NCBI RefSeq assembly: GCF_000092225.1
Contig: NC_014158.1
Location: 3,720,001-3,784,000, forward strand
DNA length: 64,000 nucleotides
Direction of reading: 5' to 3'
Source: Tsukamurella paurometabola DSM 20162
Lineage (GTDB): Bacteria; Actinomycetota; Actinomycetes; Mycobacteriales; Mycobacteriaceae
Shown here: piece after piece, positions 1 to 64,000 of the stretch
How the letters are laid out: every line of letters begins with the position of its first letter
Numbering within the stretch: position 1 is the stretch's first letter
Made by a program: the position numbers and the translations under genes
Notes under the pieces: model-generated
Told to the model about the DNA's origin: nothing
The model's database searches: none
What the model saw: only the letters and a program-made list of their open reading frames with translations

Positions 1-93
1 GCGGGCGGCCAGCAGCCGGGCGGTGGCGGCGCCGATACCCGCGCCCGCCCCGGTGACGGCGACGATCCTGCCGGTCATGGAGGGCTCGGCCAT
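1..93 (-). CDS. short-chain dehydrogenase/reductase, N-terminal fragment (runs off the left edge)
   Basis: Only the first 31 residues are in the window. They read as the start of a Rossmann fold: a short hydrophobic beta strand followed by a TGAGAGIG glycine-rich nucleotide-binding motif, typical of classical SDR enzymes using NAD(P)H. I chose the ATG at 93 because an AAGGA-type ribosome-binding site lies 7 bases upstream; the ATG at 99 would leave almost no spacing. The substrate cannot be told from this fragment. It is divergent from the DUF418 gene at 170. Confidence 0.75.
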   Translation of the reverse strand, partial: MAEPSMTGRIVAVTGAGAGIGAATARLLAAR

Positions 94-169
94 ACGCATG
101 TCCTTTCGTCTCCGCCGATCCTAGGCGTGATGTTGACCGTGCCCTAGGGGCAGGCTTTACGTTGACCAC

Positions 170-1393
170 ATGAGCTCACCGATTCCCGCCGCGGCGCCCA
201 CCGCGATGACGGGCCGCAGCGTCGCGCCGGACCTGGCCCGGGGTTTGATGTTGCTCCTGATCGCGGTGGCGAATGCACCGGCCTTCCTGTGGGGTGGGGC
301 GCGGGGCTCGTTTGGCAACCACACCGCCGAGGGCTCCGTCGCCGACCGGGTGGCACAGACGGTGGCGATCATCGGCATCGACGGCCGCGTGTACCCGATG
401 TTTGCGTTCCTGTTCGGCTACGGCATCGTCCAGCTCTACCGACGGCAGACGGTGGCGGGTGTCCCCCACACCGAGGCGCGCCGACTACTGCGCCGGCGAC
501 ACTGGTGGATGGTCGCGTTCGGCTTCGTTCATGCCGCGCTGCTGTGGTACAGCGACATTCTCGGCGGCTACGGTCTGATCGGCCTGATTCTCGTGCGACT
601 GTTCCTCGATCGCGCTGACCGCACCCTCCGGATATGGATCGGAGTGCTCGTCGCACTGCTGGCACTGCTCGCGGCCGGGCCTGCACTGGCCGCGATCGCG
701 GCCGAGGGACCGGGACGGGGCGTGTCCGTGATCGACGAGTGGCCGCTCACCGCGAACGCCGAGCCCGACCTGCTGGCCGCTGCGTGGGCACGGATCGCGG
801 CGTGGGCGGTCTACGGACTGCCGACCGCGCTGTTCGGCTTGATCATTCCGGTTTCGGTACTGCTCGGCATGCTGGCGGCGCGGCATCGTCTGCTGGATGA
901 GCCTGCTCGCCACCTGCCGATGCTGCGCCGCGCGGCCGTCGTCGGCCTGGGCATCGGTTGGGGCAGCGGCCTGGTGGTGGCGCTGCAGAACGTGGGCGGC
1001 CTCGGAATCGATCGCGGCTACGACTTCGCCTTCGTCGAGGCCCACTCGGTGGGCGGCCTGTTCGGCGGAGTGGGTTACGTCGCGCTGTTCGGCCTGGCGG
1101 CAGCACATGTGGAGGCGAACGGCCGGCGCCGCGAGGCCGGCGTGCCGTGGGCCGTCCAAGCGGTCGGGAAGCGCTCGCTGAGTTTCTACCTGTTCCAGTC
1201 CGTGGTCTTCGCACCGCTGTTGTGCGCCTGGGGGTTCGGCCTCGGCCAGCATTTGAGCAGCTGGTCCGTGGCGCTGCTGGCGGTCGCTACCTGGCTGGTC
1301 TCAGTGGCACTGGCCGTTCGGCTCGAACGCGCGGGCGAGCACGGTCCGGCCGAACGGCTTCTGCGCCGGTTGTCCTACCCGCGGTCGACCTAA
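170..1393 (+). CDS. DUF418 family integral membrane protein
   Basis: A 407-residue polytopic membrane protein with about nine or ten hydrophobic segments. The N-terminus carries the family signature: a conserved 'D-LARG' turn before the first segment and an aromatic-rich 'NAPAFLWG' stretch. The C-terminal third holds the DUF418 domain with the 'GKRSLSFYLFQS' segment. Family members (YeiB-like) are inner-membrane proteins whose transport or acyltransfer roles are unproven. No ribosome-binding site is visible; a TACGTT hexamer ends 6 bases before the ATG, so the mRNA may be leaderless. The stop codon overlaps the end of the convergent reductase gene. Confidence 0.85.
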   Translation: MSSPIPAAAPTAMTGRSVAPDLARGLMLLLIAVANAPAFLWGGARGSFGNHTAEGSVADRVAQTVAIIGIDGRVYPMFAFLFGYGIVQLYRRQTVAGVPHTEARRLLRRRHWWMVAFGFVHAALLWYSDILGGYGLIGLILVRLFLDRADRTLRIWIGVLVALLALLAAGPALAAIAAEGPGRGVSVIDEWPLTANAEPDLLAAAWARIAAWAVYGLPTALFGLIIPVSVLLGMLAARHRLLDEPARHLPMLRRAAVVGLGIGWGSGLVVALQNVGGLGIDRGYDFAFVEAHSVGGLFGGVGYVALFGLAAAHVEANGRRREAGVPWAVQAVGKRSLSFYLFQSVVFAPLLCAWGFGLGQHLSSWSVALLAVATWLVSVALAVRLERAGEHGPAERLLRRLSYPRST

Positions 1394-3303
1394 CCCGCGG
1401 ACAGCTCCTTCGACGGTTTCGGCGTGGCCGTGATCCCCTTCGCTGCGGCGGAATCCGCGGACGACAGGTACTCCAAGTGGAGGACCCGGCGGGTGATGCG
1501 CGGGGTGAAGGCCCTCCCTATGGCGGCGATGGCCCCGACCGGGGTGTCGACGTGGGTGGGGCGGCGACGCATGGCCCGCATGATGATCCGCGACGCCCGC
1601 TCCGGGCTGATCACGCTCGAGTCGTTCGCGTACGCCTCGGTGGGGGCGATCATCTCGGTACGCACCAGGGGCATGTGGACGTTGGTGAAGGTCACGTGCT
1701 CGGAGAGCGTCTCCGTGGCCGCGACATCGGTGAAAGCGTCGAGCGCGGCCTTGCTGGCGACGTAGGCCGAGAACCGCGGGCCGCGGGCGAGCACGCCGAT
1801 GCTGGAGACGTTGACGATGTGGCCGAAACCGCGGGCCCGCATGCTCGGCAGAACCGCCAGGATCATCCGCACCGCGCCGAAATAGTTGACGTCCATGGTG
1901 CGCTCGAAGTCGTGCATCCGGCCGGTGGAGGCCCGCACCGAGCGGCGGATCGAGCGGCCCGCGTTGTTGATGAGGTAGTCCACGTGGCCGTGATCCGACA
2001 GAATGCGGTCGACGGTGGCGTCGACGGCGTCGCCGTCGGTCACGTCGCACAGGTACGTGTAGGCCTCACCTCCCGCCTCGCGGATGGTCTCGGCGGTCGC
2101 CACGAGCTCATCGCCGTTGCGCGCAAGCAGGATCATCCGCGCGCCCCGGGCACCGAGGTCGATCGCGGTCTGTCTGCCGATGCCCGAGGAGGCACCGGTG
2201 ATCACCACGTTGCGGCCCTCCAGGCCGTCGCGGCGGCGCAGCCGCGACGAGTCGAGATGATCACGCCAGTAGGTGAACAGCTTGGGACCGTAGTCACGCA
2301 GGTCCGGGACGGTGATACCGCTGCCCGCCAAGGCCTTCCGCGTGAGTTCCGAGGTGTACGTGGCGGTGAAGCCCAGGTTCTCGAAGGCCTTCGGTGGAAT
2401 CCCGAGTTGTTTGAGGGCGGTGTCCCGGGCGACGCGGGTGCGCCGCGAACCGCTGGCGCGGATCGCACCGTCGACCAGCCTGCGGGGGATGCGGCCGATG
2501 GCGGGCGGCGCGCCCACGGGACGAGCGATCGCCCGGTACAACTCCAGCACACTCTGCGGTTCCGGATTCACCAGGTGATAGACCTCGCCCTGCCCGCCCG
2601 GACGCAACATCAGCTCGACCAGCGCGTCGGCGACGTAGTCGACGGGGACCACGTTGGTATCGCCGGTGTCCGGCAACACCATCGGGACCACGGAGGGCAC
2701 CTTCGCCATCGCCGCGAAGGCGGTGAAGAAGTAGTACGGGCCGTCGACTTTGTCCATTTCGCCGGTCCGTGAATCGCCGACCACGACGGCGGGGCGGTAC
2801 ACCCGCCAGCGCAGCCCGTCGGTGTCGCGGACCAGCTTCTCGGATTCGAACTTGGTGCGGTGGTAGGGCGAGGGAAAGCCCTGCCCCAGATCGAAATCCC
2901 GCTCACTGAAGGTGCCGGGGTGATCGCCTGCCACAGCGACGGACGAGACGTGGTGCAGCTCGGCGCCGAGTTTCGTCGCGAGGTCGATCACCGACTGCGT
3001 ACCCTCGACGTTGATGCGGTCGTTGACGGCGTCGCCCGCGGACATGTCGTAAACGGCGCCGAGATGCAGGATCGCATCGGCGGCGGGCGGTTCACCGTCG
3101 ATCCCGAGGGCGGGGGCGGCGAGGTCACCGTGCAGGGGGATCACTCGATCATCACCATAGCGGCCGCGCCACTCGTCGAGTTTCCAGGCAGACCGCGGCC
3201 GCACCAGGGCGTACACCACGGCGTCGGGGTCGCGGTCCAACAGTCGGGGCACGATCCAGCGGCCCAGGAATCCGGTTGCTCCGGTGACCAGGTAGGTATT
3301 CAC
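1390..3303 (-). CDS. AcrA1-like two-domain acyl-CoA reductase / SDR fusion
   Basis: A 637-residue fusion. Residues ~1-330 form an extended-SDR, fatty-acyl-reductase-like domain (N-terminal TGATGFLG motif and a YHRTKFESE active-site YxxxK). After a linker, residues ~365-620 form a second, classical SDR domain (TGASSGIG, then 'SAYVASKAA' with the YxxxK pair). This architecture and length match M. tuberculosis AcrA1 (Rv3391), annotated as a fatty acyl-CoA reductase and implicated in making fatty aldehyde or alcohol from acyl-CoA with NADPH. I start at the GTG at 3303, preceded by GAGGAG at 6-base spacing; the ATG at 3333 would put that Shine-Dalgarno inside the gene. It is divergent from dinB. 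Wax-ester or lipid metabolism is an inference. Confidence 0.8.
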   Translation of the reverse strand: MNTYLVTGATGFLGRWIVPRLLDRDPDAVVYALVRPRSAWKLDEWRGRYGDDRVIPLHGDLAAPALGIDGEPPAADAILHLGAVYDMSAGDAVNDRINVEGTQSVIDLATKLGAELHHVSSVAVAGDHPGTFSERDFDLGQGFPSPYHRTKFESEKLVRDTDGLRWRVYRPAVVVGDSRTGEMDKVDGPYYFFTAFAAMAKVPSVVPMVLPDTGDTNVVPVDYVADALVELMLRPGGQGEVYHLVNPEPQSVLELYRAIARPVGAPPAIGRIPRRLVDGAIRASGSRRTRVARDTALKQLGIPPKAFENLGFTATYTSELTRKALAGSGITVPDLRDYGPKLFTYWRDHLDSSRLRRRDGLEGRNVVITGASSGIGRQTAIDLGARGARMILLARNGDELVATAETIREAGGEAYTYLCDVTDGDAVDATVDRILSDHGHVDYLINNAGRSIRRSVRASTGRMHDFERTMDVNYFGAVRMILAVLPSMRARGFGHIVNVSSIGVLARGPRFSAYVASKAALDAFTDVAATETLSEHVTFTNVHMPLVRTEMIAPTEAYANDSSVISPERASRIIMRAMRRRPTHVDTPVGAIAAIGRAFTPRITRRVLHLEYLSSADSAAAKGITATPKPSKELSAG

Positions 3304-3432
3304 ATTCAGCTCCTCAAGCGGGCGAACGGGCATCTGACTTGCGAGTAAGATTACTACAGAGTCAGTTCACCAGCTATCACCTCTTTCCTGCAGTGATCGA
3401 CACCTGTCAGTCCCTCGCGGCATCATCACCGA

Positions 3433-4650
3433 ATGCACATCGAGCACCAGGAGCGGACGGAGGCCACGATCCTCCATGCCGACCTGGACTCGTTCTACGC
3501 GTCGGTCGAACAGCGCGACCACCCGTGGTTGCGCCGCCGTCCCGTCCTCGTCGGTTCCGGGGTGGTGCTTGCCGCGAGCTACGAAGCGAAGACCCGCGGC
3601 GTGCGCTCACCCATGCCGCACCGGGAGGCTCTCGCACTGTGCCCCACCGCCACGACCATGCCGCCCCGGTTCGACGCCTACATGGAGGCCAGCCGATGCG
3701 TCTTCGAGATCTTCCGGGACATCTCACCGCTGGTCGAAGGCCTGTCGGTCGACGAAGCCTTCCTCGACGTCGGCGGGCTGCACCGGATCGACGGAACGCC
3801 GGCCCAGATCGGACAGCGACTGCGCGAGCGGGTGCGCCGTGAAGTCGGGCTGCCGATCACCGTCGGCGTGGCGCGCAGCAAGTTCCTGGCCAAGGTGGCC
3901 AGTGCAGTCGGCAAGCCCGACGGACTGCTGGTGGTGGAGCCCGGCAGCGAACTGCAATTCCTCCACCCCCTCCCGGTGCGCCGACTGTGGGGCGTCGGCC
4001 CGAAGACGGAGGCGCGGCTACACGAGGCCGGCATCACCACCGTCGGGCAGATGGCGGCACTGGGCGAGCAGCGGCTCGCGAAACTGCTCGGCCGCGGCAC
4101 CGGCCGACACCTGTTCGCACTGTCCATGGCGCACGACCCGCGGCGAATCGACACCGGTCGGCGCCGCAAGTCGATCGGCGCGCAGCGTGCCCTGGGCCGC
4201 AGGATCACGTCCGAGAACGAGATCGAGGGCACCGCTCTCGCCATCATCGACCGACTCGGGGAGCGGCTGCGCGCCGCGGGCCGAGTCACCCGCACGGTGG
4301 AACTGCGGCTGCGGTTCGACGATTTCACCTCCATCACCCGGTCGCGATCACTGCGCGAGCCCACCGATCACACCGAGGTCGTGCTGGCCACCGCGCGGGC
4401 GCTCCTCGACGAGGCGATGCCACTGATCCGGGAGCGTGGATGCACGCTGATCGGCCTGTCGCTGGCGAACCTGGAGAATCACGGCGCGGTCCAGCTCACT
4501 CTCCCTTTCGACGGCGGCGAGCACGATGCCGACCTCGACCTCGCGATGGATGCGCTGCGCACCAGATTCGGCCGCGCGGCCGTCACGCGCGGCTCGCTGC
4601 TGCACCGCCCGTTGGGCCCGGACGCCCCGATGCTCACCGAGCAGGACTGA
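3433..4650 (+). CDS. dinB: DNA polymerase IV (Y-family translesion polymerase)
   Basis: A 405-residue Y-family polymerase that copies past damaged bases. Catalytic carboxylates are visible at D17 (in the DLDSFYASVEQ block, with Y22 at the steric-gate position) and D107/E108 (in SVDEAFLD). The palm 'YEAKTRGV' motif and the helix-hairpin-helix and little-finger regions follow. Near the C-terminus, residues 354-359 (QLTLPF) look like a beta-clamp-binding motif, so it should act with the replicative clamp, as does the mycobacterial DinB1 class. No clear LexA box lies in the 129-base upstream gap. The start codon has no ribosome-binding site; a CATCAT hexamer 6 bases upstream may be the -10 of a leaderless transcript. 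Confidence 0.93.
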   Translation: MHIEHQERTEATILHADLDSFYASVEQRDHPWLRRRPVLVGSGVVLAASYEAKTRGVRSPMPHREALALCPTATTMPPRFDAYMEASRCVFEIFRDISPLVEGLSVDEAFLDVGGLHRIDGTPAQIGQRLRERVRREVGLPITVGVARSKFLAKVASAVGKPDGLLVVEPGSELQFLHPLPVRRLWGVGPKTEARLHEAGITTVGQMAALGEQRLAKLLGRGTGRHLFALSMAHDPRRIDTGRRRKSIGAQRALGRRITSENEIEGTALAIIDRLGERLRAAGRVTRTVELRLRFDDFTSITRSRSLREPTDHTEVVLATARALLDEAMPLIRERGCTLIGLSLANLENHGAVQLTLPFDGGEHDADLDLAMDALRTRFGRAAVTRGSLLHRPLGPDAPMLTEQD

Positions 4651-4725
4651 GAACGCTTACTAACATATCGGCTACGGCGCGCCCATCGGGCGGCTACCGT
4701 GGATGCGGCAGACCAAGGAGTAGCC

Positions 4726-6927
4726 ATGCCCACTACCACCCGTCCCACGCACTGCTGCCTCTGCGAGGCACACTGTGGAATTCTGGTCACGACCGATGAG
4801 AACGACCAGGTCACCCGCATCACGGGCGATCCGGACGACATCTTGTCGAAGGGCTACATCTGCCCCAAGGCCACAGCGATGGGCGGCCTGCACCACGACC
4901 CCGATAGACTCCGCACGCCATTGCGCCGCGTGGGCGAGAAGTTCGAACCGGTCGGCTGGGACGAGGCCTTCGACGAGATCGGGCAGCGGCTGCGCGCGAT
5001 CCGCAAGGAACACGGCCTCCGTGCACTGTCGATGTACCTCGGCAACCCCGCAGCTCACAACACCAGCGTCGCCAACGGCCTCGCGCTGCGACTCGCCCTG
5101 CTCACGCCCAACTTCTACACCGCCTCGTCGATCGACCAGTACCCACACGAGTTCACCGCCTGGCGGATGCTCGGCTCGAATGTGCTGGTGCCCGTCGTCG
5201 ATATCGACCGCACCGACCGGCTGGTGATCGTAGGCGCCAACCCCGCGGTCTCCAACGGCTCGCTCTCGACGATGCCGGGCGCGAAGCGACGCATCAAAGC
5301 CGTCCGCGACCGGGGCGGGAAGGTGGTCGTGATCGACCCCCGCCGCACCGAGACCGCGAAACTCGCCGATCAGCACGTCGCCGTAGAACCGGGCGGCGAT
5401 GTGTACCTGCTGATGGCAGTGCTGCATGTCCTGTTCGCCGAGAATCTCTGCGATGAGACCGTTCTCGCCCGATCGACCCGCGGCGCCGCCGACCTTCGGG
5501 CGCTCGTCGCCGAGGCGACACCGGCGGCGATGGCACCGCTCGCCGGTGTCACCGCCGAGACGATCATGCAACTGGCCCGCGAGCACGCGGCGGCGCGCTC
5601 GGCCGCGATGTACTGCCGAATCGGTATCTGCCAGCAGCAGACCGGCACCCTGGTGACGTGGCTGATCTCCGCGATCAACGTGGTGACCGGCAACCTGGAC
5701 CGGCCCGGCGGCATGATGTTCCCGACACCGCCGGTCGACGTGCCGCGCTTCGCCAAGTTCATCCCCGTGGCCTACGGCCGGTGGACCGATCGTTCGGGCC
5801 GCTACCCCGCGTTCCGCAGCGAACTCCCGATCGCCGCGCTCACCGACGAACTCACGGTGCCGGGTCCCGGTCGGGTGCGATCGATGATCACCTACGCCGG
5901 CAACCCGGTCTCGTCGGTCCCCCACCGCGGGCGCCTCGACGCGGCGCTCGCAGACCTGGACCTGATGGTCTCGGTCGACATCTATCTCACCGAGACCACC
6001 CGGCACGCGGACTTCATCCTGCCGCCGATCTCCCACCTCGAACGGGGCGGCTTCAACCTACTAGTGGCGGCGTTCAGCGTCCGGGACAACGCGCGGTACA
6101 CCCATCAGATCCTGGACAAGCCCGCCGGCGGCCTCGACGACTGGCAGATACTCAACCGGCTGATCCTGGAGGTGCTGCCGGTCCCGGCGCGACGGTTCCT
6201 CGGCCGACCGCTGCGCCGGATCACCGACCTGTTCACCCCCGAGCGGATGCTGGCACTGCCCATCGCGCTCGGCCCCTACGGGGTGCTCCGGCGCGGCCGC
6301 CGCGGCCTCACCATCAAGCGCATGCGCGAGAGCGTGGGCGGGATCGACCTCGGCGCTCTCAAACCCCGTCTGCGTCACGTGATCGCAACCCGCAGCCGCA
6401 CAGTGGAGTTGGCGCCCGAGTCCTTTCTCGCCGAGGCGAAGCGACTCCTGCCCGATGCGCTCGCCGGGCGCTCGCACACGCGCGCCGATGAGGGTTTCGA
6501 CCTCAAGCTGATCGGGCGCCGACAGATGCGCAGCAACAACTCCTGGTTGCACAACGTGCCCACGATGGTCACCGGATCGAACCGGTGCACCGTCCTCATG
6601 CATCCCGACGATGCGCAGCGCTGCGGAGTCACGGACGAGGAGACGGTGACCGTCACCTCGACCACCGGGACGATCGACGTGGCACTCGAGATCTCGGACG
6701 AGATCCGGAGCGGCACAGTGGCCATCCCGCACGGCTGGGGCCACCGCGGCACCGGATGGCGCGTGGCGGGTGCATTGGCCGGACAGAACGTGAACCTCTT
6801 GCACGATCCTTCCCGCGTGGATCGCATCTCCGGTAACTCCGCCGTCAACGACACCTGGGTGCGGGTGACGCCGGTGGCCACCGCGGAACACACCGCACCC
6901 GCCGAATCCGGTGCGGCGCATACCTGA
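4726..6927 (+). CDS. molybdopterin-dependent oxidoreductase (DMSO reductase superfamily)
   Basis: A 733-residue molybdenum enzyme. The N-terminus has a ferredoxin-like [4Fe-4S] motif: C10, C13, C17 and C46. Molybdopterin-oxidoreductase domains follow, and a C-terminal molydopterin-dinucleotide-binding beta-barrel spans about residues 610-725. The family includes formate dehydrogenases, assimilatory nitrate reductases and polysulfide reductases. It resembles the uncharacterised actinobacterial Rv0197 type more than FdhF, a judgement from memory. No twin-arginine signal is present, so it is probably cytoplasmic. No partner subunit lies next to it. At the position that supplies Sec or Cys to molybdenum in formate dehydrogenase, my alignment shows Ala110 (context NPAAHNTSV). 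Start chosen at 4726 for the AAGGAG five bases upstream. Confidence 0.85.
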   Translation: MPTTTRPTHCCLCEAHCGILVTTDENDQVTRITGDPDDILSKGYICPKATAMGGLHHDPDRLRTPLRRVGEKFEPVGWDEAFDEIGQRLRAIRKEHGLRALSMYLGNPAAHNTSVANGLALRLALLTPNFYTASSIDQYPHEFTAWRMLGSNVLVPVVDIDRTDRLVIVGANPAVSNGSLSTMPGAKRRIKAVRDRGGKVVVIDPRRTETAKLADQHVAVEPGGDVYLLMAVLHVLFAENLCDETVLARSTRGAADLRALVAEATPAAMAPLAGVTAETIMQLAREHAAARSAAMYCRIGICQQQTGTLVTWLISAINVVTGNLDRPGGMMFPTPPVDVPRFAKFIPVAYGRWTDRSGRYPAFRSELPIAALTDELTVPGPGRVRSMITYAGNPVSSVPHRGRLDAALADLDLMVSVDIYLTETTRHADFILPPISHLERGGFNLLVAAFSVRDNARYTHQILDKPAGGLDDWQILNRLILEVLPVPARRFLGRPLRRITDLFTPERMLALPIALGPYGVLRRGRRGLTIKRMRESVGGIDLGALKPRLRHVIATRSRTVELAPESFLAEAKRLLPDALAGRSHTRADEGFDLKLIGRRQMRSNNSWLHNVPTMVTGSNRCTVLMHPDDAQRCGVTDEETVTVTSTTGTIDVALEISDEIRSGTVAIPHGWGHRGTGWRVAGALAGQNVNLLHDPSRVDRISGNSAVNDTWVRVTPVATAEHTAPAESGAAHT

Positions 6928-8409
6928 TCAGGCGTTGGCTGCGCGCCACTGCTCTGCGGCCCGCTTCTCCTCCTCGACCTTCGCCGCGAAGGCCTCGCGA
7001 GCGGCCTGATGTTCGGGATTGCGACGCAGGATCAGGTACGCGATACCCACGATGAGGAACCAGATCGGTGTCACGAGCATGGCCTGCAGGGTGTCGGTCT
7101 CGCGCGTGAAGGCCCACAGCAGAAAGAGGAAGAAGGCGAACACCACCCACGGCATCACGGTGCCGAGGGGCATCTTGAACCTGCTCTCCGCGTGCGCCTG
7201 CGGCCGCCGTGATCGGTACACCAGGTAGCTGGCCAGGATGATCGTCCAGACGAACATGAAGCACAGCGACGAAACGGTGGTGACCACGGTGAAGCCCGCG
7301 GACTTGTCCAAGCCGAAACCGAGCAGCACCACCGACGACAGCAGCATCACACCGGTGAGGAAGAGGGCGTTCTGCGGCACCTTGCGGCTGGAGAGCTTGG
7401 CGAACATGCGCGGTGCATCGCCCTCGGTGGCGAGCCCGTAGACCATCCTCGAGGTGGAGTAGATACCCGAGTTCGCCGAGGACATGGCTGAGGTGAGCAC
7501 GACGGCGTTCACCAGGTGCGCGGCGGCGCCGAGCCCGGCGAGAGTGAACAGCATGACGAACGGCGACTCGTCCTTGCTGAATCGGTCCCAGGGCACCACG
7601 GACATGAGAACGATCAGCGAGCCCACGTAGAACAGCAGGATGCGGATCGGGATCGCGTTGATCGCGCGCGGCAGGTTCTTCTCGGGATTCTTGGTCTCAG
7701 CGGCGGCGGTGCCCACGAGTTCGATACCGACGAAGGCGAAGACGGCGATCTGGAAGCCGGCCACGAACCCCATGAAGCCCTGCGGGAACACACCGCCGTG
7801 CTCCCACAGGTTGGCGAGCGAAGCACGGGCACCGTCGTGCTCGAAGCCGGTGATGATGAGCACGGCACCTACGATGATGAGCGCGACGATGGCGATGATC
7901 TTGATCATCGCGAACCAGAACTCGGTCTCACCGAACGCCCGCACCGTGGGCAGATTCAGGCCGATCAGCAGCACGATCACGACGACTGCCGGGATCCACG
8001 GCGGAATATCCTTGGCCCAGAACGTGATGTACACCGACGCGATCACCACCACGTCGGCCACCGCGGTGACCACCCAGCAGAACCAGTAGGTCCACCCTGT
8101 GAAGTGCGCCGCCCACGGGCCGAGGATGTCTCCGGCGAAATCGGAGAAGTTGCGGTAACCGGTACGGCTGAGCAGCAATTCACCCATGGCCCGCATCACG
8201 AAGTACAGCATGAAGCCGATCACCATGTACACGAGGATGACCGACGGCCCCGCCACCGAGATGGTCTTGCCGGAGCCCATGAACAGACCGGTGCCGATGG
8301 CGCCGCCGATCGCGATGAGCTGGATGTGGCGGTTGCTCAGGGCACGGGTCAGGTGCTCACCATCGTCCGGGCTCGACGGTGTCGCAGGTGTCTGCGGCGA
8401 AGAAGTCAT
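6928..8409 (-). CDS. cycA: CycA-type amino acid permease (D-serine/D-alanine/glycine)
   Basis: A 493-residue APC-superfamily transporter with 12 predicted membrane helices. The N-terminal 'HIQLIAIGGAIGTGLF' block is the amino-acid-permease signature, and the segments 'MGELLLS', 'SDFAGDILGPWAAHFTGWTY' and the following helix closely resemble E. coli CycA, which imports D-Ser, D-Ala and Gly by proton symport. In mycobacteria CycA is also the route for D-cycloserine. The C-terminus is a charged cytoplasmic tail. It converges directly on the molybdenum enzyme, with adjacent stop codons. Specificity is inferred from similarity; a neutral amino-acid permease of another kind is possible. Confidence 0.85.
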   Translation of the reverse strand: MTSSPQTPATPSSPDDGEHLTRALSNRHIQLIAIGGAIGTGLFMGSGKTISVAGPSVILVYMVIGFMLYFVMRAMGELLLSRTGYRNFSDFAGDILGPWAAHFTGWTYWFCWVVTAVADVVVIASVYITFWAKDIPPWIPAVVVIVLLIGLNLPTVRAFGETEFWFAMIKIIAIVALIIVGAVLIITGFEHDGARASLANLWEHGGVFPQGFMGFVAGFQIAVFAFVGIELVGTAAAETKNPEKNLPRAINAIPIRILLFYVGSLIVLMSVVPWDRFSKDESPFVMLFTLAGLGAAAHLVNAVVLTSAMSSANSGIYSTSRMVYGLATEGDAPRMFAKLSSRKVPQNALFLTGVMLLSSVVLLGFGLDKSAGFTVVTTVSSLCFMFVWTIILASYLVYRSRRPQAHAESRFKMPLGTVMPWVVFAFFLFLLWAFTRETDTLQAMLVTPIWFLIVGIAYLILRRNPEHQAAREAFAAKVEEEKRAAEQWRAANA

Positions 8410-8465
8410 GCCTCAGAACACTAATCGACGCGCCGGAGACCCAGATCACTCGGGGAGCGCCGCAG

Positions 8466-9719
8466 TCATTGCGGAGCGAGGAATCCGGCCAGCGCCGCCG
8501 CGTACAGCGGCACGTCCGCGGCTCCCATGAGCTCGCGGGCACTGTGCATCGCGAGCTGCGGCGCGCCCACGTCCACCGTGGTCAGGCCCGTGCGGGTCGC
8601 AGTGATCGGACCGATCGTCGATCCGCACGGCAGGTCGGCGCGGTGCACGTACCGCTGCAGCGGCACCCCGGCCTGCTGCGCGGCGCGTGCGAACACGGCC
8701 TCGCCCACCGAATCCGAGGCGTACCGGAGGTTCTGGTTCACCTTGAGCACCGGGCCGCCGCCGATCTCGATGCGGTGCCCGGGCTCATGCCGATCGGGGT
8801 AGTTCGGATGCGTCGCGTGCGCCATATCACCCGATGCACACACCGACACGCTCATCATCCGCAGGTAGTCCTCGCGGTCCAGTCCCAGCGCCAGGGCGAG
8901 TCGTTCGAGCACCGTCGGGAGGAATTCCGAGCCCGCGCCGCGATCGGAGCCCGAGCCCACTTCCTCGTGGTCGAACAGCGCGAGGACGGGCACGGCCTGA
9001 TCGCCGCCCGCCGCCGCGATGAGGGCCGCGGTGCCGGCGTAGCAAGTGCACTGATTGTCCAGGCGCGGCGCGGAAACCAGCGAGCCTGCGGCGCCGACCA
9101 GGGCCGACGGTGCCAGATCGTGCGTCATCAGCTCGAAGCCGAGCAGATCGCCGCGGGAGACGTCGATCGCGTCCGCGAGGAAGTCCAGGAATCCGGTGCC
9201 CGTCGCCGGGCCCCAGATCGCATTCACGTGCCGCTGCGGATCGAGCTCGACACCCTTACGGTTCTCGGAGAGGTGGATCGCGAGCTGCGGCACTCGCAGC
9301 AACGCATCGTCGATCCGGACCAGCAGCTCACCGTCGGGCGTCGCCACCCGACCCGACAGGCCCAGGTCACGGTCGAGCCAGGAGTTCAGCCACGCCCCGC
9401 CGTAGGGTTCCAGGCGCACCTGGGCGAGGCCCTCGGAGACGAGGTCCGGGTGCTGCTTGAGCCGTAGATTCGGACTGTCGGTGTGTCCGCCGACGATCCG
9501 CAACGGCAGCAACCGTTCGCCATCGGCCGCGCCTGCGTCGAAGGCGATGATCGAGCCGCCGCGGATCACGTAGTGCCTGCCGAGGTCGGACCACGGGTCG
9601 TGCTCGTAGAGCCGGGTGAAGCCCGCCTCCTCCAGCATCAGCGACACCGTTTGCACGACGTGGAACGGCGACGGTGACGCGTCGACGAACGCGCACAGAC
9701 CTTCGGCGGTGGCAGCCAT
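8466..9719 (-). CDS. pepC: M18 family zinc aminopeptidase
   Basis: A 417-residue M18 aminopeptidase of the ApeB/aspartyl-aminopeptidase type, which removes N-terminal acidic or other residues from peptides in the cytosol using two metal ions. Family landmarks are 'ASPSPFHVV' at the N-terminus, '[13 protein letters not shown]' (metal-binding His-x-Asp), 'LFDHEEVGS' (catalytic Glu pair) and 'HATHPNY' near the C-terminus. Its ATG overlaps the purQ stop by one base (TGATG), so it is probably translated from the purS-purQ message. The same association is seen around M. tuberculosis pepC (Rv0800). Confidence 0.92.
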
Positions 9720-10396
9720 CAGACGGAGAGCACCGCGTCCAGGACGGAATAGAAGATGCCCAGCCCGTCATCGGAGGGGCCGGTGAGCGCCTCGGTGGCG
9801 TGCTCGGGGTGCGGCATGAGACCCACGACGCGACCGTTCGCGGAGGTGACACCGGCGATGGCGCGCATCGAACCGTTGGGATTGCCGCCCGCGTACCGGA
9901 AGGCGACGCGGCCCTCGCCCTCGAGCTCGTCGAGCACGGCCTCATCGGCCACGTACCGTCCCTCGCCCGACTTGAGCGGGATGAGGATGTCGGCCCCGGG
10001 CTCGTAGCGCGAGGTCCACGCGGTGTTCGTGTTATCGACACGCAGCCACTCGTCGCGGCAGATGAAGTGCAACCCCTCGTTGCGGACCAGGGCACCGGGC
10101 AGCAGGCCCGCCTCGCACAGGATCTGGAAGCCGTTGCAGATGCCCAGCACGGGCATCCCCTTGCCTGCGGCCTCGACGACCTCGGTCATCACGGGTGCCA
10201 GCGAGGCGATGGCGCCGGCGCGCAGGTAGTCGCCGTACGAGAAGCCGCCCGGGACGACGACGGCGTCGACGCCCTTGAGGTCGTGATCCTTGTGCCAGAG
10301 CGCGACGGCCTCGCCACCGGCCCGCTCGACCGCCCGCGCGGCGTCGACATCGTCGAGCGTCCCGGGGAAGGTGATGACGCCGACCTTGGGACTCAT
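9719..10396 (-). CDS. purQ: phosphoribosylformylglycinamidine synthase, glutaminase subunit
   Basis: A 225-residue class I glutamine amidotransferase. C87 in 'GICNGFQ' is the nucleophile and the C-terminal 'MPHPEHATE' supplies the His and Glu of the triad. It releases ammonia from glutamine for PurL, which converts FGAR to FGAM in purine synthesis; PurS bridges the two. The ATG overlaps the purS stop by four bases, so the two subunits are translationally coupled. purL itself is not in this window. Confidence 0.96.
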
Positions 10397-10632
10397 GCGT
10401 TCACCCGGGTGACGGTGAAGTCCTCGATCACGGTGTTGGCGAGCACGTCGGCCGCGATCTGCTGCAGCTGCTCGTCGCTGAGATCGCCCTCGACCTCCAG
10501 CTCGAACCGCTTGCCCTGCCGCACATCCGAGACCCCGGGGAATCCGAGGCGGCCCAGCGCGCCCACGATCGCCTGCCCCTGCGGGTCCAGGATCTCGGCC
10601 TTCGGCATCACGTCCACCACAATCCGCGCCAC
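10393..10632 (-). CDS. purS: phosphoribosylformylglycinamidine synthase, PurS subunit
   Basis: A 79-residue small subunit that holds PurQ and the small-type PurL together in the FGAM synthase complex. The sequence is the typical alpha-beta PurS domain ('[17 protein letters not shown]', then '[10 protein letters not shown]'). It starts with GTG, preceded by a GAGGAG-like ribosome-binding site at about 6-7 bases. It is the first gene of the purS-purQ-pepC unit and is divergent from the metallo-hydrolase at 10717; the promoter must lie in the 84-base gap between them. Confidence 0.95.
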
Positions 10633-10716
10633 GTGCGGCTCCTCACGAAGTATCGAAACGCGCTCGGGGTGTCGATCGCGCTGTCCGGCGTTAGTTTACC
10701 GGCGCATACTGGGACC

Positions 10717-11364
10717 ATGCGCCTGACCCACTTCCGCCATTCCTGCGTCCTCGTGGAGATGTCCGAGACCCGGGTGCTCTTCGATCCGGGCAACTTCTCC
10801 CACGGCTTCGAGGGGATCACCGGACTCGACGCGATCGTGGTCACCCACCAGCATCCGGATCACATCGATCCGGCGCGGATCGACGCGCTCGTCGACGCGA
10901 ATCCGCAGGCTCAGTTGTTCGCCGACCCCACCACCGCAGCGCAGCGCGGCGGTCGCTGGATCGCCGCGGTCCCGGGCCACGACTACGGCATCGGCAATCT
11001 CATCGCGCGCGCGGTCGGTGGCCGGCACGCGATCATCCACCCGGACATCCCGCAGATCGACAACACGTCGTTCCTGCTCGGCGACGAGACCCGGCCGGCG
11101 CGGTTCTACCACCCGGGCGACGCGCTGCACGTGCCCGAGGACGTGCACGTCGACGTTCTCGGGCTTCCCGTCAGTGCGCCGTGGGCGAAGATCAGCGAGA
11201 CGATCGACTTCTTCCGCGCGGTCGCGCCGACCGCCGCGGTTCCGATCCACGACGCGCTGCTCTCCGCCGAGGGCGACGGGATCTACCTCGGCCGGCTCAC
11301 CGAGATGCGGCCCGACGGTGCCGAGGTGGTCCGGGTGGGCACAGAGGAGTCGGCCGATTTCTAG
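10717..11364 (+). CDS. MBL-fold metallo-hydrolase (UlaG-like)
   Basis: A 215-residue metallo-beta-lactamase-fold protein. It begins with 'MRLTHFRHSCVLVE', the usual first strand of UlaG-type hydrolases, and carries 'THQHPDHID' (residues ~47-55), an HxHxDH-like metal motif. A second histidine lies in 'FYHPGDALH'. Cytosolic members act on small phosphodiester or lactone substrates; the real substrate is unknown. I start at the ATG at 10717 because the conserved fold begins there; a CATACT hexamer 6 bases upstream suggests a leaderless message. It converges on the DUF2334 gene, with three bases between the stop codons. Confidence 0.85.
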   Translation: MRLTHFRHSCVLVEMSETRVLFDPGNFSHGFEGITGLDAIVVTHQHPDHIDPARIDALVDANPQAQLFADPTTAAQRGGRWIAAVPGHDYGIGNLIARAVGGRHAIIHPDIPQIDNTSFLLGDETRPARFYHPGDALHVPEDVHVDVLGLPVSAPWAKISETIDFFRAVAPTAAVPIHDALLSAEGDGIYLGRLTEMRPDGAEVVRVGTEESADF

Positions 11365-11367
11365 GCT

Positions 11368-12066
11368 CTAGGCCGCAACGAGGGCCCGCGCGCGGTGCTC
11401 GTACACCAGCGGAACCGCGTCGTGATGCAGCGCCAGGTCGACTGCATCGAGCACGGTGCGTGAGACGGTCGACGACGCGAGCCGCCGGGCATCCACGCTG
11501 AGCCGCAGCGTTCCGCCCCGTCGGGCGATGCGATTGGACTGCGTGAGGAGGGCTCGGCACCACCAGGGCTCGCTGAGGAATCCGTCGCCGATACCGAGCA
11601 CGCGGGCCTTCTCCTCTGTCCCGGTCGTGAGGTCGGTGATCGCGGTGTAGCCCAGGTTCACCCGGAACCCCGCGCCCGGCAACGCGAGCAGGGCACCGGT
11701 CGAGGCGTTCCACCGCGGCGCGGCGAACACGCGCGTACGCAGGCCGATCTGTTCGAGCACCCGATCAGCGGCGGCGAGTCGGAGCTTCGCCTCGTGTGCG
11801 CCGAGAGTGGAGAACTCGGCGCGGCGGCGCTTGGTGGCGGCCTGGTCGTAGCCGTTGAGCACGATCGCGTCACCCGCCGCGCGGCGCTCGCGCAGGAAAG
11901 CCTGGGTCGCGGGATCGTCGAGCAGCCGGTACTTGCCCTTCAGCCGCGGCGCGACCAGGAGCGAGACACGAACACCTCGCTCGTCCATCTGTTCCGCGAA
12001 CCGTTGGGCCTCGCGTCGGGTCGAGTCGGAGAGGCTGGAAACGGAGACGTACAGCGGCGAGCTCAT
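11368..12066 (-). CDS. DUF2334 polysaccharide-deacetylase-like protein
   Basis: A 232-residue protein with a NodB/DUF2334-like (beta/alpha)7 barrel pattern: 'MSSPLYVSVSSLSD' as the first strand, 'GVRVSLLVAP' as the second, 'AIVLNGYDQAATKRRRAEF' near the usual metal-site region, and 'FAAPRWNAS' near the expected catalytic turn. Family members are cytoplasmic, and some lack true deacetylase activity. No signal peptide is seen. The usual metal-binding HxxxH is not obvious, so catalysis is uncertain. No ribosome-binding site is evident; CACACT six bases before the ATG may be a leaderless promoter. Confidence 0.7.
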   Translation of the reverse strand: MSSPLYVSVSSLSDSTRREAQRFAEQMDERGVRVSLLVAPRLKGKYRLLDDPATQAFLRERRAAGDAIVLNGYDQAATKRRRAEFSTLGAHEAKLRLAAADRVLEQIGLRTRVFAAPRWNASTGALLALPGAGFRVNLGYTAITDLTTGTEEKARVLGIGDGFLSEPWWCRALLTQSNRIARRGGTLRLSVDARRLASSTVSRTVLDAVDLALHHDAVPLVYEHRARALVAA

Positions 12067-12136
12067 GGCCGTAGTGTGGGCCGCCCAGATTTCTGTTCGG
12101 GGACCGAAAGGTTGCGCGTCGCTGAACGGCGCGCGG

Positions 12137-12628
12137 TCAGCTCGGGAGGACGGCCTCGATCGCGCCGACCACCTCGTCGGACTCGGGCTCGGTGCGCGGC
12201 CGGAACCGCTGCACCGTGACGTGATCCGGCGCGATGAGGAACTTCTCGAAGTTCCAGGTGATGTCGCCGGCCTCCCCCTCGGCGTCGGGGGTCGTGGCCA
12301 GCTCCACGTAGAGCGGATGACGCGCGTCACCGTTGACGTCGGTCTTCTCGAGCAGCGGGAAGGTCACACCATAGGTGGTGGAGCAGAAGGTGGCGATCTC
12401 CTCGGCGGAGCCCGGCTCCTGCCCGGCGAACTGGTTGCACGGCACGCCGAGCACAGTCAGCCCACGGTCGGCGTACCGAGTCGCGAGTGCCTCCAGGCCC
12501 GCGTATTGCGGGGTCAGCCCGCACTTGCTGGCCACGTTCACCACCAGCACGGCGCGTCCCGCGTACTCGGCGAGCGAGGTGGCGGAACCGTCGAGAGAGG
12601 TCAGAGCGATGGAATCCAGGGCGGTCAT
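12137..12628 (-). CDS. glutathione-peroxidase family thiol peroxidase
   Basis: A 163-residue member of the glutathione peroxidase family with catalytic Cys36 (in 'NVASKCGLTPQY') in place of selenocysteine. The rest of the tetrad is visible: Gln in 'GVPCNQFAGQEPG' and 'ITWNFEKFL' supplying Trp and Asn. Mycolic actinomycetes lack glutathione, so this enzyme most likely uses thioredoxin to reduce hydroperoxides; that is family knowledge plus inference. It is divergent from a MarR regulator. Confidence 0.93.
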   Translation of the reverse strand: MTALDSIALTSLDGSATSLAEYAGRAVLVVNVASKCGLTPQYAGLEALATRYADRGLTVLGVPCNQFAGQEPGSAEEIATFCSTTYGVTFPLLEKTDVNGDARHPLYVELATTPDAEGEAGDITWNFEKFLIAPDHVTVQRFRPRTEPESDEVVGAIEAVLPS

Positions 12629-12635
12629 GGCCGCC

Positions 12636-12641
12636 ACAGTA
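12636..12641 (-). promoter_or_regulatory. putative -10 hexamer of a leaderless glutathione peroxidase mRNA
   Basis: On the minus strand the sequence TACTGT lies exactly 7 bases before the ATG at 12628, with no ribosome-binding site between. TANNNT at this distance is the known signature of leaderless actinobacterial promoters. Confidence 0.5.
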
Positions 12642-12676
12642 CGCCGGATGTAACGCAGAACACATCTATCTCGTTT

Positions 12677-12691
12677 GCGCAATGGTTGCGC
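12677..12691. promoter_or_regulatory. inverted repeat, candidate MarR operator
   Basis: GCGCAA-TGG-TTGCGC is a perfect 6-bp-arm inverted repeat with a 3-base centre, 18 bases before the chosen MarR start and 48 bases before the divergent peroxidase start. MarR proteins usually bind such short palindromes and repress their own operon, so this is the obvious operator for marR-emrB. Binding is inferred. Confidence 0.5.
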
Positions 12692-12709
12692 CAGAGTTAC
12701 CGTTTTGGG

Positions 12710-13204
12710 GTGCAAGCAACTTCCAGGGACGTGTCTCCCGAGGCCCTCACCGAGGTCTTCGCGGAGTTCATGGGCCGCCTCATGTGCAACGTCACGCAGG
12801 AGAGCCTGGGCACGATGCTGTCCTCGGACATCACCGCGCACCAGTTCCACATCCTGCTCCAACTCGCCGGCTCCGAGGAGCCCCAGCCGATCAACCGCAT
12901 CGCCGATGATCTGGGACTCTCCGTGGCCGCGACGGGACGGAACGTGGAGAAGCTTGTTCAGCTCGAGATGGTGGATCGGCGTGAGGACGCCTCGGACCGC
13001 CGGATCAAGAATCTGACCATCACCGATCTCGGCCGAAAAACACTTGCGGCCGCGATCAGCGACAAGCACCGTGAGGTGCTGGGTTTCGCGGAGCGCCTCC
13101 CCGAGGAGCTCCGGGTGCGGCTGCACGACGTGATGGCCGAGATCCTCGACCAGGGCCTGATCCCCCCGAACCCCTTTTTCACCGCTATGAAAGAGAACGC
13201 ATGA
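12710..13204 (+). CDS. MarR family transcriptional regulator
   Basis: A 164-residue winged-helix regulator. After a helical dimerisation segment (residues ~8-40), the wing-helix spans ~50-110: 'ITAHQFHILLQLAG', then 'INRIADDLGLSVAATGRNVEKL' as recognition helix, and 'DRREDASDRRIKNLTITDLG' as the basic wing. The C-terminal helix completes the dimer interface. The start is uncertain: I chose the GTG at 12710, and a GTG about 20 bases further in is possible. Its stop overlaps the transporter start (ATGA), so the two are co-translated. It probably represses the pump and releases DNA on binding a lipophilic ligand. Confidence 0.85.
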   Translation: MQATSRDVSPEALTEVFAEFMGRLMCNVTQESLGTMLSSDITAHQFHILLQLAGSEEPQPINRIADDLGLSVAATGRNVEKLVQLEMVDRREDASDRRIKNLTITDLGRKTLAAAISDKHREVLGFAERLPEELRVRLHDVMAEILDQGLIPPNPFFTAMKENA

Positions 13205-14811
13205 GTACCGATAACACGCTCGACAAGAGCCAGATCCCGCACGCGGGTGAGGGTCTCGACCGTCGCGTGCTGATGGTGGCCGGCGTGGTCGTCCTCGGCG
13301 CGATCATGTCGATCCTCGATATGACGATCGTCGGTGTCGCCCAGAACACCTTCCAGTCCCAGTGGAGCAGCGACCCGGCCACGGTCGCCTGGACCATCAC
13401 CGGGTACACCCTGGCCCTGGCCGCGGTGATCCCGCTGACTGGTTGGGCCGCCGACCGCTTCGGCACCAAGCGCCTCTACATGGCGGCCACCGCGATGTTC
13501 GTCGCCGGTTCGGTGTTGTGCGCCACCGCGACCTCGATCGACATGCTGATCCTGTTCCGCGTGATCCAGGGTCTCGGCGGCGGCATGCTGATGCCGCTCG
13601 GCATGATGATCTTGACCCGGGCTGCGGGCCCGGAGCGCATCGGCCGCGTCATGGCCGTCCTCGGCATCCCGATGCTGCTGGGCCCCATCGGCGGCCCCAT
13701 CCTGGGCGGCTGGCTGATCGAGGCCTTCTCGTGGCACTGGATCTTCCTGATCAACCTGCCCATCGGCGTTCTCGCGATCGCCTACGCCTGGTTCGTGCTG
13801 CCCAAGGACGAGCCGGCCCAGGGTGAGAAGTTCGACCTCGTGGGCTTCCTGCTGCTCTCGCCCGGTCTCGCGCTGTTCCTGTTCGGTGTCTCCTCCATCC
13901 CGGAGGCGCAGCGGATCGATGGCACCGCGTTCACACCGCGGGTCATCTGGACCACCGTCATCGGCCTGGTGCTGATCATCGGCTTCGTGTTCTGGGCGCT
14001 GCGCGCCAAACTGCCGCTGCTCGACCTGCGGCTGTTCAAGAACCGCAACATGACGGTGGCCATGATCACCTTCGCCATGTTCGCGATCGCCTTCTTCGGC
14101 AGCTCGATCCTGTACGCGCAGTACTTCATCGGCATCCGTGGCGAGACCACCTTGATGGCCGGCCTGTTGCTGGCACCGCAGGGTCTCGGCGCGATGATGA
14201 CGATGCCGGTCGCCGGCGTGCTCACCGACAAGATGGGCCCGGGCAAGTTCGTCATGACCGGTCTCGCCCTGATCACCCTGGGCATGGTCGTGTTCACCCA
14301 GCTCGAGGTGGACACCAGCTACTGGCTGATCTGCGGCTCGCTGCTGGTGCAGGGCCTCGGTATGGGTATGACGATGATGCCCACGATGTCGGCCGCGATC
14401 CGCACCCTGGCACCGGAATCGATCTCGCGAGGCAGCACGCTGACCAATATCGTGCAGCAGGTCTCGGCGTCGATCGGTACCGCGATCTTCTCGGTGCTGT
14501 TCACCAACTGGCTCTCGAACGCGGGACCGAAGATGCCGCTGCCGACCGGCGGCGAGGTCGCGTCGGGCGCAGCCGCGTTCGGCCAGAACGCGACTCCGGC
14601 GGCCCGCGAGGCCGGCATCGCCCAGATGACGGAGCCCGGCTTCCACGCCTTCCTCGAGAAGAACCTGCCGTTCGCGGCGGAGGCCTTCGGAAACACGTAC
14701 TTCGTGGCCGCGGTCCTGGTGGCGCTGTGCATCATCCCGGCGTTCTTCCTGCCCCGCACGCAGGACGCCGACACCGGTGCCGCCGAGCGCCAGATGGTCG
14801 TCCCGCACTGA
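13201..14811 (+). CDS. emrB: EmrB-type (DHA2) multidrug efflux transporter
   Basis: A 536-residue major-facilitator protein with 14 predicted membrane helices, the DHA2 drug:proton antiporter class. Motifs seen are 'LDMTIVGVA' in helix 1 (motif D1), 'WAADRFGTKR' between helices 2 and 3 (motif A), 'VIQGLGGGMLMPLG' in helix 4 (motif B) and 'LGPIGGPILGGWL' in helix 5 (motif C, antiporter motif). It is coupled to the MarR gene by a four-base overlap. Gene position near pur genes and ptrB matches M. tuberculosis emrB (Rv0783c). A strong terminator follows. The drugs exported are unknown. Confidence 0.92.
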   Translation: MSTDNTLDKSQIPHAGEGLDRRVLMVAGVVVLGAIMSILDMTIVGVAQNTFQSQWSSDPATVAWTITGYTLALAAVIPLTGWAADRFGTKRLYMAATAMFVAGSVLCATATSIDMLILFRVIQGLGGGMLMPLGMMILTRAAGPERIGRVMAVLGIPMLLGPIGGPILGGWLIEAFSWHWIFLINLPIGVLAIAYAWFVLPKDEPAQGEKFDLVGFLLLSPGLALFLFGVSSIPEAQRIDGTAFTPRVIWTTVIGLVLIIGFVFWALRAKLPLLDLRLFKNRNMTVAMITFAMFAIAFFGSSILYAQYFIGIRGETTLMAGLLLAPQGLGAMMTMPVAGVLTDKMGPGKFVMTGLALITLGMVVFTQLEVDTSYWLICGSLLVQGLGMGMTMMPTMSAAIRTLAPESISRGSTLTNIVQQVSASIGTAIFSVLFTNWLSNAGPKMPLPTGGEVASGAAAFGQNATPAAREAGIAQMTEPGFHAFLEKNLPFAAEAFGNTYFVAAVLVALCIIPAFFLPRTQDADTGAAERQMVVPH

Positions 14812-14828
14812 TCATCGCCTGATACGAA

Positions 14829-14860
14829 AAGTGCCCGGTCCCCTAAGGGGCCGGGCACTT
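14829..14860 (+). terminator. stem-loop terminator of the marR-emrB operon
   Basis: AAGTGCCCGG... pairs with ...CCGGGCACTT in a 14-bp stem (one G-T pair) around a CTAA loop, beginning 18 bases after the emrB stop. AAs before and TTs after make it usable in both directions, so it may also serve the convergent secreted-protein gene ending at 14874. Confidence 0.85.
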
Positions 14861-14873
14861 CTCGTCGGCGGGC

Positions 14874-15389
14874 CTACTTCAGCAGGCGCTCCATATCGAA
14901 TTTCGACTCGACCGGCGCGATGTAGCGCTTGAGCGCCTCCACGTTCCCGGCGTCACCGATCGCGCAGCTGTAGGCGACGGTCTCCCGCGGCGCCGCCTTG
15001 CCGATCTCGTACTTCACCCGGTAGGTCGAGGCGCCGGGGCACGGAGTACCGGTCGCCGACGGAGGCAGCGATCCCGCGGACTGCACCAGTGCGCGGATCG
15101 TGGGGTAATCGAGCCGCTTACTGTCGGTCGCGGTCGGCTTCTCCGAGCGGTCGACGGTGCCGTAGCCCCCGGCGAGCACCGTCGCGTTCGAGTCGTGCAC
15201 CACGATGCTGTACTCGCGATGGTAGTCGGGAGCCGTCGACGGCCCGATGTAGGAGTACGTGACCTTGGGGCCAGCGGGATGCGGCACCGTGGGCGTCGGT
15301 GCCGGATTCGGCGACGGGGCCGCCGCGGCGGGCACGGCGACCGCGAGCACGGCCGCACCCGCCAGGACTGTTGCGAATGCAGACTTCAT
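14874..15389 (-). CDS. secreted hypothetical protein
   Basis: A 171-residue exported protein. Residues 1-24 form a clear Sec signal peptide ending in an Ala-rich AxA site, followed by a Pro-rich spacer ('SPNPAPTPTVPHP'). The mature part has two cysteines that may pair (in 'TGTPCPGAS' and 'AYSCAIG'), which fits an extracytoplasmic protein. I recognise no domain. It lies 10 bases downstream of the oligopeptidase gene on the same strand and may be co-transcribed with it. Confidence 0.75.
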   Translation of the reverse strand: MKSAFATVLAGAAVLAVAVPAAAAPSPNPAPTPTVPHPAGPKVTYSYIGPSTAPDYHREYSIVVHDSNATVLAGGYGTVDRSEKPTATDSKRLDYPTIRALVQSAGSLPPSATGTPCPGASTYRVKYEIGKAAPRETVAYSCAIGDAGNVEALKRYIAPVESKFDMERLLK

Positions 15390-15399
15390 GGGAACGAAG

Positions 15400-17490
15400 C
15401 TACTGGGCCGCACCCAGCCTGTCGAGGACCCAGGCGTACTCGAACGCGGTCTCCCGCCACTTGGCGTACCTCCCGCTGACGCCCGCATGGCCGGCGACCA
15501 TCTCGGTCTTGAGCAGGATCTGCTCACCGGAGGTGGTGTGATCGAGGAGTTTCGCGACCCATTTCGCCGGCTCGGTGGGGAGTACGCGGGTGTCATTGAG
15601 CGAGGTGGTCACCAGCAGCGCGGGATAGGCCTTGGCCTCGACGTTCTCGTACGGCGAGTAGGCCTTCATGTAGCGGTACACCTCGGCGCTCTCCAGCGGA
15701 TTACCCCATTCGTCCCACTCCCCCACGGTCAGCGGGAGCGACGGATCGAGGATCGAGGTGAGCGGGTCCACGAAGGGAACGTCGGCGACGATGCCGCAGA
15801 ACAATTCCGGCGCGAGGTTCGCGACGGCACCCACCAGAAGACCGCCCGCGCTGCCGCCCATGGCGACCAGCTTCGAGGGGGCCGCGCGCCCCGCGTCGAC
15901 GAGATGCCGAGCCACATCCACGAAATCCGTGAAGGTGTTGGTCTTCTCCAGCTGCTTGCCGTGCTCGTACCAGGCGCGCCCCATTTCGCCCCCGCCGCGG
16001 ATGTGGGCGACGGCGAACACGACGCCGCGATCCATGAGCGAGAGCCGGGCCACGGAGAACCACGGATCCAGGGTGGCCTCGTAGGAGCCGTAGCCGTAGA
16101 GCAGGGTCGGAGCGGCGCCCGCGGGGATGTCCTTGCGATGCACCACCGAGACCGGGACCTCGGCGCCGTCGCGCGCACTCACCCAGATCTGTTCCGCGGT
16201 GTACAGCGCGGAGTCGTAGCCCGGCACGTTGACGCGCTTGAGCACCGTCGACGCCCCGGTCGCGGCGTCGAGTTCTAAGACCGTGCCCGGCGTCACGAAC
16301 GATTCGTACGCCAGGCGCAGGCGCGGCGCGTCCCATTCGGGGTTCGCCGCGGGGCCCACGTTGGCGAGCGGTTCGCCCGGATCCCATTCGGTGAACGACG
16401 GTGCTGTCGTGGCTTCGGCGAGCGCGAGGCGGGGCAGGCCTGCGCGGCGGTAGCCGAGCGCCAGGGTGCGCGCGTAGGCGTCGACGTACTCGAGGCGCAC
16501 GTCGTCTCGGTGCGGCACGACGACGGTCCAGTCCTCGGGTGCGTCGACCGGCGCGGAGACCAGCTCGAAGTTGATGCCGGTGCGGTTGTGCAGCAGGAGG
16601 AACCGGTCTTCGCCGTCGAGCACGGCATGCTCCGCGGAGTACTCGACGTCTTCTTGTCGCGGGATGAGCACGCGGAACTCGCCGGTCGGATCGGTCGCCT
16701 CGAGGACCCAGGTCTCGGAGCTCAACGTCGACGATGCGGCGATCATCAGATAGCGCTCGCTGCGGGTGAGCCCGACGCCCACACCGAACCGTTGATCGGT
16801 CTCGTGGAAGACGCGTACATCCTCTGCACCGGAACCGATCTCGTGGCGCCAGATACTGTCGGCGCGCCAGGCATCGTCAACGGTGGTGTAGAAGAGGTGC
16901 CGCGAATCGGGTGCCCACGTGGCGCCGTAGAAGACGCCCTCGACCACATCGGGTAGTACCTCACCGGTGCCGATGTTGCGCACGCGCAAGGTGAATCGCT
17001 CGTCACCGGAAGTGTCCAGCGAGTACGCCAGCAACTCGCCGTCGGTGGAGACGGACGCGGCACCGAGGGCGATGTACTCATGCCCCTCGGCCTCCACGTT
17101 GAGGTCGATCACCACCTGCTCGCCGGGGAGCGGCTGATCGGAGAGGATCGGCGGCGACCAGTCGTCGGGTCCGGTGATCGGTGCACGACAGTGAATGCCG
17201 TACTGGGCGCCTTCCTTGGTGCGGGCGTAGTACCAATAGCCACCGCGACGTTGCGGGACCGACATATCGGTCTCTTGGGTGTGCGCTTTGATCTCATTGA
17301 AGATCTTCTGGCGCAGCGGCTCCTGCGTCGCCGTCGCAGCCTCGGTGTAGGCATTGTGCCGGTGGAGGTAGTCGAGCACCTCCTCGTTCGAGGTGTCGGC
17401 GAGCCAGGCGTAGTCGTCGGTCACGGTGTCGCCGTGGAAGGTCCGTTCACTGGGAACCTTCTTGGCGACGGGCTGGACGGCGTCGGTCAT
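15400..17490 (-). CDS. ptrB: oligopeptidase B-like S9 serine peptidase
   Basis: A 696-residue prolyl-oligopeptidase-family enzyme: an N-terminal seven-bladed beta-propeller (~residues 70-400) that gates access, then an alpha/beta-hydrolase domain. The nucleophile is Ser547 in 'GGSAGG'; Asp and His of the triad fall in 'SLNDTRVLP' and 'AGHAGVSGR'. Oligopeptidase B cuts small cytosolic peptides after Arg or Lys. The ATG overlaps the purC stop (ATGA), so the gene is translationally coupled to purC. In M. tuberculosis this gene is split into two frames (Rv0781/Rv0782); here it is intact. Confidence 0.93.
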
Positions 17491-18380
17491 GCGGCGGCTC
17501 CCGGCCAGTCGGCGAAGCTCAGACCCGAGATGCGTTCGTAGGCCTCGATGTATCGGGTCCGCGTGCGCGCCACGACATCGTCGGGCAGCGGCGGTGGCGG
17601 AGTGCCGGAATCGGTGGACCAGCCGGAATCGGGCCCGGTGAGCCAATCCCGGACGATCTGCTTGTCGAAGCTGGGCTGCGCCCTCCCCGGCTGGTAGAGC
17701 GCAGCGTCCCAGTAACGGGACGAGTCCGGAGTGAGCACCTCGTCGGCGAGGAGGAGTTCCCCGCCCGGGGTGCGACCGAACTCGAACTTGGTGTCGGCCA
17801 GAAGGATCCCACGGTCGCGGGCGATATCCGCGCCGCGGGAGTACACGTCCAGAGTCAGCTCGCGCAGCCGCGTGGCGAGGTCGATGCCGACGTCGGCGGC
17901 GACCCGCTCGAAGGAGACGTTCTCGTCGTGATCGCCCACGGCCGCTTTGGTGGCGGGAGTGAAGATCGGCGGATCGATGCGACTGCCGTCGACCAGCCCG
18001 GCGGGCAACGGAACCCCGCACACCTCGCCGTTCGCCCTGTACTCCTTCAGACCGGAGCCGGTGAGGTAACCACGCGCCACGCACTCGACCTGCACCATGT
18101 CGAGGCGTCGGGTGATAAGCGCGCGACCGAGCACCGACTCGGGGATCCGCGGATCGTCGGCCGGGCCGGCGAGATGGTTCGGCACTCCCAGCGCGTCGAA
18201 GAAGAACACCGACATCGCCGTGAGCACGCGCCCCTTATCGGGGATCTGCGAGTCCAGGATGTAGTCGTAGGCACTGATCCGATCACTGGCGACGAGCAGC
18301 AGGTGCTCGTCGTCGACCGCGTAGAGCTCACGGACCTTGCCCGAATAGATCGGCGTGTATTCGCTCAGTTCAGGACGCAC
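17487..18380 (-). CDS. purC: SAICAR synthetase
   Basis: A 297-residue phosphoribosylaminoimidazole-succinocarboxamide synthase, which joins CAIR and aspartate with ATP in step 8 of purine synthesis. Family blocks seen: 'YSGKVREL' (nucleotide loop), '[10 protein letters not shown]', '[13 protein letters not shown]' and 'LADTKFEFG'. The start is GTG at 18380. A TAGGCT hexamer 6 bases upstream suggests leaderless transcription, with the promoter squeezed between purC and a 59-bp hairpin. purC heads the purC-ptrB unit. Confidence 0.95.
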
Positions 18381-18386
18381 TCCCCC

Positions 18387-18392
18387 AGCCTA
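18387..18392 (-). promoter_or_regulatory. putative -10 hexamer of purC
   Basis: TAGGCT on the minus strand, 6 bases before the purC GTG with no Shine-Dalgarno between. The matching -35 would fall near the edge of the adjacent 59-bp hairpin, so that repeat, if inserted, may have changed the purC promoter. Confidence 0.45.
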
Positions 18393-18411
18393 TCTCCCCC
18401 ACCCCTCCCCA

Positions 18412-18470
18412 ATTGAACACCGTTACCGCGACTGTTTTCCCAGGTCGGACTCGCGGTAACGGTGTTCAAT
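18412..18470. repeat. 59-bp hairpin repeat, left copy
   Basis: A perfect 20-bp inverted repeat (left arm 18412-18431 begins ATTGAACACC; right arm 18451-18470 ends GGTGTTCAAT) around a 19-base loop containing CCCAG and TCGG. A second copy of the same length lies at 19407-19465 in the same orientation, and the DUF559 nuclease gene sits between them. No T-run follows, so it is not a standard terminator. Confidence 0.9.
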
Positions 18471-18515
18471 CGCGACGGCAGGGATCCGGACCGTTCGCTT
18501 GCGCGTCCAATTCAC

Positions 18516-19397
18516 ATGATGCGGCGAACACACGACCTCCTCAGCGAGGCGACTGAGCATGCGCTGCGCGGGGCCTCTGTGTCGGTGATCCGCGGCGTCC
18601 GGCGCGAGGGAACGGAGGGACCGTCCGGCGGCGATATCCTCGACGCACTCCAGGTCGCCTACCCCGAAGCCGTCTTCGCGGGCTGGACGGCGGCAGCGCT
18701 GCACGCAGTCCCCTACTCCGATGGGCATCCTCCGGAGATTTGGCTTCGCGAGCAGCGCAGGCGCCAGGGCATCGTCGTGCGGTGCGGTCATCTCGCACCG
18801 TCGGACGTCGACGTCCGGTCGCATCGGTACGTGACTTCGGCGGTTCGGACCGCGATCGACCTCGCCCGCTTCGTGCCCGGAGACGAGGCGATCGTCGCCG
18901 TCGATCAATGCTTGCGAACCGACTCGGCCGGTCAGTCCGTCACGACCAAGCGCGACATGATCCGGTACCTCGACGATCACCCACGGTTCTATGCCGGGCG
19001 GCGCGTCCGCGCCGTGCTCGACGAGGCCAGCATCGGGGCCGAATCCCCTTGGGAGACGTACTCCCGCCTCGTCGTCCACCGCGCCGGATTCGACATGTTC
19101 GTTCCCCAGCAACCGATCCCGGGAACCTCCTATCGTGTCGACCTGGGATCGTCGAAGTACGCGATCGCCATCGAATACGACGGGGCCTACCACCGCTCCG
19201 TGCCGCAGCAGCGCGTGGACATCGCGCGCTGGAACACGATCACCGGTCTCGGGTGGAGCATCATTCGCGTCACCTCCGACACGCTGCTGCGCAATCGTCC
19301 AGCTTTCCTCGCCCGGACCGAGAAGGAGCTGCGATCCCGTGGGTGGCGGGGACCTTCGCCCTCGATCCCACCGCTGCGGCTCCCCGCCGCGGGGTGA
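18516..19397 (+). CDS. DUF559 (Vsr-like nuclease fold) protein with AbiEi-like N-terminal region
   Basis: A 293-residue protein of a family often present in many copies in Mycobacteriales. Residues ~50-130 resemble the AbiEi antitoxin region ('AGWTAAALHAVP', then 'VTSAVRTAIDLARF'). Residues ~190-290 are a DUF559 domain with PD-(D/E)xK-like residues D209, E220 and D222, plus H226 ('RVDLG', 'IAIEYDGAYHR'), which suggests metal-dependent DNA cleavage or nicking. I start at the ATG at 18516; a frame extends to a GTG at 18462, but that lies inside the hairpin repeat. The gene is alone between purC and purB and enclosed by two matched 59-bp hairpins, which suggests a mobile or selfish cassette. Function unknown. 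Confidence 0.75.
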   Translation: MMRRTHDLLSEATEHALRGASVSVIRGVRREGTEGPSGGDILDALQVAYPEAVFAGWTAAALHAVPYSDGHPPEIWLREQRRRQGIVVRCGHLAPSDVDVRSHRYVTSAVRTAIDLARFVPGDEAIVAVDQCLRTDSAGQSVTTKRDMIRYLDDHPRFYAGRRVRAVLDEASIGAESPWETYSRLVVHRAGFDMFVPQQPIPGTSYRVDLGSSKYAIAIEYDGAYHRSVPQQRVDIARWNTITGLGWSIIRVTSDTLLRNRPAFLARTEKELRSRGWRGPSPSIPPLRLPAAG

Positions 19398-19406
19398 GCG
19401 ACGCGC

Positions 19407-19465
19407 GTTGAACACCGTTACCGCGAGGAAAGCCCCAGTTCGGCGCCGCGGTAACAGTGTTCAAT
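19407..19465. repeat. 59-bp hairpin repeat, right copy
   Basis: Inverted repeat with arms 19407-19426 and 19446-19465 and a 19-base loop. By hand it matches the left copy at about 46 of 59 positions: 19 of 20 in the left arm, 18 of 20 in the right arm, and CCCAG-TCGG in the loop. Its stem has mismatches at both arm ends and one C-A mismatch inside. It starts 9 bases after the nuclease stop and ends 4 bases before the convergent purB stop. Confidence 0.9.
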
Positions 19466-19469
19466 CGGG

Positions 19470-20897
19470 TTAGAGGATCGGGGCCGGGGAGTAGTTCGCT
19501 GCGTCGGGGTATGCGGCGGCGAGAGCCTCGACATCGGCGACGACCTGAGCGACCTGGGCCTCGGCGGCGCCGGTGAACGCGGCACGGTCGGCGAGGGCGG
19601 CGTCGAGCTGATCGCGGGTGAGGCCCAGGCGATCATCCGCGGCCAGGCGGTCGAGCAGGTCGGGCTCCTTGCCCTCCTCGCGCATGGCGAGCGCCACCGC
19701 GACGGCGTGCTCCTTGATCGCCTCGTGCGCCACCTCACGACCGACGCCGTTGCGCACTGCGGCCATGAGCACGCGGGTGGTGGCGAGGAAGGGCAGGTAA
19801 CGGTTCAGTTCGTTCTCGATCACCGCCGGGTACGCACCGAACTCGGCGAGCACCGTCAGGAACGTCTCGAACAGTCCATCGATGGCGAAGAAGGCATCGG
19901 GCAGGGCCACGCGGCGGATCACGGAACAGAAGACGTCACCCTCGTTCCACTGCACACCGGCCATCTCGGCCGCCATCGAACCGTAGCCACGCAGGATCAC
20001 GGTCAGCCCGTTCACCCGCTCGCACGAGCGGGTGTTCATCTTGTGCGGCATCGCGGAGCTGCCCACCTGGCCGGGCTGGAACCCTTCGGTGACCAGCTCG
20101 TGCCCGGCCATCAGCCGGATCGTCGTGGCCATCGACGACGGTCCCGCCGCCAACTGCACGAGGGCACTGACCACATCGTGGTCCAGCGACCGCGGGTACA
20201 CCTGCCCCACGGAGACGAAGGACTTCGAGAACCCGAGGTGCGCGGCGACCCGCGCCTCCAGCTCGGCGAGCTTGTCGGGATCGCCGCCGAGCAGGTCGAG
20301 CATGTCCTGCGAGGTGCCCATGGGCCCCTTGATGCCGCGTAGCGGGTATCGGGAGAGGAGGTCATCGACGCGCGCGATGGCCACCAGGAGCTCGTTCGCG
20401 GCCGACGCGAAGCGCTTTCCGAGGGTCGTGGCCTGGGCCGCGACGTTGTGCGAGCGACCGGCCATCACCACGGACGAGTATTGCGCCGCGCGCTCCCCGA
20501 GCCGCACCGCGACCGTCACCGCGTGATCACGCACGTATTCCAGCGAGCGGAGGATCTGCAGCTGCTCGACGTTCTCCGTGAGATCGCGCGAGGTCATGCC
20601 CTTGTGGATCTGCTCGAAGCCGGCGAGCGCGCTGAACTCCTCGATCCGCGCCTTCACATCGTGCCGGGTGACCCGCTCGCGCTCGGCGATGGAGTCGAGG
20701 TCGACCTGATCGACGACGGCCTCGTACGCCTCGATGGCACCGTCGGGCACGTCGATCCCGAGGTCGCGCTGGGCCTTGAGCACGGCGATCCACAGCTGGC
20801 GCTCCAGCACGATCTTGTACTCGGGCGACCATAGCTCCCGCATGCGCGGGCTGGCGTACCGGTTGGCGAGGACGTTCGGGATACGGGGGGTGCTCAC
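19470..20897 (-). CDS. purB: adenylosuccinate lyase
   Basis: A 475-residue fumarase/aspartase-superfamily enzyme that splits SAICAR to AICAR and adenylosuccinate to AMP, releasing fumarate. The signature 'GSSAMPHKMNTRSCERV' (flexible loop with catalytic Ser) and 'TSRDLTENVEQLQI' are clear, and 'GRSHNVAAQATT' carries a catalytic His region. It starts with GTG; GAGAAT lies 6 bases upstream, so it may be leaderless. In the reading direction it is followed by the right hairpin and the convergent nuclease gene, which separates it from purC. Confidence 0.96.
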   Translation of the reverse strand: MSTPRIPNVLANRYASPRMRELWSPEYKIVLERQLWIAVLKAQRDLGIDVPDGAIEAYEAVVDQVDLDSIAERERVTRHDVKARIEEFSALAGFEQIHKGMTSRDLTENVEQLQILRSLEYVRDHAVTVAVRLGERAAQYSSVVMAGRSHNVAAQATTLGKRFASAANELLVAIARVDDLLSRYPLRGIKGPMGTSQDMLDLLGGDPDKLAELEARVAAHLGFSKSFVSVGQVYPRSLDHDVVSALVQLAAGPSSMATTIRLMAGHELVTEGFQPGQVGSSAMPHKMNTRSCERVNGLTVILRGYGSMAAEMAGVQWNEGDVFCSVIRRVALPDAFFAIDGLFETFLTVLAEFGAYPAVIENELNRYLPFLATTRVLMAAVRNGVGREVAHEAIKEHAVAVALAMREEGKEPDLLDRLAADDRLGLTRDQLDAALADRAAFTGAAEAQVAQVVADVEALAAAYPDAANYSPAPIL

Positions 20898-20931
20898 GCA
20901 CCGATTCTCTCATGCACCGGCGAGGCGCCCG

Positions 20932-21543
20932 TCACGGAAGCGGGGCCGCCAGATCATCGATCACGGCGGCCACGGCGTCGCGAACGGCGCGGGCCACATC
21001 AGTGCCGTGATCGGTGAACGCAGCCAGTGCGGCGCCGTCCTCGATCGCCATCAACCGTTCGATGCGTGCCCGATCGGTGCGGCGCCCGGACCGATCGAGG
21101 ACCTCGACGTGCAGTTCGGCGAGCGTGCCTCGCACCTGCGCCTGCATCTGCGCGAGGTGCGGGTCACGGGTGCACACCACGAGCCGCTCGTACCGCGACA
21201 CGAGGGCGCTGCGCTCCGCCTCGCTCTCGCAGGCGAAGAAGACGGTCGCGATCAGCCGGGCAAGGGCGGCATCGCCGCGGCGCCGACGACTGACGCCGTC
21301 GACCCGTGCCCGGACGGCTGCGATGTCGTGATCGCCCGCGTACGCCACGGCATTCGACAGCAGATCGCCGAGTGACTCGAAGTAGTAGGTGGTGGCCGCC
21401 AGCGGGATGTGCGCGCGGTGGGCGACGGCGCGATGACGCACCGATTCGAAGCCGCCTTCCACGAGTAGCTCACCGGCCGCGGCCACCAGAGCCGCGCGCC
21501 GGCGCTCGCCCTTGGGTGTGGTCGCGGCTGTCACCTTGGACAT
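20932..21543 (-). CDS. TetR family transcriptional regulator
   Basis: A 203-residue TetR-type repressor. The N-terminal DNA-binding domain covers residues ~12-60: 'ERRRAALVAAAGELLVEGGFE', then 'VRHRAVAHRAHIPLAATTYYF' as helix-turn-helix with the usual TTYYF end. The rest is an all-helical ligand domain without recognisable specificity. It starts 82 bases after purD on the same strand, with a CCGGCT/AGCCGG inverted repeat at 21557-21573 just before its ATG, a possible autoregulatory operator. The target genes are unknown; a nearby TetR gene is also present in the M. tuberculosis pur region. Confidence 0.88.
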   Translation of the reverse strand: MSKVTAATTPKGERRRAALVAAAGELLVEGGFESVRHRAVAHRAHIPLAATTYYFESLGDLLSNAVAYAGDHDIAAVRARVDGVSRRRRGDAALARLIATVFFACESEAERSALVSRYERLVVCTRDPHLAQMQAQVRGTLAELHVEVLDRSGRRTDRARIERLMAIEDGAALAAFTDHGTDVARAVRDAVAAVIDDLAAPLP

Positions 21544-21556
21544 GGTGCCAGGGCTC

Positions 21557-21573
21557 CCGGCTCGCAAAGCCGG
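21557..21573. promoter_or_regulatory. inverted repeat before the TetR gene
   Basis: CCGGCT-CGCAA-AGCCGG, 6-bp arms and 5-base spacer, 14 bases upstream of the TetR start and 53 bases after the purD stop. It could be a TetR operator or a weak purD terminator; no T-run follows on the minus strand. Confidence 0.35.
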
Positions 21574-21625
21574 TTTCGCGCAAATCGTCGAACCGGCGGC
21601 CCTGCCGATCCGCCGATTGCAGTCG

Positions 21626-22861
21626 CTACAACGCCTGGTGACCGATGTCCGTGCGGAAGTGACTGCCGGGCAGCTTGATCCGGTCGAGCTTGGCGTAGGC
21701 ATCCGCGCGAGCCGCGGCTAGGTCATCACCGACACCGACCACGTTCAGCACGCGGCCACCATGGGAGACCAGCCGACCGTCGGCGTCGCGGGCAGTGCCC
21801 GCGTGATAGATCCCGGCCCCGTCGGCGCCGGAGATCACGTCTCCCTTGCGGGGCGCACCGGGGTAGTTCTCGGCCGCCAGAACCACGGTGATCGCGGCAC
21901 CATCGCGCCACTGGAGCGGCGGCAACTCGGCAAGGGTTCCGGTTGCGGTGGCGCTCAGCGCCTGTCCGAGAGGCGATTCCAGCAGGCTCAGCACCGCCTG
22001 AGTCTCGGGGTCGCCGAAACGGCAATTGAACTCGACCACGGCCGGCCCCTCGGCCCCCATCGCCAGTCCCGCGTAGAGCAGACCGGAGAACGGCACACCG
22101 CGGCGCACCATTTCGCGGGCGACGGGGCGCACCACGGTCTCGACGATCTCCTCGGTCGCCCCCTCGGCGAGCCAGGGCAGTGGAGCGTAGGCGCCCATAC
22201 CGCCGGTGTTCGGGCCGGTGTCGCCGTCGCCGACGCGCTTGTGATCCTGGGCCGGCAGCAGGGGGACCACGGTCTCGCCGTCGACGAGGCAGAACAGCGA
22301 GACCTCGGGGCCGTCGAGGAAGGATTCGAAGAGCGCGGGTCGCCCGGACTCGAGGAGGTCGGCGGCGTGCGCCCGGGCCGCGGCGCGGTCGGCGGTCACG
22401 ACCACACCCTTACCCGCGGCGAGACCGTCGTCCTTGATCACCCAGGTGGGGCCGAACCGGTCGAGCGCCGCATCGATGTGCGCGGGATTGTCGACGATCT
22501 CGCTGCGCGCGGTGCGGACGCCGGCCGCCTCCATCACGTCCTTGGCGAAGGCCTTCGAACCCTCGATCTTCGCGGCCTCCCCGGAGGGGCCGAACGCAGC
22601 GATACCGCGGGCGCGGACGGCGTCGGCGACGCCGAGGACCAGGGGCACCTCGGGACCGATCACCACGAGATCGACACCGAGCCGCTGCGCCAGACCCGCG
22701 ACCTCGTCGCCCGACGAGGCGTCGACGTCGTGGTTCGTGGCGAGCGCCGCGGTGCCGGGATTACCGGGGGCGGCATGCAGCTCGGTGACCTGTGGGTCGC
22801 GCGACAGCGCGTCGAGGAGGGCGTGTTCGCGGCCGCCTGTGCCGATGACGAGTACTCGCAC
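21626..22861 (-). CDS. purD: phosphoribosylamine-glycine ligase (GAR synthetase)
   Basis: A 411-residue ATP-grasp enzyme for step 2 of purine synthesis, joining phosphoribosylamine and glycine. It starts at '[19 protein letters not shown]' (the family N-terminal block), has '[14 protein letters not shown]' as ATP-grasp lysine loop, '[18 protein letters not shown]' as the signature, and '[12 protein letters not shown]' as metal-binding segment. I chose the GTG at 22861; upstream in-frame sequence has no family similarity. It is divergent from the beta-lactamase-like gene. Confidence 0.95.
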
Positions 22862-22916
22862 GTCGCCGACCTTACCGGCGCGCGGCTGTACACCCGACAC
22901 CAGCACGGGTATCGTT

Positions 22917-22930
22917 ATTCCGGAATTCCG
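22917..22930. promoter_or_regulatory. overlapping palindromes in the purD / serine-hydrolase gap
   Basis: ATTCCGGAAT (22917-22926) and CGGAATTCCG (22921-22930) are two overlapping perfect 10-bp palindromes in the 91-base divergent gap, 23 bases before the serine-hydrolase ATG. They could be an operator; no regulator is identified. Confidence 0.3.
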
Positions 22931-22952
22931 TTTTGTCAATCATGGAGGCATC

Positions 22953-23951
22953 ATGCGCCGCACCTCGATCGCCCTCATCGCCGCCGCTGTACTGGTCACC
23001 GTCCCCGGCCCCACGGCGAGCGCCGCACCATGTTCCGCACCTCCCGCCGCAGACACCGGCACGGCGGCCGGCTGGACCGGATACCTCGCGCAGCACCGCG
23101 CCGAAGTCTCGCTCGTCATCGACAACGGGCGCGGCGGCACCGTCGCGCACCGCGCCGACGTGGCCATGCCGACCGCGTCGATGCTGAAACTGATCCACCT
23201 CGCTGCGCTCACCGGCCGCGCGGCCACCGGCGGGATCGACCTCAACGAGCGCATCCCCGTCGCCGACTGGCAGAGGTGGTACGTCGCCTACCGCGGCACG
23301 CCACTGGACGGCGGTGCTCACATCACAGCGCTCGACTACCTCGGCATCCCGGCGACGAACGGCGTCCCCGACGATGCGTCGGGCACCGTCTCCCTGCATC
23401 AGCTCGCCGATGTGATGATCCGGTTCTCCGACAGCGCCGCACCCGACGCGATCCGTGCGCGGCTCGGCGACGCCGCGCTGCGGGAGGTGATGACGCGCTA
23501 CGGCATGCCCGAACCGATCCCCTCCCTCAAGGGCCTCTACGACGGGCTCCTCGCGAGCGTCGGCGCCGGCGAACCGATCGAAGCCGCCGTGGATCGCACC
23601 TATTCCGCGCCCGCCTCGTCGTTCGCCCGGCTGATCGGCGACCTCGCCACGGGCCGTTTCGGTCCCGGATCCGAGGCGGCACGCTCCTTCCTCGAATTCC
23701 GAGGCGCGGCACCGGAGGGGTTGTCCGCACTCGGATTCAAGGGCGGTTCGCTGCCGGGCGTACTCACCGGGGCCTTCGAGGGTCGCCGCCCCGACGGTTC
23801 CGTGACCGTGGGCGTGCTCATGGTGCGCGGGGCCGCCGCCGACGATGTCCGCAAGGACGCGAAGGCGAGCGGCGCGCACCAGCAGATGCTGCTGGGTGCG
23901 ATGACCAACGAGGCGGCCCGCGCTCGCGTGGCCTACGCTCTGCGCACGTAA
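22953..23951 (+). CDS. secreted class A beta-lactamase-like serine hydrolase
   Basis: A 332-residue exported protein: signal peptide to about residue 25 (AxA site before 'PCSAP'), then a penicillin-recognising fold. Active-site motifs are S76-x-x-K79 ('SMLK'), 'SDSAA' as an SDN-type motif with the Asn replaced by Ser, and 'KGGS' as the KTG-type motif near residue 250. The Cys just after the cleavage region is not in a good lipobox. Such proteins may be weak beta-lactamases or peptidoglycan peptidases; the altered SDN makes strong beta-lactamase activity uncertain. GGAGG ends 5 bases before the ATG, the best ribosome-binding site in this part of the window. Confidence 0.82.
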   Translation: MRRTSIALIAAAVLVTVPGPTASAAPCSAPPAADTGTAAGWTGYLAQHRAEVSLVIDNGRGGTVAHRADVAMPTASMLKLIHLAALTGRAATGGIDLNERIPVADWQRWYVAYRGTPLDGGAHITALDYLGIPATNGVPDDASGTVSLHQLADVMIRFSDSAAPDAIRARLGDAALREVMTRYGMPEPIPSLKGLYDGLLASVGAGEPIEAAVDRTYSAPASSFARLIGDLATGRFGPGSEAARSFLEFRGAAPEGLSALGFKGGSLPGVLTGAFEGRRPDGSVTVGVLMVRGAAADDVRKDAKASGAHQQMLLGAMTNEAARARVAYALRT

Positions 23952-23960
23952 TCTGCTCTC

Positions 23961-24425
23961 ATGACCGACGATGCTCGCCTCGCCGACCTCGAAGCCCGGG
24001 TCGCCGCGCTCGAGGCGACCCTCGGGACGTCGCCCGACGAGCCCGCGCCGGCCGATACGGGCACCGTCGGCTACGCCGGCGAGGTGGCTCTGTACGGCGA
24101 GGTCAACTGGCGCATCGACTACTCCGCCGGGGCAGCGACCACGCTGCCCGCAGACCGGCTCGCCTCCGTTCTCGGCGCGCTCGGACACCCCGCGCGGATC
24201 GAGATCGTGCAGGTACTGCTTCGCGGCCCACGCAGCGCTGCCGAACTGCTGGAGTTGGTCGACGCGGGATCGAAGGGCCAGCTCTACCACCACCTCGGCG
24301 CGCTCGTCGCCGCGAACGTGATCGAGAAGCAGACACGTGGCAGCTACACCGTGGCACCGCAGAAGGTGGTACCCGCGCTGGTCGCTCTGCTCACCGCGGC
24401 GGACATCGGCGGGCTGCTCCGATAG
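23961..24425 (+). CDS. ArsR-like winged-helix regulator
   Basis: A 154-residue protein. Residues 1-25 form a short amphipathic coiled-coil ('LADLEARVAALEATL'). Residues ~68-150 are an ArsR/winged-helix domain: 'LASVLGALGHPARIEIVQVLLRG' as first helices, 'SAAELLEL' and 'GQLYHHLGALVAANVIEK' as recognition helix, and 'RGSYTVAPQ' as wing. No metal-binding cysteines are present, so it is not a metal sensor of the classical type. TAATCT (23949-23954) lies 6 bases before the ATG, pointing to a leaderless message, although it is also only 9 bases after the preceding gene. Confidence 0.8.
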   Translation: MTDDARLADLEARVAALEATLGTSPDEPAPADTGTVGYAGEVALYGEVNWRIDYSAGAATTLPADRLASVLGALGHPARIEIVQVLLRGPRSAAELLELVDAGSKGQLYHHLGALVAANVIEKQTRGSYTVAPQKVVPALVALLTAADIGGLLR

Positions 24426-24434
24426 CCTGGCGAT

Positions 24435-24836
24435 ATGGCATCCGTCTTCTCCAAGATCATCGCTGGCGAGCTCCCCGGCCGGTTCGTGTACCAGGACGAT
24501 GAGGTGGTGGCGTTCCTGACCATCGCGCCGCTCACGCAGGGCCACGTGCTGGTGGTGCCGCGCGCCGAGGTCGACCACTGGGAGTCCGTCGACGACGCGC
24601 TGTGGAATCACATCAGTGAGGTGAGCCGGCGCATCGGCCGCGCCGTGAAGGCCGCCTTCGACGCCCCGCGAGCGGGCATGGTGATCGCCGGCCTCGAGGT
24701 CCCGCACCTGCACGTGCACGTCTTCCCCGCGTACACCCTCAACGACTTCGACTTCGGCCAGGCCGATCCCAACCCGTCGCCCGAGTCGCTCGACGAGGCG
24801 CAGACCAAGATCGTCGAGGCGCTCGCGGCGGTCTGA
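24435..24836 (+). CDS. HIT family nucleotide hydrolase
   Basis: A 133-residue histidine-triad protein. The motif 'PHLHVHVFP' (HxHxH) holds the catalytic histidines; the N-terminal '[23 protein letters not shown]' is the standard HIT opening. Members hydrolyse nucleoside phosphoramidates or dinucleotides. Its place beside phoR, convergent with it, matches M. tuberculosis Rv0759c. TAGCCT (24423-24428) lies 6 bases before the ATG with no ribosome-binding site. Confidence 0.93.
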
Positions 24837-24839
24837 CCG

Positions 24840-26246
24840 CTAGCGCGGCAACCGCACCGTGAAGGTGGCACCCGCGCCCGGTGCGGTGTCCACGGCGACG
24901 GTACCTCCGTGCCGGTCGACGATGCCGTGCACGATCGAGAGCCCTAGTCCCGCACCGCCGCTGCCGCGACTGCGGGACGAGTCGGTGCGGTAGAACCGCT
25001 CGAAGACACGGGACGCCTCGCCCGGCTCCATGCCCGGTCCGGTGTCCGCGACCTGCACCTGCGCGCAGGCATCGTCGGCGGCGATCCGCACACGGACCGC
25101 GGCGTCGTCGGGAGTGTGCCGCAAGGCGTTCGAGACCAGGTTGGTGACCACTTGGTGTAGCCGGTCACGGTCACCACGGACGGTGACGGCTCCGGCGGGG
25201 TCAGCACCGGCGATCTCGATGTCGATGTCGCGCCCCGGTTCTCGGGCCTGCGCGGCGTGCACCACATCCCCCGCCACATCCGCCAGGTCGACGGGCTCCG
25301 AGGCGAGCGGCCGGCGCGCATCCAGGCGCGCGAGCAGCAGTAGATCCTCCACGAGCAAGCCCATGCGCTGAGCCTCGGATTCGATGTGGCACATGAGGAA
25401 GTCGATATCGCCGGAGGCGCCTTGACGGTACAGCTCGGCGAATCCTCGGATCGATGTGAGCGGGGTGCGCAGCTCGTGCGAGGCGTCGCCCACGAACCGC
25501 CGCATGCGTTCCTCGTCGGCGCGGGCCCGTTCCTCCGACGCCGCGACCTGACCGAACGAGTCCTGCACCTGGTGCAGCATGGTGTTGAGTGAGGCCGCCA
25601 ACCGCCCCACTTCGGTGTTCGGCGGCGCATCCGGCACACGTCGGGTCAGATCGCCCGCCGCGATCGCCTCGGCCGTGGCTTCGACCTGCTCCAGCGGACG
25701 CAACGAGCGGCGCACCACCAGGTAGCCGACACCGCCCGCGATGGTGAGCACTCCGCCGCCGATCAGCAACTCCAGGACGACCAGCGTGTTCAGCGTGGAG
25801 TTCACTTCGGTGAGCGTGACCGCGACGAAGGTGACGCCGAACTGCGAATGTGACTGCACCACGCGCCATTGCGGGCCGTCTTTGCGCACCGAGTCGACGG
25901 TGACCGCGTCGCCGCCGAGGTCGTCGATACCGGTCAGGTCCGGTTTATCGGTGAAATCGGGGTTGCTGATCTGCAACTGGCTGCCGTCGGGGAGGAAGGT
26001 CGCCTGGAAGAAGCGTGTGGGCGGCCCCCCGCGCGGCGGTTCAGGGAAGTTCCGCGGCTTCGGGCGGGCCCAGGTGTCGGCGGCCTGCCGCAGCGCCTGA
26101 TCCTCGCGGGCGATCAGTTGATCTTTCATCGCTGCGGTGAGTGCGGCACCGGATACCAGTAGTCCGAGGAAGACCAGCCCCACCACCACCGCTACCAGCG
26201 AGAAGCGCAGCGGTATCCGGGCGGCCAGTCCGGCTCGGGTGGCCAT
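24840..26246 (-). CDS. phoR: PhoR sensor histidine kinase
   Basis: A 468-residue membrane kinase. Transmembrane helix 1 is at ~16-40 and helix 2 at ~155-177, with an extracytoplasmic sensor domain between. HAMP follows (~178-232), then HisKA with phospho-acceptor H257 ('DASHELRTPL'), and HATPase with N-box 'NLVSNALRH' and G-boxes 'DTGPGM' and 'GAGLGLSIV'. It phosphorylates PhoP in the adjacent gene. I start at the ATG at 26246, four bases after the phoP stop; an ATG at 26282 would overlap phoP. Gene order phoP-phoR-HIT supports PhoPR, which in M. tuberculosis governs envelope lipids and secretion. The signal it senses is not evident here. Confidence 0.92.
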   Translation of the reverse strand: MATRAGLAARIPLRFSLVAVVVGLVFLGLLVSGAALTAAMKDQLIAREDQALRQAADTWARPKPRNFPEPPRGGPPTRFFQATFLPDGSQLQISNPDFTDKPDLTGIDDLGGDAVTVDSVRKDGPQWRVVQSHSQFGVTFVAVTLTEVNSTLNTLVVLELLIGGGVLTIAGGVGYLVVRRSLRPLEQVEATAEAIAAGDLTRRVPDAPPNTEVGRLAASLNTMLHQVQDSFGQVAASEERARADEERMRRFVGDASHELRTPLTSIRGFAELYRQGASGDIDFLMCHIESEAQRMGLLVEDLLLLARLDARRPLASEPVDLADVAGDVVHAAQAREPGRDIDIEIAGADPAGAVTVRGDRDRLHQVVTNLVSNALRHTPDDAAVRVRIAADDACAQVQVADTGPGMEPGEASRVFERFYRTDSSRSRGSGGAGLGLSIVHGIVDRHGGTVAVDTAPGAGATFTVRLPR

Positions 26247-26250
26247 CGAG

Positions 26251-26958
26251 CTACCGCGGTTCACGCAGCACGTACCCCACACCGCGCAGCGTGTGGATCA
26301 GCCGTGGCTCACCGGTGTCGACCTTGCGGCGCAGATACGACACGTACGACTCCACCACGTTCACGTCGCCACCGAAGTCGTAGTGCCACACGTGATCGAG
26401 GATCCGCGGTTTCGACAGTACGACACCTGCATTGACCATGAAGTACCGCAGCAGGGTGAACTCGGTGGGCGAGAGCGAGACCAGCTCCCCGGCCTTCCAC
26501 ACCTCATGCGTCTCATCGTCGAGTTCGAGATCGGCGAATTTCAACCGGGTGATCTCTTCTTTCTGCCCGAACCCACTGCGCCGCAGCAGCACGTTGATCC
26601 GGGCCACGACTTCTTCGAGGCTGAACGGCTTGGTCACATAGTCGTCGCCGCCGAGTGTGAGGCCGGCGACTTTGTCCTCCACCGAGTCCCGCGCAGTGAG
26701 GAACAGCGCGGGCGCGTCGATGCCGTCCTGCCGCAGCCGTTTGAGCAGGCCCAGGCCGTCCATGCCCGGCATCATGATGTCGAGCACCATCACATCAGGG
26801 TGGAACGTGCGCACCCGGTCGAGCGCCGACGGCCCATCCTGGGCCACGGTCACGTCGAATCCTTGGAACTTGAGGCTCACCTGCAGCAGTTCCCGAATAC
26901 TCTGCTCGTCGTCGACGACGAGCACCCGCGGCTGGAAGTCATGTTGCGCACTGGACAC
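26251..26958 (-). CDS. phoP: PhoP response regulator (OmpR/PhoB class)
   Basis: A 235-residue two-domain regulator. Receiver domain (~10-125): acidic pair D16/D17, phospho-acceptor D60 in 'MVLDIMMPGMDG', conserved Lys in 'YVTKPFS'. DNA-binding winged helix (~145-235): 'VSLSPTEFTLLRYFMVN' and 'NVVESYVSYLRRKVD' as recognition helix. The GTG at 26958 is the first plausible start upstream of the receiver domain. A three-copy repeat at 26992-27020 resembles the PhoP binding pattern, so autoregulation is likely. Confidence 0.93.
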   Translation of the reverse strand: MSSAQHDFQPRVLVVDDEQSIRELLQVSLKFQGFDVTVAQDGPSALDRVRTFHPDVMVLDIMMPGMDGLGLLKRLRQDGIDAPALFLTARDSVEDKVAGLTLGGDDYVTKPFSLEEVVARINVLLRRSGFGQKEEITRLKFADLELDDETHEVWKAGELVSLSPTEFTLLRYFMVNAGVVLSKPRILDHVWHYDFGGDVNVVESYVSYLRRKVDTGEPRLIHTLRGVGYVLREPR

Positions 26959-26991
26959 ACCGCCATCGTGCCCCCGCGCCCGCCGAGCGGT

Positions 26992-27020
26992 CTGACAGGT
27001 CGCTGGCAGTTTCCTGTGAA
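26992..27020 (-). promoter_or_regulatory. phoP: triple 7-mer direct repeat, putative PhoP box
   Basis: Read on the minus strand: TTCACAG-4-CTGCCAG-4-CTGTCAG, three related 7-mers on an exact 11-base period, 34-62 bases before the phoP start. Mycobacterial PhoP binds TCACAG-type direct repeats with 11-base spacing, so this is a good autoregulatory site. Confidence 0.6.
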
Positions 27021-27068
27021 CCGGTCCACATCGTTCGGGGCCACGGCCCGCCGGCCGCAGCCCGAGCA

Positions 27069-27404
27069 TCATGCGCGCGAGCGCAGGAACTGCAGGATCT
27101 CCGGAGTCACGGGGTCCACGAGGTCGGCGACCTCGTCGTGCTTGCTGACGTACTTGGCCACGAGCGGGCACACCGCGACCACACGCTGTCCAGCAGCCCG
27201 GGTATCGACGAGCGCGTCGTGCACCAGAATCGAACTGAGCCCACGGCCGGAGAACTTCTCGTCAAGCTCGGTGTGCGGGAAGATGCGCTGCTCACCGCGG
27301 TCGATGAAAACGGTGAACCCGGCGAGTTCGCCGTTCACGGTGATTTCGTAGCGCCCGGCATCGTCGTTGCGGGTGACGACGTTCTGGTCCTGCGATTCGG
27401 TCAC
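27069..27404 (-). CDS. GNAT-like N-acetyltransferase domain protein
   Basis: A 111-residue single-domain protein of the small YjdJ-type (GCN5-related, 'acetyltransferase_CG') group. It has 'RYEITVNGELAGFTVFIDRG' as first sheet, 'HTELDEKFSGRGLSSILVHDAL' with the acetyl-CoA pyrophosphate loop (Q/RxxG-like 'SGRGLS'), and 'CPLVAKYVSKHDEV'. The start is the GTG at 27404, which overlaps the pirin stop (GTGA) and has GAGGAG six bases upstream. It is therefore co-translated with the pirin gene. The acceptor substrate is unknown. Confidence 0.82.
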   Translation of the reverse strand: MTESQDQNVVTRNDDAGRYEITVNGELAGFTVFIDRGEQRIFPHTELDEKFSGRGLSSILVHDALVDTRAAGQRVVAVCPLVAKYVSKHDEVADLVDPVTPEILQFLRSRA

Positions 27405-28393
27405 TGGGGGCTCCTCTTTCGTGGCTTGAGTCGGGTGGTGGGCAGCGGCGGGGCGGGCAGATACTGATCGTCTCGCCAGCCGTCCACACTGCCGAAACGC
27501 GCGTCCCGCGCCTGCCATTCCTCGCGGTAGCGGGCGATGTCCTCGTGGCTGCGGCCGACGAAGTTCCACCACATCACGATGTCCTCGCCGAACGGAGTGC
27601 CGCCCAGCAGCACAGCGCGGGCGGGTTCATCGGTGGGGTTGTGCACCCGGATTCCCCCGAGTCCGGTGCCCACGTAGCCGAGATCACCGCGAGTGAGAGC
27701 GACACCGTCGAACAGCAGGCGCTCGGTGTCGAGCAGGACGCCGTGCTCGAAGTCCGGATTCACCGCGAGCGCGACCCGCGCGCCCGGGGCGAGTACGAGT
27801 TCGGCACCGAGCAGCGGCGTCGCGGTCGAGACCTCGGCTGCGCTTCCCGCGAGCTCACCGATGAACACCTTGACCGTTCCGCCGGGCCCTTCGACACGGA
27901 CGTCGGGCAGGACGACAGTGGGCGGCGCGTAATGCTGGAAACCGTTGTGTGCATCGCGAACCCGGTCCGGGAGAGCGAGCCACAGCTGTACTCCGTGCAG
28001 GCGCTGCGTGGCCGGAGTGGAGACCTCGGAGTGGCTGATACCGAAGCCGGCGGACATGAGGTTGAGCTCGCCCGGGAGCACCGGCGCGTGCACACCCGCA
28101 CTGTCGCGGTGCTCGATCTCACCCTCGAACAACCAGCTCACGGTTTGCAATCCCGTGTGCGGGTGCGGCGGGACGTTCATACCGCCGGTGGCACTCACAT
28201 CGTCGGGACCGTAGTGATCGGCGAAGCACCACGCGCCGATCATCGACCGCTCATGGGTGGGCAGGGTGCGCCGCACCGTCATCGCTCTGGGACCGCCCAG
28301 CGGGACCTCGCGGGCGGCGATCACCTCGACCGTGCTCGCACCGCCCCCGGCGGTGCATTCGATCTCCTGCGGATCCGGGTCCACGTTGCTCAT
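27401..28393 (-). CDS. pirin family protein
   Basis: A 330-residue bicupin. The N-terminal cupin holds the metal-binding histidines in 'PPHPHTGLQTVS' and 'GEIEHRDSAG', with the pirin blocks 'GAWCFADHYGP' and 'GFGISHSE'. The C-terminal cupin spans ~190-290. Bacterial pirins bind iron and some degrade quercetin or act as redox-linked co-regulators; the real role here is unknown. It is divergent from the AhpD-like gene with only 17 bases between the start codons, and TAGGCT lies 6 bases before its ATG. Confidence 0.9.
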   Translation of the reverse strand: MSNVDPDPQEIECTAGGGASTVEVIAAREVPLGGPRAMTVRRTLPTHERSMIGAWCFADHYGPDDVSATGGMNVPPHPHTGLQTVSWLFEGEIEHRDSAGVHAPVLPGELNLMSAGFGISHSEVSTPATQRLHGVQLWLALPDRVRDAHNGFQHYAPPTVVLPDVRVEGPGGTVKVFIGELAGSAAEVSTATPLLGAELVLAPGARVALAVNPDFEHGVLLDTERLLFDGVALTRGDLGYVGTGLGGIRVHNPTDEPARAVLLGGTPFGEDIVMWWNFVGRSHEDIARYREEWQARDARFGSVDGWRDDQYLPAPPLPTTRLKPRKRSPQ

Positions 28394-28410
28394 GGAACTA
28401 GCCTAGAGGC
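28394..28410. promoter_or_regulatory. 17-bp divergent leaderless promoter core
   Basis: Between the pirin ATG and the AhpD-like ATG, TAGCCT (28399-28404, plus) and TAGGCT (28405-28400, minus) overlap by five bases, each ending 6 bases before its own start codon. Both genes lack ribosome-binding sites, so one symmetric core may open in both directions. Confidence 0.55.
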
Positions 28411-28905
28411 ATGGCAGCGGAACGCGTTCGGATCGACAAGGCCTCACCGGAGACCTACAAGAAGCTGATCGAGGTGTCGACCGAGGTCGGCGCGGCGGCT
28501 GCGGCCGCGGGCCTGAGCCGGACGGTGGTGGAGCTGGTGAATCTGCGGTGCTCGCAGATCAACGGCTGTGCGTACTGCCTGTCGCTGCACCACGACGCCG
28601 GGATCGCGGCGGGCCTCACGGAGCAGCAGATCGCGGTGCTGCCCGCGTGGCGCGACGCCCCGGCACTGTTCGACGATCAGCAACGAGCGGCGCTCGAGAT
28701 CGCCGAACTAGTGACGAACCTTCCGCCGCACCACGCCGCCGATATCGCGTACGACCGCGCGACGGATGTACTCGATACCGAGCAGACCGCCGCGCTGATC
28801 TGGGCCGCCATCGCGATCAACGCCTTCAACCGGCTATCGATCGTGAGTGGCTACGAGGTGCGGAAGACGGCCGGCAGCGGCCGGGACCGGTCGACCGTGG
28901 CGTGA
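28411..28905 (+). CDS. AhpD-like carboxymuconolactone decarboxylase family protein
   Basis: A 164-residue helical protein. The redox motif C53-A-Y-C56 with H60 ('NGCAYCLSLHHD') is the AhpD alkyl-hydroperoxidase signature, and 'ALEIAELVTNL' gives the partner Glu region. AhpD proteins reduce peroxides or reduced partner proteins using the CxxC pair. Being divergent from a pirin gene suggests a shared redox stress response, by inference. Confidence 0.88.
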   Translation: MAAERVRIDKASPETYKKLIEVSTEVGAAAAAAGLSRTVVELVNLRCSQINGCAYCLSLHHDAGIAAGLTEQQIAVLPAWRDAPALFDDQQRAALEIAELVTNLPPHHAADIAYDRATDVLDTEQTAALIWAAIAINAFNRLSIVSGYEVRKTAGSGRDRSTVA

Positions 28906-28987
28906 TCCGGATGCCCGCCATCCGCGACACCGAGTGTCCACCCCGGGACGGATGCCGAAGCCGCTCCCGGATGGTTGAGTGGTGCTC

Positions 28988-29833
28988 ATGACAGAGCGGA
29001 TCACCAGCTTCCAACGCGCGGGACTGACCTTCCCGGTGGTCGACACCGGTCCGATCGGCGGCGAGATCGTGGTGCTGCTTCATGGCTTCCCCCAGACGCC
29101 CACGTCCTGGGAGGGCACCGCGGCGGCGCTCCACGAACGCGGCTACCGCACCGTGATCCCCTGGCAACGTGGATATTCCGCGACGGCGAAGCCGAAGCGC
29201 CGCTACAACTATCGCAGCTCGGAGTTGGTGGCCGATATCGCCGGACTACTGCGGCTGACCGGGCCTGCGCACCTCGTGGGACACGACTGGGGCGCGGCGA
29301 CCGCGTGGCAGGTGGCTGCCGAGCACCCCGCGGCGGTGCGCACGCTCACCACCGTTTCGGTGCCCCATCCGATGGCCTTCCTGCGCTCATTCATCAGTTC
29401 TGATCAGGCGCTGCGCTCGTATTACATGGTGCTCTTCCAGATCCCGGTGCTCCCGGAACTGCTCGCAGCGCGGCGGCCGGACCTGTTCGCGCGCTTCCTC
29501 CGCCGCTCCGGAATGCCCGAGGAAGCCCTGAATCTGGTGTTCGACGAAATCGTCTCGCCCGGACTATTGGGCGGCGGACTCAATTGGTATCGCGGCATGC
29601 CCTTCGTGGGTACACGTCCGCCGAATACCTCGGTGACCAGCCCGACGACGCACGTGTGGAGTTCCGGTGACATCGCACTCAGTCGCAAGGGGGCAGAACT
29701 CGCGCAGGAGTACGTGGACGCCCCGTTCCGGCTCGTCGTACTCGACGGTGTCAGTCACTGGATCCCCGACGAGCGACCCGACGAACTCGCCGAGCTGATC
29801 GTTGAGAACGCAACGGCGCATCCGTCGGAGTGA
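28988..29833 (+). CDS. epoxide-hydrolase-like alpha/beta hydrolase
   Basis: A 281-residue alpha/beta hydrolase. The oxyanion motif HGFPQ (32-36), nucleophile D100 in 'VGHDWGAATAW', and C-terminal His in 'LDGVSHWIPDE' follow the epoxide hydrolase / haloalkane dehalogenase pattern, where Asp replaces Ser. It would open epoxides with water in the cytosol. I start at the ATG at 28988; a GTG three codons earlier is possible. It converges on the acetyltransferase gene with directly adjacent stops. Confidence 0.88.
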   Translation: MTERITSFQRAGLTFPVVDTGPIGGEIVVLLHGFPQTPTSWEGTAAALHERGYRTVIPWQRGYSATAKPKRRYNYRSSELVADIAGLLRLTGPAHLVGHDWGAATAWQVAAEHPAAVRTLTTVSVPHPMAFLRSFISSDQALRSYYMVLFQIPVLPELLAARRPDLFARFLRRSGMPEEALNLVFDEIVSPGLLGGGLNWYRGMPFVGTRPPNTSVTSPTTHVWSSGDIALSRKGAELAQEYVDAPFRLVVLDGVSHWIPDERPDELAELIVENATAHPSE

Positions 29834-30331
29834 TCAGAGGATGCGCTGCATCAGAACGAGATCGAGCCAGCGCCCGAACTTGATGCCCACCTGCGGCATT
29901 TGGCCTGTTACTCGGAAACCGAGCTTGCGGTGCAGCGCGACGGACGCGTGGTTCGACTCTTCGATCGCCGCCACCACCACGTGCACGTCGGACTGCTGCG
30001 CCCGCTCGATGAGCGCGTTCATCAGGGCCTCGGCGATGCCGCGCCGGTAGAAGCCGTCGGCCACGTACACCGAGTTCTCGACGGTGTACCGGTAGCCCGT
30101 CTTGCTGCGAAAGGGACCGTAACTGGCGTAGCCGCCGAGCTCGCCATCGACGATCGCGACCAGGACGGGGAAACCCCCCGCGCGTCGCTCCGCGAGCCAG
30201 GCCGTGCGCTCGGCCAGATCAGCCTTCTCCTCGGACCAGATGGCAGTGGAATTATCCACGGCATCGTTGTGGATGACGAGAATCGCCGGCAGGTCGGAGG
30301 GCTGGGCGTCACGGATCTCCATGCCGTGCAT
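29834..30331 (-). CDS. GNAT N-acetyltransferase (phosphinothricin acetyltransferase-like)
   Basis: A 165-residue GNAT enzyme. The profile is that of the Pat/YncA group: 'IRDAQPSDLPAILVIHNDAV', 'FRSKTGYRYTVENSVYVADGFYRRGIAEALM' containing the acetyl-CoA loop (RRGIAEAL), and 'NHASVALHRKLGF'. Members acetylate methionine sulfoximine, phosphinothricin or related amino-acid analogues with acetyl-CoA. GAAGG lies 6 bases before the ATG at 30331. Resistance function is not proven from sequence. Confidence 0.88.
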   Translation of the reverse strand: MHGMEIRDAQPSDLPAILVIHNDAVDNSTAIWSEEKADLAERTAWLAERRAGGFPVLVAIVDGELGGYASYGPFRSKTGYRYTVENSVYVADGFYRRGIAEALMNALIERAQQSDVHVVVAAIEESNHASVALHRKLGFRVTGQMPQVGIKFGRWLDLVLMQRIL

Positions 30332-30364
30332 CGTATGCCTTCGCGCCGGCGACGGCGACGGCGA

Positions 30365-32077
30365 TCACCGGTCGACGCAGACCGTCGGCAGGTCGAACCA
30401 GCGCAGGTGATCGAAATCAGCCGACAATGCGGCCGATGCGCTGATATCCGGAGTGGATACCGCGAAGATCGCCTGCGCCTCGGCCAGATAGCCCGCGAGC
30501 GCGCTCTCCGGTGCACGGTCGTCGTGCTGGGTGTAGGTCATCCGGCCCGCTTCGTCGTAGCCCACGTCGGTGAGCCGAACGGGTGGCTCGATCGCACCGC
30601 GACGGTGCCGCCACAGGCCGGAGTCGGGTTCGAACCGGTAGTCGGGCAACAGACGCCAGCCTTCGCGAGCCACCATCAGCACCGCTTCGACGAGGTAGTC
30701 GAAGACCTGCTCGGAGATGAAGTAGTTGAAGTTCACGCGCACCCAGCCGGGCTTGATGCCCTCGCAGCCTCGCGAGATCTCCTGCTCGAACTCGCGGGAA
30801 TGGTCCAGGTCGATGCCCAGCAGCCGGTGCCCGTACGGTCCGGCGCAGGAACAGCCCCCGCGGGACTGGATCCCGAACAGATCGTTGAGCAGCGCCACGA
30901 CGAAGTTGTGATGCAGGAACTTCCCCGAAGGCGAGCGCACCACGAAGGACAGGATGGAGAGCCGGTCGGCGTCGAGGTTGCCCAGGATCTCGATCGCCGG
31001 TTCCGCCTCCCAGCGCCGCACGGCCCGCCGCAACAGGTTCTCCTCGTGGGCGTGGATCACATCCACCCCCACCTCCTGTTTGAGGCCGAAAACCAAGCCC
31101 GCGCGGATGGATTCGACGATCGCGGGGGTGCCCGCCTCTTCGCGCTGGGCGGGATCGTCGACGTAGCGATGGTCATCGGGATTGACATAGGTCACCGTGC
31201 CACCGCCGGGAACGACGGGGACACGGTTGCTCAGCAGCTCGCGGCGGACCACGAGAACGCCCGGCGTGCCGGGGCCACCGACGAACTTGTGCGGACTGAG
31301 GAAGATCGCGTCCTTGAACGCGCCGGTCGATAGCGCCCGTTCCGGGTCCCCGTGGTACATCTCGATGTTCACGTACGGGGCGGCGGCCGCGAAGTCCCAG
31401 AACGAGAGCGCTCCGTGCGCATGCAGTAGGGCGCTGATGCGGCTGGTATCGCTGAGGATGCCGGTCACATTGCTCGCTGCCGAGAACGAGCCGATCTTCA
31501 GTGGACGGTCGGCGTAGCGGTCGAGCTCCGCGGCGAGGGCGTCGATATCGATGTGTCCGTCGGCGTTCTGTCCGATCACCACCACGTCGGCGATCGATTC
31601 TCGCCAGGGCAGCTCGTTGGAGTGGTGTTCGTACGGTCCGATGAAGACGACGGGGCGCTCCGCGGCGGGGATCCGATCGGTAAGCCCGTACTGGCGATCG
31701 AGTCCGTCGGGGATCCGCAGCCCGAGAACGCCGACCATCTTGTCGATCGCCCCGGTGCAGCCCGAGCCGGTGAAGATGACGACCGTCTCGTCGTCACCGC
31801 CGACCGCATCCCGGATGATACGGCGTGCGTCCTCACGCAAACGTGTCGTCTGCAAACCGGTTCCGCTCGATTCCGTGTGCGTGTTCGCGTACCGGGGAAG
31901 CACCTCGTTGCGGATGAAGTCCTCAATGAAGGTGAGCGACCGGCCCGATGCCGTGTAATCGGCGTAGGTCACACGCCGCGGACCGAACGGCCCCGGAAAG
32001 ACCTGATCGTCACCGATGAGGCTGTCGCGGATGCGGCCCAGGATCGGCGGTTCGGGCAGGTCTCCAGCGTGCGCCAT
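30365..32077 (-). CDS. class V aminotransferase / cysteine desulfurase-like PLP enzyme
   Basis: A 570-residue PLP-dependent protein with a class V fold: 'TYADYTASGRSLTFIEDFI' at the N-terminus, 'VIFTGSGCTGAIDKMVG' as cofactor region, and 'LSPHKFVGGPGTPGVLV', whose Lys should form the Schiff base. It is about 150 residues longer than NifS/SufS owing to C-terminal extension after 'NDLFGIQSRGGCSCAGPYG'. That Cys-rich loop sits where desulfurases carry their catalytic Cys, so sulfur transfer is possible. GGAGG lies 8 bases before the ATG. No Fe-S assembly genes adjoin it. Substrate unknown. Confidence 0.8.
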   Translation of the reverse strand: MAHAGDLPEPPILGRIRDSLIGDDQVFPGPFGPRRVTYADYTASGRSLTFIEDFIRNEVLPRYANTHTESSGTGLQTTRLREDARRIIRDAVGGDDETVVIFTGSGCTGAIDKMVGVLGLRIPDGLDRQYGLTDRIPAAERPVVFIGPYEHHSNELPWRESIADVVVIGQNADGHIDIDALAAELDRYADRPLKIGSFSAASNVTGILSDTSRISALLHAHGALSFWDFAAAAPYVNIEMYHGDPERALSTGAFKDAIFLSPHKFVGGPGTPGVLVVRRELLSNRVPVVPGGGTVTYVNPDDHRYVDDPAQREEAGTPAIVESIRAGLVFGLKQEVGVDVIHAHEENLLRRAVRRWEAEPAIEILGNLDADRLSILSFVVRSPSGKFLHHNFVVALLNDLFGIQSRGGCSCAGPYGHRLLGIDLDHSREFEQEISRGCEGIKPGWVRVNFNYFISEQVFDYLVEAVLMVAREGWRLLPDYRFEPDSGLWRHRRGAIEPPVRLTDVGYDEAGRMTYTQHDDRAPESALAGYLAEAQAIFAVSTPDISASAALSADFDHLRWFDLPTVCVDR

Positions 32078-32207
32078 AACAGCGGCCTCCGATCGTCTCG
32101 TATCCCCCGGGTGGGATACCTCGACGATAGCGGCGCCCGCCGCGGCACGCCTCTGCCCCGACAGACCTTCACCGAACCGTCACGCCACAACCGTGGTGTC
32201 GGGATCG

Positions 32208-33089
32208 TCAGTCTGCGACGATGCGTGGCACCTCGGATGCGCGGGACCGGAACTCCGGAACACGCTTGTCGAGGAATGCCGCCACTCCCTCCTTGCCGTC
32301 GCCGATCGACGTGTAATACATGCCCAGCGAGTCGGCGAGGTGCTGCTCCAGCGGGGTCGCGGCGCCCAAGCCGCGGTAGATGAGTTGCTTGTTGATCGCG
32401 ACGCCGACCGCCGATCGTCCCTTCACCCACGACCGCGCGAGTTCCTGGGCCGCGGGCACCAGCTCGTCGGGCTCGTGGACGCTGCGGACGAGCCGTCCCT
32501 CACGGGCCTGCTCGGCGGTGAGGATATCGGCGGAGTACACCCACTCCAGCGCCGTCGCGGGCCCGACGATGCGGGGCAGGAACCAACTGGAGCACGCCTC
32601 CATCACGATGCCGAGCCGACCGAAGACGAAGCCGATTCGCGCCTTCGTGGATGCCAGGCGGGTGTCCATCGCCAGCGTCATGGTGGCGCCGATGCCGACG
32701 GCCGGCCCATTGATCGCGGCGATCACCGGCTTGGGCAGCGAGTAGATCGCGAGCGTCAGCTTGCCGCCGGTATCGCGCACCCCGTCCTGGAACGGCGGCT
32801 CGTCGTACGCGGCGGCGAACGCCTCCGGCGTCGGTGGGTCGATGGTCTCGTCCAGGCCGAAGACGTTGCCCTCACCGGTCAGGTCCATGCCGGCGCAGAA
32901 GGCACGGCCGGAGCCGGTGACCACGACGGCGCGGATCTCATCGCTCCGCGCGTGGACCTCGAAGAACTCCGTCAGCTCACGCGCCATCGTCACGCTGAAC
33001 GCGTTGAGCTCATCCGGCCGATCGAGCACCAGCGTGGCGATGCCGTCGTCGTCGATGCTCCAGCTGATGGTCTGATACGAATCAGTCAT
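32208..33089 (-). CDS. enoyl-CoA hydratase/isomerase family protein
   Basis: A 293-residue crotonase-fold protein. 'DELNAFSVTMARELTEFF', oxyanion-hole segments 'GSGRAFCAGMDLTGEG' and 'NGPAVGIGATMTLAMDTRL', and the C-terminal helical trimerisation part are typical. At the usual catalytic Glu positions, 'FGRLGIVMEACSSW' keeps one Glu. The natural acyl-CoA substrate is unknown; fatty-acid or amino-acid breakdown is likely. The minus-strand hexamer TATCGT (33102-33097) lies 7 bases before the ATG and suggests a leaderless transcript. Confidence 0.9.
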   Translation of the reverse strand: MTDSYQTISWSIDDDGIATLVLDRPDELNAFSVTMARELTEFFEVHARSDEIRAVVVTGSGRAFCAGMDLTGEGNVFGLDETIDPPTPEAFAAAYDEPPFQDGVRDTGGKLTLAIYSLPKPVIAAINGPAVGIGATMTLAMDTRLASTKARIGFVFGRLGIVMEACSSWFLPRIVGPATALEWVYSADILTAEQAREGRLVRSVHEPDELVPAAQELARSWVKGRSAVGVAINKQLIYRGLGAATPLEQHLADSLGMYYTSIGDGKEGVAAFLDKRVPEFRSRASEVPRIVAD

Positions 33090-33132
33090 GGCGGTAACGA
33101 TATGCTGTGCAACAGTGGCCGCACGGCCACAT

Positions 33133-33207
33133 GCCTCCCTAGCTCAGTGGTAGAGCACCGCTCTTGTAAAGCGAAGGTCGTCGGTTCAATCCCGACGGGG
33201 GGCTCCA
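33133..33207 (+). tRNA. tRNA-Thr (anticodon TGT)
   Basis: All four arms fold: acceptor GCCTCCC with GGGGGGC (one G-T pair), D-stem GCTC/GAGC, anticodon loop CTTGTAA giving TGT (reads ACA threonine codons), T-stem GTCGG/CCGAC with loop TTCAATC. The outermost anticodon-stem pair is a C-A mismatch. The discriminator is T and CCA is encoded. The 3' end is not visibly duplicated in the next kilobase. Confidence 0.95.
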
Positions 33208-33327
33208 CAGCTTCGTCGCCACACGCTGGCTGCCGACTCGTCGCAGCCGCTCTTCCACCGATGAGTCGGCACCGCGAGCCACGCTGAAGTCCGGAGTCGA
33301 GCTTCCGAAGGAGAATAGGGTTCGTCC

Positions 33328-33945
33328 ATGATCTGGAATCTGCTCTCCGCAGTCGGAGCGATCGCCGCCGTTGTCGTAGCTGCAGCCGGAGCGACCTCAT
33401 CATCCCGGAAAGCAAACCGAGCAAATCGCCTAGCGAGCGAGGCGAATGCGATCGCGCGAGAAGCGCGTGCCAGTGCCATGATGACTGAGGCCGACCGATG
33501 CATCAGGTCGCTAGCGCTCGTCGACAGCCGCTTCCAGCACATGTGCTCGGAACACCTGCCCGAAAGGCGATTCACCGAAGAGCAACAACTTCGGGGATCC
33601 AAGGAAGCGCTGTCCGTCTACGTTCGGTACTGGGGCGAAGCAGTCGAGGAATCCCTGGGACGGGCGCGCACCCTCATCACTGATGAGGCGCTCGTACAGC
33701 AGTTCACCAATCTTCACAGCCAGGCGATTGACGTACTGACGCTCATGACCGATCTCGAGGGCACACTCACCGCGTCAGAGCCACGCGAGTCATACGCGCT
33801 CGCGCGGGAGAAGCTCCTGACGGCGGCGCAGGAACACGTCGCGGCAACCAACGCGTTTCGCGATTCGATCCGAACGCGTGGAGCGCAGCCTCAGCAGATG
33901 CCGCTCGACCCGACCAGCCGCGAAAACGGCCAGGATGCGCGCTGA
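33328..33945 (+). CDS. orphan membrane-anchored hypothetical protein next to tRNA-Thr
   Basis: A 205-residue protein with one N-terminal hydrophobic helix (~residues 4-22) and a long helical, charged remainder that may form a coiled-coil. The ATG is preceded by GAAGGAG at good distance ('CCGAAGGAGAATAGG'). The gene uses more A- and T-ending codons (for example GCA, GTA, CGA) than its neighbours and lies 120 bases after a tRNA gene, a usual landing site for foreign DNA. I recognise no family. Transfer is inferred, and no integrase or repeated attachment site is visible. Confidence 0.65.
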   Translation: MIWNLLSAVGAIAAVVVAAAGATSSSRKANRANRLASEANAIAREARASAMMTEADRCIRSLALVDSRFQHMCSEHLPERRFTEEQQLRGSKEALSVYVRYWGEAVEESLGRARTLITDEALVQQFTNLHSQAIDVLTLMTDLEGTLTASEPRESYALAREKLLTAAQEHVAATNAFRDSIRTRGAQPQQMPLDPTSRENGQDAR

Positions 33946-34025
33946 CCGCCCCGGGGGTGACAACGGTGTTTGTGGGGTGAGACGCTGACGGTCGGTACTG
34001 CAGCGATCGAGGAGGTCCCCCGAAG

Positions 34026-35429
34026 GTGAAGCTCGCCCTCCGCAACCGTCTCGCCCACGGCGTCCAGGCCCTCACCGGCCGGCGCGCCGCCACCGCGGAC
34101 ACGGCCGGGATGCCCGTCGTCACTCCCCTCCAGCCCATCGACCTCCGGGACACGGAGACCGTCGGCGAGGTCCTGGAGGTGGCGATGAAGGTCGGCGAGG
34201 TGCTGCTGGATTCGGGGACGGGCGCCGTCGATACCGAGGCCCAGGTGCGCTACGTGGCCGCGACATACGGCATCGACGACTGCACCGTGACCGTCACCTA
34301 CAACGCGATCACCGTGTCCGTGCAGCGCGGGCGGGGCCTGCCACCGTCGACCTACCTGCGCACGGTGTACCACCGCTCCCTCGACTACACCCGGCTCGCG
34401 CAGGTCGACACTCTCGTCCGGCGGATCGGCCGCGGCGTCGTCCGGCCCGACGAGGCGCAGCGCGAGCTCGAGACGATCATGACCGCAGGGCACCCCTACC
34501 CCCGTGCCGTCGCGACGCTGGGCTGGGCCCTCATGGCCGGAGCCCTGACTCTGCTGCTGGGCGGCGCCGCGACGCTGGCCGCGGTCTCGTTCGTCTCCAC
34601 CGCGCTGATCTACGCCGTCAACGTGCGCCTCGGGCAGCTCGGACTGCCGTACTTCTTCCAGCAGGTGGTCGGCGGTTTCCTGGCGACACTGCCGGCCGCG
34701 CTGATCTACCGGCTCTCGCTGGCCTACGGCTGGGAGGTCGAGCCCTACCGGATCATCGTCTCGGGGATCATCGTTCTCATGGCGGGCCTCTCGCTGGTGG
34801 GCTCCGTGCAGGACGCGATCACCGGCGCACCCGTCACCGGCGCCGCGCGGTTCTTCGAGGTGGTGGTGTTCACGGGCGGCGTCGTGGCGGGCGTCGGTAT
34901 GGCACTGCGGGTCACCTCCGAGCTGGGCGCCACCTTGCCTCCGTTGCAGCAGGCACCGTTCGACTACGCGCCGCTGCCGATCCTGGTGGTGTCGGGCGGT
35001 GTCGCCGCCGCGGCGTTCGCACTGGCCGGTTACGCCCAGATGCGGGCCCTGACCACGTCGTTCCTGGCGGGCTGCGCGGGCGCCCTGGTGGCCGGATCGA
35101 TGCTCAACCTGGGGCTGGGGCCGATCGTCGCGTCCACCGCCGCCGCCAGCGTGGTCGGTCTCGCCGGTGGCCTCCTGGCCCGCCGCGCGGTGGTCCCGCC
35201 GATCATCGTGGCCGTCGCGGGCATCACGCCGCTGGTACCCGGTCTGGCCGTCTACCGCGGTCTGTCCGAACTGATGGCGGGGCAGACCACCGCCGCGCTG
35301 TCGAACATGGCGACCGCGCTGGCCGTGGGCTGTGCGCTGGCCGCCGGCGTCACCTTCGGTGAGTGGGCGGCCCGCACGATCCGGCGGCCGCGGATCGCCA
35401 AAATCACGTTCCGACGCGTCCGCGGGTAA
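34026..35429 (+). CDS. thrE: threonine/serine exporter family protein
   Basis: A 467-residue ThrE-type exporter. Residues ~35-150 are the cytoplasmic hydrophilic ThrE domain ('VGEVLLDSGTGAVDTEAQVRYVA'), followed by about ten membrane helices split in two halves (ThrE and ThrE_2-like), including 'AVAGITPLVPGLAVYRGL', the family signature near the C-terminus. In Corynebacterium ThrE exports Thr and Ser by proton antiport; M. tuberculosis Rv3737 is the same family. It starts with GTG after a GGAGG about 10 bases upstream. Confidence 0.9.
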   Translation: MKLALRNRLAHGVQALTGRRAATADTAGMPVVTPLQPIDLRDTETVGEVLEVAMKVGEVLLDSGTGAVDTEAQVRYVAATYGIDDCTVTVTYNAITVSVQRGRGLPPSTYLRTVYHRSLDYTRLAQVDTLVRRIGRGVVRPDEAQRELETIMTAGHPYPRAVATLGWALMAGALTLLLGGAATLAAVSFVSTALIYAVNVRLGQLGLPYFFQQVVGGFLATLPAALIYRLSLAYGWEVEPYRIIVSGIIVLMAGLSLVGSVQDAITGAPVTGAARFFEVVVFTGGVVAGVGMALRVTSELGATLPPLQQAPFDYAPLPILVVSGGVAAAAFALAGYAQMRALTTSFLAGCAGALVAGSMLNLGLGPIVASTAAASVVGLAGGLLARRAVVPPIIVAVAGITPLVPGLAVYRGLSELMAGQTTAALSNMATALAVGCALAAGVTFGEWAARTIRRPRIAKITFRRVRG

Positions 35430-35467
35430 ACTGTTTCCGGTTGTCAATTACTAGCGAAGGTGTGCAG

Positions 35468-35626
35468 ATGCCCCCGAAGACGACGGATATCAGCGACGAG
35501 GATCTGGAGCCCGTAGCCGACGAGACCGCCCATCAGGCCCAGCGGGTCGTCGCCGCGTACGCGGAGGACGCCGACGAATGCCGGATGCTGCTGTCGATGC
35601 TGGGCATCGGCCCCAAGGAGGCCTAA
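35468..35626 (+). CDS. small acidic protein upstream of otsA
   Basis: A 52-residue acidic protein beginning 'MPPKTTDISDEDLEPVADE' and ending 'MLLSMLGIGPKEA'. AAGGTG stands 5 bases before the ATG. The gap to the otsA GTG is 6 bases, and the otsA Shine-Dalgarno (AAGGAGG) lies in its last codons, so the two are translationally coupled. It has a Cys/Leu-rich C-terminal half that could bind a partner. I know no function; a role with trehalose-phosphate synthase is inferred from position. Confidence 0.75.
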   Translation: MPPKTTDISDEDLEPVADETAHQAQRVVAAYAEDADECRMLLSMLGIGPKEA

Positions 35627-35632
35627 GCCACC

Positions 35633-37087
35633 GTGGCCGCCGCTGAGATCTCCCCCGAAGGTGCCGAGTTCATCGTGGTGGCCAACCGGCTCCCCGTCGA
35701 CGTGGAACGGGCGCCCGACGGCACCCTGACCTGGAAAGAGGCCCCCGGTGGCCTGGTGACCGCGCTCAAGCCCATCCTCAGCGCCCGTAACGGCGCCTGG
35801 GTGGGCTGGCCCGGTTCGCCCGATGTCGGCGGCGAGCCCATCGAGGGCGAGGACATGCTCCTGGTCCCGGTCAAGCTCAGCGCACAGGAGGTCGAGGAGC
35901 ACTACGAGGGCTTCTCCAACGGCAGCCTGTGGCCGCTCTACCACGACGTGATCGTCAAACCCGAGTACCACCGCGAATGGTGGAACACCTACGTCGAGGT
36001 CAACCGCAGGTTCGCGGAGGAGACCGCCAAGGTCGCCGCGAAGGGCGCCACCGTCTGGGTTCAGGACTATCAACTGCAGCTCGTCCCGAAGATGCTGCGG
36101 ATGCTGCGCCCCGACGTGAAGATCGGGTTCTTCCTGCACATCCCGTTCCCGCCCGTCGAACTGTTCATGCAGATGCCGTGGCGGCGCGAGATCATCGAGG
36201 GCATCCTCGGCGCCGATCTGGTGGGATTCCACCTCCCCGGCGGCGCGCAGAACTTCCTCTACCTCGCCAACCGCCTGGCCGGCTACCCCACCAGTAAGAA
36301 CACCATCGGCGTGCGCTCGAAGTTCGGCGTGGTCACGGTCGGCTTCCGCTCCGTGCGCGTCGGCGCCTTCCCGATCTCCATCGACTCCGCCGAACTGGCC
36401 GCCACCTCGAAGCTGCCGGAGACCCGCAAACGGTCCCGGGGGCTGCGCAAGGAACTCGGCAATCCCGAGAAGATCATGCTCGGTGTCGACCGGCTCGACT
36501 ACACCAAGGGCATCGACGTGCGGCTGCGCGCGATCGGTGAGCTCTACCGGGAGGGCCGCCTCGATCCGGAACGCCACGTTTTCGTGCAGTTGGCCACCCC
36601 GTCGCGCGAGCGGGTCGAGTCCTATAAGGCGATGCGCAACGACATCGAGCGGCAGGTGGGCCGCATCAACGGCGACTTCGGGCGCGTCGGGCACCCGGTG
36701 GTGCACTACATCCACAAGCCGGTGCCGCGGAATGAGCTGGTCGCCTTCTTCGGCGCTGCCGACGTGATGCTGGTGACACCGCTGCGTGACGGTATGAACC
36801 TGGTGGCCAAGGAATACCTGGCCTGCCGCACGGATTCGTCGGGCGCCTTGGTGCTCAGCGAATTCACCGGTGCCGCAGCCGAACTGCGTCAGGCGTACCA
36901 GTGCAACCCGCACGATCTGGAGGGTGTGAAGAACGCCATCGACGAGGCCGTGCATCAGGATCCGGAGGACGGTAAGCGTCGCATCCGGACCATGCGCCGC
37001 CAGGTGCTGCAGTACGACGTGGACCGCTGGGCCCGTTCCTTCCTGCAGACCCTGTCCGGTCAAGTCGACGAGGCCCCACCGAAGTGA
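35633..37087 (+). CDS. otsA: trehalose-6-phosphate synthase
   Basis: A 484-residue GT20 glycosyltransferase joining a nucleotide-sugar glucose to glucose-6-phosphate to give trehalose-6-phosphate. Family blocks are '[14 protein letters not shown]', '[15 protein letters not shown]' (substrate-binding), '[13 protein letters not shown]', '[15 protein letters not shown]' and '[14 protein letters not shown]'. It starts with GTG. Its stop overlaps the otsB start (GTGA), so synthesis and dephosphorylation are coupled. Trehalose serves stress protection and trehalose-mycolate synthesis in mycolic bacteria. Confidence 0.96.
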
Positions 37088-37845
37088 CCGCCGCAGCGAC
37101 CGGGCTGCGCGCGGCGCTCGCCGAATTCGCCGCACTGCCCACGGTGCTCGTGGCCACCGATTACGACGGCGTGGTGGCCCCGATCGTCTCCGATCCGGCG
37201 GCCGCGTTCCCGCTACCGGGCACCGTGGACGCTCTCACCGCTCTGGCCGGTCGCACCGGTGTCGCGGTGGCGCTGATCTCCGGTCGCGACCGGGCAACGC
37301 TCGCACGACTTTCCGGCGTCACCTCGCCCATCACCACCGTCGGCAGCCACGGCGCCGAGTGGGAGGACGGACTCGAGGGCGCCCTCGACGACGCCGCCCG
37401 GGAACGCCGCGAGGTGGTGCTTGCGCAGCTCCGGGAGATCGCGGCGGACTTCCCCGGCGCGGCCGTCGAGCCCAAGCCGCTGGGCGGGGCGCTGCACGTA
37501 CGGAACGTAGCGGCCGGCAACGGCTCGGAGGCGATCGACCGCGCTCGACGGGGCCCCGCCGCCCTGCCCGGCGTGCACGCCACCGACGGCAAGGCGGTGC
37601 TGGAACTGACGGTGCTGGAGGCCTCCAAGGGCCGGGCCCTCACGGTGCTGCGCGAGCGCACCGGCGCCGATGCCGTGCTCTATCTCGGCGACGACGTGAC
37701 CGATGAAAAGGCCTTCGCAGTGCTCACCGCGTCCGATGACGTCTCGGTGAAGGTGGGCGACGGCGCGACCGCAGCCCGCTTCCGCGTGGATACCCCGGAG
37801 GCCGTCCGGGCCGTCTTCGACGAGCTGCTGACGCTCAGGACATAG
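37084..37845 (+). CDS. otsB: trehalose-6-phosphate phosphatase
   Basis: A 253-residue HAD phosphatase that removes phosphate from trehalose-6-phosphate. The HAD catalytic motif is D26-Y-D28-G-V; later blocks '[12 protein letters not shown]' (motif II) and '[15 protein letters not shown]' (motif IV, metal-binding Asp) are present. Mycobacterial OtsB2 has an extra N-terminal region; this protein is the short form with only the catalytic HAD core and cap. The 3' end overlaps the convergent transglutaminase gene by 11 bases. Confidence 0.94.
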
Positions 37846-38674
37846 CCACCAGCGCCGTCGGATCATCCGGCGGGGCAGCGAATTCCGCGGTGGCATCGAC
37901 GGTGAGGCGATCCAGCCGGATGGAGCCGCCGTGGTTGTCGAGGAAGGCGATATCGGCCGCATCGCGACCGGTGGCGATCCGCATCATGGTGGCGCGCGGC
38001 GCGAGGGCGGTGGCGTCGAGCACGTACCACCGACCGTCCACCAGCGCCTCAGCGACGGCGTGGAAGTCCATCGGATCGCAGCCCGGAGCGAACACCGCGG
38101 TCATCCGCGCCGGCACCTTCAGCGCTCGCAGCAGCGCGACCGTCAGGTGAGCGTAGTCCCGGCACACCCCGGCCGAGGCGAGCAGCGTTTCCGCGGCGCC
38201 GTCGAGCGGGGTGCTCACACCCGGCAGGTAGTCCAGTCGCTGGGCGACGAACTCGCGCACCGCGATCGCCTTCTCCGCATCGGTCGTCAGGTCCGGGAAC
38301 TGTGCGCCGGCAAAGCCGAAGAAGCGATCCACGGGGGCATACCGGGAAGGACGCAGATACAGCGAGTGCAGGTAGTCGTCATGCGGTTCGGGCAGGGCCC
38401 GCCCGGTCACATCGGCACGGTACTCCAGGTGCGCCTCACCGCCACTGACGTGTGCGCGGTGGATACGGGCGCCGTGCGGTCCGTCCACCTCGTGCACGGG
38501 GTGCGGTGCACCGTCGACGGTGAGCCGCAAGGACTCCCGGACCTCGAGACCGGGGACGCGGGCCAGCGTCACCTGGTACTCGAGCACGGTGGGCGCGAGC
38601 ACGGTGCACGCGACATCGGCGGAGACGGTCCGCCCGGGACCTAGGTGCGGTGCAGAGCCGACATCGATTGCCAT
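37835..38674 (-). CDS. transglutaminase-like cysteine protease family protein
   Basis: A 279-residue protein with an N-terminal beta-sandwich (~1-110) and a C-terminal transglutaminase-like domain. The catalytic triad is readable: C171 in '[10 protein letters not shown]', H205 in 'MDFHAVAEA', D220 in 'YVLDAT'. Bacterial members act as proteases or amidases, often in operons with circularly permuted ATP-grasp proteins, but none is present here. The ATG at 38674 overlaps the preceding lipoprotein gene by 34 bases; a shorter start is possible. It probably shares the murB-lprQ transcript. Confidence 0.85.
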
Positions 38675-39825
38675 GTGGGCCAGTCTATGGCCCAGTCGTA
38701 GATGTCTCCGTCGGCGGCCGACAGCTCGATCGAAGTGCCGCTCACCTCCACCGGATCGCCGTAGATCGCACTGCGGAAATACGACTCGGCGTCTGCCAAC
38801 GACAGATTGATGCAGCCGTTGGTCACGTTGGACGCACCCTGGTTGCCCACGGTTTGCGGGTTGGCGTGAATGAATTCGCCGTTGTTGGAGATCCGCACCG
38901 CCCAGCGCTCACGCACGTTGAAGTAGCCGGCAGCGGGATTCGACATGGCGAAGTCCTCGTGCTTCTCGCTCACCACGTGAATACCGGAGCGGGTCACGTT
39001 GCGCGGCAGGTCGGCCTCACCGTAGGAGCAGGGCAGGTCGAGGTACACCTGGTCGCCCCGCATCACCCGGATCCGGTGCGACGGTGCCGAGGCCTTGACG
39101 ATCTGTGCCCGGCCGATGGTGAATTCGCTGGTGACGTCGGCGGCGCCGTACACCTGATCGCCGTGGTCGAGGCCGTACAGGGCGCCCTGCATGGCGACCT
39201 TCGTGCCGGGGGCGTAGTACTCCTTGGGCCGCCAGTGCGCGCGGGATCCGTTGTCCTCGGGGAGCCAGGCCCAGGCGCCCTCGGTCGGCGGGGTGGTGGT
39301 CACCTTCAGGGCACGTTCGACGGCCGCCTTGTCGCGGACGGTGCCGGAGAACTTGAGGATCAGCGGCGCCGCGATCCCGACCTCGGCACCGTCGGCCACG
39401 TTGACCACCACCGACATGGTGGAGTCCGGGTCGACCACCGAGACGGTGTGGTCGAGCGTGGTCCAGGTGCCGCCCGGACCGTCGGCGAATCCCGACCAGC
39501 GGTACGTCGCGCCGTAGCCGAGCGGCTCGGCAGCGGTGTAGGTGGTGCCGTCGGGCGTGGCGGCGACCTTGACCGACTTGCCGGTGGCGATGTTGGTGAG
39601 CGCCACGCCGGGCCGTAGCGTGCCGCCCTCGGCTTTCACGGAGACGGTGCTGAGCGGTCCGGGTTTGGTGTCGCCTGTCGGGGTGTAACTGAGGGTGGGT
39701 GCCTGCGCCTTCGACTCCACGGAGCCGCCGGACCGGGTGCACGCGGCGGCCACAGCGGCGACCGAGGCGACGGAGACACCGAGGAATGCGCGCCGCCCGA
39801 GGGGCGCGCGAAGCATGTCGAACAT
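38641..39825 (-). CDS. lprQ: L,D-transpeptidase lipoprotein (LprQ/LdtMt5-like)
   Basis: A 394-residue lipoprotein. Twin Arg and a hydrophobic stretch lead to lipobox Cys29 ('[11 protein letters not shown]'), so it is anchored outside the membrane. Two Ig-like domains (~45-135 and ~135-240) precede the YkuD catalytic domain. The catalytic pair H320 and C338 is 18 residues apart, as in LdtMt2. The motif reads T335-N-G-C-I-N: the usual His before Gly-Cys is Asn. It makes 3-3 peptidoglycan cross-links that resist most beta-lactams. The pairing with murB matches M. tuberculosis lprQ (Rv0483). The ATG directly follows the murB stop. Confidence 0.88.
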
Positions 39826-40881
39826 CTAATGGATTCTACCGGGCGTTGCTGGGAGGTCACTGCCGACCAGGACCGGCTCCGGATGCAGCTCGACTCCGAA
39901 TCGGGCGAATACCCCATCTCGGACTTCGGCCGCGAGGGACAGCAACTCGGCCGTGCTGCCGGCGCCCCGGTTGGTAAGCGCAAGAGTGTGTTTGGTGGAC
40001 AGCGAGACACCGCTGCGGCCGCCAGAGTAGCCCTTGCCGAATCCGGCTCGCTCGATCAGCCATCCGGCGGACAGTTTCACCCCGTCCGGGGCCGGGTACT
40101 GCGGTGGCGTCTGCCCCGTGGCGGCCTCGATCCGGTCGATCACCCGAGGTGCGTCCACGGCCGGGAGCACCGGGTTGGTGAAGAACGAGCCCACGCTCCA
40201 GGTGTCGTGGTCGGTTTCGTCGAGCACCATCCCCTTGCCGCGGCGCAACGCGAGGACCTCCTCGCGGGCGGCGTGCGGGTCCACGGTGGCGCCCGGCTGC
40301 ACCCCGAGAGCGCGGGCCAGCTCGCCGTACCGGATGGGGGCGCTGGCGCCGTCGGTGAGGGCGAAGCGCACTGACAGCACGATGTCGGAGTCGGAGGCCT
40401 TCAGTCGCGAGGTGCGGTACGCCAGTCGCAGGTCGGCGGGCGGCACCCAGGCGGTTTCACCGGTGGCCCGGTGGTACAGCTCGACGGCGTCGAGCCAGGC
40501 CGAGACCTCGACCCCGTACGCGCCCACGTTCTGCACGGGGGTCGCGCCCGCGGAGCCGGGGATACCGGACAGGCACTCCAGGCCGCCGAGCCCAGCACCG
40601 ACCGTGGCTGCGACCACCTCGTCCCAGAGAACGCCGGCGAACGCGGTCACCCTGGTGCCGTCGATCGCGACGCCCCGGCCGGTGAGGTGCACGACGGTGC
40701 CCTCGAAACCCGCGTCGGCGATCACCAGATTCGAGCCGCCCCCCACCACCAGAACGGGTTCTCCGGCGGCGTCGCAGCGCGCGACCGCGGCGGCCACCTC
40801 GGCGCCGGTGGTGCACCGCACGTATCCCCGCGCCGGCCCGCCGAGGCGCAGCGTGGTCAAGTCCGACAGCAGTATCGACAC
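39826..40881 (-). CDS. murB: UDP-N-acetylenolpyruvoylglucosamine reductase
   Basis: A 351-residue FAD enzyme that makes UDP-MurNAc from the enolpyruvyl precursor with NADPH. FAD-binding blocks are 'TTLRLGGPARGYVR', 'LVVGGGSNLVI' and 'GLECLSGIPGSAGATPVQNVGAYG'. The proton-donor Ser lies in 'SVGSFFTNPV' and the C-terminal Glu in 'ELHPEP'. The GTG at 40881 is the start; TACCGT lies 6 bases upstream, so a leaderless transcript is likely. lprQ and the transglutaminase follow in the same direction. Confidence 0.95.
   Translation of the reverse strand: MSILLSDLTTLRLGGPARGYVRCTTGAEVAAAVARCDAAGEPVLVVGGGSNLVIADAGFEGTVVHLTGRGVAIDGTRVTAFAGVLWDEVVAATVGAGLGGLECLSGIPGSAGATPVQNVGAYGVEVSAWLDAVELYHRATGETAWVPPADLRLAYRTSRLKASDSDIVLSVRFALTDGASAPIRYGELARALGVQPGATVDPHAAREEVLALRRGKGMVLDETDHDTWSVGSFFTNPVLPAVDAPRVIDRIEAATGQTPPQYPAPDGVKLSAGWLIERAGFGKGYSGGRSGVSLSTKHTLALTNRGAGSTAELLSLAAEVRDGVFARFGVELHPEPVLVGSDLPATPGRIH
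39833..39838 (-). promoter_or_regulatory. possible internal -10 hexamer for lprQ
   Basis: TAGAAT, 7 bases before the lprQ ATG, with GTGACC 16 bases further upstream as a possible -35. It lies inside murB, so it may give a separate leaderless lprQ message. Confidence 0.4.
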
Positions 40882-40905
40882 CCCGCAACGGTAACGTGTA
40901 CTGCC
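40882..40905. promoter_or_regulatory. divergent murB / DUF2505 promoter core
   Basis: The block ACGGTAACGT holds opposing hexamers: TACCGT on the minus strand (40893-40888), 6 bases before the murB GTG, and TAACGT on the plus strand (40892-40897), 8 bases before the DUF2505 ATG. Neither gene has a ribosome-binding site. Confidence 0.5.
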
Positions 40906-41442
40906 ATGACCACCCGCCTCGAGCGCTCGCTCGACTACGCCACCAGCCCGGCCGCCCTGCACGCCGCATTCACCGACGAGCAGTACTGGCCCGCGCGGGT
41001 GGCCGAGGTGGGCGGCGATGACGCGAAGATCACCGAGCTCGCCGTGACCGGCGACGCCGCGAACCCGGGCGGCCGGTCGGCGCGCGTGGTGGTCACGTAC
41101 ACGATCGGCGCCGACAAGCTGCCGTCGGTGGTCACCGCGATCAAGCCCGGCGGCCTGCAGATCGAGCGGATCGAGGAGTGGGGACCGTTCGACGGTGCCC
41201 GGTGCGCGGGCACCTTCTCGGCCACCATCGACGGTGTGCCGGCGCATCTGTCGGGCAGCGCCGTTCTGGAGGCGGTTCCCGGTTCCGACGGTTCCGCCGC
41301 CCGGATCACCGCCGCCGGCGAGGCATCGGTGTCGATCCCGTTCGTCGCCTCCAAGGTGGAGTCGCTGGTGATCGAGAACCTGCAGGAGCTCATGGAGAAC
41401 GAGCGCGAGTTCACGCTGCAGTGGATCGCTGACCACCCCTGA
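40906..41442 (+). CDS. DUF2505 family protein (first of two)
   Basis: A 178-residue protein of the DUF2505 family, a START/polyketide-cyclase-like beta-grip fold expected to form a hydrophobic pocket ('SLDYATSPAALHAAFTDEQYWPAR', then 'SVSIPFVASKVESLVIENLQELMENE' as C-terminal helix). It matches M. tuberculosis Rv0481c by position beside murB. Lipid or isoprenoid binding is inferred from the fold. It is followed after 18 bases by a paralogue. Confidence 0.85.
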   Translation: MTTRLERSLDYATSPAALHAAFTDEQYWPARVAEVGGDDAKITELAVTGDAANPGGRSARVVVTYTIGADKLPSVVTAIKPGGLQIERIEEWGPFDGARCAGTFSATIDGVPAHLSGSAVLEAVPGSDGSAARITAAGEASVSIPFVASKVESLVIENLQELMENEREFTLQWIADHP

Positions 41443-41460
41443 GCTGTAAGGTTCTCGGAC

Positions 41461-41979
41461 ATGGCACGACGTCTCAGCTATTCGGCGCGCTTCCCGTTCC
41501 CCGCCGAGGTCTTCTACAACGCGTACTCGTCCAAGGAGTACTGGGACGAGAAGATGACGGACTTCCGGAACCTGACCCCGCTCTCGGAGATCTCCGAGTT
41601 CGACGTGGACGACGTGGACGACGAGGGGATCACCGTCGTCCAGAAGCAGAACCTGCCGCACGAGTACCTGCCGCCGATCGCGCAGGGCGTGGTGAAGAAG
41701 GACATGATCATCACGCGCCAGGAGTTCTACGGCGCATGGGACGGCGAGCACTCGCTCGGCGACTACAAGGCGTCGATCCCCGCGGGCCCCGGGTCCCTCA
41801 AGGGGGAGTGCGACCTGTTCAACACCGAGACCGGCTGCACCATGCGGTACACCACGGTGGTGAAGGTGTTCGTGCCCTTCGTGGGCACCAAGTTGGAGCA
41901 ACTGATCCTGATCAACCTGGTGGACCTGTTCCGCGCCGAGGCCGAGTACCTCAAGTACTGGGTCGATAAGAACAACTGA
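41461..41979 (+). CDS. DUF2505 family protein (second of two)
   Basis: A 172-residue paralogue of the preceding gene with the same layout ('FPFPAEVFYNAYSSKEYWDEKM', then a C-terminal helix 'VGTKLEQLILINLVDLFRAEAEYL'). Sequence identity looks low, so the duplication is old. It has TAAGGT 8 bases before the ATG. Both probably bind lipid-like ligands or each other; no enzyme motif is seen. Confidence 0.85.
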   Translation: MARRLSYSARFPFPAEVFYNAYSSKEYWDEKMTDFRNLTPLSEISEFDVDDVDDEGITVVQKQNLPHEYLPPIAQGVVKKDMIITRQEFYGAWDGEHSLGDYKASIPAGPGSLKGECDLFNTETGCTMRYTTVVKVFVPFVGTKLEQLILINLVDLFRAEAEYLKYWVDKNN

Positions 41980-41984
41980 GCGGC

Positions 41985-42752
41985 GTGCCCTCCCCCGAGG
42001 GACGGATCACTCGCGGCACCACCGGGCTCAACCGGCTGCGCCGCAGCGACCGCTGGTCGGCGCACTCCCCTGCCGTGGCCCGCGCGCTCGACGGGCCTGC
42101 GCCGCTGGCTGTCGACCTCGGCTACGGTGCGCGTCCGAACACCACCCTGGAATGGGCCTCCTGGTTGCGGCGCGTGAGCCCGTCGGTGCGGGTGACCGGG
42201 TTGGAGATCGATCCGGAGCGGGTGGTCCCGGGCCGCGACGGCGTCGACTTCGCCCGCGGTGGGTTCGAGCTGGCCGGGCTGCGCCCGAACCTGGTGCGCG
42301 CCTTCAATGTGTTGCGCCAGTACGACGAGGCCGAAGTGCGCGGGGCCTGGTCGATGGTGATCGACCGGCTCGCCCCGGGCGGCGTGTTCATCGAGGGAAC
42401 GTGCGACGAACTGGGCCGGCGATGCTGCTGGATCACCCTCGACTCGTCCGGGCCGCGCACCCTCACGCTGGCCTGGCATCCCGGGTACACCGATCACCCG
42501 TCGGAGCTGGCCGAGCGGCTGCCGAAGGCCCTGATCCACCACAACGTCCCGGACGAACGGATCCACACCCTGTTCTCGCTGGCCGACGAATGCTGGGACC
42601 ACGCCGCCGGGTACGCGCCGTACGGCAACCGGGTCCGCTGGCGCGCCGCCGGGGCCGCGCTGGCGGAACGGACCGGCGGCGCAGCACGGCCTCCGCGCCG
42701 CCCGGTCCGCGACAACCTCCTCACCGTCGACTGGTCGTTCGTCGCACCGTAG
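41985..42752 (+). CDS. class I SAM-dependent methyltransferase-like protein
   Basis: A 255-residue protein with a Rossmann-like pattern: 'PLAVDLGYGARPNTTLEWASWL' as motif I (DxGxG-like, but LGYGA), 'VRVTGLEIDPERV' as motif II acidic residue. The later 'RLAPGGVFIEGTCDELGRRCCW' resembles a methyltransferase beta-4/5 region. It begins with GTG only 5 bases after the preceding stop and is likely co-transcribed. The substrate is unknown. Confidence 0.75.
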   Translation: MPSPEGRITRGTTGLNRLRRSDRWSAHSPAVARALDGPAPLAVDLGYGARPNTTLEWASWLRRVSPSVRVTGLEIDPERVVPGRDGVDFARGGFELAGLRPNLVRAFNVLRQYDEAEVRGAWSMVIDRLAPGGVFIEGTCDELGRRCCWITLDSSGPRTLTLAWHPGYTDHPSELAERLPKALIHHNVPDERIHTLFSLADECWDHAAGYAPYGNRVRWRAAGAALAERTGGAARPPRRPVRDNLLTVDWSFVAP

Positions 42753-42856
42753 TGGCGCGCGGCGTCGCCTTCCAGGGCTTGGACGCGGCCTCGCCTGCGA
42801 CGGCACCAACAGAATTCGTGAACGCAGACGACGATCCCCTATCGAACACGAGTCAG

Positions 42857-42862
42857 TAGTGT
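42857..42862 (+). promoter_or_regulatory. putative -10 hexamer of the nitrilase-like gene
   Basis: TAGTGT ends 7 bases before the ATG at 42870; no Shine-Dalgarno intervenes. It is a typical leaderless layout in the 117-base gap after the methyltransferase. Confidence 0.5.
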
Positions 42863-42869
42863 GGTGCGC

Positions 42870-43676
42870 ATGACAACGCTGACCGTCGCGCTGGCGCAGA
42901 TCGAGGCCACGTCCGACCCGGCGTCCAACGCCGGGCTGGTCGAGGACGGCCTGCACCGTGCCGCGGAGGCGGGGGCGGGACTCGCCGTCTTCCCCGAGGC
43001 CACGATGTGCCGGTTCGGTGTTCCCCTGGGGCCGGTGGCGCAGCCGCTGGACGGCCCCTGGGCCGAGCGGATCGCGGCCGCCGCGGCGCGGACCGGGGTA
43101 CACGTGATCGCGGGAATGTTCACCCCCGGATCCGACGGCCGGGTGCGCAACACCCTGCTCTGCGCCGCCCCCGACGGCAGCCGCACCGGCTACCACAAGA
43201 TCCATCTCTTCGATGCCTTCGGTTTCGCCGAATCACGCACCGTCGAACCCGGGGACCGCGCGGTCACGGTAGACGTGGACGGTGTCACTGTCGGGCTCAG
43301 CACGTGCTACGACCTGCGTTTCCCCACATTGTTCACGAGCCTCGCCGACGCCGGCGCACGGGTGATCGTGGCGCCAGCCTCGTGGGGCGACGGCCCCGGC
43401 AAGCTCGACGCCTTCACCACGCTCGCCCGCGCCCGCGCGCTCGACAGCACCAGCTTCGTGGTCGCCGTCGACCAGGCGCGGCCCACGGCACCGGACCCCG
43501 ACGGAGCCCCTCGCGGGGTGGGCGGCTCGCTCGCCGTCGCGCCCGACGGTGCCGTGCTCGCCGCCGCGGGCGACGCGCCGGAACTGCTCGTCGTCGACCT
43601 TCCGCTCGACCGGATCGACACCGTTCGCGCGGCGCTCCCGGTGCTCGCCAACCGCAGGGACTTCACCGTCGACTGA
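42870..43676 (+). CDS. carbon-nitrogen hydrolase (nitrilase superfamily amidase)
   Basis: A 268-residue nitrilase-superfamily enzyme with the Glu-Lys-Cys triad E43 ('FPEATM'), K110 ('YHKIHLFDAFGF') and C146 ('LSTCYDLRFP'). The 'DAFGF' and 'YDLRFP' blocks match the Nit1 / deaminated-glutathione amidase and omega-amidase group. In an organism without glutathione the substrate is probably an alpha-keto-acid amide such as alpha-ketoglutaramate (inference). Position before the LmeA-like gene matches M. tuberculosis Rv0480c. Confidence 0.88.
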   Translation: MTTLTVALAQIEATSDPASNAGLVEDGLHRAAEAGAGLAVFPEATMCRFGVPLGPVAQPLDGPWAERIAAAAARTGVHVIAGMFTPGSDGRVRNTLLCAAPDGSRTGYHKIHLFDAFGFAESRTVEPGDRAVTVDVDGVTVGLSTCYDLRFPTLFTSLADAGARVIVAPASWGDGPGKLDAFTTLARARALDSTSFVVAVDQARPTAPDPDGAPRGVGGSLAVAPDGAVLAAAGDAPELLVVDLPLDRIDTVRAALPVLANRRDFTVD

Positions 43677-43708
43677 CGGACCGTCCCGTACCTACCCACC
43701 TTCCTTCG

Positions 43709-44821
43709 ATGAATGAGGAACAATCGCAGCCGATGGATACGAACCCGAACGACCCGCAGCGTCCTGAGCCGCAGATCCCCGATAACTCCGGCCCGTTCCA
43801 GCCCGGGCAGCAGCCCGCGCCCGGCGGTTGGGAGCGCCCGCAGCAGCCGCCACGGCAGCCGCAGCAGCCGGGCCCCGAGCGGATCGGCGGACCACAGCCG
43901 GAACAGCCCGGGCGGCACGCGCAGCCCCAGCCGGGTTCGGATCAGACGGTGCCGCTGCCGGCCAGCCCGCAGCAGGTCCCGCCGCAGCAGACGGTGCCGA
44001 TGAGCGCGGCCACTCCGCCTGCCGGCCCCGGCGGTCCCGGCGGTCCGGGCAACCCCGGCCCGATGAATGTGGGCCCCTCGCAGCCACCCGCACAGCGCTC
44101 GGAGAAGTCGAAGTCGAAGATCATCGGTCTCACTGCGGCGGGACTCGTCGCCGCGCTGGTGATCATCCTCGTCGGCTCCGAACTGTATTTCCGGAACAGC
44201 GTCAGTAGCTGCCTGGAGGACAACGTCAAGAACGGCACCAAGGCCAACAACGTTTCGGTGAGCTTCTCCAAGACACCGATGGTGCTGCAGCAGCTCAGCG
44301 GCAAGATCCCGTCGATCAACATCGACGCCCAGGGCCTCAACGCCACCGACGGGCTCAACGCGAACATCCTGCTCAAGGGCGTCGATCCGGGCGGCGACAA
44401 CCGGGTCGACGAGGCCGTCATTCAGGGCACCTTCACCGCCGACGGCATCAAGAACAAGGTCTCGCAGACGGGTGTGCTGACCAACCCCACGGTGAATCTC
44501 AACACATCCGCCAGCCAGATCGAGATCACCGGCACTGCGCTGATCGTGCCGATCACGGTGAACCTCAAGCCCACCCTCAAGGACAACAAGGTGGTGCTCA
44601 CTGCGAGCAAGGCGTCGATCCTCGGTGTCGGTGTGCCGGACGATCTGGCGCAGCAGTTGATCAGTGCCATCGCCGACATCCCCACCCCGCAGGGCCTGAC
44701 CGCCTCCGATCTGAAGATGACCGATCAGGGAGTCTCGGTGACCTACACCGGTAAGAACGTGCTGCCCAAGGACATCGAGAGCAGTGGCGATATGGGTTCT
44801 GTGAGCTGTTCGGTGATCTGA
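43709..44821 (+). CDS. LmeA-like DUF2993 phospholipid-binding membrane protein
   Basis: A 370-residue protein. Residues 1-130 are a Pro/Gln/Gly-rich, probably disordered cytoplasmic region; a single membrane helix spans ~138-158 ('IIGLTAAGLVAALVIILVG'). The rest is the extracytoplasmic DUF2993 domain, a lipid-binding fold found in LmeA, which supports lipomannan elongation. The gene equals Rv0479c by position. The ATG at 43709 is the outermost; the ATG at 43733 is possible. Its stop overlaps the P450 start by one base. Confidence 0.87.
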   Translation: MNEEQSQPMDTNPNDPQRPEPQIPDNSGPFQPGQQPAPGGWERPQQPPRQPQQPGPERIGGPQPEQPGRHAQPQPGSDQTVPLPASPQQVPPQQTVPMSAATPPAGPGGPGGPGNPGPMNVGPSQPPAQRSEKSKSKIIGLTAAGLVAALVIILVGSELYFRNSVSSCLEDNVKNGTKANNVSVSFSKTPMVLQQLSGKIPSINIDAQGLNATDGLNANILLKGVDPGGDNRVDEAVIQGTFTADGIKNKVSQTGVLTNPTVNLNTSASQIEITGTALIVPITVNLKPTLKDNKVVLTASKASILGVGVPDDLAQQLISAIADIPTPQGLTASDLKMTDQGVSVTYTGKNVLPKDIESSGDMGSVSCSVI

Positions 44822-46116
44822 TGCGAACCGGGGCGGCCGTCGCGCTCACCACGCGCGTGCGCTGGGCGATCATGCACGGCCTGCCCCGGTACGCCCTGCC
44901 CCGCCGCGCGGCGCGCGGGGATGTGATGGCGCAGATGCTGCTCGGCTACGCCGAACCCGGCTCCCAGTACGCCCAGTTCGACCGGCTGCGGGAAGCCGGA
45001 ACGCTGGTGCGCAGCGAGGTCGGGATCACCACCGCCGACCATCATGCCTGCCGGGAGATTCTGCGGGACAAACGGTTCCGCACCGTCCAGCCCACGGACT
45101 TCGGCTTCCCCGGACCCCTGCGGCGGGTCCTGGAGCTCACCGAACTGGGCCTGCCGAACCCGGTCGAGCCGCCGTCGATGCTGGTCAGCGAACCACCCGC
45201 GCACACCGCCTACCGGCACCCCATCGCGCGCAGCTTCACGCCGAAGGCCATCGAACAGCTCACCGACCGGGCCCGCACCGTGAGCGCACAGCTGCTCGAT
45301 GCCATGGCGGCCAAGGACTCACCCGACCTGGTGATCGACTACGCCGCGCGACTGCCCGTCGCGATGATCGGACGCCTGTTAGGTCTGCCCGAGGCCGACG
45401 ACGACTACATGCTGGAGTGGGGCGAGGCCGCGGCACCCCTGCTCGACCCGGGACTGTCGTGGCCCGTGTACTGGCGCGCCGTCCGTGCACTGCGTGGCCT
45501 CGACGACTACCTGACCGCGCACTTCGCGCGGGTCACGGCGCAAAGCGGCGGAGATCACCCGTTCGCATTGCTGGCGGCGAGCGGCGAACTCACCGACCGG
45601 GAGTTGGTGACGAACGCCGCGCTGCTGATCGGCGCGGGATTCGAGACCACGGTGAACCTGATCGGCAACGGCATCGTCGCGCTGCTCGACCATCCGGAGC
45701 AACTGGCGCGGCTGCGCGCCGAACCCGACCTGTGGCCCAACGCAGTCGAGGAGATCCTGCGCTACTCCAGCCCGGTGCAACGCACGGCCCGGATCGCCGC
45801 GGAAGACGCCGAGGTACTGGGGATGCCGGTGCGGGCGGGCACCATGATCTCGCTGCAATTGGCCGGTGCCAACCGCGATCCGGCGGTCTTCGCCGATCCC
45901 GCGGTGTTCGACGTGGCGCGGCCCGAGGCGAAGAAGCACGTGTCCTTCGGCTTCGGCATCCACGCCTGCATCGGCGCGGCGCTGGCGCGGATGGAGGGCG
46001 CGGTGGCGTTGCGGGCGCTGTTCGAGCGGTACCCGGATCTCGCGCTCGACGGTGCCGGCACGCCGCGCGGGCTCTCGACGCTGTACGGCTACTCGTCGCT
46101 GCCGGCGCGGCTGTAG
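44821..46116 (+). CDS. cytochrome P450
   Basis: A 431-residue soluble bacterial P450. Visible landmarks are heme ligand C383 ('FGFGIHACIG'), I-helix 'LIGAGFETTVN' with the conserved Thr, and K-helix 'EILRYSSPVQRTAR' (ExxR). It would hydroxylate a small hydrophobic substrate with electrons from a ferredoxin encoded elsewhere. It is coupled by a one-base overlap (TGATG) to the LmeA-like gene and sits where M. tuberculosis has none, so it appears to be an insertion in the Rv0478-0480c block. Substrate unknown. Confidence 0.93.
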   Translation: MRTGAAVALTTRVRWAIMHGLPRYALPRRAARGDVMAQMLLGYAEPGSQYAQFDRLREAGTLVRSEVGITTADHHACREILRDKRFRTVQPTDFGFPGPLRRVLELTELGLPNPVEPPSMLVSEPPAHTAYRHPIARSFTPKAIEQLTDRARTVSAQLLDAMAAKDSPDLVIDYAARLPVAMIGRLLGLPEADDDYMLEWGEAAAPLLDPGLSWPVYWRAVRALRGLDDYLTAHFARVTAQSGGDHPFALLAASGELTDRELVTNAALLIGAGFETTVNLIGNGIVALLDHPEQLARLRAEPDLWPNAVEEILRYSSPVQRTARIAAEDAEVLGMPVRAGTMISLQLAGANRDPAVFADPAVFDVARPEAKKHVSFGFGIHACIGAALARMEGAVALRALFERYPDLALDGAGTPRGLSTLYGYSSLPARL

Positions 46117-46118
46117 AA

Positions 46119-46823
46119 CTACTCCGGGAAGCCGTCGAGTACCGCGCGGGTGCCCGAGAGGCCGAGGCGGTTCGCGCCGGCGTCGATCATGGCGCGGGCC
46201 GCATCGGCGGTGCGGATACCGCCGGATGCCTTGACGCCCACCGTCGGTCCCACCGCGGCACGCATGATGGACACGGCCTCCGCGCTGGCACCACCCGACG
46301 GGTGGAATCCGGTGGAGGTCTTGACGAACGACGCCCCGCCCTTGACCGACACCTTGCACACCTCGGTGAGGAGATCGGCACTGCCGAACTCCAGCAGCGC
46401 CGCCGACTCCACGATCACCTTGAGCACCGGGTCGGCGCCGATCGCCTCGCGCACGGTGAGCACATCGGCGAAGACCCGGTCCAGGTCGCCGGCGAGCGCG
46501 AGCCCCACGTCGATCACCATGTCGACCTCGTGCGCCCCCTCCTCGATCGCCATCCGGGATTCGGCGGCCTTGATCAGGGAGTGGTGCTTGCCGGAGGGGA
46601 ATCCGGCGACGACACACGTGCGGGGTACCCAGCGACCGTCCGCCGCCGCGGCCTCCTGAGCGTCGATGGCGGCGCGCAGCGGCAGCATCGACGGGGACAG
46701 GCAGACGGCGTAGACGCCGAGCTCCGCACCCTCGCGGTAGGCCGCAGCCGCAGCCTCCTCGGTGGCCTCGGGCTTGAGCAGCGTGTGGTCGACGAGGGCG
46801 GCGACTTCGGATCGGGTGAGCAC
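46119..46823 (-). CDS. deoC: deoxyribose-phosphate aldolase
   Basis: A 234-residue aldolase that splits 2-deoxyribose-5-phosphate into glyceraldehyde-3-phosphate and acetaldehyde. Catalytic Lys is in '[10 protein letters not shown]'; '[12 protein letters not shown]' and 'VKASGGIRT' are the other family blocks. I start at the GTG at 46823; the frame extends further to 46856 but would overlap purU. TATCGT lies 7 bases upstream. It is divergent from purU, as if the two shared one promoter region, and ends 3 bases after the P450 stop. Confidence 0.93.
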
Positions 46824-46842
46824 GTCTGAGACGATACCGGTC
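46824..46842. promoter_or_regulatory. 19-bp divergent deoC / purU promoter core
   Basis: TATCGT on the minus strand (46836-46831) and GACGAT on the plus strand (46830-46835) overlap almost completely. Each ends 7 bases before its GTG start, so both transcripts would be leaderless and use the same melted region. Confidence 0.5.
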
Positions 46843-47715
46843 GTGACCCGCGACACCCGCTACGTCCTGACTCTCGGCTGCCCCGACACCACGGGCATCG
46901 TCGCGCGGATCTCGACCTTCCTCGCCGATGTGGGCGGATGGATCGTCGAGGCCGCCTACCACTCCGACGCCGATACCGGCTGGTTCTTCACCCGCCAGGC
47001 CGTGCGCGCCGACAGCGTCCGCATCCCGCTCGAGGAGATGCGCGCCCGGTTCGCCGAGGTCGCGGCCGATATCGGGCCCGAGACGGAATGGCAGCTCACC
47101 TCCACCGCCGAAACCAAGGACATCGTCGTCCTGGTGAGCAAGGAGGGGCACTGCCTGCACGACCTCGTCGGCCGGGTCGCCACCGGCGAGCTGGATGCGC
47201 GCATCGCCGCGGTGATCGGCAATCACCCCGAGCTCGGCGACTTCGTGGAGCGTCTGGGCATTCCGTTCCACCACGTACCCTTCCCGGGTGCGGGCGAGGA
47301 CAAGTCGGCCGCTTTCGCGGAGGTCGCGCGGCTGACGAACGCGCTGCGTCCGGACGCGGTGGTGCTGGCACGATTCATGCAGGTACTGCCACCGGACCTG
47401 TGCGCGGACTGGGCCGGCCGCGCGATCAACATCCACCACAGCTTCTTGCCCTCGTTCATCGGTGCCCGGCCGTACCACCAGGCCTTCGCCCGCGGGGTGA
47501 AGCTGATCGGCGCCACCTGCCACTACGTGACCGCCGACCTCGACGCCGGCCCGATCATCGAGCAGGACGTGACCCGGGTCGACCATTCCGACGAGGCCAG
47601 CGACATGGTGCTCCGCGGCCGGGATATCGAGAAGGTGGTCCTCGCCCGCGGTCTGCGCTGGCATTTGGAGAACCGCGTCCTCGTCCACGGTCGCAAGACC
47701 GTCGTGTTCTCCTGA
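46843..47715 (+). CDS. purU: formyltetrahydrofolate deformylase
   Basis: A 290-residue enzyme that hydrolyses 10-formyl-THF to formate and THF, feeding formate to PurT or balancing one-carbon pools. It has an N-terminal ACT domain ('[21 protein letters not shown]', ~5-85) and a formyltransferase domain with '[20 protein letters not shown]' and '[17 protein letters not shown]'. The GTG at 46843 is the first start compatible with the ACT domain. It is divergent from deoC. Confidence 0.95.
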
Positions 47716-47795
47716 TGCACCGCGCGAGTTAACCCGAAGTCTCCGTCGCCGTCGGCGGCCGCAGCTACGCTGCTGCGCGATCGAAGGAGACGGCC

Positions 47796-48920
47796 ATGGC
47801 GGCACAGAAGTACGGGATCCAGCGCACCCGCTCCGCGCTGGCAGCAGGCCTGGCCGTGCTGTTCCTGATCGTCGGGGCGTTCCCAGCGTGGGCCGCCCGG
47901 GACGTGGTGATCACGTTCGTGCGGCACGCTCAGTCCGAGGCCAATGCCGGCGGCTTCTTGGGGAAGGGCGTGCACGATTCCGAGGCTCCGGGACCGGGCA
48001 TCACCGCGACCGGCCGCGAGCAGGCTGCGGCGGTGGTCGACTCACTCGCCGCGGTTGGAGTGGACCGGATCTTCGCCTCGAACCTCGCCCGTACCTGGGA
48101 GACAGCGCGCCCGCTCGCAAAGCGGACCGGACTTGCGGTGGAGGTGCTCCCCGGTCTGCGTGAGATCAGTGCGGGCCCCGCGCAGGGACACAGCATCATC
48201 TCGCCTGCAACGGTGGTCATGGCGATACCCGCACTGTGGACCGTCGGCCTGCGTGCGGTGCCGATGCCGGGCGGCGACTACGACGCCAACGGCCGCGCGT
48301 TCGAGCGCCGCGTCAACGGTGCGATCCAGACCATCTACGATTCCGGAGCGCAACACCCGGTGGCCTTCACGCACGGCGGCACTATGCTGATCTGGACTCT
48401 GATGAACGTGAAGAACCCAAGCCTGTTCACCGTTCTCACCAACTTCCCGAAGAACACGGGGACGGTCACCGTGTCGGGAAATCCCGAAGACGGCTGGGTG
48501 CTCGAATCCTGGATGGGCGTTCCGGTCAGCAAGACTCCGGGGTTGGTCGACGGGGCCTTCGTGGCGGTCCGTGACCTGCTCACCCGGGTGGACGCGGCGC
48601 TGGTGCCGGATCGGAGCGCAAACGCGCCGACCTCCTCCGAGCCGACCGTTCCCGCCGAGCGGGAGACTTCCCCTGCGGAGACTTCCGCGCGGAAGAGCAG
48701 CGCACAGGAGAACACCGCACGCGAGGTCACGACGGAGGCCGGTGTCACCGCCGCCCCGAGCGCGACGGCAGCCGTTACGGCTACTAAAGAGACTACCGAA
48801 GCGCCGGCCGAGACCGCACCGGCCGCGGCAGCACCGGCCGAGACCGCACCGGCCGCGGCAGCACCGGCCGAGACCGCACCAGCCGAGACCGCACCGGCCG
48901 CGACGGCCGCGGCGGCGTAG
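47796..48920 (+). CDS. secreted histidine phosphatase with repetitive C-terminal tail
   Basis: A 374-residue exported protein. A signal peptide spans to ~residue 34 (AWA-A). The phosphatase domain has the RHG-type motif with H44 ('TFVRHAQSEAN'), 'ASNLARTWETARPL', 'LREISAGPAQG' and second His in 'FTHGGTML'. After residue ~265 the chain becomes Ala/Glu/Thr/Pro-rich low-complexity sequence ending in APAETAPAAA-type repeats encoded by a 30-bp tandem repeat. Such tails may cross the cell wall or carry mannose. Substrate unknown. A CGAAGGAGA ribosome-binding site precedes the ATG. Confidence 0.85.
   Translation: MAAQKYGIQRTRSALAAGLAVLFLIVGAFPAWAARDVVITFVRHAQSEANAGGFLGKGVHDSEAPGPGITATGREQAAAVVDSLAAVGVDRIFASNLARTWETARPLAKRTGLAVEVLPGLREISAGPAQGHSIISPATVVMAIPALWTVGLRAVPMPGGDYDANGRAFERRVNGAIQTIYDSGAQHPVAFTHGGTMLIWTLMNVKNPSLFTVLTNFPKNTGTVTVSGNPEDGWVLESWMGVPVSKTPGLVDGAFVAVRDLLTRVDAALVPDRSANAPTSSEPTVPAERETSPAETSARKSSAQENTAREVTTEAGVTAAPSATAAVTATKETTEAPAETAPAAAAPAETAPAAAAPAETAPAETAPAATAAAA
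48807..48902 (+). repeat. 30-bp tandem repeat in the histidine phosphatase gene
   Basis: Two exact 30-bp units (48807-48836 and 48837-48866) beginning GCCGAGACCGCACCGG, then degenerate partial units to about 48902. They encode AETAPAAAAP decapeptide repeats. Unit number is likely to vary among strains. Confidence 0.85.
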
Positions 48921-48929
48921 GTTCTCGAC

Positions 48930-49973
48930 CTACGCGGGGGCGGGGATCTCCTCGTCGACGATGGAGTCGAGGAGGGCGTTGAGCTTCTCGGGCTGCTCGA
49001 TGGGCAGCATGTGCCCGGCGTCGCGGATCACCGCGAACCGGTCGAGGTGTCCGGTCAGGCGCAACTCGGCGGCGATGGTCTCGGCATCGGCGGGCGGAGT
49101 GAGGTGGTCGAACTGCCCCACCACCACCGAGGTGGGGATGGTCAGCTTCTGCAGGCCGTCGGTCACGTCGAGACCGGCGAGCACGCGCCCCCATTCGGCG
49201 CGGACGTCGGACGGGCAGGTGGCGACCATGTCCTCGGTGTAGCGGACCGCACCGTACGAGGAGTAGCCGCACAGGGCGGTGTAGCGCAGGACGGCGGTGT
49301 GGAGGCGGTTGTGCCGCACCTTGATCGGCGATCCCAGCACCGACGCGCCGAGACGGCCGACGGCGCGCGGTGCGAAGCGGTTCGCCGGCGCGAGCAGGGT
49401 GGCGCCGATGAAGCCGGGGACGGCATCACGCGCGTACGTCGAGACCAGGACCGCGTGATGAGCGCGCTCGGCGACCTCGTCGGTGTACTTGCCCGCCCAC
49501 GCCATGATGGTGATGGCGCCCATGCTGTGCCCGACGAGCAACGCCTTGCGATCCTTGGGGACGGCCGCACCAAGCACCGCGTGCAGATCGTCGGCGAGCA
49601 CGCCCGTGGTGTAGGCGAAGGCACCGGGCTCGGACTCACCGTGGCCGCGCTGGTCGTAACTGATCACCCGGTAGCCGCGGCCGACGAAGTGCTCGACCTG
49701 TCCGGGGAAGTTCGCCACGTTGCAGGTCCAGCCGTGGACGAAGACGGCCACCGGGCCGTCGACGGGGCCCCAGCTGCGCACATGCAGCCGGGTGCCGTCG
49801 CCCGAGACGACGAAGCCGTCGTCCCGCGGGCCGGCGTAGTCCTCGATCAGCTTCGCGCCCTGCGGCACGGCGGGGGCGCGCAGTACGAAGGCCGCGGCGC
49901 CCGCGGCGACGCCCGCGGCGCCGACTCCCAGGGCGCCGAGTGCACCGAGGGCGATCTTGCTGGATTTCTTCAT
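48930..49973 (-). CDS. membrane-anchored alpha/beta hydrolase
   Basis: A 347-residue hydrolase. Residues ~6-32 are a hydrophobic Ala/Gly-rich anchor or signal. The alpha/beta domain has HGW (80-82) as oxyanion motif, nucleophile S150 in 'GHSMG', Asp in 'GQFDHLTPP' and His in 'DAGHMLPIEQP'. It is a lipase/esterase-like enzyme facing the cell wall by inference. TAGGGT lies 7 bases before the ATG, consistent with leaderless transcription. It follows the DUF2516 gene on the same strand. Confidence 0.85.
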   Translation of the reverse strand: MKKSSKIALGALGALGVGAAGVAAGAAAFVLRAPAVPQGAKLIEDYAGPRDDGFVVSGDGTRLHVRSWGPVDGPVAVFVHGWTCNVANFPGQVEHFVGRGYRVISYDQRGHGESEPGAFAYTTGVLADDLHAVLGAAVPKDRKALLVGHSMGAITIMAWAGKYTDEVAERAHHAVLVSTYARDAVPGFIGATLLAPANRFAPRAVGRLGASVLGSPIKVRHNRLHTAVLRYTALCGYSSYGAVRYTEDMVATCPSDVRAEWGRVLAGLDVTDGLQKLTIPTSVVVGQFDHLTPPADAETIAAELRLTGHLDRFAVIRDAGHMLPIEQPEKLNALLDSIVDEEIPAPA

Positions 49974-49997
49974 GGAACCAACCCTACTAACTAAAAC

Positions 49998-50297
49998 TCA
50001 ATAGCGGGGACGCCGGACCTCGTCGAGTTTGGGGCGGGCGTCGAGCAGGTACACGAGCGAGCCGATCGCACCGATGATCACACCGGTGCCGTTCAGATAG
50101 GCCATCGCGAACAGCGTGCACACGACCAGGGTGATGATCCAGTAGTTCTTCTGCCACTTGCTCGCGGCGGTGAAGGCATCGGCGGGGGTGCGGGCGGCGT
50201 GGAACAGCGCGAACAGTCCCGCACCCACCACGAGCAACTGGACGAGGGTCAGCGCGACCGAGGTCATGGTGAAGTAGCCCGTCCAGAAAGTATTCAT
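49998..50297 (-). CDS. DUF2516 small membrane protein
   Basis: A 99-residue protein with three predicted membrane helices ('VALTLVQLLVVGAGLFALFH', 'NYWIITLVVCTLFAMAYL', 'GVIIGAIGSLVYLLD'). It corresponds to M. tuberculosis Rv0476 by position after the HbhA gene. TACTCT lies 6 bases before the ATG. A strong hairpin separates it from the HbhA-like gene. Function unknown. Confidence 0.85.
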   Translation of the reverse strand: MNTFWTGYFTMTSVALTLVQLLVVGAGLFALFHAARTPADAFTAASKWQKNYWIITLVVCTLFAMAYLNGTGVIIGAIGSLVYLLDARPKLDEVRRPRY

Positions 50298-50314
50298 GTC
50301 ACCAGAGTAAGGGT

Positions 50315-50347
50315 CGGGCGCCCGGCGGCAATGCCGCCGGGCGCCCG
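50315..50347 (-). terminator. 15-bp perfect stem-loop terminator after the HbhA-like gene
   Basis: CGGGCGCCCGGCGGC pairs without mismatch with its complement around an AAT loop, 24 bases after the stop codon. No U-run follows; such I- or L-shaped terminators are common in mycobacteria. Confidence 0.85.
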
Positions 50348-50370
50348 GACTCATCCATCAGTGATGCGGA

Positions 50371-50913
50371 TTACTTGCTGTTCGCGACCTCGTCGGCAGC
50401 CTCGGCGGCCTCCTCGTTGGCGCGACCGACCAGCTTGGCGGCGCGCTCGCCGACCTGCTTGGCGGCGTCGGCGACCTGGCCCAGCGAGGACTCGGTGAGC
50501 TCGACGGCCTGGTTGTAGGCCTTGGTGGCCTGGCCGGTGGCGTCCTCGACGATCGAGCCCGAGGTGAGGCGCTCGAAGGCCGACTCGCCGCGCTCGGCGA
50601 GCGACTCGTAGATATCGGTGGCGACCTGGATGTACGCGGCGGCGACCTTGCGCAGCTCGTCCGAGGTGAACCGGGCGCGCAGCTCGTCGACGTCCTTGGG
50701 CAGGCCGTCCTTGGCGTCGGTCAGCTTGGCGGTCGCGGTACCGGCGGCCTCCTCGACCTTGGCCTTGGCCTCGGCGACGCGGGTGTCGAAGTCCTTCGAC
50801 GCGTCGGTCGCGGCGGCACGCAACTTCTCGATGACCTCGGACACGGCCTCGTAGGCGTAGTCGCCGGCGCCGATCGTCGCGAACAGGGGGGTCTTCAGGG
50901 TCTGCTCAGTCAT
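50371..50913 (-). CDS. hbhA: HbhA-like helical surface protein lacking the Lys-rich tail
   Basis: A 180-residue, almost wholly helical protein of the heparin-binding hemagglutinin family (Rv0475). The helical body ('YAYEAVSEVIEKLRAAATDAS...') and coiled-coil part (~35-130) are conserved. The C-terminus ends '...NEEAAEAADEVANSK' and lacks the Lys/Ala/Pro repeats that give mycobacterial HbhA its heparin binding. It may keep the lipid-body or septal role suggested for HbhA, but adhesion is doubtful. GAAGGAG stands just upstream. Its 5' end overlaps the XRE gene by 8 bases. Confidence 0.85.
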   Translation of the reverse strand: MTEQTLKTPLFATIGAGDYAYEAVSEVIEKLRAAATDASKDFDTRVAEAKAKVEEAAGTATAKLTDAKDGLPKDVDELRARFTSDELRKVAAAYIQVATDIYESLAERGESAFERLTSGSIVEDATGQATKAYNQAVELTESSLGQVADAAKQVGERAAKLVGRANEEAAEAADEVANSK

Positions 50914-51292
50914 GGTTGATCTCCTTCAGTGCAGTCTCGTTCTCGCGGCGGAAGCTCTCGTATATCTCGAGAAGTGCCTGCTTCTGCCGCTCGGTGATGG
51001 CCGTGTCCGCTATCAGCGCGTCGCGCACCGGGGACTCCGGGCGCTCCTCGAGGATCCCGGCCTGCACGTAGAGCACCTCGGCCGACAGCCGCAGCGCCTT
51101 GGCGATCTGCCCCAGCACATCGGCGGACGGTCGACGGAGCCCTCGTTCGATCTGGCTGAGATACGGGTTGGATACTCCCGCCTTCTCGGCCAGCTGCCGG
51201 ATGGACACCTCTGCCGCGATGCGTTGCGCCCGGATGAACTCGCCGAGACCCTCCCCGCTCGACTTCTCCTGCGGTTCGGCCTGGTCCGTCAT
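50906..51292 (-). CDS. XRE family transcriptional regulator (Rv0474-like)
   Basis: A 128-residue regulator with an N-terminal Cro/C1 helix-turn-helix (~residues 18-75, 'IRQLAEKAGVSNPYLSQIERGLRRPS') and a helical C-terminal tail. It precedes and overlaps the HbhA-like gene, the same order as Rv0474-Rv0475. The operator-like repeats upstream (51325-51365) suggest autoregulation. The M. tuberculosis orthologue has been described as metal-responsive, which I recall but cannot verify here. GGGAGA stands about 7 bases before the ATG. Confidence 0.9.
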   Translation of the reverse strand: MTDQAEPQEKSSGEGLGEFIRAQRIAAEVSIRQLAEKAGVSNPYLSQIERGLRRPSADVLGQIAKALRLSAEVLYVQAGILEERPESPVRDALIADTAITERQKQALLEIYESFRRENETALKEINHD

Positions 51293-51324
51293 ATCCGGTC
51301 TCCCGTCTGCGCGGCTGACACCAC

Positions 51325-51365
51325 GCTAACACCGAGTGCTAACTCTTGCAAGCAGTTTGTTAGCA
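51325..51365. promoter_or_regulatory. GCTAAC box array, candidate XRE operator
   Basis: GCTAAC (51325-51330), TGCTAAC (51337-51343) and the inverse GTTAGCA (51359-51365). The last two form a 7-bp inverted repeat with a 15-base spacer holding a CTTGCAAG palindrome. The array is 33-73 bases before the XRE start, where an operator is expected. Confidence 0.55.
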
Positions 51366-51368
51366 CGA

Positions 51369-51380
51369 TGATTGCAATCA
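51369..51380. promoter_or_regulatory. 12-bp palindrome TGATTGCAATCA
   Basis: A perfect palindrome overlapping the DUF445 stop codon and just upstream of the GCTAAC array. It may be part of the XRE promoter region or chance. Confidence 0.3.
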
Positions 51381-52685
51381 GAACAACAACTGGGTGATGG
51401 TGTAGATCAGAAGGCCGGCGATGGAGCCGACCACTGTGCCGTTGATGCGGATGAACTGCAGATCGCGGCCCACCTGGAGCTCGATCTTCTCCGAGGCCTC
51501 GTCGACGTCCCAGCGCGCGACGGTATCGGTGATGATCGAGGTGATCTGACCGGCGTAATTGGCGACCAGGTGACGCACGGAGCGGTCCACCCAGTAGTCG
51601 GCCTTGCCACGCAGCGACGGATCGTCGCGCAACCGCACGCCGAACCGGGCGGCCGATTCGCTGAACTTCGAGCGCAGGGTCGAATCCGGGTCCTCCACCG
51701 AGGCCTCGATCATGCGCTTAGCCGCGCGCCACGCCGCCTGCGCCGCGGTGCGCACCTCCTCACGGCCCATCAGCTCGGCCTTGACGTCCTCCACCTTGGC
51801 GATGGTGCGCGGATCGTGCTGCAGGTCGGAGGCGAAGTCCCACAGGAAGGTGCTCATCGCGTGCCGCACCTCATGATCGGGGTCGCTGCGCACCTTCCAG
51901 GTGAACTCGACGAGCTCGCGATAGATGCGCTCGCCCAGCAGCGAGTTGACGAACTTGGGCGACCACTGCGGACCGTCGGTATCGACGATCTTGTCGATCA
52001 CGCCCTGGCTGCCCAGGGCCCAGTGATGCGCGCGCTCGGCGAGCAGATTGATCAGCGGCAGGTGACGTTGCTCCTGCAGCAGCGTCTCGACGAGCCGCCC
52101 GATCGGCGGTCCCCACTCGGGTTCGGCGAGCCGCTTGATGATGGTGCTGTTGAGCACCGCTTCGACGTCCTCATCGCGGAGCACCTCGCTCATCACCTTG
52201 ACCAGCTTCGCGGCCTCGGCGCCGAGCTTCTGCGAATTGTCCGGGTCGGCCATCCAGTTCGCGACCCGGTCGGTGAGCTCGAGCGAGCCCACCTTTTCCG
52301 CGATCACATCCGGGGTCAGGAAGTTCTGCTCGACGAAGCCGCCGAGCGCGTCGCCCAGCTGGTCCTTCTTGCGTTTGATGATGGCGGTGTGCGGAATCGG
52401 CAGGCCGAGCGGATGCCGGAACAGGGCGGTGACCGCGAACCAGTCGGCGAAGCCGCCCACCATGCCCGCCTCGGCGGCCGCCTTCACATAGCCGACCCAG
52501 GGGCCGGCGATCGGCAGATCCGAGCCGTAGGTGTCGAGGTACTCGCAGAACAGATAGATCACTGCCGCGCCCAGCAGGAAGCCGAGCGCGACCGCCTTCA
52601 TCTTGCGCAGGTCCCGCCGCTTCGCCTCGTCCGGAGTGCCGAACGGGCTCGACGCGGGTTTCGTCGCCCCAGGTGCCACCGTCAC
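51378..52685 (-). CDS. DUF445 family membrane protein
   Basis: A 435-residue protein with a membrane helix at ~32-48, a second hydrophobic segment near 'AGMVGGFADWFAVTALFRHPLGLPIPHTA' (the DUF445 signature), a long helical middle and a C-terminal helix ('NGTVVGSIAGLLIYTITQLLF'). The family is widespread and uncharacterised. Start is the GTG at 52685; CAAGAT lies 6 bases upstream. It is divergent from ppk2. Confidence 0.88.
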   Translation of the reverse strand: MTVAPGATKPASSPFGTPDEAKRRDLRKMKAVALGFLLGAAVIYLFCEYLDTYGSDLPIAGPWVGYVKAAAEAGMVGGFADWFAVTALFRHPLGLPIPHTAIIKRKKDQLGDALGGFVEQNFLTPDVIAEKVGSLELTDRVANWMADPDNSQKLGAEAAKLVKVMSEVLRDEDVEAVLNSTIIKRLAEPEWGPPIGRLVETLLQEQRHLPLINLLAERAHHWALGSQGVIDKIVDTDGPQWSPKFVNSLLGERIYRELVEFTWKVRSDPDHEVRHAMSTFLWDFASDLQHDPRTIAKVEDVKAELMGREEVRTAAQAAWRAAKRMIEASVEDPDSTLRSKFSESAARFGVRLRDDPSLRGKADYWVDRSVRHLVANYAGQITSIITDTVARWDVDEASEKIELQVGRDLQFIRINGTVVGSIAGLLIYTITQLLF

Positions 52686-52746
52686 GAGTCGATCTTGCCC
52701 GAAACTTAGGCGTGGGGGGCGTCAAGGGTGCCGCTAGTGTTGTGGA

Positions 52747-53601
52747 ATGGCGAAGAACGAGGGCTGGCAGACATCCGCGTCGGAGGCCCTGCGCTGGCGC
52801 GCGGGATCGCAGGTCACCGAGATCGACACGAGCGGCAAGCCCGGGTTCGACGGTGACAAAGCGCTCGGCGAGAAGTTGCTGTCCGAGCGCGGTGAACGAC
52901 TCTCCGAACTGCAGGAACTGCTCTACGCGAACGGTCGCTCGGGCGATCACCGCTCGATCCTGCTGGTGCTGCAGGGCATGGACACCGCCGGCAAGGGCGG
53001 CATCGTGCGGCACGTCATCGGGATGGTCGATCCGCAGGGGGTCAAGGCCGCCTCGTTCGGTAAGCCGACCGAGGAGGAACTCGCACACGACTTCCTCTGG
53101 CGCATCCACAAGCAGACGCCGCAGGGCGGCCAGATCGGCGTGTTCGACCGCTCGCATTACGAGGACGTCCTGGTGGTCCGCGTGCACGATCTCGTGCCGC
53201 CGTCCGTCTGGGAGCCGCGCTACGACATCATCAACGACTTCGAGGCGGACCTGATCGCAGCGGGCACCACCATCGTCAAGTGCGCCATGTTCGTCTCGCT
53301 CGACGAGCAGAAGCAGCGGCTCGCGGAGCGGCTCGACCGGCCCGACAAGTACTGGAAGTACAACCCCGCGGATATCGATGAGCGCGGCTACTGGCCCAGG
53401 TACCAGGAGGCCTACCAGGCCATGTTGGACCGCACCAATACCGACGGTGCGCCGTGGAACATCATCCCGGCCGACCGGAAATGGTTCTCCCGCTTGGCCA
53501 TCACCGAGCTGCTCATCGAGGCGCTGGAGAAGCTGAACCTGGATTGGCCGCCGGCCGACTTCGATGTGGAAGCGGAGAAGGCGCGGCTGGCGAAGGCCTG
53601 A
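52747..53601 (+). CDS. ppk2: polyphosphate kinase 2 family protein
   Basis: A 284-residue PPK2 enzyme that moves phosphate between polyphosphate and nucleotides. Walker A is G77-MDTAG-K83 ('LQGMDTAGKGG'), Walker B is 'VFDRSHYEDVLVVRVH', with the lid 'RLAERLDRPDKYWKYNPADIDER'. The length fits the class that phosphorylates nucleoside mono- or diphosphates. Class assignment (ADP versus AMP) needs alignment. TAGTGT (52735-52740) lies 6 bases before the ATG. Confidence 0.92.
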   Translation: MAKNEGWQTSASEALRWRAGSQVTEIDTSGKPGFDGDKALGEKLLSERGERLSELQELLYANGRSGDHRSILLVLQGMDTAGKGGIVRHVIGMVDPQGVKAASFGKPTEEELAHDFLWRIHKQTPQGGQIGVFDRSHYEDVLVVRVHDLVPPSVWEPRYDIINDFEADLIAAGTTIVKCAMFVSLDEQKQRLAERLDRPDKYWKYNPADIDERGYWPRYQEAYQAMLDRTNTDGAPWNIIPADRKWFSRLAITELLIEALEKLNLDWPPADFDVEAEKARLAKA

Positions 53602-53638
53602 GCCCCGCGCCGCCGCGCCTTCTCGATCCTGGAAACCG

Positions 53639-54877
53639 CTACGCGGCCATACGTTCGGCTCGTCGCTCGGTGGACCAGAATTCCTCGGCGAGCACCTGGA
53701 CCACCAGGGCCACGGCGCTCCACACCACCACCGCCAGCGGGGTGGCGCCGAAGTGCACCGCGACCAGGCCCGCGGCGAGCAGCAGGAGAGTCACCGCGAT
53801 GGTGACCGCCCGCTTACCGTCGAATCCCGTGAGATACGCGTCCATCACGGCGATTCCGAGCACGGCGAGCCCCACCGGAAGGACCACCGCGGAGGCCACC
53901 ACGAGGTTGCTCACGTGCGCCTCGCGAGACACACCGAGAGCCTCGACGTGCAGCCCTGCACCCACCGCGGCCACCGCCATGAAGATCACGATGTGGCCGT
54001 AGCCCCACGGGAAGCACTTGTTCTTGTTGGCCGCGAGCGCGTGCGCGACCGGGATGGAGAAGTAGATCCACCACAGACACAGGTTCAGCGCCAGTGCGGC
54101 GATCCCGAAGACCGCGACATCGAAGCTCCAGTTCTGCGCCTTGACCAGCGCCTGCATCGCCACCACGGTGCCGACCACACCCTCACCGAGGGTGATGATG
54201 GTCAGCAGACCGTACCGCTCGGCGATGTGATGCGGGTTCCACGGCGTGCGCTGCTTGCGCTCGGCGATCCACGGACCGCCGAGTTCGACCACGTAGAGCA
54301 CCAGCCCGACAACGATCAACTGTCCGAACGTCAGTGGTGCGAGCGCCGAGATGATCCAGCCGATCTGCGCGATGACGATGGCCACGATGTACGTGATCGC
54401 GGCCTGCCGGTACTGCGGGGACTGGATCGCAACGCGGGCCCACTGCGCGAGCAGCGCGATGCGCATGATCACGTACCCGAGCACGATGACGCCGTTATCG
54501 GGCGTGACCCCGGCCGTCACGGACTGGAAGAACGGGGCCACACCGAGACCGAGGACGCAGATGCCCAGCATCTGCAGCATCGTCACCACGCGGAAGAGCC
54601 AGTCGTCGGTGTCGAACGCCGACGCCATCCAGGTGAAGTTGATCCATGCCCAGATCGCCGCGAAGGCGCAGAACCCGAAGCCTAAGAAGGCGGTCAGGTA
54701 GTGCGCCTCCGCGACGGCGTCGGCCAGTTGGACGCCGGCCAGGGAGAAGACCACCACGAAGGTGAGGTCGAAGAACAGCTCCAGCGTGGTAGCGGTGCGC
54801 CCCTCCTCATCGGGGTCGCGGCCCGTCATCCGGGTCAGGCGGTGGCGCAGCGCCGACGGTGCGTGACCTTCAGTCAC
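53639..54877 (-). CDS. LtrA family membrane protein
   Basis: A 412-residue protein with about 11-12 membrane helices and the low-temperature-requirement A signature ('TTLELFFDLTFVVVFSLAG', 'ERYGLLTIITLGEGVVGTV'). LtrA is needed for Listeria growth in the cold; the molecular function is unknown. The GTG at 54877 is chosen because GGAGG lies 7 bases upstream; longer frames exist but have no family similarity. It ends with a basic tail. Confidence 0.88.
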   Translation of the reverse strand: MTEGHAPSALRHRLTRMTGRDPDEEGRTATTLELFFDLTFVVVFSLAGVQLADAVAEAHYLTAFLGFGFCAFAAIWAWINFTWMASAFDTDDWLFRVVTMLQMLGICVLGLGVAPFFQSVTAGVTPDNGVIVLGYVIMRIALLAQWARVAIQSPQYRQAAITYIVAIVIAQIGWIISALAPLTFGQLIVVGLVLYVVELGGPWIAERKQRTPWNPHHIAERYGLLTIITLGEGVVGTVVAMQALVKAQNWSFDVAVFGIAALALNLCLWWIYFSIPVAHALAANKNKCFPWGYGHIVIFMAVAAVGAGLHVEALGVSREAHVSNLVVASAVVLPVGLAVLGIAVMDAYLTGFDGKRAVTIAVTLLLLAAGLVAVHFGATPLAVVVWSAVALVVQVLAEEFWSTERRAERMAA

Positions 54878-54935
54878 CTTCGTGCCTCCTTCATGGGCGA
54901 CGATAAGACGCCCAATCGTAAAGCGACGACGCCGA

Positions 54936-55688
54936 TCAGCGCGTGGTGTAGCCGCCGTTCGCGAAGAGCGTCTGTCCGGTGATCCAGTGGCCACCCGGGG
55001 TGACCAGCAGATCGATGATCGGCGCGATGTCATCGATCAGGGTGAGCCGGTTGCCCATGCCCTGCGACTTGTGGAACTCGACGCGCTCGGGAGTCTCCTG
55101 ACCGTAGAAGAACGGGGTGTCCATGGGGCCGGGCGCGATGGCGTTGACGTTGATCCCGCGCACGCCGTACTCCTTGGCGGCCGCGCGGTTGAAGTGCTCG
55201 ACCGGCGACTTACCGCCCGCGTAGGTGGAGTAGCCGTCGGTGAAGGCACCGAGCAGTGCGGTCACCACGGTGACCAGCGAGCCGTTGTCGTTGAGCGTGC
55301 GGCCCGCCTCCTTGATGAAGAAGTAGGCGGCCTTGGCGTTGATGTCGAACATCGAATCATACTCGGCCTCAGTCGTTTCCAAGATCGGCTTACGCAGCAC
55401 CTTACCCGCGGTGTTGACCGCGATATCGATCCCGCCGAAGGCTTGCTTGGCTGCGTCGAAGAGCTCGGTGACCTTGGCCGGCTTGGTGAGATCGCCCTGG
55501 AACAGCAGCGCCTTGCCGCCGGCGGCCTCGACCGCTGCGGCGGTCTCGCGCGCTTCGGCCTCCGACGACGCGCTGTTGTAGTGCACGGCGACGTTCGCGC
55601 CGAGGTCGGCGAGATGCCGGCTGACCAGGCCACCGAGATTCTTGCCGCCGCCGGCGACGACTGCGGACTTGCCCGTGAGGATGCTCAT
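54936..55688 (-). CDS. SDR family oxidoreductase
   Basis: A 250-residue classical SDR. The cofactor motif is an unusual GGGKNLGG (positions ~13-20) instead of TGxxxGxG. The active site is 'YSTYAGGKSPVEH' (Tyr-x-x-x-Lys) with 'NGSLVTVVTALLG' holding the Ser/Thr region. C-terminal 'WITGQTLFANGGYTTR' is typical. It reduces or oxidises an unknown carbonyl compound. It is divergent from a LysR gene, which is its likely regulator. Confidence 0.88.
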   Translation of the reverse strand: MSILTGKSAVVAGGGKNLGGLVSRHLADLGANVAVHYNSASSEAEARETAAAVEAAGGKALLFQGDLTKPAKVTELFDAAKQAFGGIDIAVNTAGKVLRKPILETTEAEYDSMFDINAKAAYFFIKEAGRTLNDNGSLVTVVTALLGAFTDGYSTYAGGKSPVEHFNRAAAKEYGVRGINVNAIAPGPMDTPFFYGQETPERVEFHKSQGMGNRLTLIDDIAPIIDLLVTPGGHWITGQTLFANGGYTTR

Positions 55689-55785
55689 AGTGCTTTCTCC
55701 CTGTTCATCGGTTTCGTCGAAAGTCTTGCGATTCCAACCGTAGGCGCGGGCTAAACAAACAACAATCGAGACTTCTTGGATAATT

Positions 55786-55802
55786 CACAATAGGAGGTTG
55801 TG
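55786..55802. promoter_or_regulatory. candidate LysR operator
   Basis: CACAA-7-TTGTG, an inverted repeat of the T-N11-A kind, in the 127-base gap between the SDR and LysR genes, 14 bases before the LysR start. LysR proteins usually bind such sites to regulate both divergent genes. Confidence 0.45.
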
Positions 55803-55815
55803 CAAGGATGACAGT

Positions 55816-56709
55816 ATGCCCGCCGCAGATAGCGTCCCCGACCTCCGCCGGCTGGAGCAGTTCGTGGCCGCGATGGAGGAACCGTCCCTGTCGACCGCGG
55901 CCGCCAGGCTCCACCTTAGCCAGCAGGCGCTGTCGGCGGCGCTGAAACAACTCGAACGCGAACTCGGCGTGGAGTTGTTCGTGCGCTCGGGTCGGCGCCT
56001 CTCGCCCACCGCGGCCGCTCGCACCCTGTACGACGGTGCGCCGACCCTTCTCGCGGGCGCTCGCCAGCTCGCGCTCACCGCGCGCAAGGCGAGTGCCGCG
56101 GCCCCGCCACCGTTCGTGGTCGGGCGCAGCCCCGCGGTCACCGCACAGGAGGCGTACGCACTCCTGGAACCCCTGATCGCCCATCCGGATTCACCGTCGA
56201 TCACCGTGCGCGAACTGTTCCCCTCCGCGATGGCGCGGGAGTTGCAGCAGGGCACTGTCGACCTGGTGGTCCGACGCGGCGCGACCATCCCGGATGAGTT
56301 GGCAGGGGCCACGCTCACCTACCACGCACTGCGCATCGCGCTCCATCGCGATCATCCACTGGCGCAGCGGAATTCATTCGAACTGGCAGATCTCGCCGAT
56401 TCGGCGATCACGGTATGGGCACCGCAACACGCGTCGTCGTATACCGATTTTCTCGCAGCGCAATGCCGCCGAGCCGGATTCGAACCCGATTTGGTGGTCA
56501 ATCGGGTGCAGGGAACCCCACCCGTCACCGCGGTGTTGACCCAACCGCGGGCCGTCGCCTTCGTGACCGACCCGGTCGGCGAACAATTCGACGGACAGGT
56601 CCTCGTCCGTGATCTGAGCGATGCGCCGAAGGTACCGCTGCAGGCACTGTGGCTGCCGTACACCCGGAATCGGCTGCGGTCCGCACTGCTCGCCGCCTAT
56701 CCGGACTGA
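55816..56709 (+). CDS. LysR family transcriptional regulator
   Basis: A 297-residue regulator. The helix-turn-helix is at ~8-66 ('LEQFVAAMEEPSLSTAAARLHLSQQALSAALKQLERELGV'), and the effector-binding domain covers ~95-290. AAGGATG stands 6-7 bases before the ATG. It is divergent from the SDR and shares its control region. The effector is unknown. The last 13 bases overlap the convergent methyltransferase. Confidence 0.9.
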   Translation: MPAADSVPDLRRLEQFVAAMEEPSLSTAAARLHLSQQALSAALKQLERELGVELFVRSGRRLSPTAAARTLYDGAPTLLAGARQLALTARKASAAAPPPFVVGRSPAVTAQEAYALLEPLIAHPDSPSITVRELFPSAMARELQQGTVDLVVRRGATIPDELAGATLTYHALRIALHRDHPLAQRNSFELADLADSAITVWAPQHASSYTDFLAAQCRRAGFEPDLVVNRVQGTPPVTAVLTQPRAVAFVTDPVGEQFDGQVLVRDLSDAPKVPLQALWLPYTRNRLRSALLAAYPD

Positions 56710-57452
56710 GCCACCCCGGTCACGAACTGGCCCTGCCCACTGAGGGTCTGCTGCACATCGGCGAGCCCCTCCTCGCGCAGCCAGCCGGTGATCTCGTCGC
56801 GGCCGAACCATCGAAACCCGGTTGCCCTCTCGGCAGATGCCCCGAACACCGAGGTCAGTGGGGTCTGCAGGGAGGTGAACAGGGCCACTCGCCCACCCGG
56901 CGCGGTGACGCGCACGATCTCCCGGACCGCGATCCGCGGTGCGGGAATCAGGTACAGCGCGGCCAGGCAGACGACGGTGTCGAAGGTCCCGTCTGCAAAC
57001 GGCAGGTCGAGGGCGCTACCGCGAACGTAGGCGACCCGATCGGCGGAGTTATCGCGCACCGCGCGCCGCAGCATCGGCTCGGACACATCGAGGCCGACGG
57101 CGACACCGTCGCCGGTGAGCCTGCGGCCCAGCGGACGCGTGTACAGGCCGGGGCCGCACGCCACGTCGAGGATGCGGCGGTCTCCGCCGGAGCCGAGTTC
57201 GTCGAGCAGCACGTCCTGCCGGCTCAGTGTTCCCGTGCCGCCGAGACTGAACAGTCGGGTGAAGGCCGGACGCCAAGCCTTTTCGTACACCGCCGCGACC
57301 GCCGGCGCATTCATCAGCACGTGACTGAGTCCGGTGGGCCGCTCCACGTCGGGTCCGAGCACGTCGAGGTAACCGTGCACGCGCCGCGGTGCACGGCGCA
57401 GGCGACCACGGTCGAGCATCGATTCCACCTGGTCGAGCACCCCTGCGTTCAT
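56697..57452 (-). CDS. class I SAM-dependent methyltransferase
   Basis: A 251-residue methyltransferase with motif I 'ILDVACGPGLYTRPLG', acidic 'AVGLDVSEPML' (motif II), 'GSALDLPFADGTFDTVVCLAAL' (motif III) and a 'VTAPGGRVALFT' strand. The N-terminal 70 residues are helical and may cap the substrate site. It is of the UbiE/methyltransferase-11 type; the acceptor is unknown. The gene ends inside the LysR gene's last codons. Confidence 0.88.
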   Translation of the reverse strand: MNAGVLDQVESMLDRGRLRRAPRRVHGYLDVLGPDVERPTGLSHVLMNAPAVAAVYEKAWRPAFTRLFSLGGTGTLSRQDVLLDELGSGGDRRILDVACGPGLYTRPLGRRLTGDGVAVGLDVSEPMLRRAVRDNSADRVAYVRGSALDLPFADGTFDTVVCLAALYLIPAPRIAVREIVRVTAPGGRVALFTSLQTPLTSVFGASAERATGFRWFGRDEITGWLREEGLADVQQTLSGQGQFVTGVAQSG

Positions 57453-57470
57453 GGCGCCGAGGCTAGTCCA

Positions 57471-58397
57471 CTACCGGCGCGCCCGGGCGAGCTCCGCCTC
57501 GATGTCGCGCTCGAGAAGGTGGGCGCTGATCGCAGCGGCGGCAACCGAACCCGCACCGGCCGCCACGATCACCTGTGCCATCGGGTTGACCACGTTGCCC
57601 GCGGCCCACGTTCCGGGCAGCACCCGGCCCATCGGATCGACCGGCACGAAACCGTTCTCACCGCGCTCGGCTCCCAGCTGCAGGAGCAGTCCGTCCTGCG
57701 GCACGAACCGCGGCGCGACGAAGACGGCCTCGCGCTCGATCTGAGTGCCGTCGGCGAGTCGGACGGCGCGGAGCCGGTCGTCAGCGATCACGTCGTGCAC
57801 CGTGCCGTCGACGATGCGCACCCCGCGGGCCTCGATCTTCTCGCGGTCGTCGGCGGTGATGTCGAGTCCGTTGGTGAAGAAGATCAGGTCGCGCGACCAC
57901 TGCGGGATCATCAGCGCCTGGTGCACCGACATCGCGGCGTTCTCGCCACCGAGTACGGCGAGCGGCCGATCGCGCACCTCGTAGCCGTGGCAGAAGGGGC
58001 AGTGAATGGCGTCGCGGCCGAACCGCTCGGCGACGCCGGGGATGTCGGGCAGCACGTCGGTGAGGCCGGTCGCCACCAGCAGAGTGCGGGCGCGCAGCAC
58101 CTCGTCGCCGACGATCACCTCGATCAGATCGCCATCGCGGCGCACGGCGGTCGCGACGCCGGACAGGATGCGCACGCCGTACGCCTGCGCCTCGCGGCGG
58201 CCGATCGCCAGGAGCTCGGCGGGATCGAGGCCGTCGTGGCCGAGGTAGCCGTGCATGTGCTCGGCCGGGGCGTTGCGGGGCGCGCCCGCGTCGACGACGG
58301 TGACGGCCCGTCGCGCCCGGCCGAGGACCTGCGCGGCCGTGAGCCCGGCCGCCCCGCCGCCGACGATAACGGTGTCCAGGATCTGCGTTTCGTTCAT
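57471..58397 (-). CDS. thioredoxin-reductase-like FAD oxidoreductase
   Basis: A 308-residue flavoprotein: FAD motif 'VIVGGGAAGLTAA' (10-22), redox-active C133-P-F-C136 ('IHCPFCHGYE') and a C-terminal FAD block 'GTWAAGNVVNPMAQVIVAAGAG'. The NADPH domain has 'AVLGGENAAM'. It is shorter than, and different from, canonical TrxB, and resembles the small-molecule dithiol oxidases (GliT/HlmI type) used in natural products, by inference. A hairpin (58422-58451) precedes it. Confidence 0.88.
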   Translation of the reverse strand: MNETQILDTVIVGGGAAGLTAAQVLGRARRAVTVVDAGAPRNAPAEHMHGYLGHDGLDPAELLAIGRREAQAYGVRILSGVATAVRRDGDLIEVIVGDEVLRARTLLVATGLTDVLPDIPGVAERFGRDAIHCPFCHGYEVRDRPLAVLGGENAAMSVHQALMIPQWSRDLIFFTNGLDITADDREKIEARGVRIVDGTVHDVIADDRLRAVRLADGTQIEREAVFVAPRFVPQDGLLLQLGAERGENGFVPVDPMGRVLPGTWAAGNVVNPMAQVIVAAGAGSVAAAAISAHLLERDIEAELARARR

Positions 58398-58421
58398 GGA
58401 TCCACCGTGCTCCACCAACGA

Positions 58422-58451
58422 CCGAACCGGCAAGTTTCCTTGCCGGTTCGG
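58422..58451. terminator. 13-bp perfect stem-loop between hbd and the flavoprotein gene
   Basis: CCGAACCGGCAAG-TTTC-CTTGCCGGTTCGG, perfect 13-bp stem. It lies 27 bases after the hydroxybutyryl-CoA dehydrogenase stop and 25 bases before the flavoprotein start, so it is either a terminator for the first or an operator for the second. Confidence 0.6.
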
Positions 58452-58478
58452 CAACACCCCGAGGGGACTACCTACTTC

Positions 58479-59348
58479 CTACTTCGCGGGGTACTCGTAA
58501 ATGCCGCGACCCGACTTCTTGCCGACGTAGCCGGCTTCCACCAGGCGCAGCAGCAGCGGCGGGGCGGCGTAGGTGGGCTCCTTGTACTCGGCGTACATCG
58601 CGTCGGCGATGAACTTCACCGTGTCCAGGCCGACGAGGTCGGCCAGTTTGAGCGGGCCCATCGGGTGGGCGCAGCCGAGCATCATGCCCTTGTCGATGTC
58701 TTCGGCGGTCGCGAAGCCCGACTCGTACATGCGGATCGCCGAGAGCAGGTACGGCACGAGCAGCGCGTTGACGATGAACCCGGAGCGGTCCGTCGCGCGG
58801 ACGACCTGCTTGCCCAGCACCTCGGACGCGAACTGCTCGGCGCGAGCGGCCGCGGTCTCCGACGTCGACAGCGAGCTGATCACCTCGACCAAGGGCAGCA
58901 CGGGCACCGGGTTGAAGAAGTGCAGGCCCAGCACGCGGCCGGGGTTCTTCGTAGCAGTGGCGATCCGCTGGATCGGCAGCGAGCTGGTGTTGGACGCGAG
59001 CACGGCGTCGGGGTCGGTGACGACCTCGTCGAGCGTGCCGAAGATCTCCGCCTTGACGGCCTCGTTCTCGACGATCGCCTCGACCACCAGCTGGCGGTCG
59101 GCGAAATCGGTGAGGTCGGTGGTGAACGTCAGCCGCTCAGCGGCCTGGTCGCGCTCGCGCTCAGTGATCTTGCCGCTGGACACGGCGCGGTCCAACGACT
59201 TGAGGATGCGGGCGCGACCGCCGGCAGCCAGCTCTTCGGTGGCCTCCCAGACCAGCACATCGGCACCCGCGCGGGCGGACACCTCGGCGATGCCGCCGCC
59301 CATCTGGCCCGCGCCGACGACGCCGACGCGCGAAACAGTCTCAGTCAT
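58479..59348 (-). CDS. fadB2: 3-hydroxybutyryl-CoA dehydrogenase
   Basis: A 289-residue enzyme that oxidises L-3-hydroxybutyryl-CoA with NAD. The N-terminal Rossmann motif is 'GVVGAGQMGGGIAEV' (9-23); 'SNTSSLPI', 'LHFFNPVPVLPLVEVI' and 'DRSGFIVNALLVPYL' are the catalytic blocks. It follows aceA in the same direction, as in M. tuberculosis icl-fadB2 (Rv0467-Rv0468), linking beta-oxidation and the glyoxylate bypass. Start ATG 59348 fits the family; an ATG 12 bases upstream is possible. Confidence 0.93.
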   Translation of the reverse strand: MTETVSRVGVVGAGQMGGGIAEVSARAGADVLVWEATEELAAGGRARILKSLDRAVSSGKITERERDQAAERLTFTTDLTDFADRQLVVEAIVENEAVKAEIFGTLDEVVTDPDAVLASNTSSLPIQRIATATKNPGRVLGLHFFNPVPVLPLVEVISSLSTSETAAARAEQFASEVLGKQVVRATDRSGFIVNALLVPYLLSAIRMYESGFATAEDIDKGMMLGCAHPMGPLKLADLVGLDTVKFIADAMYAEYKEPTYAAPPLLLRLVEAGYVGKKSGRGIYEYPAK

Positions 59349-59384
59349 AAGAATTCCCATGTCTTCAAAAAGTGCGTGGTGATA

Positions 59385-59426
59385 CGACTTCGGGGGCGGC
59401 CCTGGTTGGGACCGCCCCCGAAGTCG
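59385..59426 (-). terminator. aceA terminator
   Basis: A 15-bp perfect outer stem (CGACTTCGGGGGCGG with its complement) closes at 59385/59426 and lies 43 bases after the aceA stop. A T5 run follows further along the minus strand. It should limit read-through from aceA into fadB2. Confidence 0.8.
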
Positions 59427-59469
59427 GTAGTTCAATCGTGGCGACTCGAGGAGTCACCGCGCCAATTCC

Positions 59470-60762
59470 TTAGTGGAACTGGCCCTCCTCGGTCGAACCC
59501 TTGAGCGCGGTGGTCGAGCTCTCCGGGTCGACGGTGGTGGCGATGCGGTCGAAGTAGCCGGCGCCGACCTCACGCTGGTGCTTGGTGGCGGTGTAGCCAC
59601 GGGCCTCCGAAGCGAACTCGCGCTCCTGCAGCTCGACGTAGGCCGACATCTGGTTACGGGCGTAGCCGTAGGCCAGGTCGAACATCGAGTAGTTGAGGGC
59701 GTGGAAGCCGGCCAGGGTGATGAACTGGAACTTGAAGCCCATGGCGCCCAGCTCGTTCTGGAACTTCGCGATGGTCGCGTCGTCCAGGTGCTGCTTCCAG
59801 TTGAAGGACGGCGAGCAGTTGTAGGCCAGAAGCTGGTCCGGGAACTCGGCCTTGACCGACTCGGCGAACTTCTTGGCGAGCTCGAGATCGGGGGTGCCGG
59901 TCTCCATCCAGATCAGGTCGGCGTACGGGGCGTAGGCCTTGGCGCGAGCGATGCAGGGCTCGATGCCGTTCTTGACGTTGTAGAAGCCCTCGGCGGTGCG
60001 CTCACCGGTGACGAAGGGCTTGTCGCGGTCGTCCACGTCCGAGGTGATCAGGGTGGCGGCCTCGGCGTCGGTACGTGCGATGACCACGGTGGGGGTGTTC
60101 GCGACGTCGGCGGCCAGGCGGGCCGAGCTCAGGGTGCGGATGTGCTGCTGGGTCGGGATGAGCACCTTGCCACCGAGGTGGCCGCACTTCTTCTCCGAGG
60201 CGAGCTGATCCTCCCAGTGGGTACCGGCGGCACCCGCGGCGATCATGGCCTTCTGCAGCTCGTACACGTTGAGGGCGCCACCGAAGCCGGCCTCACCGTC
60301 GGCGACGATCGGGACGAGCCAGTTGTCGATCGAGGTGTCACCCTCGACGCGGGAGATCTCGTCGGCGCGCAGCAGCGCGTTGTTGATGCGACGCACCACG
60401 GCGGGAACCGAGTTGGCCGGGTACAGCGACTGGTCGGGGTAGGTGTGGCCCGAGAGGTTCGCATCGCCGGCGACCTGCCAGCCGGAGAGGTAGATGGCCT
60501 TGAGGCCGGCGCGCACCTGCTGCACGGCCATGTTGCCGGTGAGGGCACCCAGGGCGTTGATGTAGCTGTCGTCGCCCTTGGTCACGCCCTCCCAGAGGAT
60601 CTCCGCGCCACGCTTCGCGAGGGTGTGCTCCTCGACGACGGAGCCCTGGAGCTCCGCGACCTGCTCGGCGGTGTAGTCACGCGTGATGCCCTTCCAGCGC
60701 GGGTTGGTATCCCAATCCTGCTGGATCTCGGCGGCGGTCCTGGGCTGTCCGACGGTGCTCAT
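59470..60762 (-). CDS. aceA: isocitrate lyase
   Basis: A 430-residue enzyme splitting isocitrate to succinate and glyoxylate, the first step of the glyoxylate bypass for growth on acetate and fatty acids. The catalytic signature K-K-C193-G-H ('[10 protein letters not shown]') and '[13 protein letters not shown]' are clear. The length fits the ICL1 class. GGGGAG lies 5 bases before the ATG. It is divergent from ramB, whose product regulates it in related bacteria. Confidence 0.97.
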
Positions 60763-60956
60763 TGGCTCCCCGTTCTCAAAGTTGCGTCAGTGATCGAAAG
60801 GCAGCCGGTGCCCCGAGGGATGGAGCGCGGCGATTCGGGCATGTCGCTAACCCGATTCGCTCGTCCGGCGTAACGCCTTCACACACTGTGCCACACCTAA
60901 AGCTGCAGGCCAAGACGGTCGTCGATGCCAAATCAAGCCATGAAATCAGGGAGAAG

Positions 60957-60972
60957 TTGCGAATCTTGCGAA
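60957..60972 (+). promoter_or_regulatory. TTGCGAA direct repeat, possible RamB site
   Basis: TTGCGAA-TC-TTGCGAA, two identical 7-mers at 9-base spacing in the middle of the aceA-ramB gap; a related AAAGTTGCG lies near aceA at 60778-60786. RamB of Corynebacterium binds TTTGCAAA-type sites, so this is only suggestive. Confidence 0.35.
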
Positions 60973-61099
60973 GACGCCCCGGCGGGGCTCGTCGAAAAAG
61001 TACGCGCGTACTGGGAGTTTGTCGCCGACGGCCGCCGAGGGGATCCGCGACCCAGGGCTACCGTTCGGTAGCCGTCGAGCGCCGCCGCCGGGTCGCCCC

Positions 61100-61115
61100 A
61101 GTGATGCACATCACT
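61100..61115. promoter_or_regulatory. CRP/GlxR-like palindrome upstream of ramB
   Basis: AGTGATGCACATCACT, matching GTGA-N6-TCAC, the core of the cAMP receptor/GlxR consensus. It is 53 bases before the ramB -10, a position where it could activate or repress. GlxR controls ramB in Corynebacterium glutamicum. Confidence 0.55.
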
Positions 61116-61167
61116 GCGAAGACGCCTCGGAACCGGACGAACCCACCGGTAGCTGGGCGTCCACCGC

Positions 61168-61173
61168 TAAAAT
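61168..61173 (+). promoter_or_regulatory. ramB -10 hexamer (leaderless)
   Basis: TAAAAT ends 7 bases before the ATG at 61181 and no ribosome-binding site lies between, a textbook leaderless promoter. Confidence 0.6.
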
Positions 61174-61180
61174 TCGCCGC

Positions 61181-62581
61181 ATGTCCAAGACCTTCGTCGG
61201 TGCCCGGCTCCGCGGTCTGCGCAAGGAGCGCGGATTGTCGCAGGCGTCGCTGGCCGAGGCCCTGGAGATCTCTCCGTCGTACTTGAACCAGATCGAGCAC
61301 GACGTGCGACCGCTCAGCGTGCCGGTGCTGCTCAAGATCACCGACGTCTTCGGCGTGGACACCAGCTTCTTCAATTCGCAGGACCAGACCCGGCTCATCG
61401 CCGAGCTGCGTGAGGTCACGATGGATGTGGACGCTCCGACCAGCACCGAGGAACTGTCCGACCTCGCCCGGGACCACCCCGGCTTCGCCCGCGCCATGGT
61501 CGCGTTGCACCGCCGCTACCTCGGTGCCGCCGACCAACTGGCCCAGGTCACCGACGGCCGCAACGATCCCGGCGCGCGCGGCGCGATCCCCAACCCGCAC
61601 GAGGAGGTGCGCGACTTCTTCTACCAGCAGCAGAACTACTTCCACGACCTCGACACCGCCGCCGAGGAGCTCACCGCCCGGATGCGGATGCACAGCTCGG
61701 ATGTGCGCACCGAGATCGTCACCCGTCTCGAGGCCGTGCACAACGTCTCCATCCGACGCCGCGTCGACCTGGGCGAGACGGTGCTGCACCGGTACGACCC
61801 GCGCACCCGGGTGCTGGAGATCAACCTGCACCTGTCCCCCGGGCAGCAGGTCTTCAAGATGGCGGCCGAGCTCGCGTTCCTGGAGTGCGGACGCGAGATC
61901 GACGCCCTGATCGACGGTGCCGGGTTCGGCTCCGACGAGGCGCGCAGCCTCGCGCGACTGGGGCTCGCGAACTATTACGCCGCCGCGGTCGTCCTGCCGT
62001 ACACCCAGTTCCATGGCGCCGCCGAGGAGTTCCAGTACGACATCGAGCGACTCTCCGCGTTCTTCTCGGTGAGCTACGAGACCATCGCGCATCGGCTGTC
62101 CACCTTGCAGCGCCCGAACCTGCGCGGGGTGCCGCTGTCGTTCGTCCGCGTCGACCGCGCCGGGAACATGAGCAAGAGGCAGAGCTCCACGGGCTTTCAC
62201 TTCTCGGCATCCGGCGGAACCTGCCCGCTGTGGAACGTCTACGAAACGTTCGCCTGGCCGGGCAAGATCATCACCCAGATCGTGGAGATGCCCGACGGGC
62301 GCAACTACCTGTGGGTGGCGCGCACCGTCGAGCGGAGGGCGGCGCGGTACGGACAGCCCGGCAAGACCTTCGCGATCGGCATCGGCTGCGAACTGCGGCA
62401 TGCACACCGGCTGGTGTATGCCCGTGGTCTCGACCTCTCCGATGCCAACGCCACCCCGATCGGCGCCGGTTGCCGGGTGTGCGAGCGCGCCGGCTGCTCG
62501 CAACGCGCCTTCCCCGCCATCGGTAAAGCACTCGATATCGACGAGCACCGCTCGACGGTGAGCCCCTACCTGGTCAAGTAG
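61181..62581 (+). CDS. ramB: RamB regulator of acetate metabolism
   Basis: A 466-residue regulator. The N-terminal XRE helix-turn-helix (~5-62, 'LSQASLAEALEISPSYLNQIEHDVRPL') is followed by an ImmA/IrrE-like and short-chain-fatty-acid-regulator (ScfRs) region. 'QVFKMAAELAFLECGREID' lies near residue 230. The Cys-rich C-terminus ('CRVCERAGCSQR') may bind metal. In Corynebacterium RamB represses aceA/aceB; the M. tuberculosis orthologue Rv0465c acts on icl1. It is divergent from aceA, so direct control is expected. Confidence 0.93.
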   Translation: MSKTFVGARLRGLRKERGLSQASLAEALEISPSYLNQIEHDVRPLSVPVLLKITDVFGVDTSFFNSQDQTRLIAELREVTMDVDAPTSTEELSDLARDHPGFARAMVALHRRYLGAADQLAQVTDGRNDPGARGAIPNPHEEVRDFFYQQQNYFHDLDTAAEELTARMRMHSSDVRTEIVTRLEAVHNVSIRRRVDLGETVLHRYDPRTRVLEINLHLSPGQQVFKMAAELAFLECGREIDALIDGAGFGSDEARSLARLGLANYYAAAVVLPYTQFHGAAEEFQYDIERLSAFFSVSYETIAHRLSTLQRPNLRGVPLSFVRVDRAGNMSKRQSSTGFHFSASGGTCPLWNVYETFAWPGKIITQIVEMPDGRNYLWVARTVERRAARYGQPGKTFAIGIGCELRHAHRLVYARGLDLSDANATPIGAGCRVCERAGCSQRAFPAIGKALDIDEHRSTVSPYLVK

Positions 62582-62590
62582 CGTCGAATC

Positions 62591-63109
62591 ATGACGCGTG
62601 TGACTCCCGGCGGTCTCCGCCAGCTCGGCCCGATCAATTACGCCATCAGCAGGATCGGTGCGAAGGTGATCCGCGCCGACGACATGCACTTGTTCTCCAC
62701 TCTCGGCCGCAGCCGCCGGGTGTTCCTCGGCTGGCTCGGCTACTCCGGGATGCTGATGCCGTTCGGTGCGCTGAGGCGCTCGGAATCGGAGACGGTGATC
62801 GTGCGCGTCGCCTACCTGCGCGACAGCGATTACGAGCTGGGCCATCACCGCCGGATCGGCGCGCAGGCCGGTCTCACCGACACCCAGTTCGAGCGGATCT
62901 TCGACGGCACGGGATGGGACGACAAGAGTGCCGCGCTGCTGGCCGCCGTGACCGAGCTGGTCGAGACCAAGGCCGTGACCGACGACACGTGGGCGCGCCT
63001 GTCCGAGTTCTACACCGACCGCAAGCTCGTCGAGATCGTGCTGTTGGCCACCAATTACGACGGCCTCGCCACCACCATCGACGTCCTCGGCATCACTCCG
63101 GAGCGCTGA
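62591..63109 (+). CDS. carboxymuconolactone decarboxylase-like protein without CxxC
   Basis: A 172-residue AhpD-fold protein ('SESETVIVRVAYLRDSDYELGHHRRIGAQAGL') in which the redox CxxC is replaced by Glu-Leu-Gly-His at the usual place. It is therefore not a thiol peroxidase; a decarboxylase- or scaffold-like role is possible. TAGCGT, whose TAG is the ramB stop, ends 6 bases before the ATG. It probably forms a unit with the next gene. Confidence 0.85.
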   Translation: MTRVTPGGLRQLGPINYAISRIGAKVIRADDMHLFSTLGRSRRVFLGWLGYSGMLMPFGALRRSESETVIVRVAYLRDSDYELGHHRRIGAQAGLTDTQFERIFDGTGWDDKSAALLAAVTELVETKAVTDDTWARLSEFYTDRKLVEIVLLATNYDGLATTIDVLGITPER

Positions 63110-63111
63110 TC

Positions 63112-63462
63112 ATGCGAGTACACAAGGTGATCACGAACATCCCGGTGAGCGATATCGATTCCGCGCGTGGGTTTTACGCCGATTTCCTCGGCCTGTCCGA
63201 CGAGGAGTTCAACCTCGGCTGGGTGGCCCGGTTCTCCTCCCCCGACCACGCCGCGAGCGTGCAGCTGGTGACCGGAGACAAGACCGCGCAGGCCGATTCG
63301 GCGATCTCGGTGATGACCGACGACGTCGACGCCGCGTATTCCGAAGCACTGCAAGCGGGGTATGAGATCGTGCACCCGCTCACCAGCGAGGAGTGGGGAC
63401 CGCGCCGGTTCTTCGTCCGCGCCCCCGACGGCACCGTGGTCAACGTCGTCGGCCACCACTGA
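63112..63462 (+). CDS. VOC (glyoxalase/bleomycin-resistance) family protein
   Basis: A 116-residue single VOC domain: 'VITNIPVSDIDSARGFYADFLGL' as first beta-alpha module and 'GPRRFFVRAPDGTVVNVVGHH' as the last. Metal-binding His/Glu are only partly kept. It follows the previous gene by two bases, so co-transcription is clear. Substrate unknown. Confidence 0.88.
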   Translation: MRVHKVITNIPVSDIDSARGFYADFLGLSDEEFNLGWVARFSSPDHAASVQLVTGDKTAQADSAISVMTDDVDAAYSEALQAGYEIVHPLTSEEWGPRRFFVRAPDGTVVNVVGHH

Positions 63463-63471
63463 CCTGACGAA

Positions 63472-64000
63472 CTACCGCGCGGCCAGGTAGTCCGGTCGCC
63501 GCGACCGCGCGGCGAACGGCTCCTCCAGCGCATTGGACACCGCATTGAACACCACGAACAGGTTCGACCGCGGGAAGGGCGAGATGTTTCCGGCGGAGGC
63601 GTGCAGGCAGTTGCAGTCGAAGTACAGGGCACTGCCCGCGCCGCCGGTCACCTGGGTGATGCCGTACTGCTGCGCCATCGCGGCGATATCGCTCTCCTCC
63701 GGGGTACCGAAGGGCGGCCGGTAGGACTTGAGCGATTCGCGGTGGTAGTCGCCCGGTGTCTCGCCCACACAGGGCACGAACCGGCGGTGTGAGCCGGGCA
63801 GGATCATCAGCGGCCCGTTGAACCGGGTGTTCGGAGTGAGCGCCAGTGAGACGCTCACCGCCCGCGGGGTGGGCATGCCGTCCTCGGCGTGCCAGGTCTC
63901 GAAATCGCTGTGCCAGTAAAACGGTCCTCCCGCGAAGCCGGGTTTGAGGTTCACCCGGCTCTGGTGCACGTAGACATCGTCGCCGAGGAGTTGCCGGGCG
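63472..64000 (-). CDS. ectD: ectoine hydroxylase-like Fe(II)/2-oxoglutarate dioxygenase, C-terminal part
   Basis: About 176 C-terminal residues are in the window; the 5' end runs off the right edge. 'GDDVYVHQSRVNLKPGF', 'FYWHSDFETWHAEDGMP' (iron ligands His and Asp), 'NGPLMILPGSHRRFVPC' and 'LYFDCNCLHASAGNISPFPRSN' (second iron His) match EctD, which converts ectoine to 5-hydroxyectoine. No ectABC genes lie on this side; they may be beyond the edge. The internal GTG at 63969 is not the start, because the frame stays open with family sequence. Confidence 0.85.
   Translation of the reverse strand, partial: ARQLLGDDVYVHQSRVNLKPGFAGGPFYWHSDFETWHAEDGMPTPRAVSVSLALTPNTRFNGPLMILPGSHRRFVPCVGETPGDYHRESLKSYRPPFGTPEESDIAAMAQQYGITQVTGGAGSALYFDCNCLHASAGNISPFPRSNLFVVFNAVSNALEEPFAARSRRPDYLAAR

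Follow-up and report, generated by a model that had tools for sequence, protein, structure and literature searches.

What kind of genetic unit lies between purC and purB in Tsukamurella paurometabola DSM 20162, where a single gene for a putative nuclease is bracketed by two matched hairpins? The initial annotation, made on the window (the whole stretch of DNA that was analyzed, 64,000 nucleotides, positions 3,720,001-3,784,000 on contig 1 of a two-contig genome of 4,479,724 bases), had proposed a selfish or domesticated cassette. This proposal gained from what was then found: full, one-hairpin and empty alleles, matched pairs elsewhere and, for the two clades with the best sampling, a hairpin sequence that goes with the nuclease clade. 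We consider it probable that the unit is a palindrome-bounded nuclease cassette, selfish or formerly selfish, in which the nuclease recognises the cassette's own palindrome and brings about copying and gene conversion between copies. The locus consists of the following features, numbered from the first letter of the window.

17487..18380, minus strand: purC, the left neighbour, annotated in a named T. tyrosinosolvens record
18412..18470, plus strand: left 59-bp palindrome (hairpin A), with perfect 20-bp arms and a 19-nt loop containing CCCAGGTCGG
18482..18508, plus strand: ECF-sigma-like promoter motif GGATCC-N16-CGTCC, just 5' of the start codon
18516..19397, plus strand: gene for an AbiEi-like plus DUF559 (Vsr-like PD-(D/E)XK) nuclease of 293 aa, identified with Pfam and PADLOC
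19407..19465, plus strand: right 59-bp palindrome (hairpin B), oriented like A and identical to it at 46/59 positions
19470..20897, minus strand: purB, the right neighbour, annotated in the named T. tyrosinosolvens record

Most of the initial description of the locus stands. Both neighbours were found where they had been placed, and the T. tyrosinosolvens record has the identical gene order purC, DUF559, purB. The two hairpins share one orientation, and the match given as about 46 of 59 positions was reproduced by a recount. The 20-bp arms and 19-base loops ascribed to both apply to hairpin A but not to hairpin B, which has 18-nt arms with one mismatch and a 21-nt loop. Folding of the plus strand with DNA parameters gave z values of -8.6 for A and -5.7 for B, with 0 of 200 shuffles as good in each case, and, when as many as 3 mismatches are allowed, the window contains 4 occurrences of the 18-base arm motif versus a mean of 0.01 over 100 shuffles. 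A search against Rfam returned no family above threshold (best E 0.34 and higher), and NCBIfam gave very weak matches only.

The protein combines an AbiEi-like region with a Vsr-like nuclease domain, as had been read from the letters: Pfam DUF559 (PF04480) scores 27.9 bits, above the curated cut-off of 20.6, and PADLOC AbiEi models match with a best E of 5.3e-6. The only other Pfam match in the unit, the MTES_1575 REase model, reaches 35.4 bits, under its cut-off of 38.2; no transposase or HUH domain was found by this search, which agrees with the earlier statement that a transposase is absent. Across 26 aligned homologs, E180, D209 and H226 are invariant and E220 is nearly so, while D222 deviates in three rows. 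The residues singled out before were D209, E220 and D222; E180 and H226 had not been named. The best-ranked match of the modelled fold (residues 177-277) is 3r3p, the homing endonuclease I-Bth0305I, and the fold also aligns with PD-(D/E)XK, Vsr-like nucleases. Judged from this model, the catalytic domain resembles those of I-Bth0305I and Vsr. In the excerpts of the literature that we used, a Caulobacter DUF559 protein is treated as a Vsr-like repair enzyme (PMC12907096), and MTES_1575 is a Vsr-type domain in a large fusion protein (PMC3710099).

The unit differs from the known systems to which its protein is related. It shares with the EDxHD homing endonucleases (I-Bth0305I) the predicted EDxHD/Vsr catalytic fold, but here there is no intron or intein, and the gene resides in a bacterial chromosome. 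A classical homing gene interrupts its target, whereas here the presumed target palindrome is intact on both sides of the gene, and one is present in solo alleles; for a classical homing gene to fit, the target would have to be something other than the palindrome. In contrast to Vsr very-short-patch repair endonucleases, the protein has an extra AbiEi-like domain, its gene has purC and purB as neighbours, and palindromes bracket it. From the AbiEi antitoxins, Rv2827c and type IV AbiE it is distinguished by its fusion to a nuclease and by the absence of an adjacent AbiEii toxin gene, the immediate neighbours being purC and purB.

Proteins of this AbiEi-DUF559 architecture are common. At E <= 1e-15, at least 90 of 121 genomes sampled across the order have one, and at E <= 1e-20, 72 of 148 sampled across the class do, and some relatives have 12 to 14 copies per genome among the matches listed. 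A search of 50,697 phage records gave 1 weak match, and 15 plasmid records matched. The best of these, 'plasmid 22' of T. tyrosinosolvens, was not counted as plasmid carriage because its purC-DUF559-purB content looks like a piece of chromosome.

The promoter-like motif GGATCC-N16-CGTCC, which we take to be of the ECF-sigma type, recurs in the form GGATCC/GGAACC-N16/17-CGTCC directly before the start codon in 24 of the 31 AbiEi-DUF559 homologs of the genus, on a background of 307 matches in 2.47 million bases (both strands, true sites counted). As far as the sequence allows one to say, transcripts starting from it would be almost leaderless. The motif is also present in a clade without palindromes. 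At the other end of the gene, the nuclease reading frame crosses the right palindrome in three cassettes (L077 in G005, L080 in G003 and L081 in G008), so that the palindrome itself encodes the last nuclease residues there.

Is the arrangement peculiar to this locus? We searched around DUF559 genes with a pair detector that assumes no sequence and scores a stem on each side together with the likeness between both stems; it misses imperfect stems and was aimed solely at DUF559 genes. Within the genus, 21 of 31 homologs (the loci returned from 51 match rows, fragments included, plus L027; L087 and L090 lie near contig ends) scored at least 40, versus 0 of 87 outer flank pairs. At a score of at least 20, 25 of the 31 homologs pass, but so do 7 of the 87 controls. 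One locus (L104) scores 22 despite stems on both sides because a frameshift misplaced its end. For other genera of the order, 60 regions were picked among the matches listed, before their flanks were known: 23 reached a score of 40, versus 0 of 177 control pairs, and 27 reached 24, versus 0 of 238 shifted gene-sized windows of the same DNA; left-right pairs combined from different loci reached 24 in 36 of 3540 cases. The class set comprised 25 regions, all but two from orders other than this one; 6 of the 25 scored at least 24, versus 1 of 600 different-locus pairs.

Stem sequences vary from cassette to cassette, and not every homolog has a pair. No matched pair was detected in 26 (score >=20) to 37 (score >=40) of the 60 order regions, nor in 19 of the 25 class regions at >=24, which reflects decay, element loss or detector limits; in the genus, the clade of L027, L101 and L102 is devoid of flanking palindromes. 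A distant DUF559 gene of the window genome (L019, contig 1, near 3,395,900) has the matched stems CTGGGCCGT and CTTCGGGCCGT, with a score of 36.

The observation thus extends beyond the window, and the arrangement recurs in other actinobacteria. The prediction that such hairpins flank other DUF559 genes has come true both in the genus and in the order, and the opposite outcome, hairpins spread widely with no link to DUF559 genes, was not seen: they are spread and linked. The same counts bear on the idea that the palindromes are ordinary repeats that stand beside the gene by chance, for example as both gather in safe intergenic gaps. Solo palindromes and nuclease genes are indeed both intergenic, but the palindrome sequence is clade-specific, and the scores seen around the genes (40 in 21/31 and 23/60, 24 in 27/60) were reached by none of the 87, 177 and 238 controls, respectively. 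Chance adjacency, for which three control designs were used in all, is refuted at the level of these controls, and we regard it as extremely improbable.

The region between purC and purB was readable in 14 of the 16 Tsukamurella genomes and not in the other 2. It carries a palindrome, the gene and a second palindrome in eight of them (G000, which is the window genome, G001, G002, G003, G006, G007, G009 and G015), a solo palindrome without the gene in three (G004, G005 and G008), and no palindrome in three (G010, G012 and G013), where the gap measures about 6-29 bp. The G007 cassette is frameshifted, and its right palindrome is degenerate. For strains without the gene, the initial annotation had anticipated a gap with one hairpin or none, and this is what the locus shows, as does the site S5 described below; the refuting outcome, a gene found at this place throughout and lacking hairpins, was not seen. 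Palindromes at the locus belong to type 1 (TTGAACAC...; full in G000, G001 and G015, solo in G005) or to type 2 and similar (TTCCCTGCGG...; full in G002, G003, G006, G007 and G009, solo in G004 and G008). In G008, the left outer flank of the solo palindrome is that of the full G002 and G003 cassettes, and the right outer flank is that of G002.

Full and solo alleles were read side by side at two sites, this one and S5, which has a solo palindrome in the window genome and whose neighbour is presumably an rsmB-like gene. Fifteen of the 16 genomes were read at S5: four have a full cassette (G003, G005, G008 and, frameshifted, G001), two decayed remains (G009 and G012), four a solo palindrome (G000, G004, G014 and G015) and four no palindrome (G002, G006, G007 and G013), and G010 has unrelated sequence. 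The S5 solo palindromes of G000 and G014 have the stem TTACGGAG; the other palindromes read in these two genomes mostly have TTACCGCG. The former would be compatible with a remnant of a GGAG-kind cassette that S5 once had and then lost. At a third site, S3, the palindrome is present in 9 of 15 genomes and one more has half of it; it is missing from G006, G013 and G014 with no visible duplication, G007 retains at most a remnant, and G010 is again unrelated.

At the empty sites read, no target-site duplication was seen by eye when empty and occupied alleles, which come from different species, were compared; the earlier remark was likewise that none is visible. Also by eye, the loop orientation at the sites S2 and S4 (L008, L010, L221, L233-L236, L259-L279) differs between species at the same site, so the palindromes invert or are re-inserted.

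Solo palindromes are dispersed through the genomes. The window genome has seven strong copies and two weaker ones, found with a model built from the seven, and five of the seven strong copies are solo. The exact two-arm pattern, searched across named genome contigs, occurs in Tsukamurella only, in 4 stretches of 3 genomes, and the palindrome model has 2 to 43 matches per genome in 13 of the 16 Tsukamurella genomes (both strands counted, among the matches listed). G004 has 30 such matches (both strands, among the matches listed) and no nuclease homolog at E <= 1e-10, which fits a recent loss of the gene but is not proof of it. BLAST with the palindrome of one cassette of G022, which belongs to a different genus, gave 11 matches in that genome: three lie at the cassette itself and eight at other places. 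Of 6 solo regions examined with the stem detector (score >=13), only 2 showed such a stem. Contig 1 of the same genome has tandem palindrome pairs about 95 bp apart, at 1,090,854/1,090,949 and 4,957,743/4,957,836.

Such dispersed hairpins could have a regulatory role. The AbiEi-like part would then autoregulate its gene at the left palindrome, the right palindrome would end transcription and the solo copies would be terminators or regulatory sites of other genes, with the nuclease acting elsewhere, in Vsr-like repair or defence. AbiEi antitoxins bind inverted repeats of their own promoter, according to the part of PMC3985639 consulted, and three of the five solo copies of the window genome (S1, S3 and S5) lie directly behind a stop codon. 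By eye, four species without the S5 palindrome (L253, L254, L256 and L257) have a terminator-like hairpin there between the same convergent genes, which also speaks for this explanation. However, the left palindrome precedes the promoter-like motif, and an operator leaves unexplained the matched copy behind the gene, the dispersed solo copies, the absence in relatives and the homogenisation within genomes. We think it unlikely that operator or terminator function accounts for the palindromes, although such a role and a selfish one could coexist.

The selfish cassette proposed here is further characterized by the relationship between palindrome and enzyme. Palindrome types were assigned by eye, with L093 counted as type 2 by its left palindrome. 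A maximum-likelihood tree of 30 nucleases groups the enzymes with type-1 palindromes in a clade (support 96/94) found between purC and purB and at S5, and those with type 2 in another (99/96) found between purC and purB and at two further loci. Clades are also formed by type 4 (92/93) and type 6 (95/92), but not by the two type-3 rows. G003 has enzymes of both main types, type 1 at S5 and type 2 between purC and purB. Since the type-1 and type-2 clades extend across loci and both occur in G003, the palindrome tracks the enzyme rather than the place or the genome in these two best-sampled clades. A Mantel test on the 21 of 31 cassettes with a score of at least 40 gave r 0.593 (0 of 5000 permutations; the left arm used for L085 was a shifted one), but this test is confounded because same-locus cassettes inherit their palindromes by descent.

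Palindromes within one genome are also more alike than those of different genomes. Mean values of arm identity were compared for 47 of 58 palindromes, those of the GAAC kind (the 11 without GAAC near both ends, ten of them from between purC and purB and of type 2 or similar, were left out; the terminator-like hairpin at S5 of G002 was included by mistake; and for S1 only the G000 copy passed the detector, those of G009 and G014 being imperfect): identity was 0.857 within the same genome at different loci (n=92), 0.715 at the same locus in different genomes (n=190) and 0.705 when both differed (n=793). The second value is barely above the third, and when genome labels were shuffled 2000 times inside each locus, the within-genome excess was never reached. 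Of 14 further solo copies read in G005, 10 have a left arm identical to TTGAACACCGTTATGGAG. Homogenisation within genomes is thus observed, and such a pattern would arise if one palindrome were copied repeatedly over others; ordinary recombination could also produce it.

These data bear on whether the cassette might be moved in trans by an enzyme acting on folded hairpins, such as an integron tyrosine recombinase or an IS200/IS605-type Y1 HUH transposase, with the nuclease as cargo. Both attC-bounded integron cassettes and IS200/IS605 ends present direct-orientation hairpins on both sides of a gene, and the lack of a target duplication by eye would suit such a mechanism. The unit itself differs from them, as from an insertion sequence, in having no integrase, HUH transposase or other transposase gene. 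A general recombinase would not leave a palindrome type that follows the nuclease clade, and the only close same-strand pair noticed around ordinary, non-DUF559 genes (G009, near 705 kb, among the matches listed) consists of two unlike subtypes and was rejected as a candidate. Matched pairs were sought around DUF559 genes alone, and other cargo may exist. Overall, mobilisation in trans seems to us quite unlikely.

The nuclease changes faster than its neighbours. In six species, it is 56-63% identical to the window protein, while purB is 91-93% identical and the first 129-141 residues of purC are 91-95% identical. We also weighed a domesticated remnant, that is, a formerly mobile unit whose nuclease now has a host job in repair or defence and whose palindromes are fossils. 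The full state in 8 of 14 readable genomes between purC and purB would be compatible with it, as would the ECF-like promoter motif, retained even in the clade without palindromes. On the other hand, near-alike palindromes within a genome and at both ends of many cassettes suggest recent activity, and the frameshifted and decayed copies in relatives fit turnover. We judge a mere remnant rather improbable.

The closest known counterpart of the selfish cassette is REP/RAYT (TnpA_REP), described in the excerpts consulted as a palindrome-bracketed gene with dispersed copies, co-evolution and fast change (PMC2817692; PMC8266576). Both systems have one nuclease gene between two palindromes, palindromes dispersed intergenically, co-divergence of palindrome and protein, and a gene that changes faster than its neighbours (as far as described in that part of PMC2817692). 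They differ in the enzyme, a Y1 HUH enzyme of IS200/IS605 relation there and a Vsr-like PD-(D/E)XK nuclease here, and in the palindromes, which are inverted there and direct here. The palindromes here are 57-65 bp with long arms, and no common GTAG-type tag was noticed by eye beside the aligned copies. REP elements number hundreds of copies, in contrast to 2 to 43 model matches per genome here, among the matches listed. The unit is not a RAYT, because its enzyme is unrelated to HUH transposases and its palindromes are direct. Enzyme and orientation set it apart, but the architecture is close, and a view that puts architecture first could group the two. In the open-access literature (preprints and most subscription papers were outside its scope), we found no report of a palindrome-bracketed DUF559 cassette and, among the titles and abstract openings listed, no link of the family to a palindrome, and none of the open-access papers mentioning DUF559 also contained 'inverted repeat'. 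The arrangement suggests a self-spreading DNA unit of a kind not described before.

How might it spread? The cassette has the order palindrome, putative promoter, nuclease gene, palindrome, with the palindromes in direct orientation. AbiEi proteins bind inverted repeats (PMC3985639, in the part consulted), and I-Bth0305I acts as a dimer on a target of about 60 bp (PMC3943268, likewise); we therefore propose that the nuclease, probably as a dimer, binds both arms of its own 57-65-bp palindrome. It would cut or nick in or near the loop, and a solo palindrome so cut would be repaired from another copy. With a full cassette as repair template, the gene would be copied in between two palindromes; with a solo copy as template, the palindrome sequence would be homogenised. 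Recombination between the cassette ends could remove the gene and leave one palindrome, in the manner of a solo LTR. If the palindrome is what the enzyme cuts, the intact copy at each cassette end would leave the donor open to attack by its own nuclease, which speaks against the scheme. In this scheme, the binding and cutting of the palindrome by the nuclease and the route by repair copying are what we infer, and they would account for alleles, co-divergence and homogenisation that are themselves observed.

More tentatively, and with somewhat less confidence than doubt, we suggest that actinobacteria widely carry mobile elements of a new class, in which a nuclease homes into and out of its own palindrome with an intact target on both flanks, as a convergent, non-HUH counterpart of REP-RAYT. 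Enzyme and palindrome would then diverge jointly, and lineages would replace each other at one site, as types 1 and 2 may have done between purC and purB. If true, this would be a second, independent origin of REP-like elements and would offer many natural enzyme-palindrome pairs for studying change in DNA recognition. It would also give the AbiEi-DUF559 family its function: these proteins are common yet unexplained, and a problem of annotation would be solved should every one of them read a palindrome of its own.
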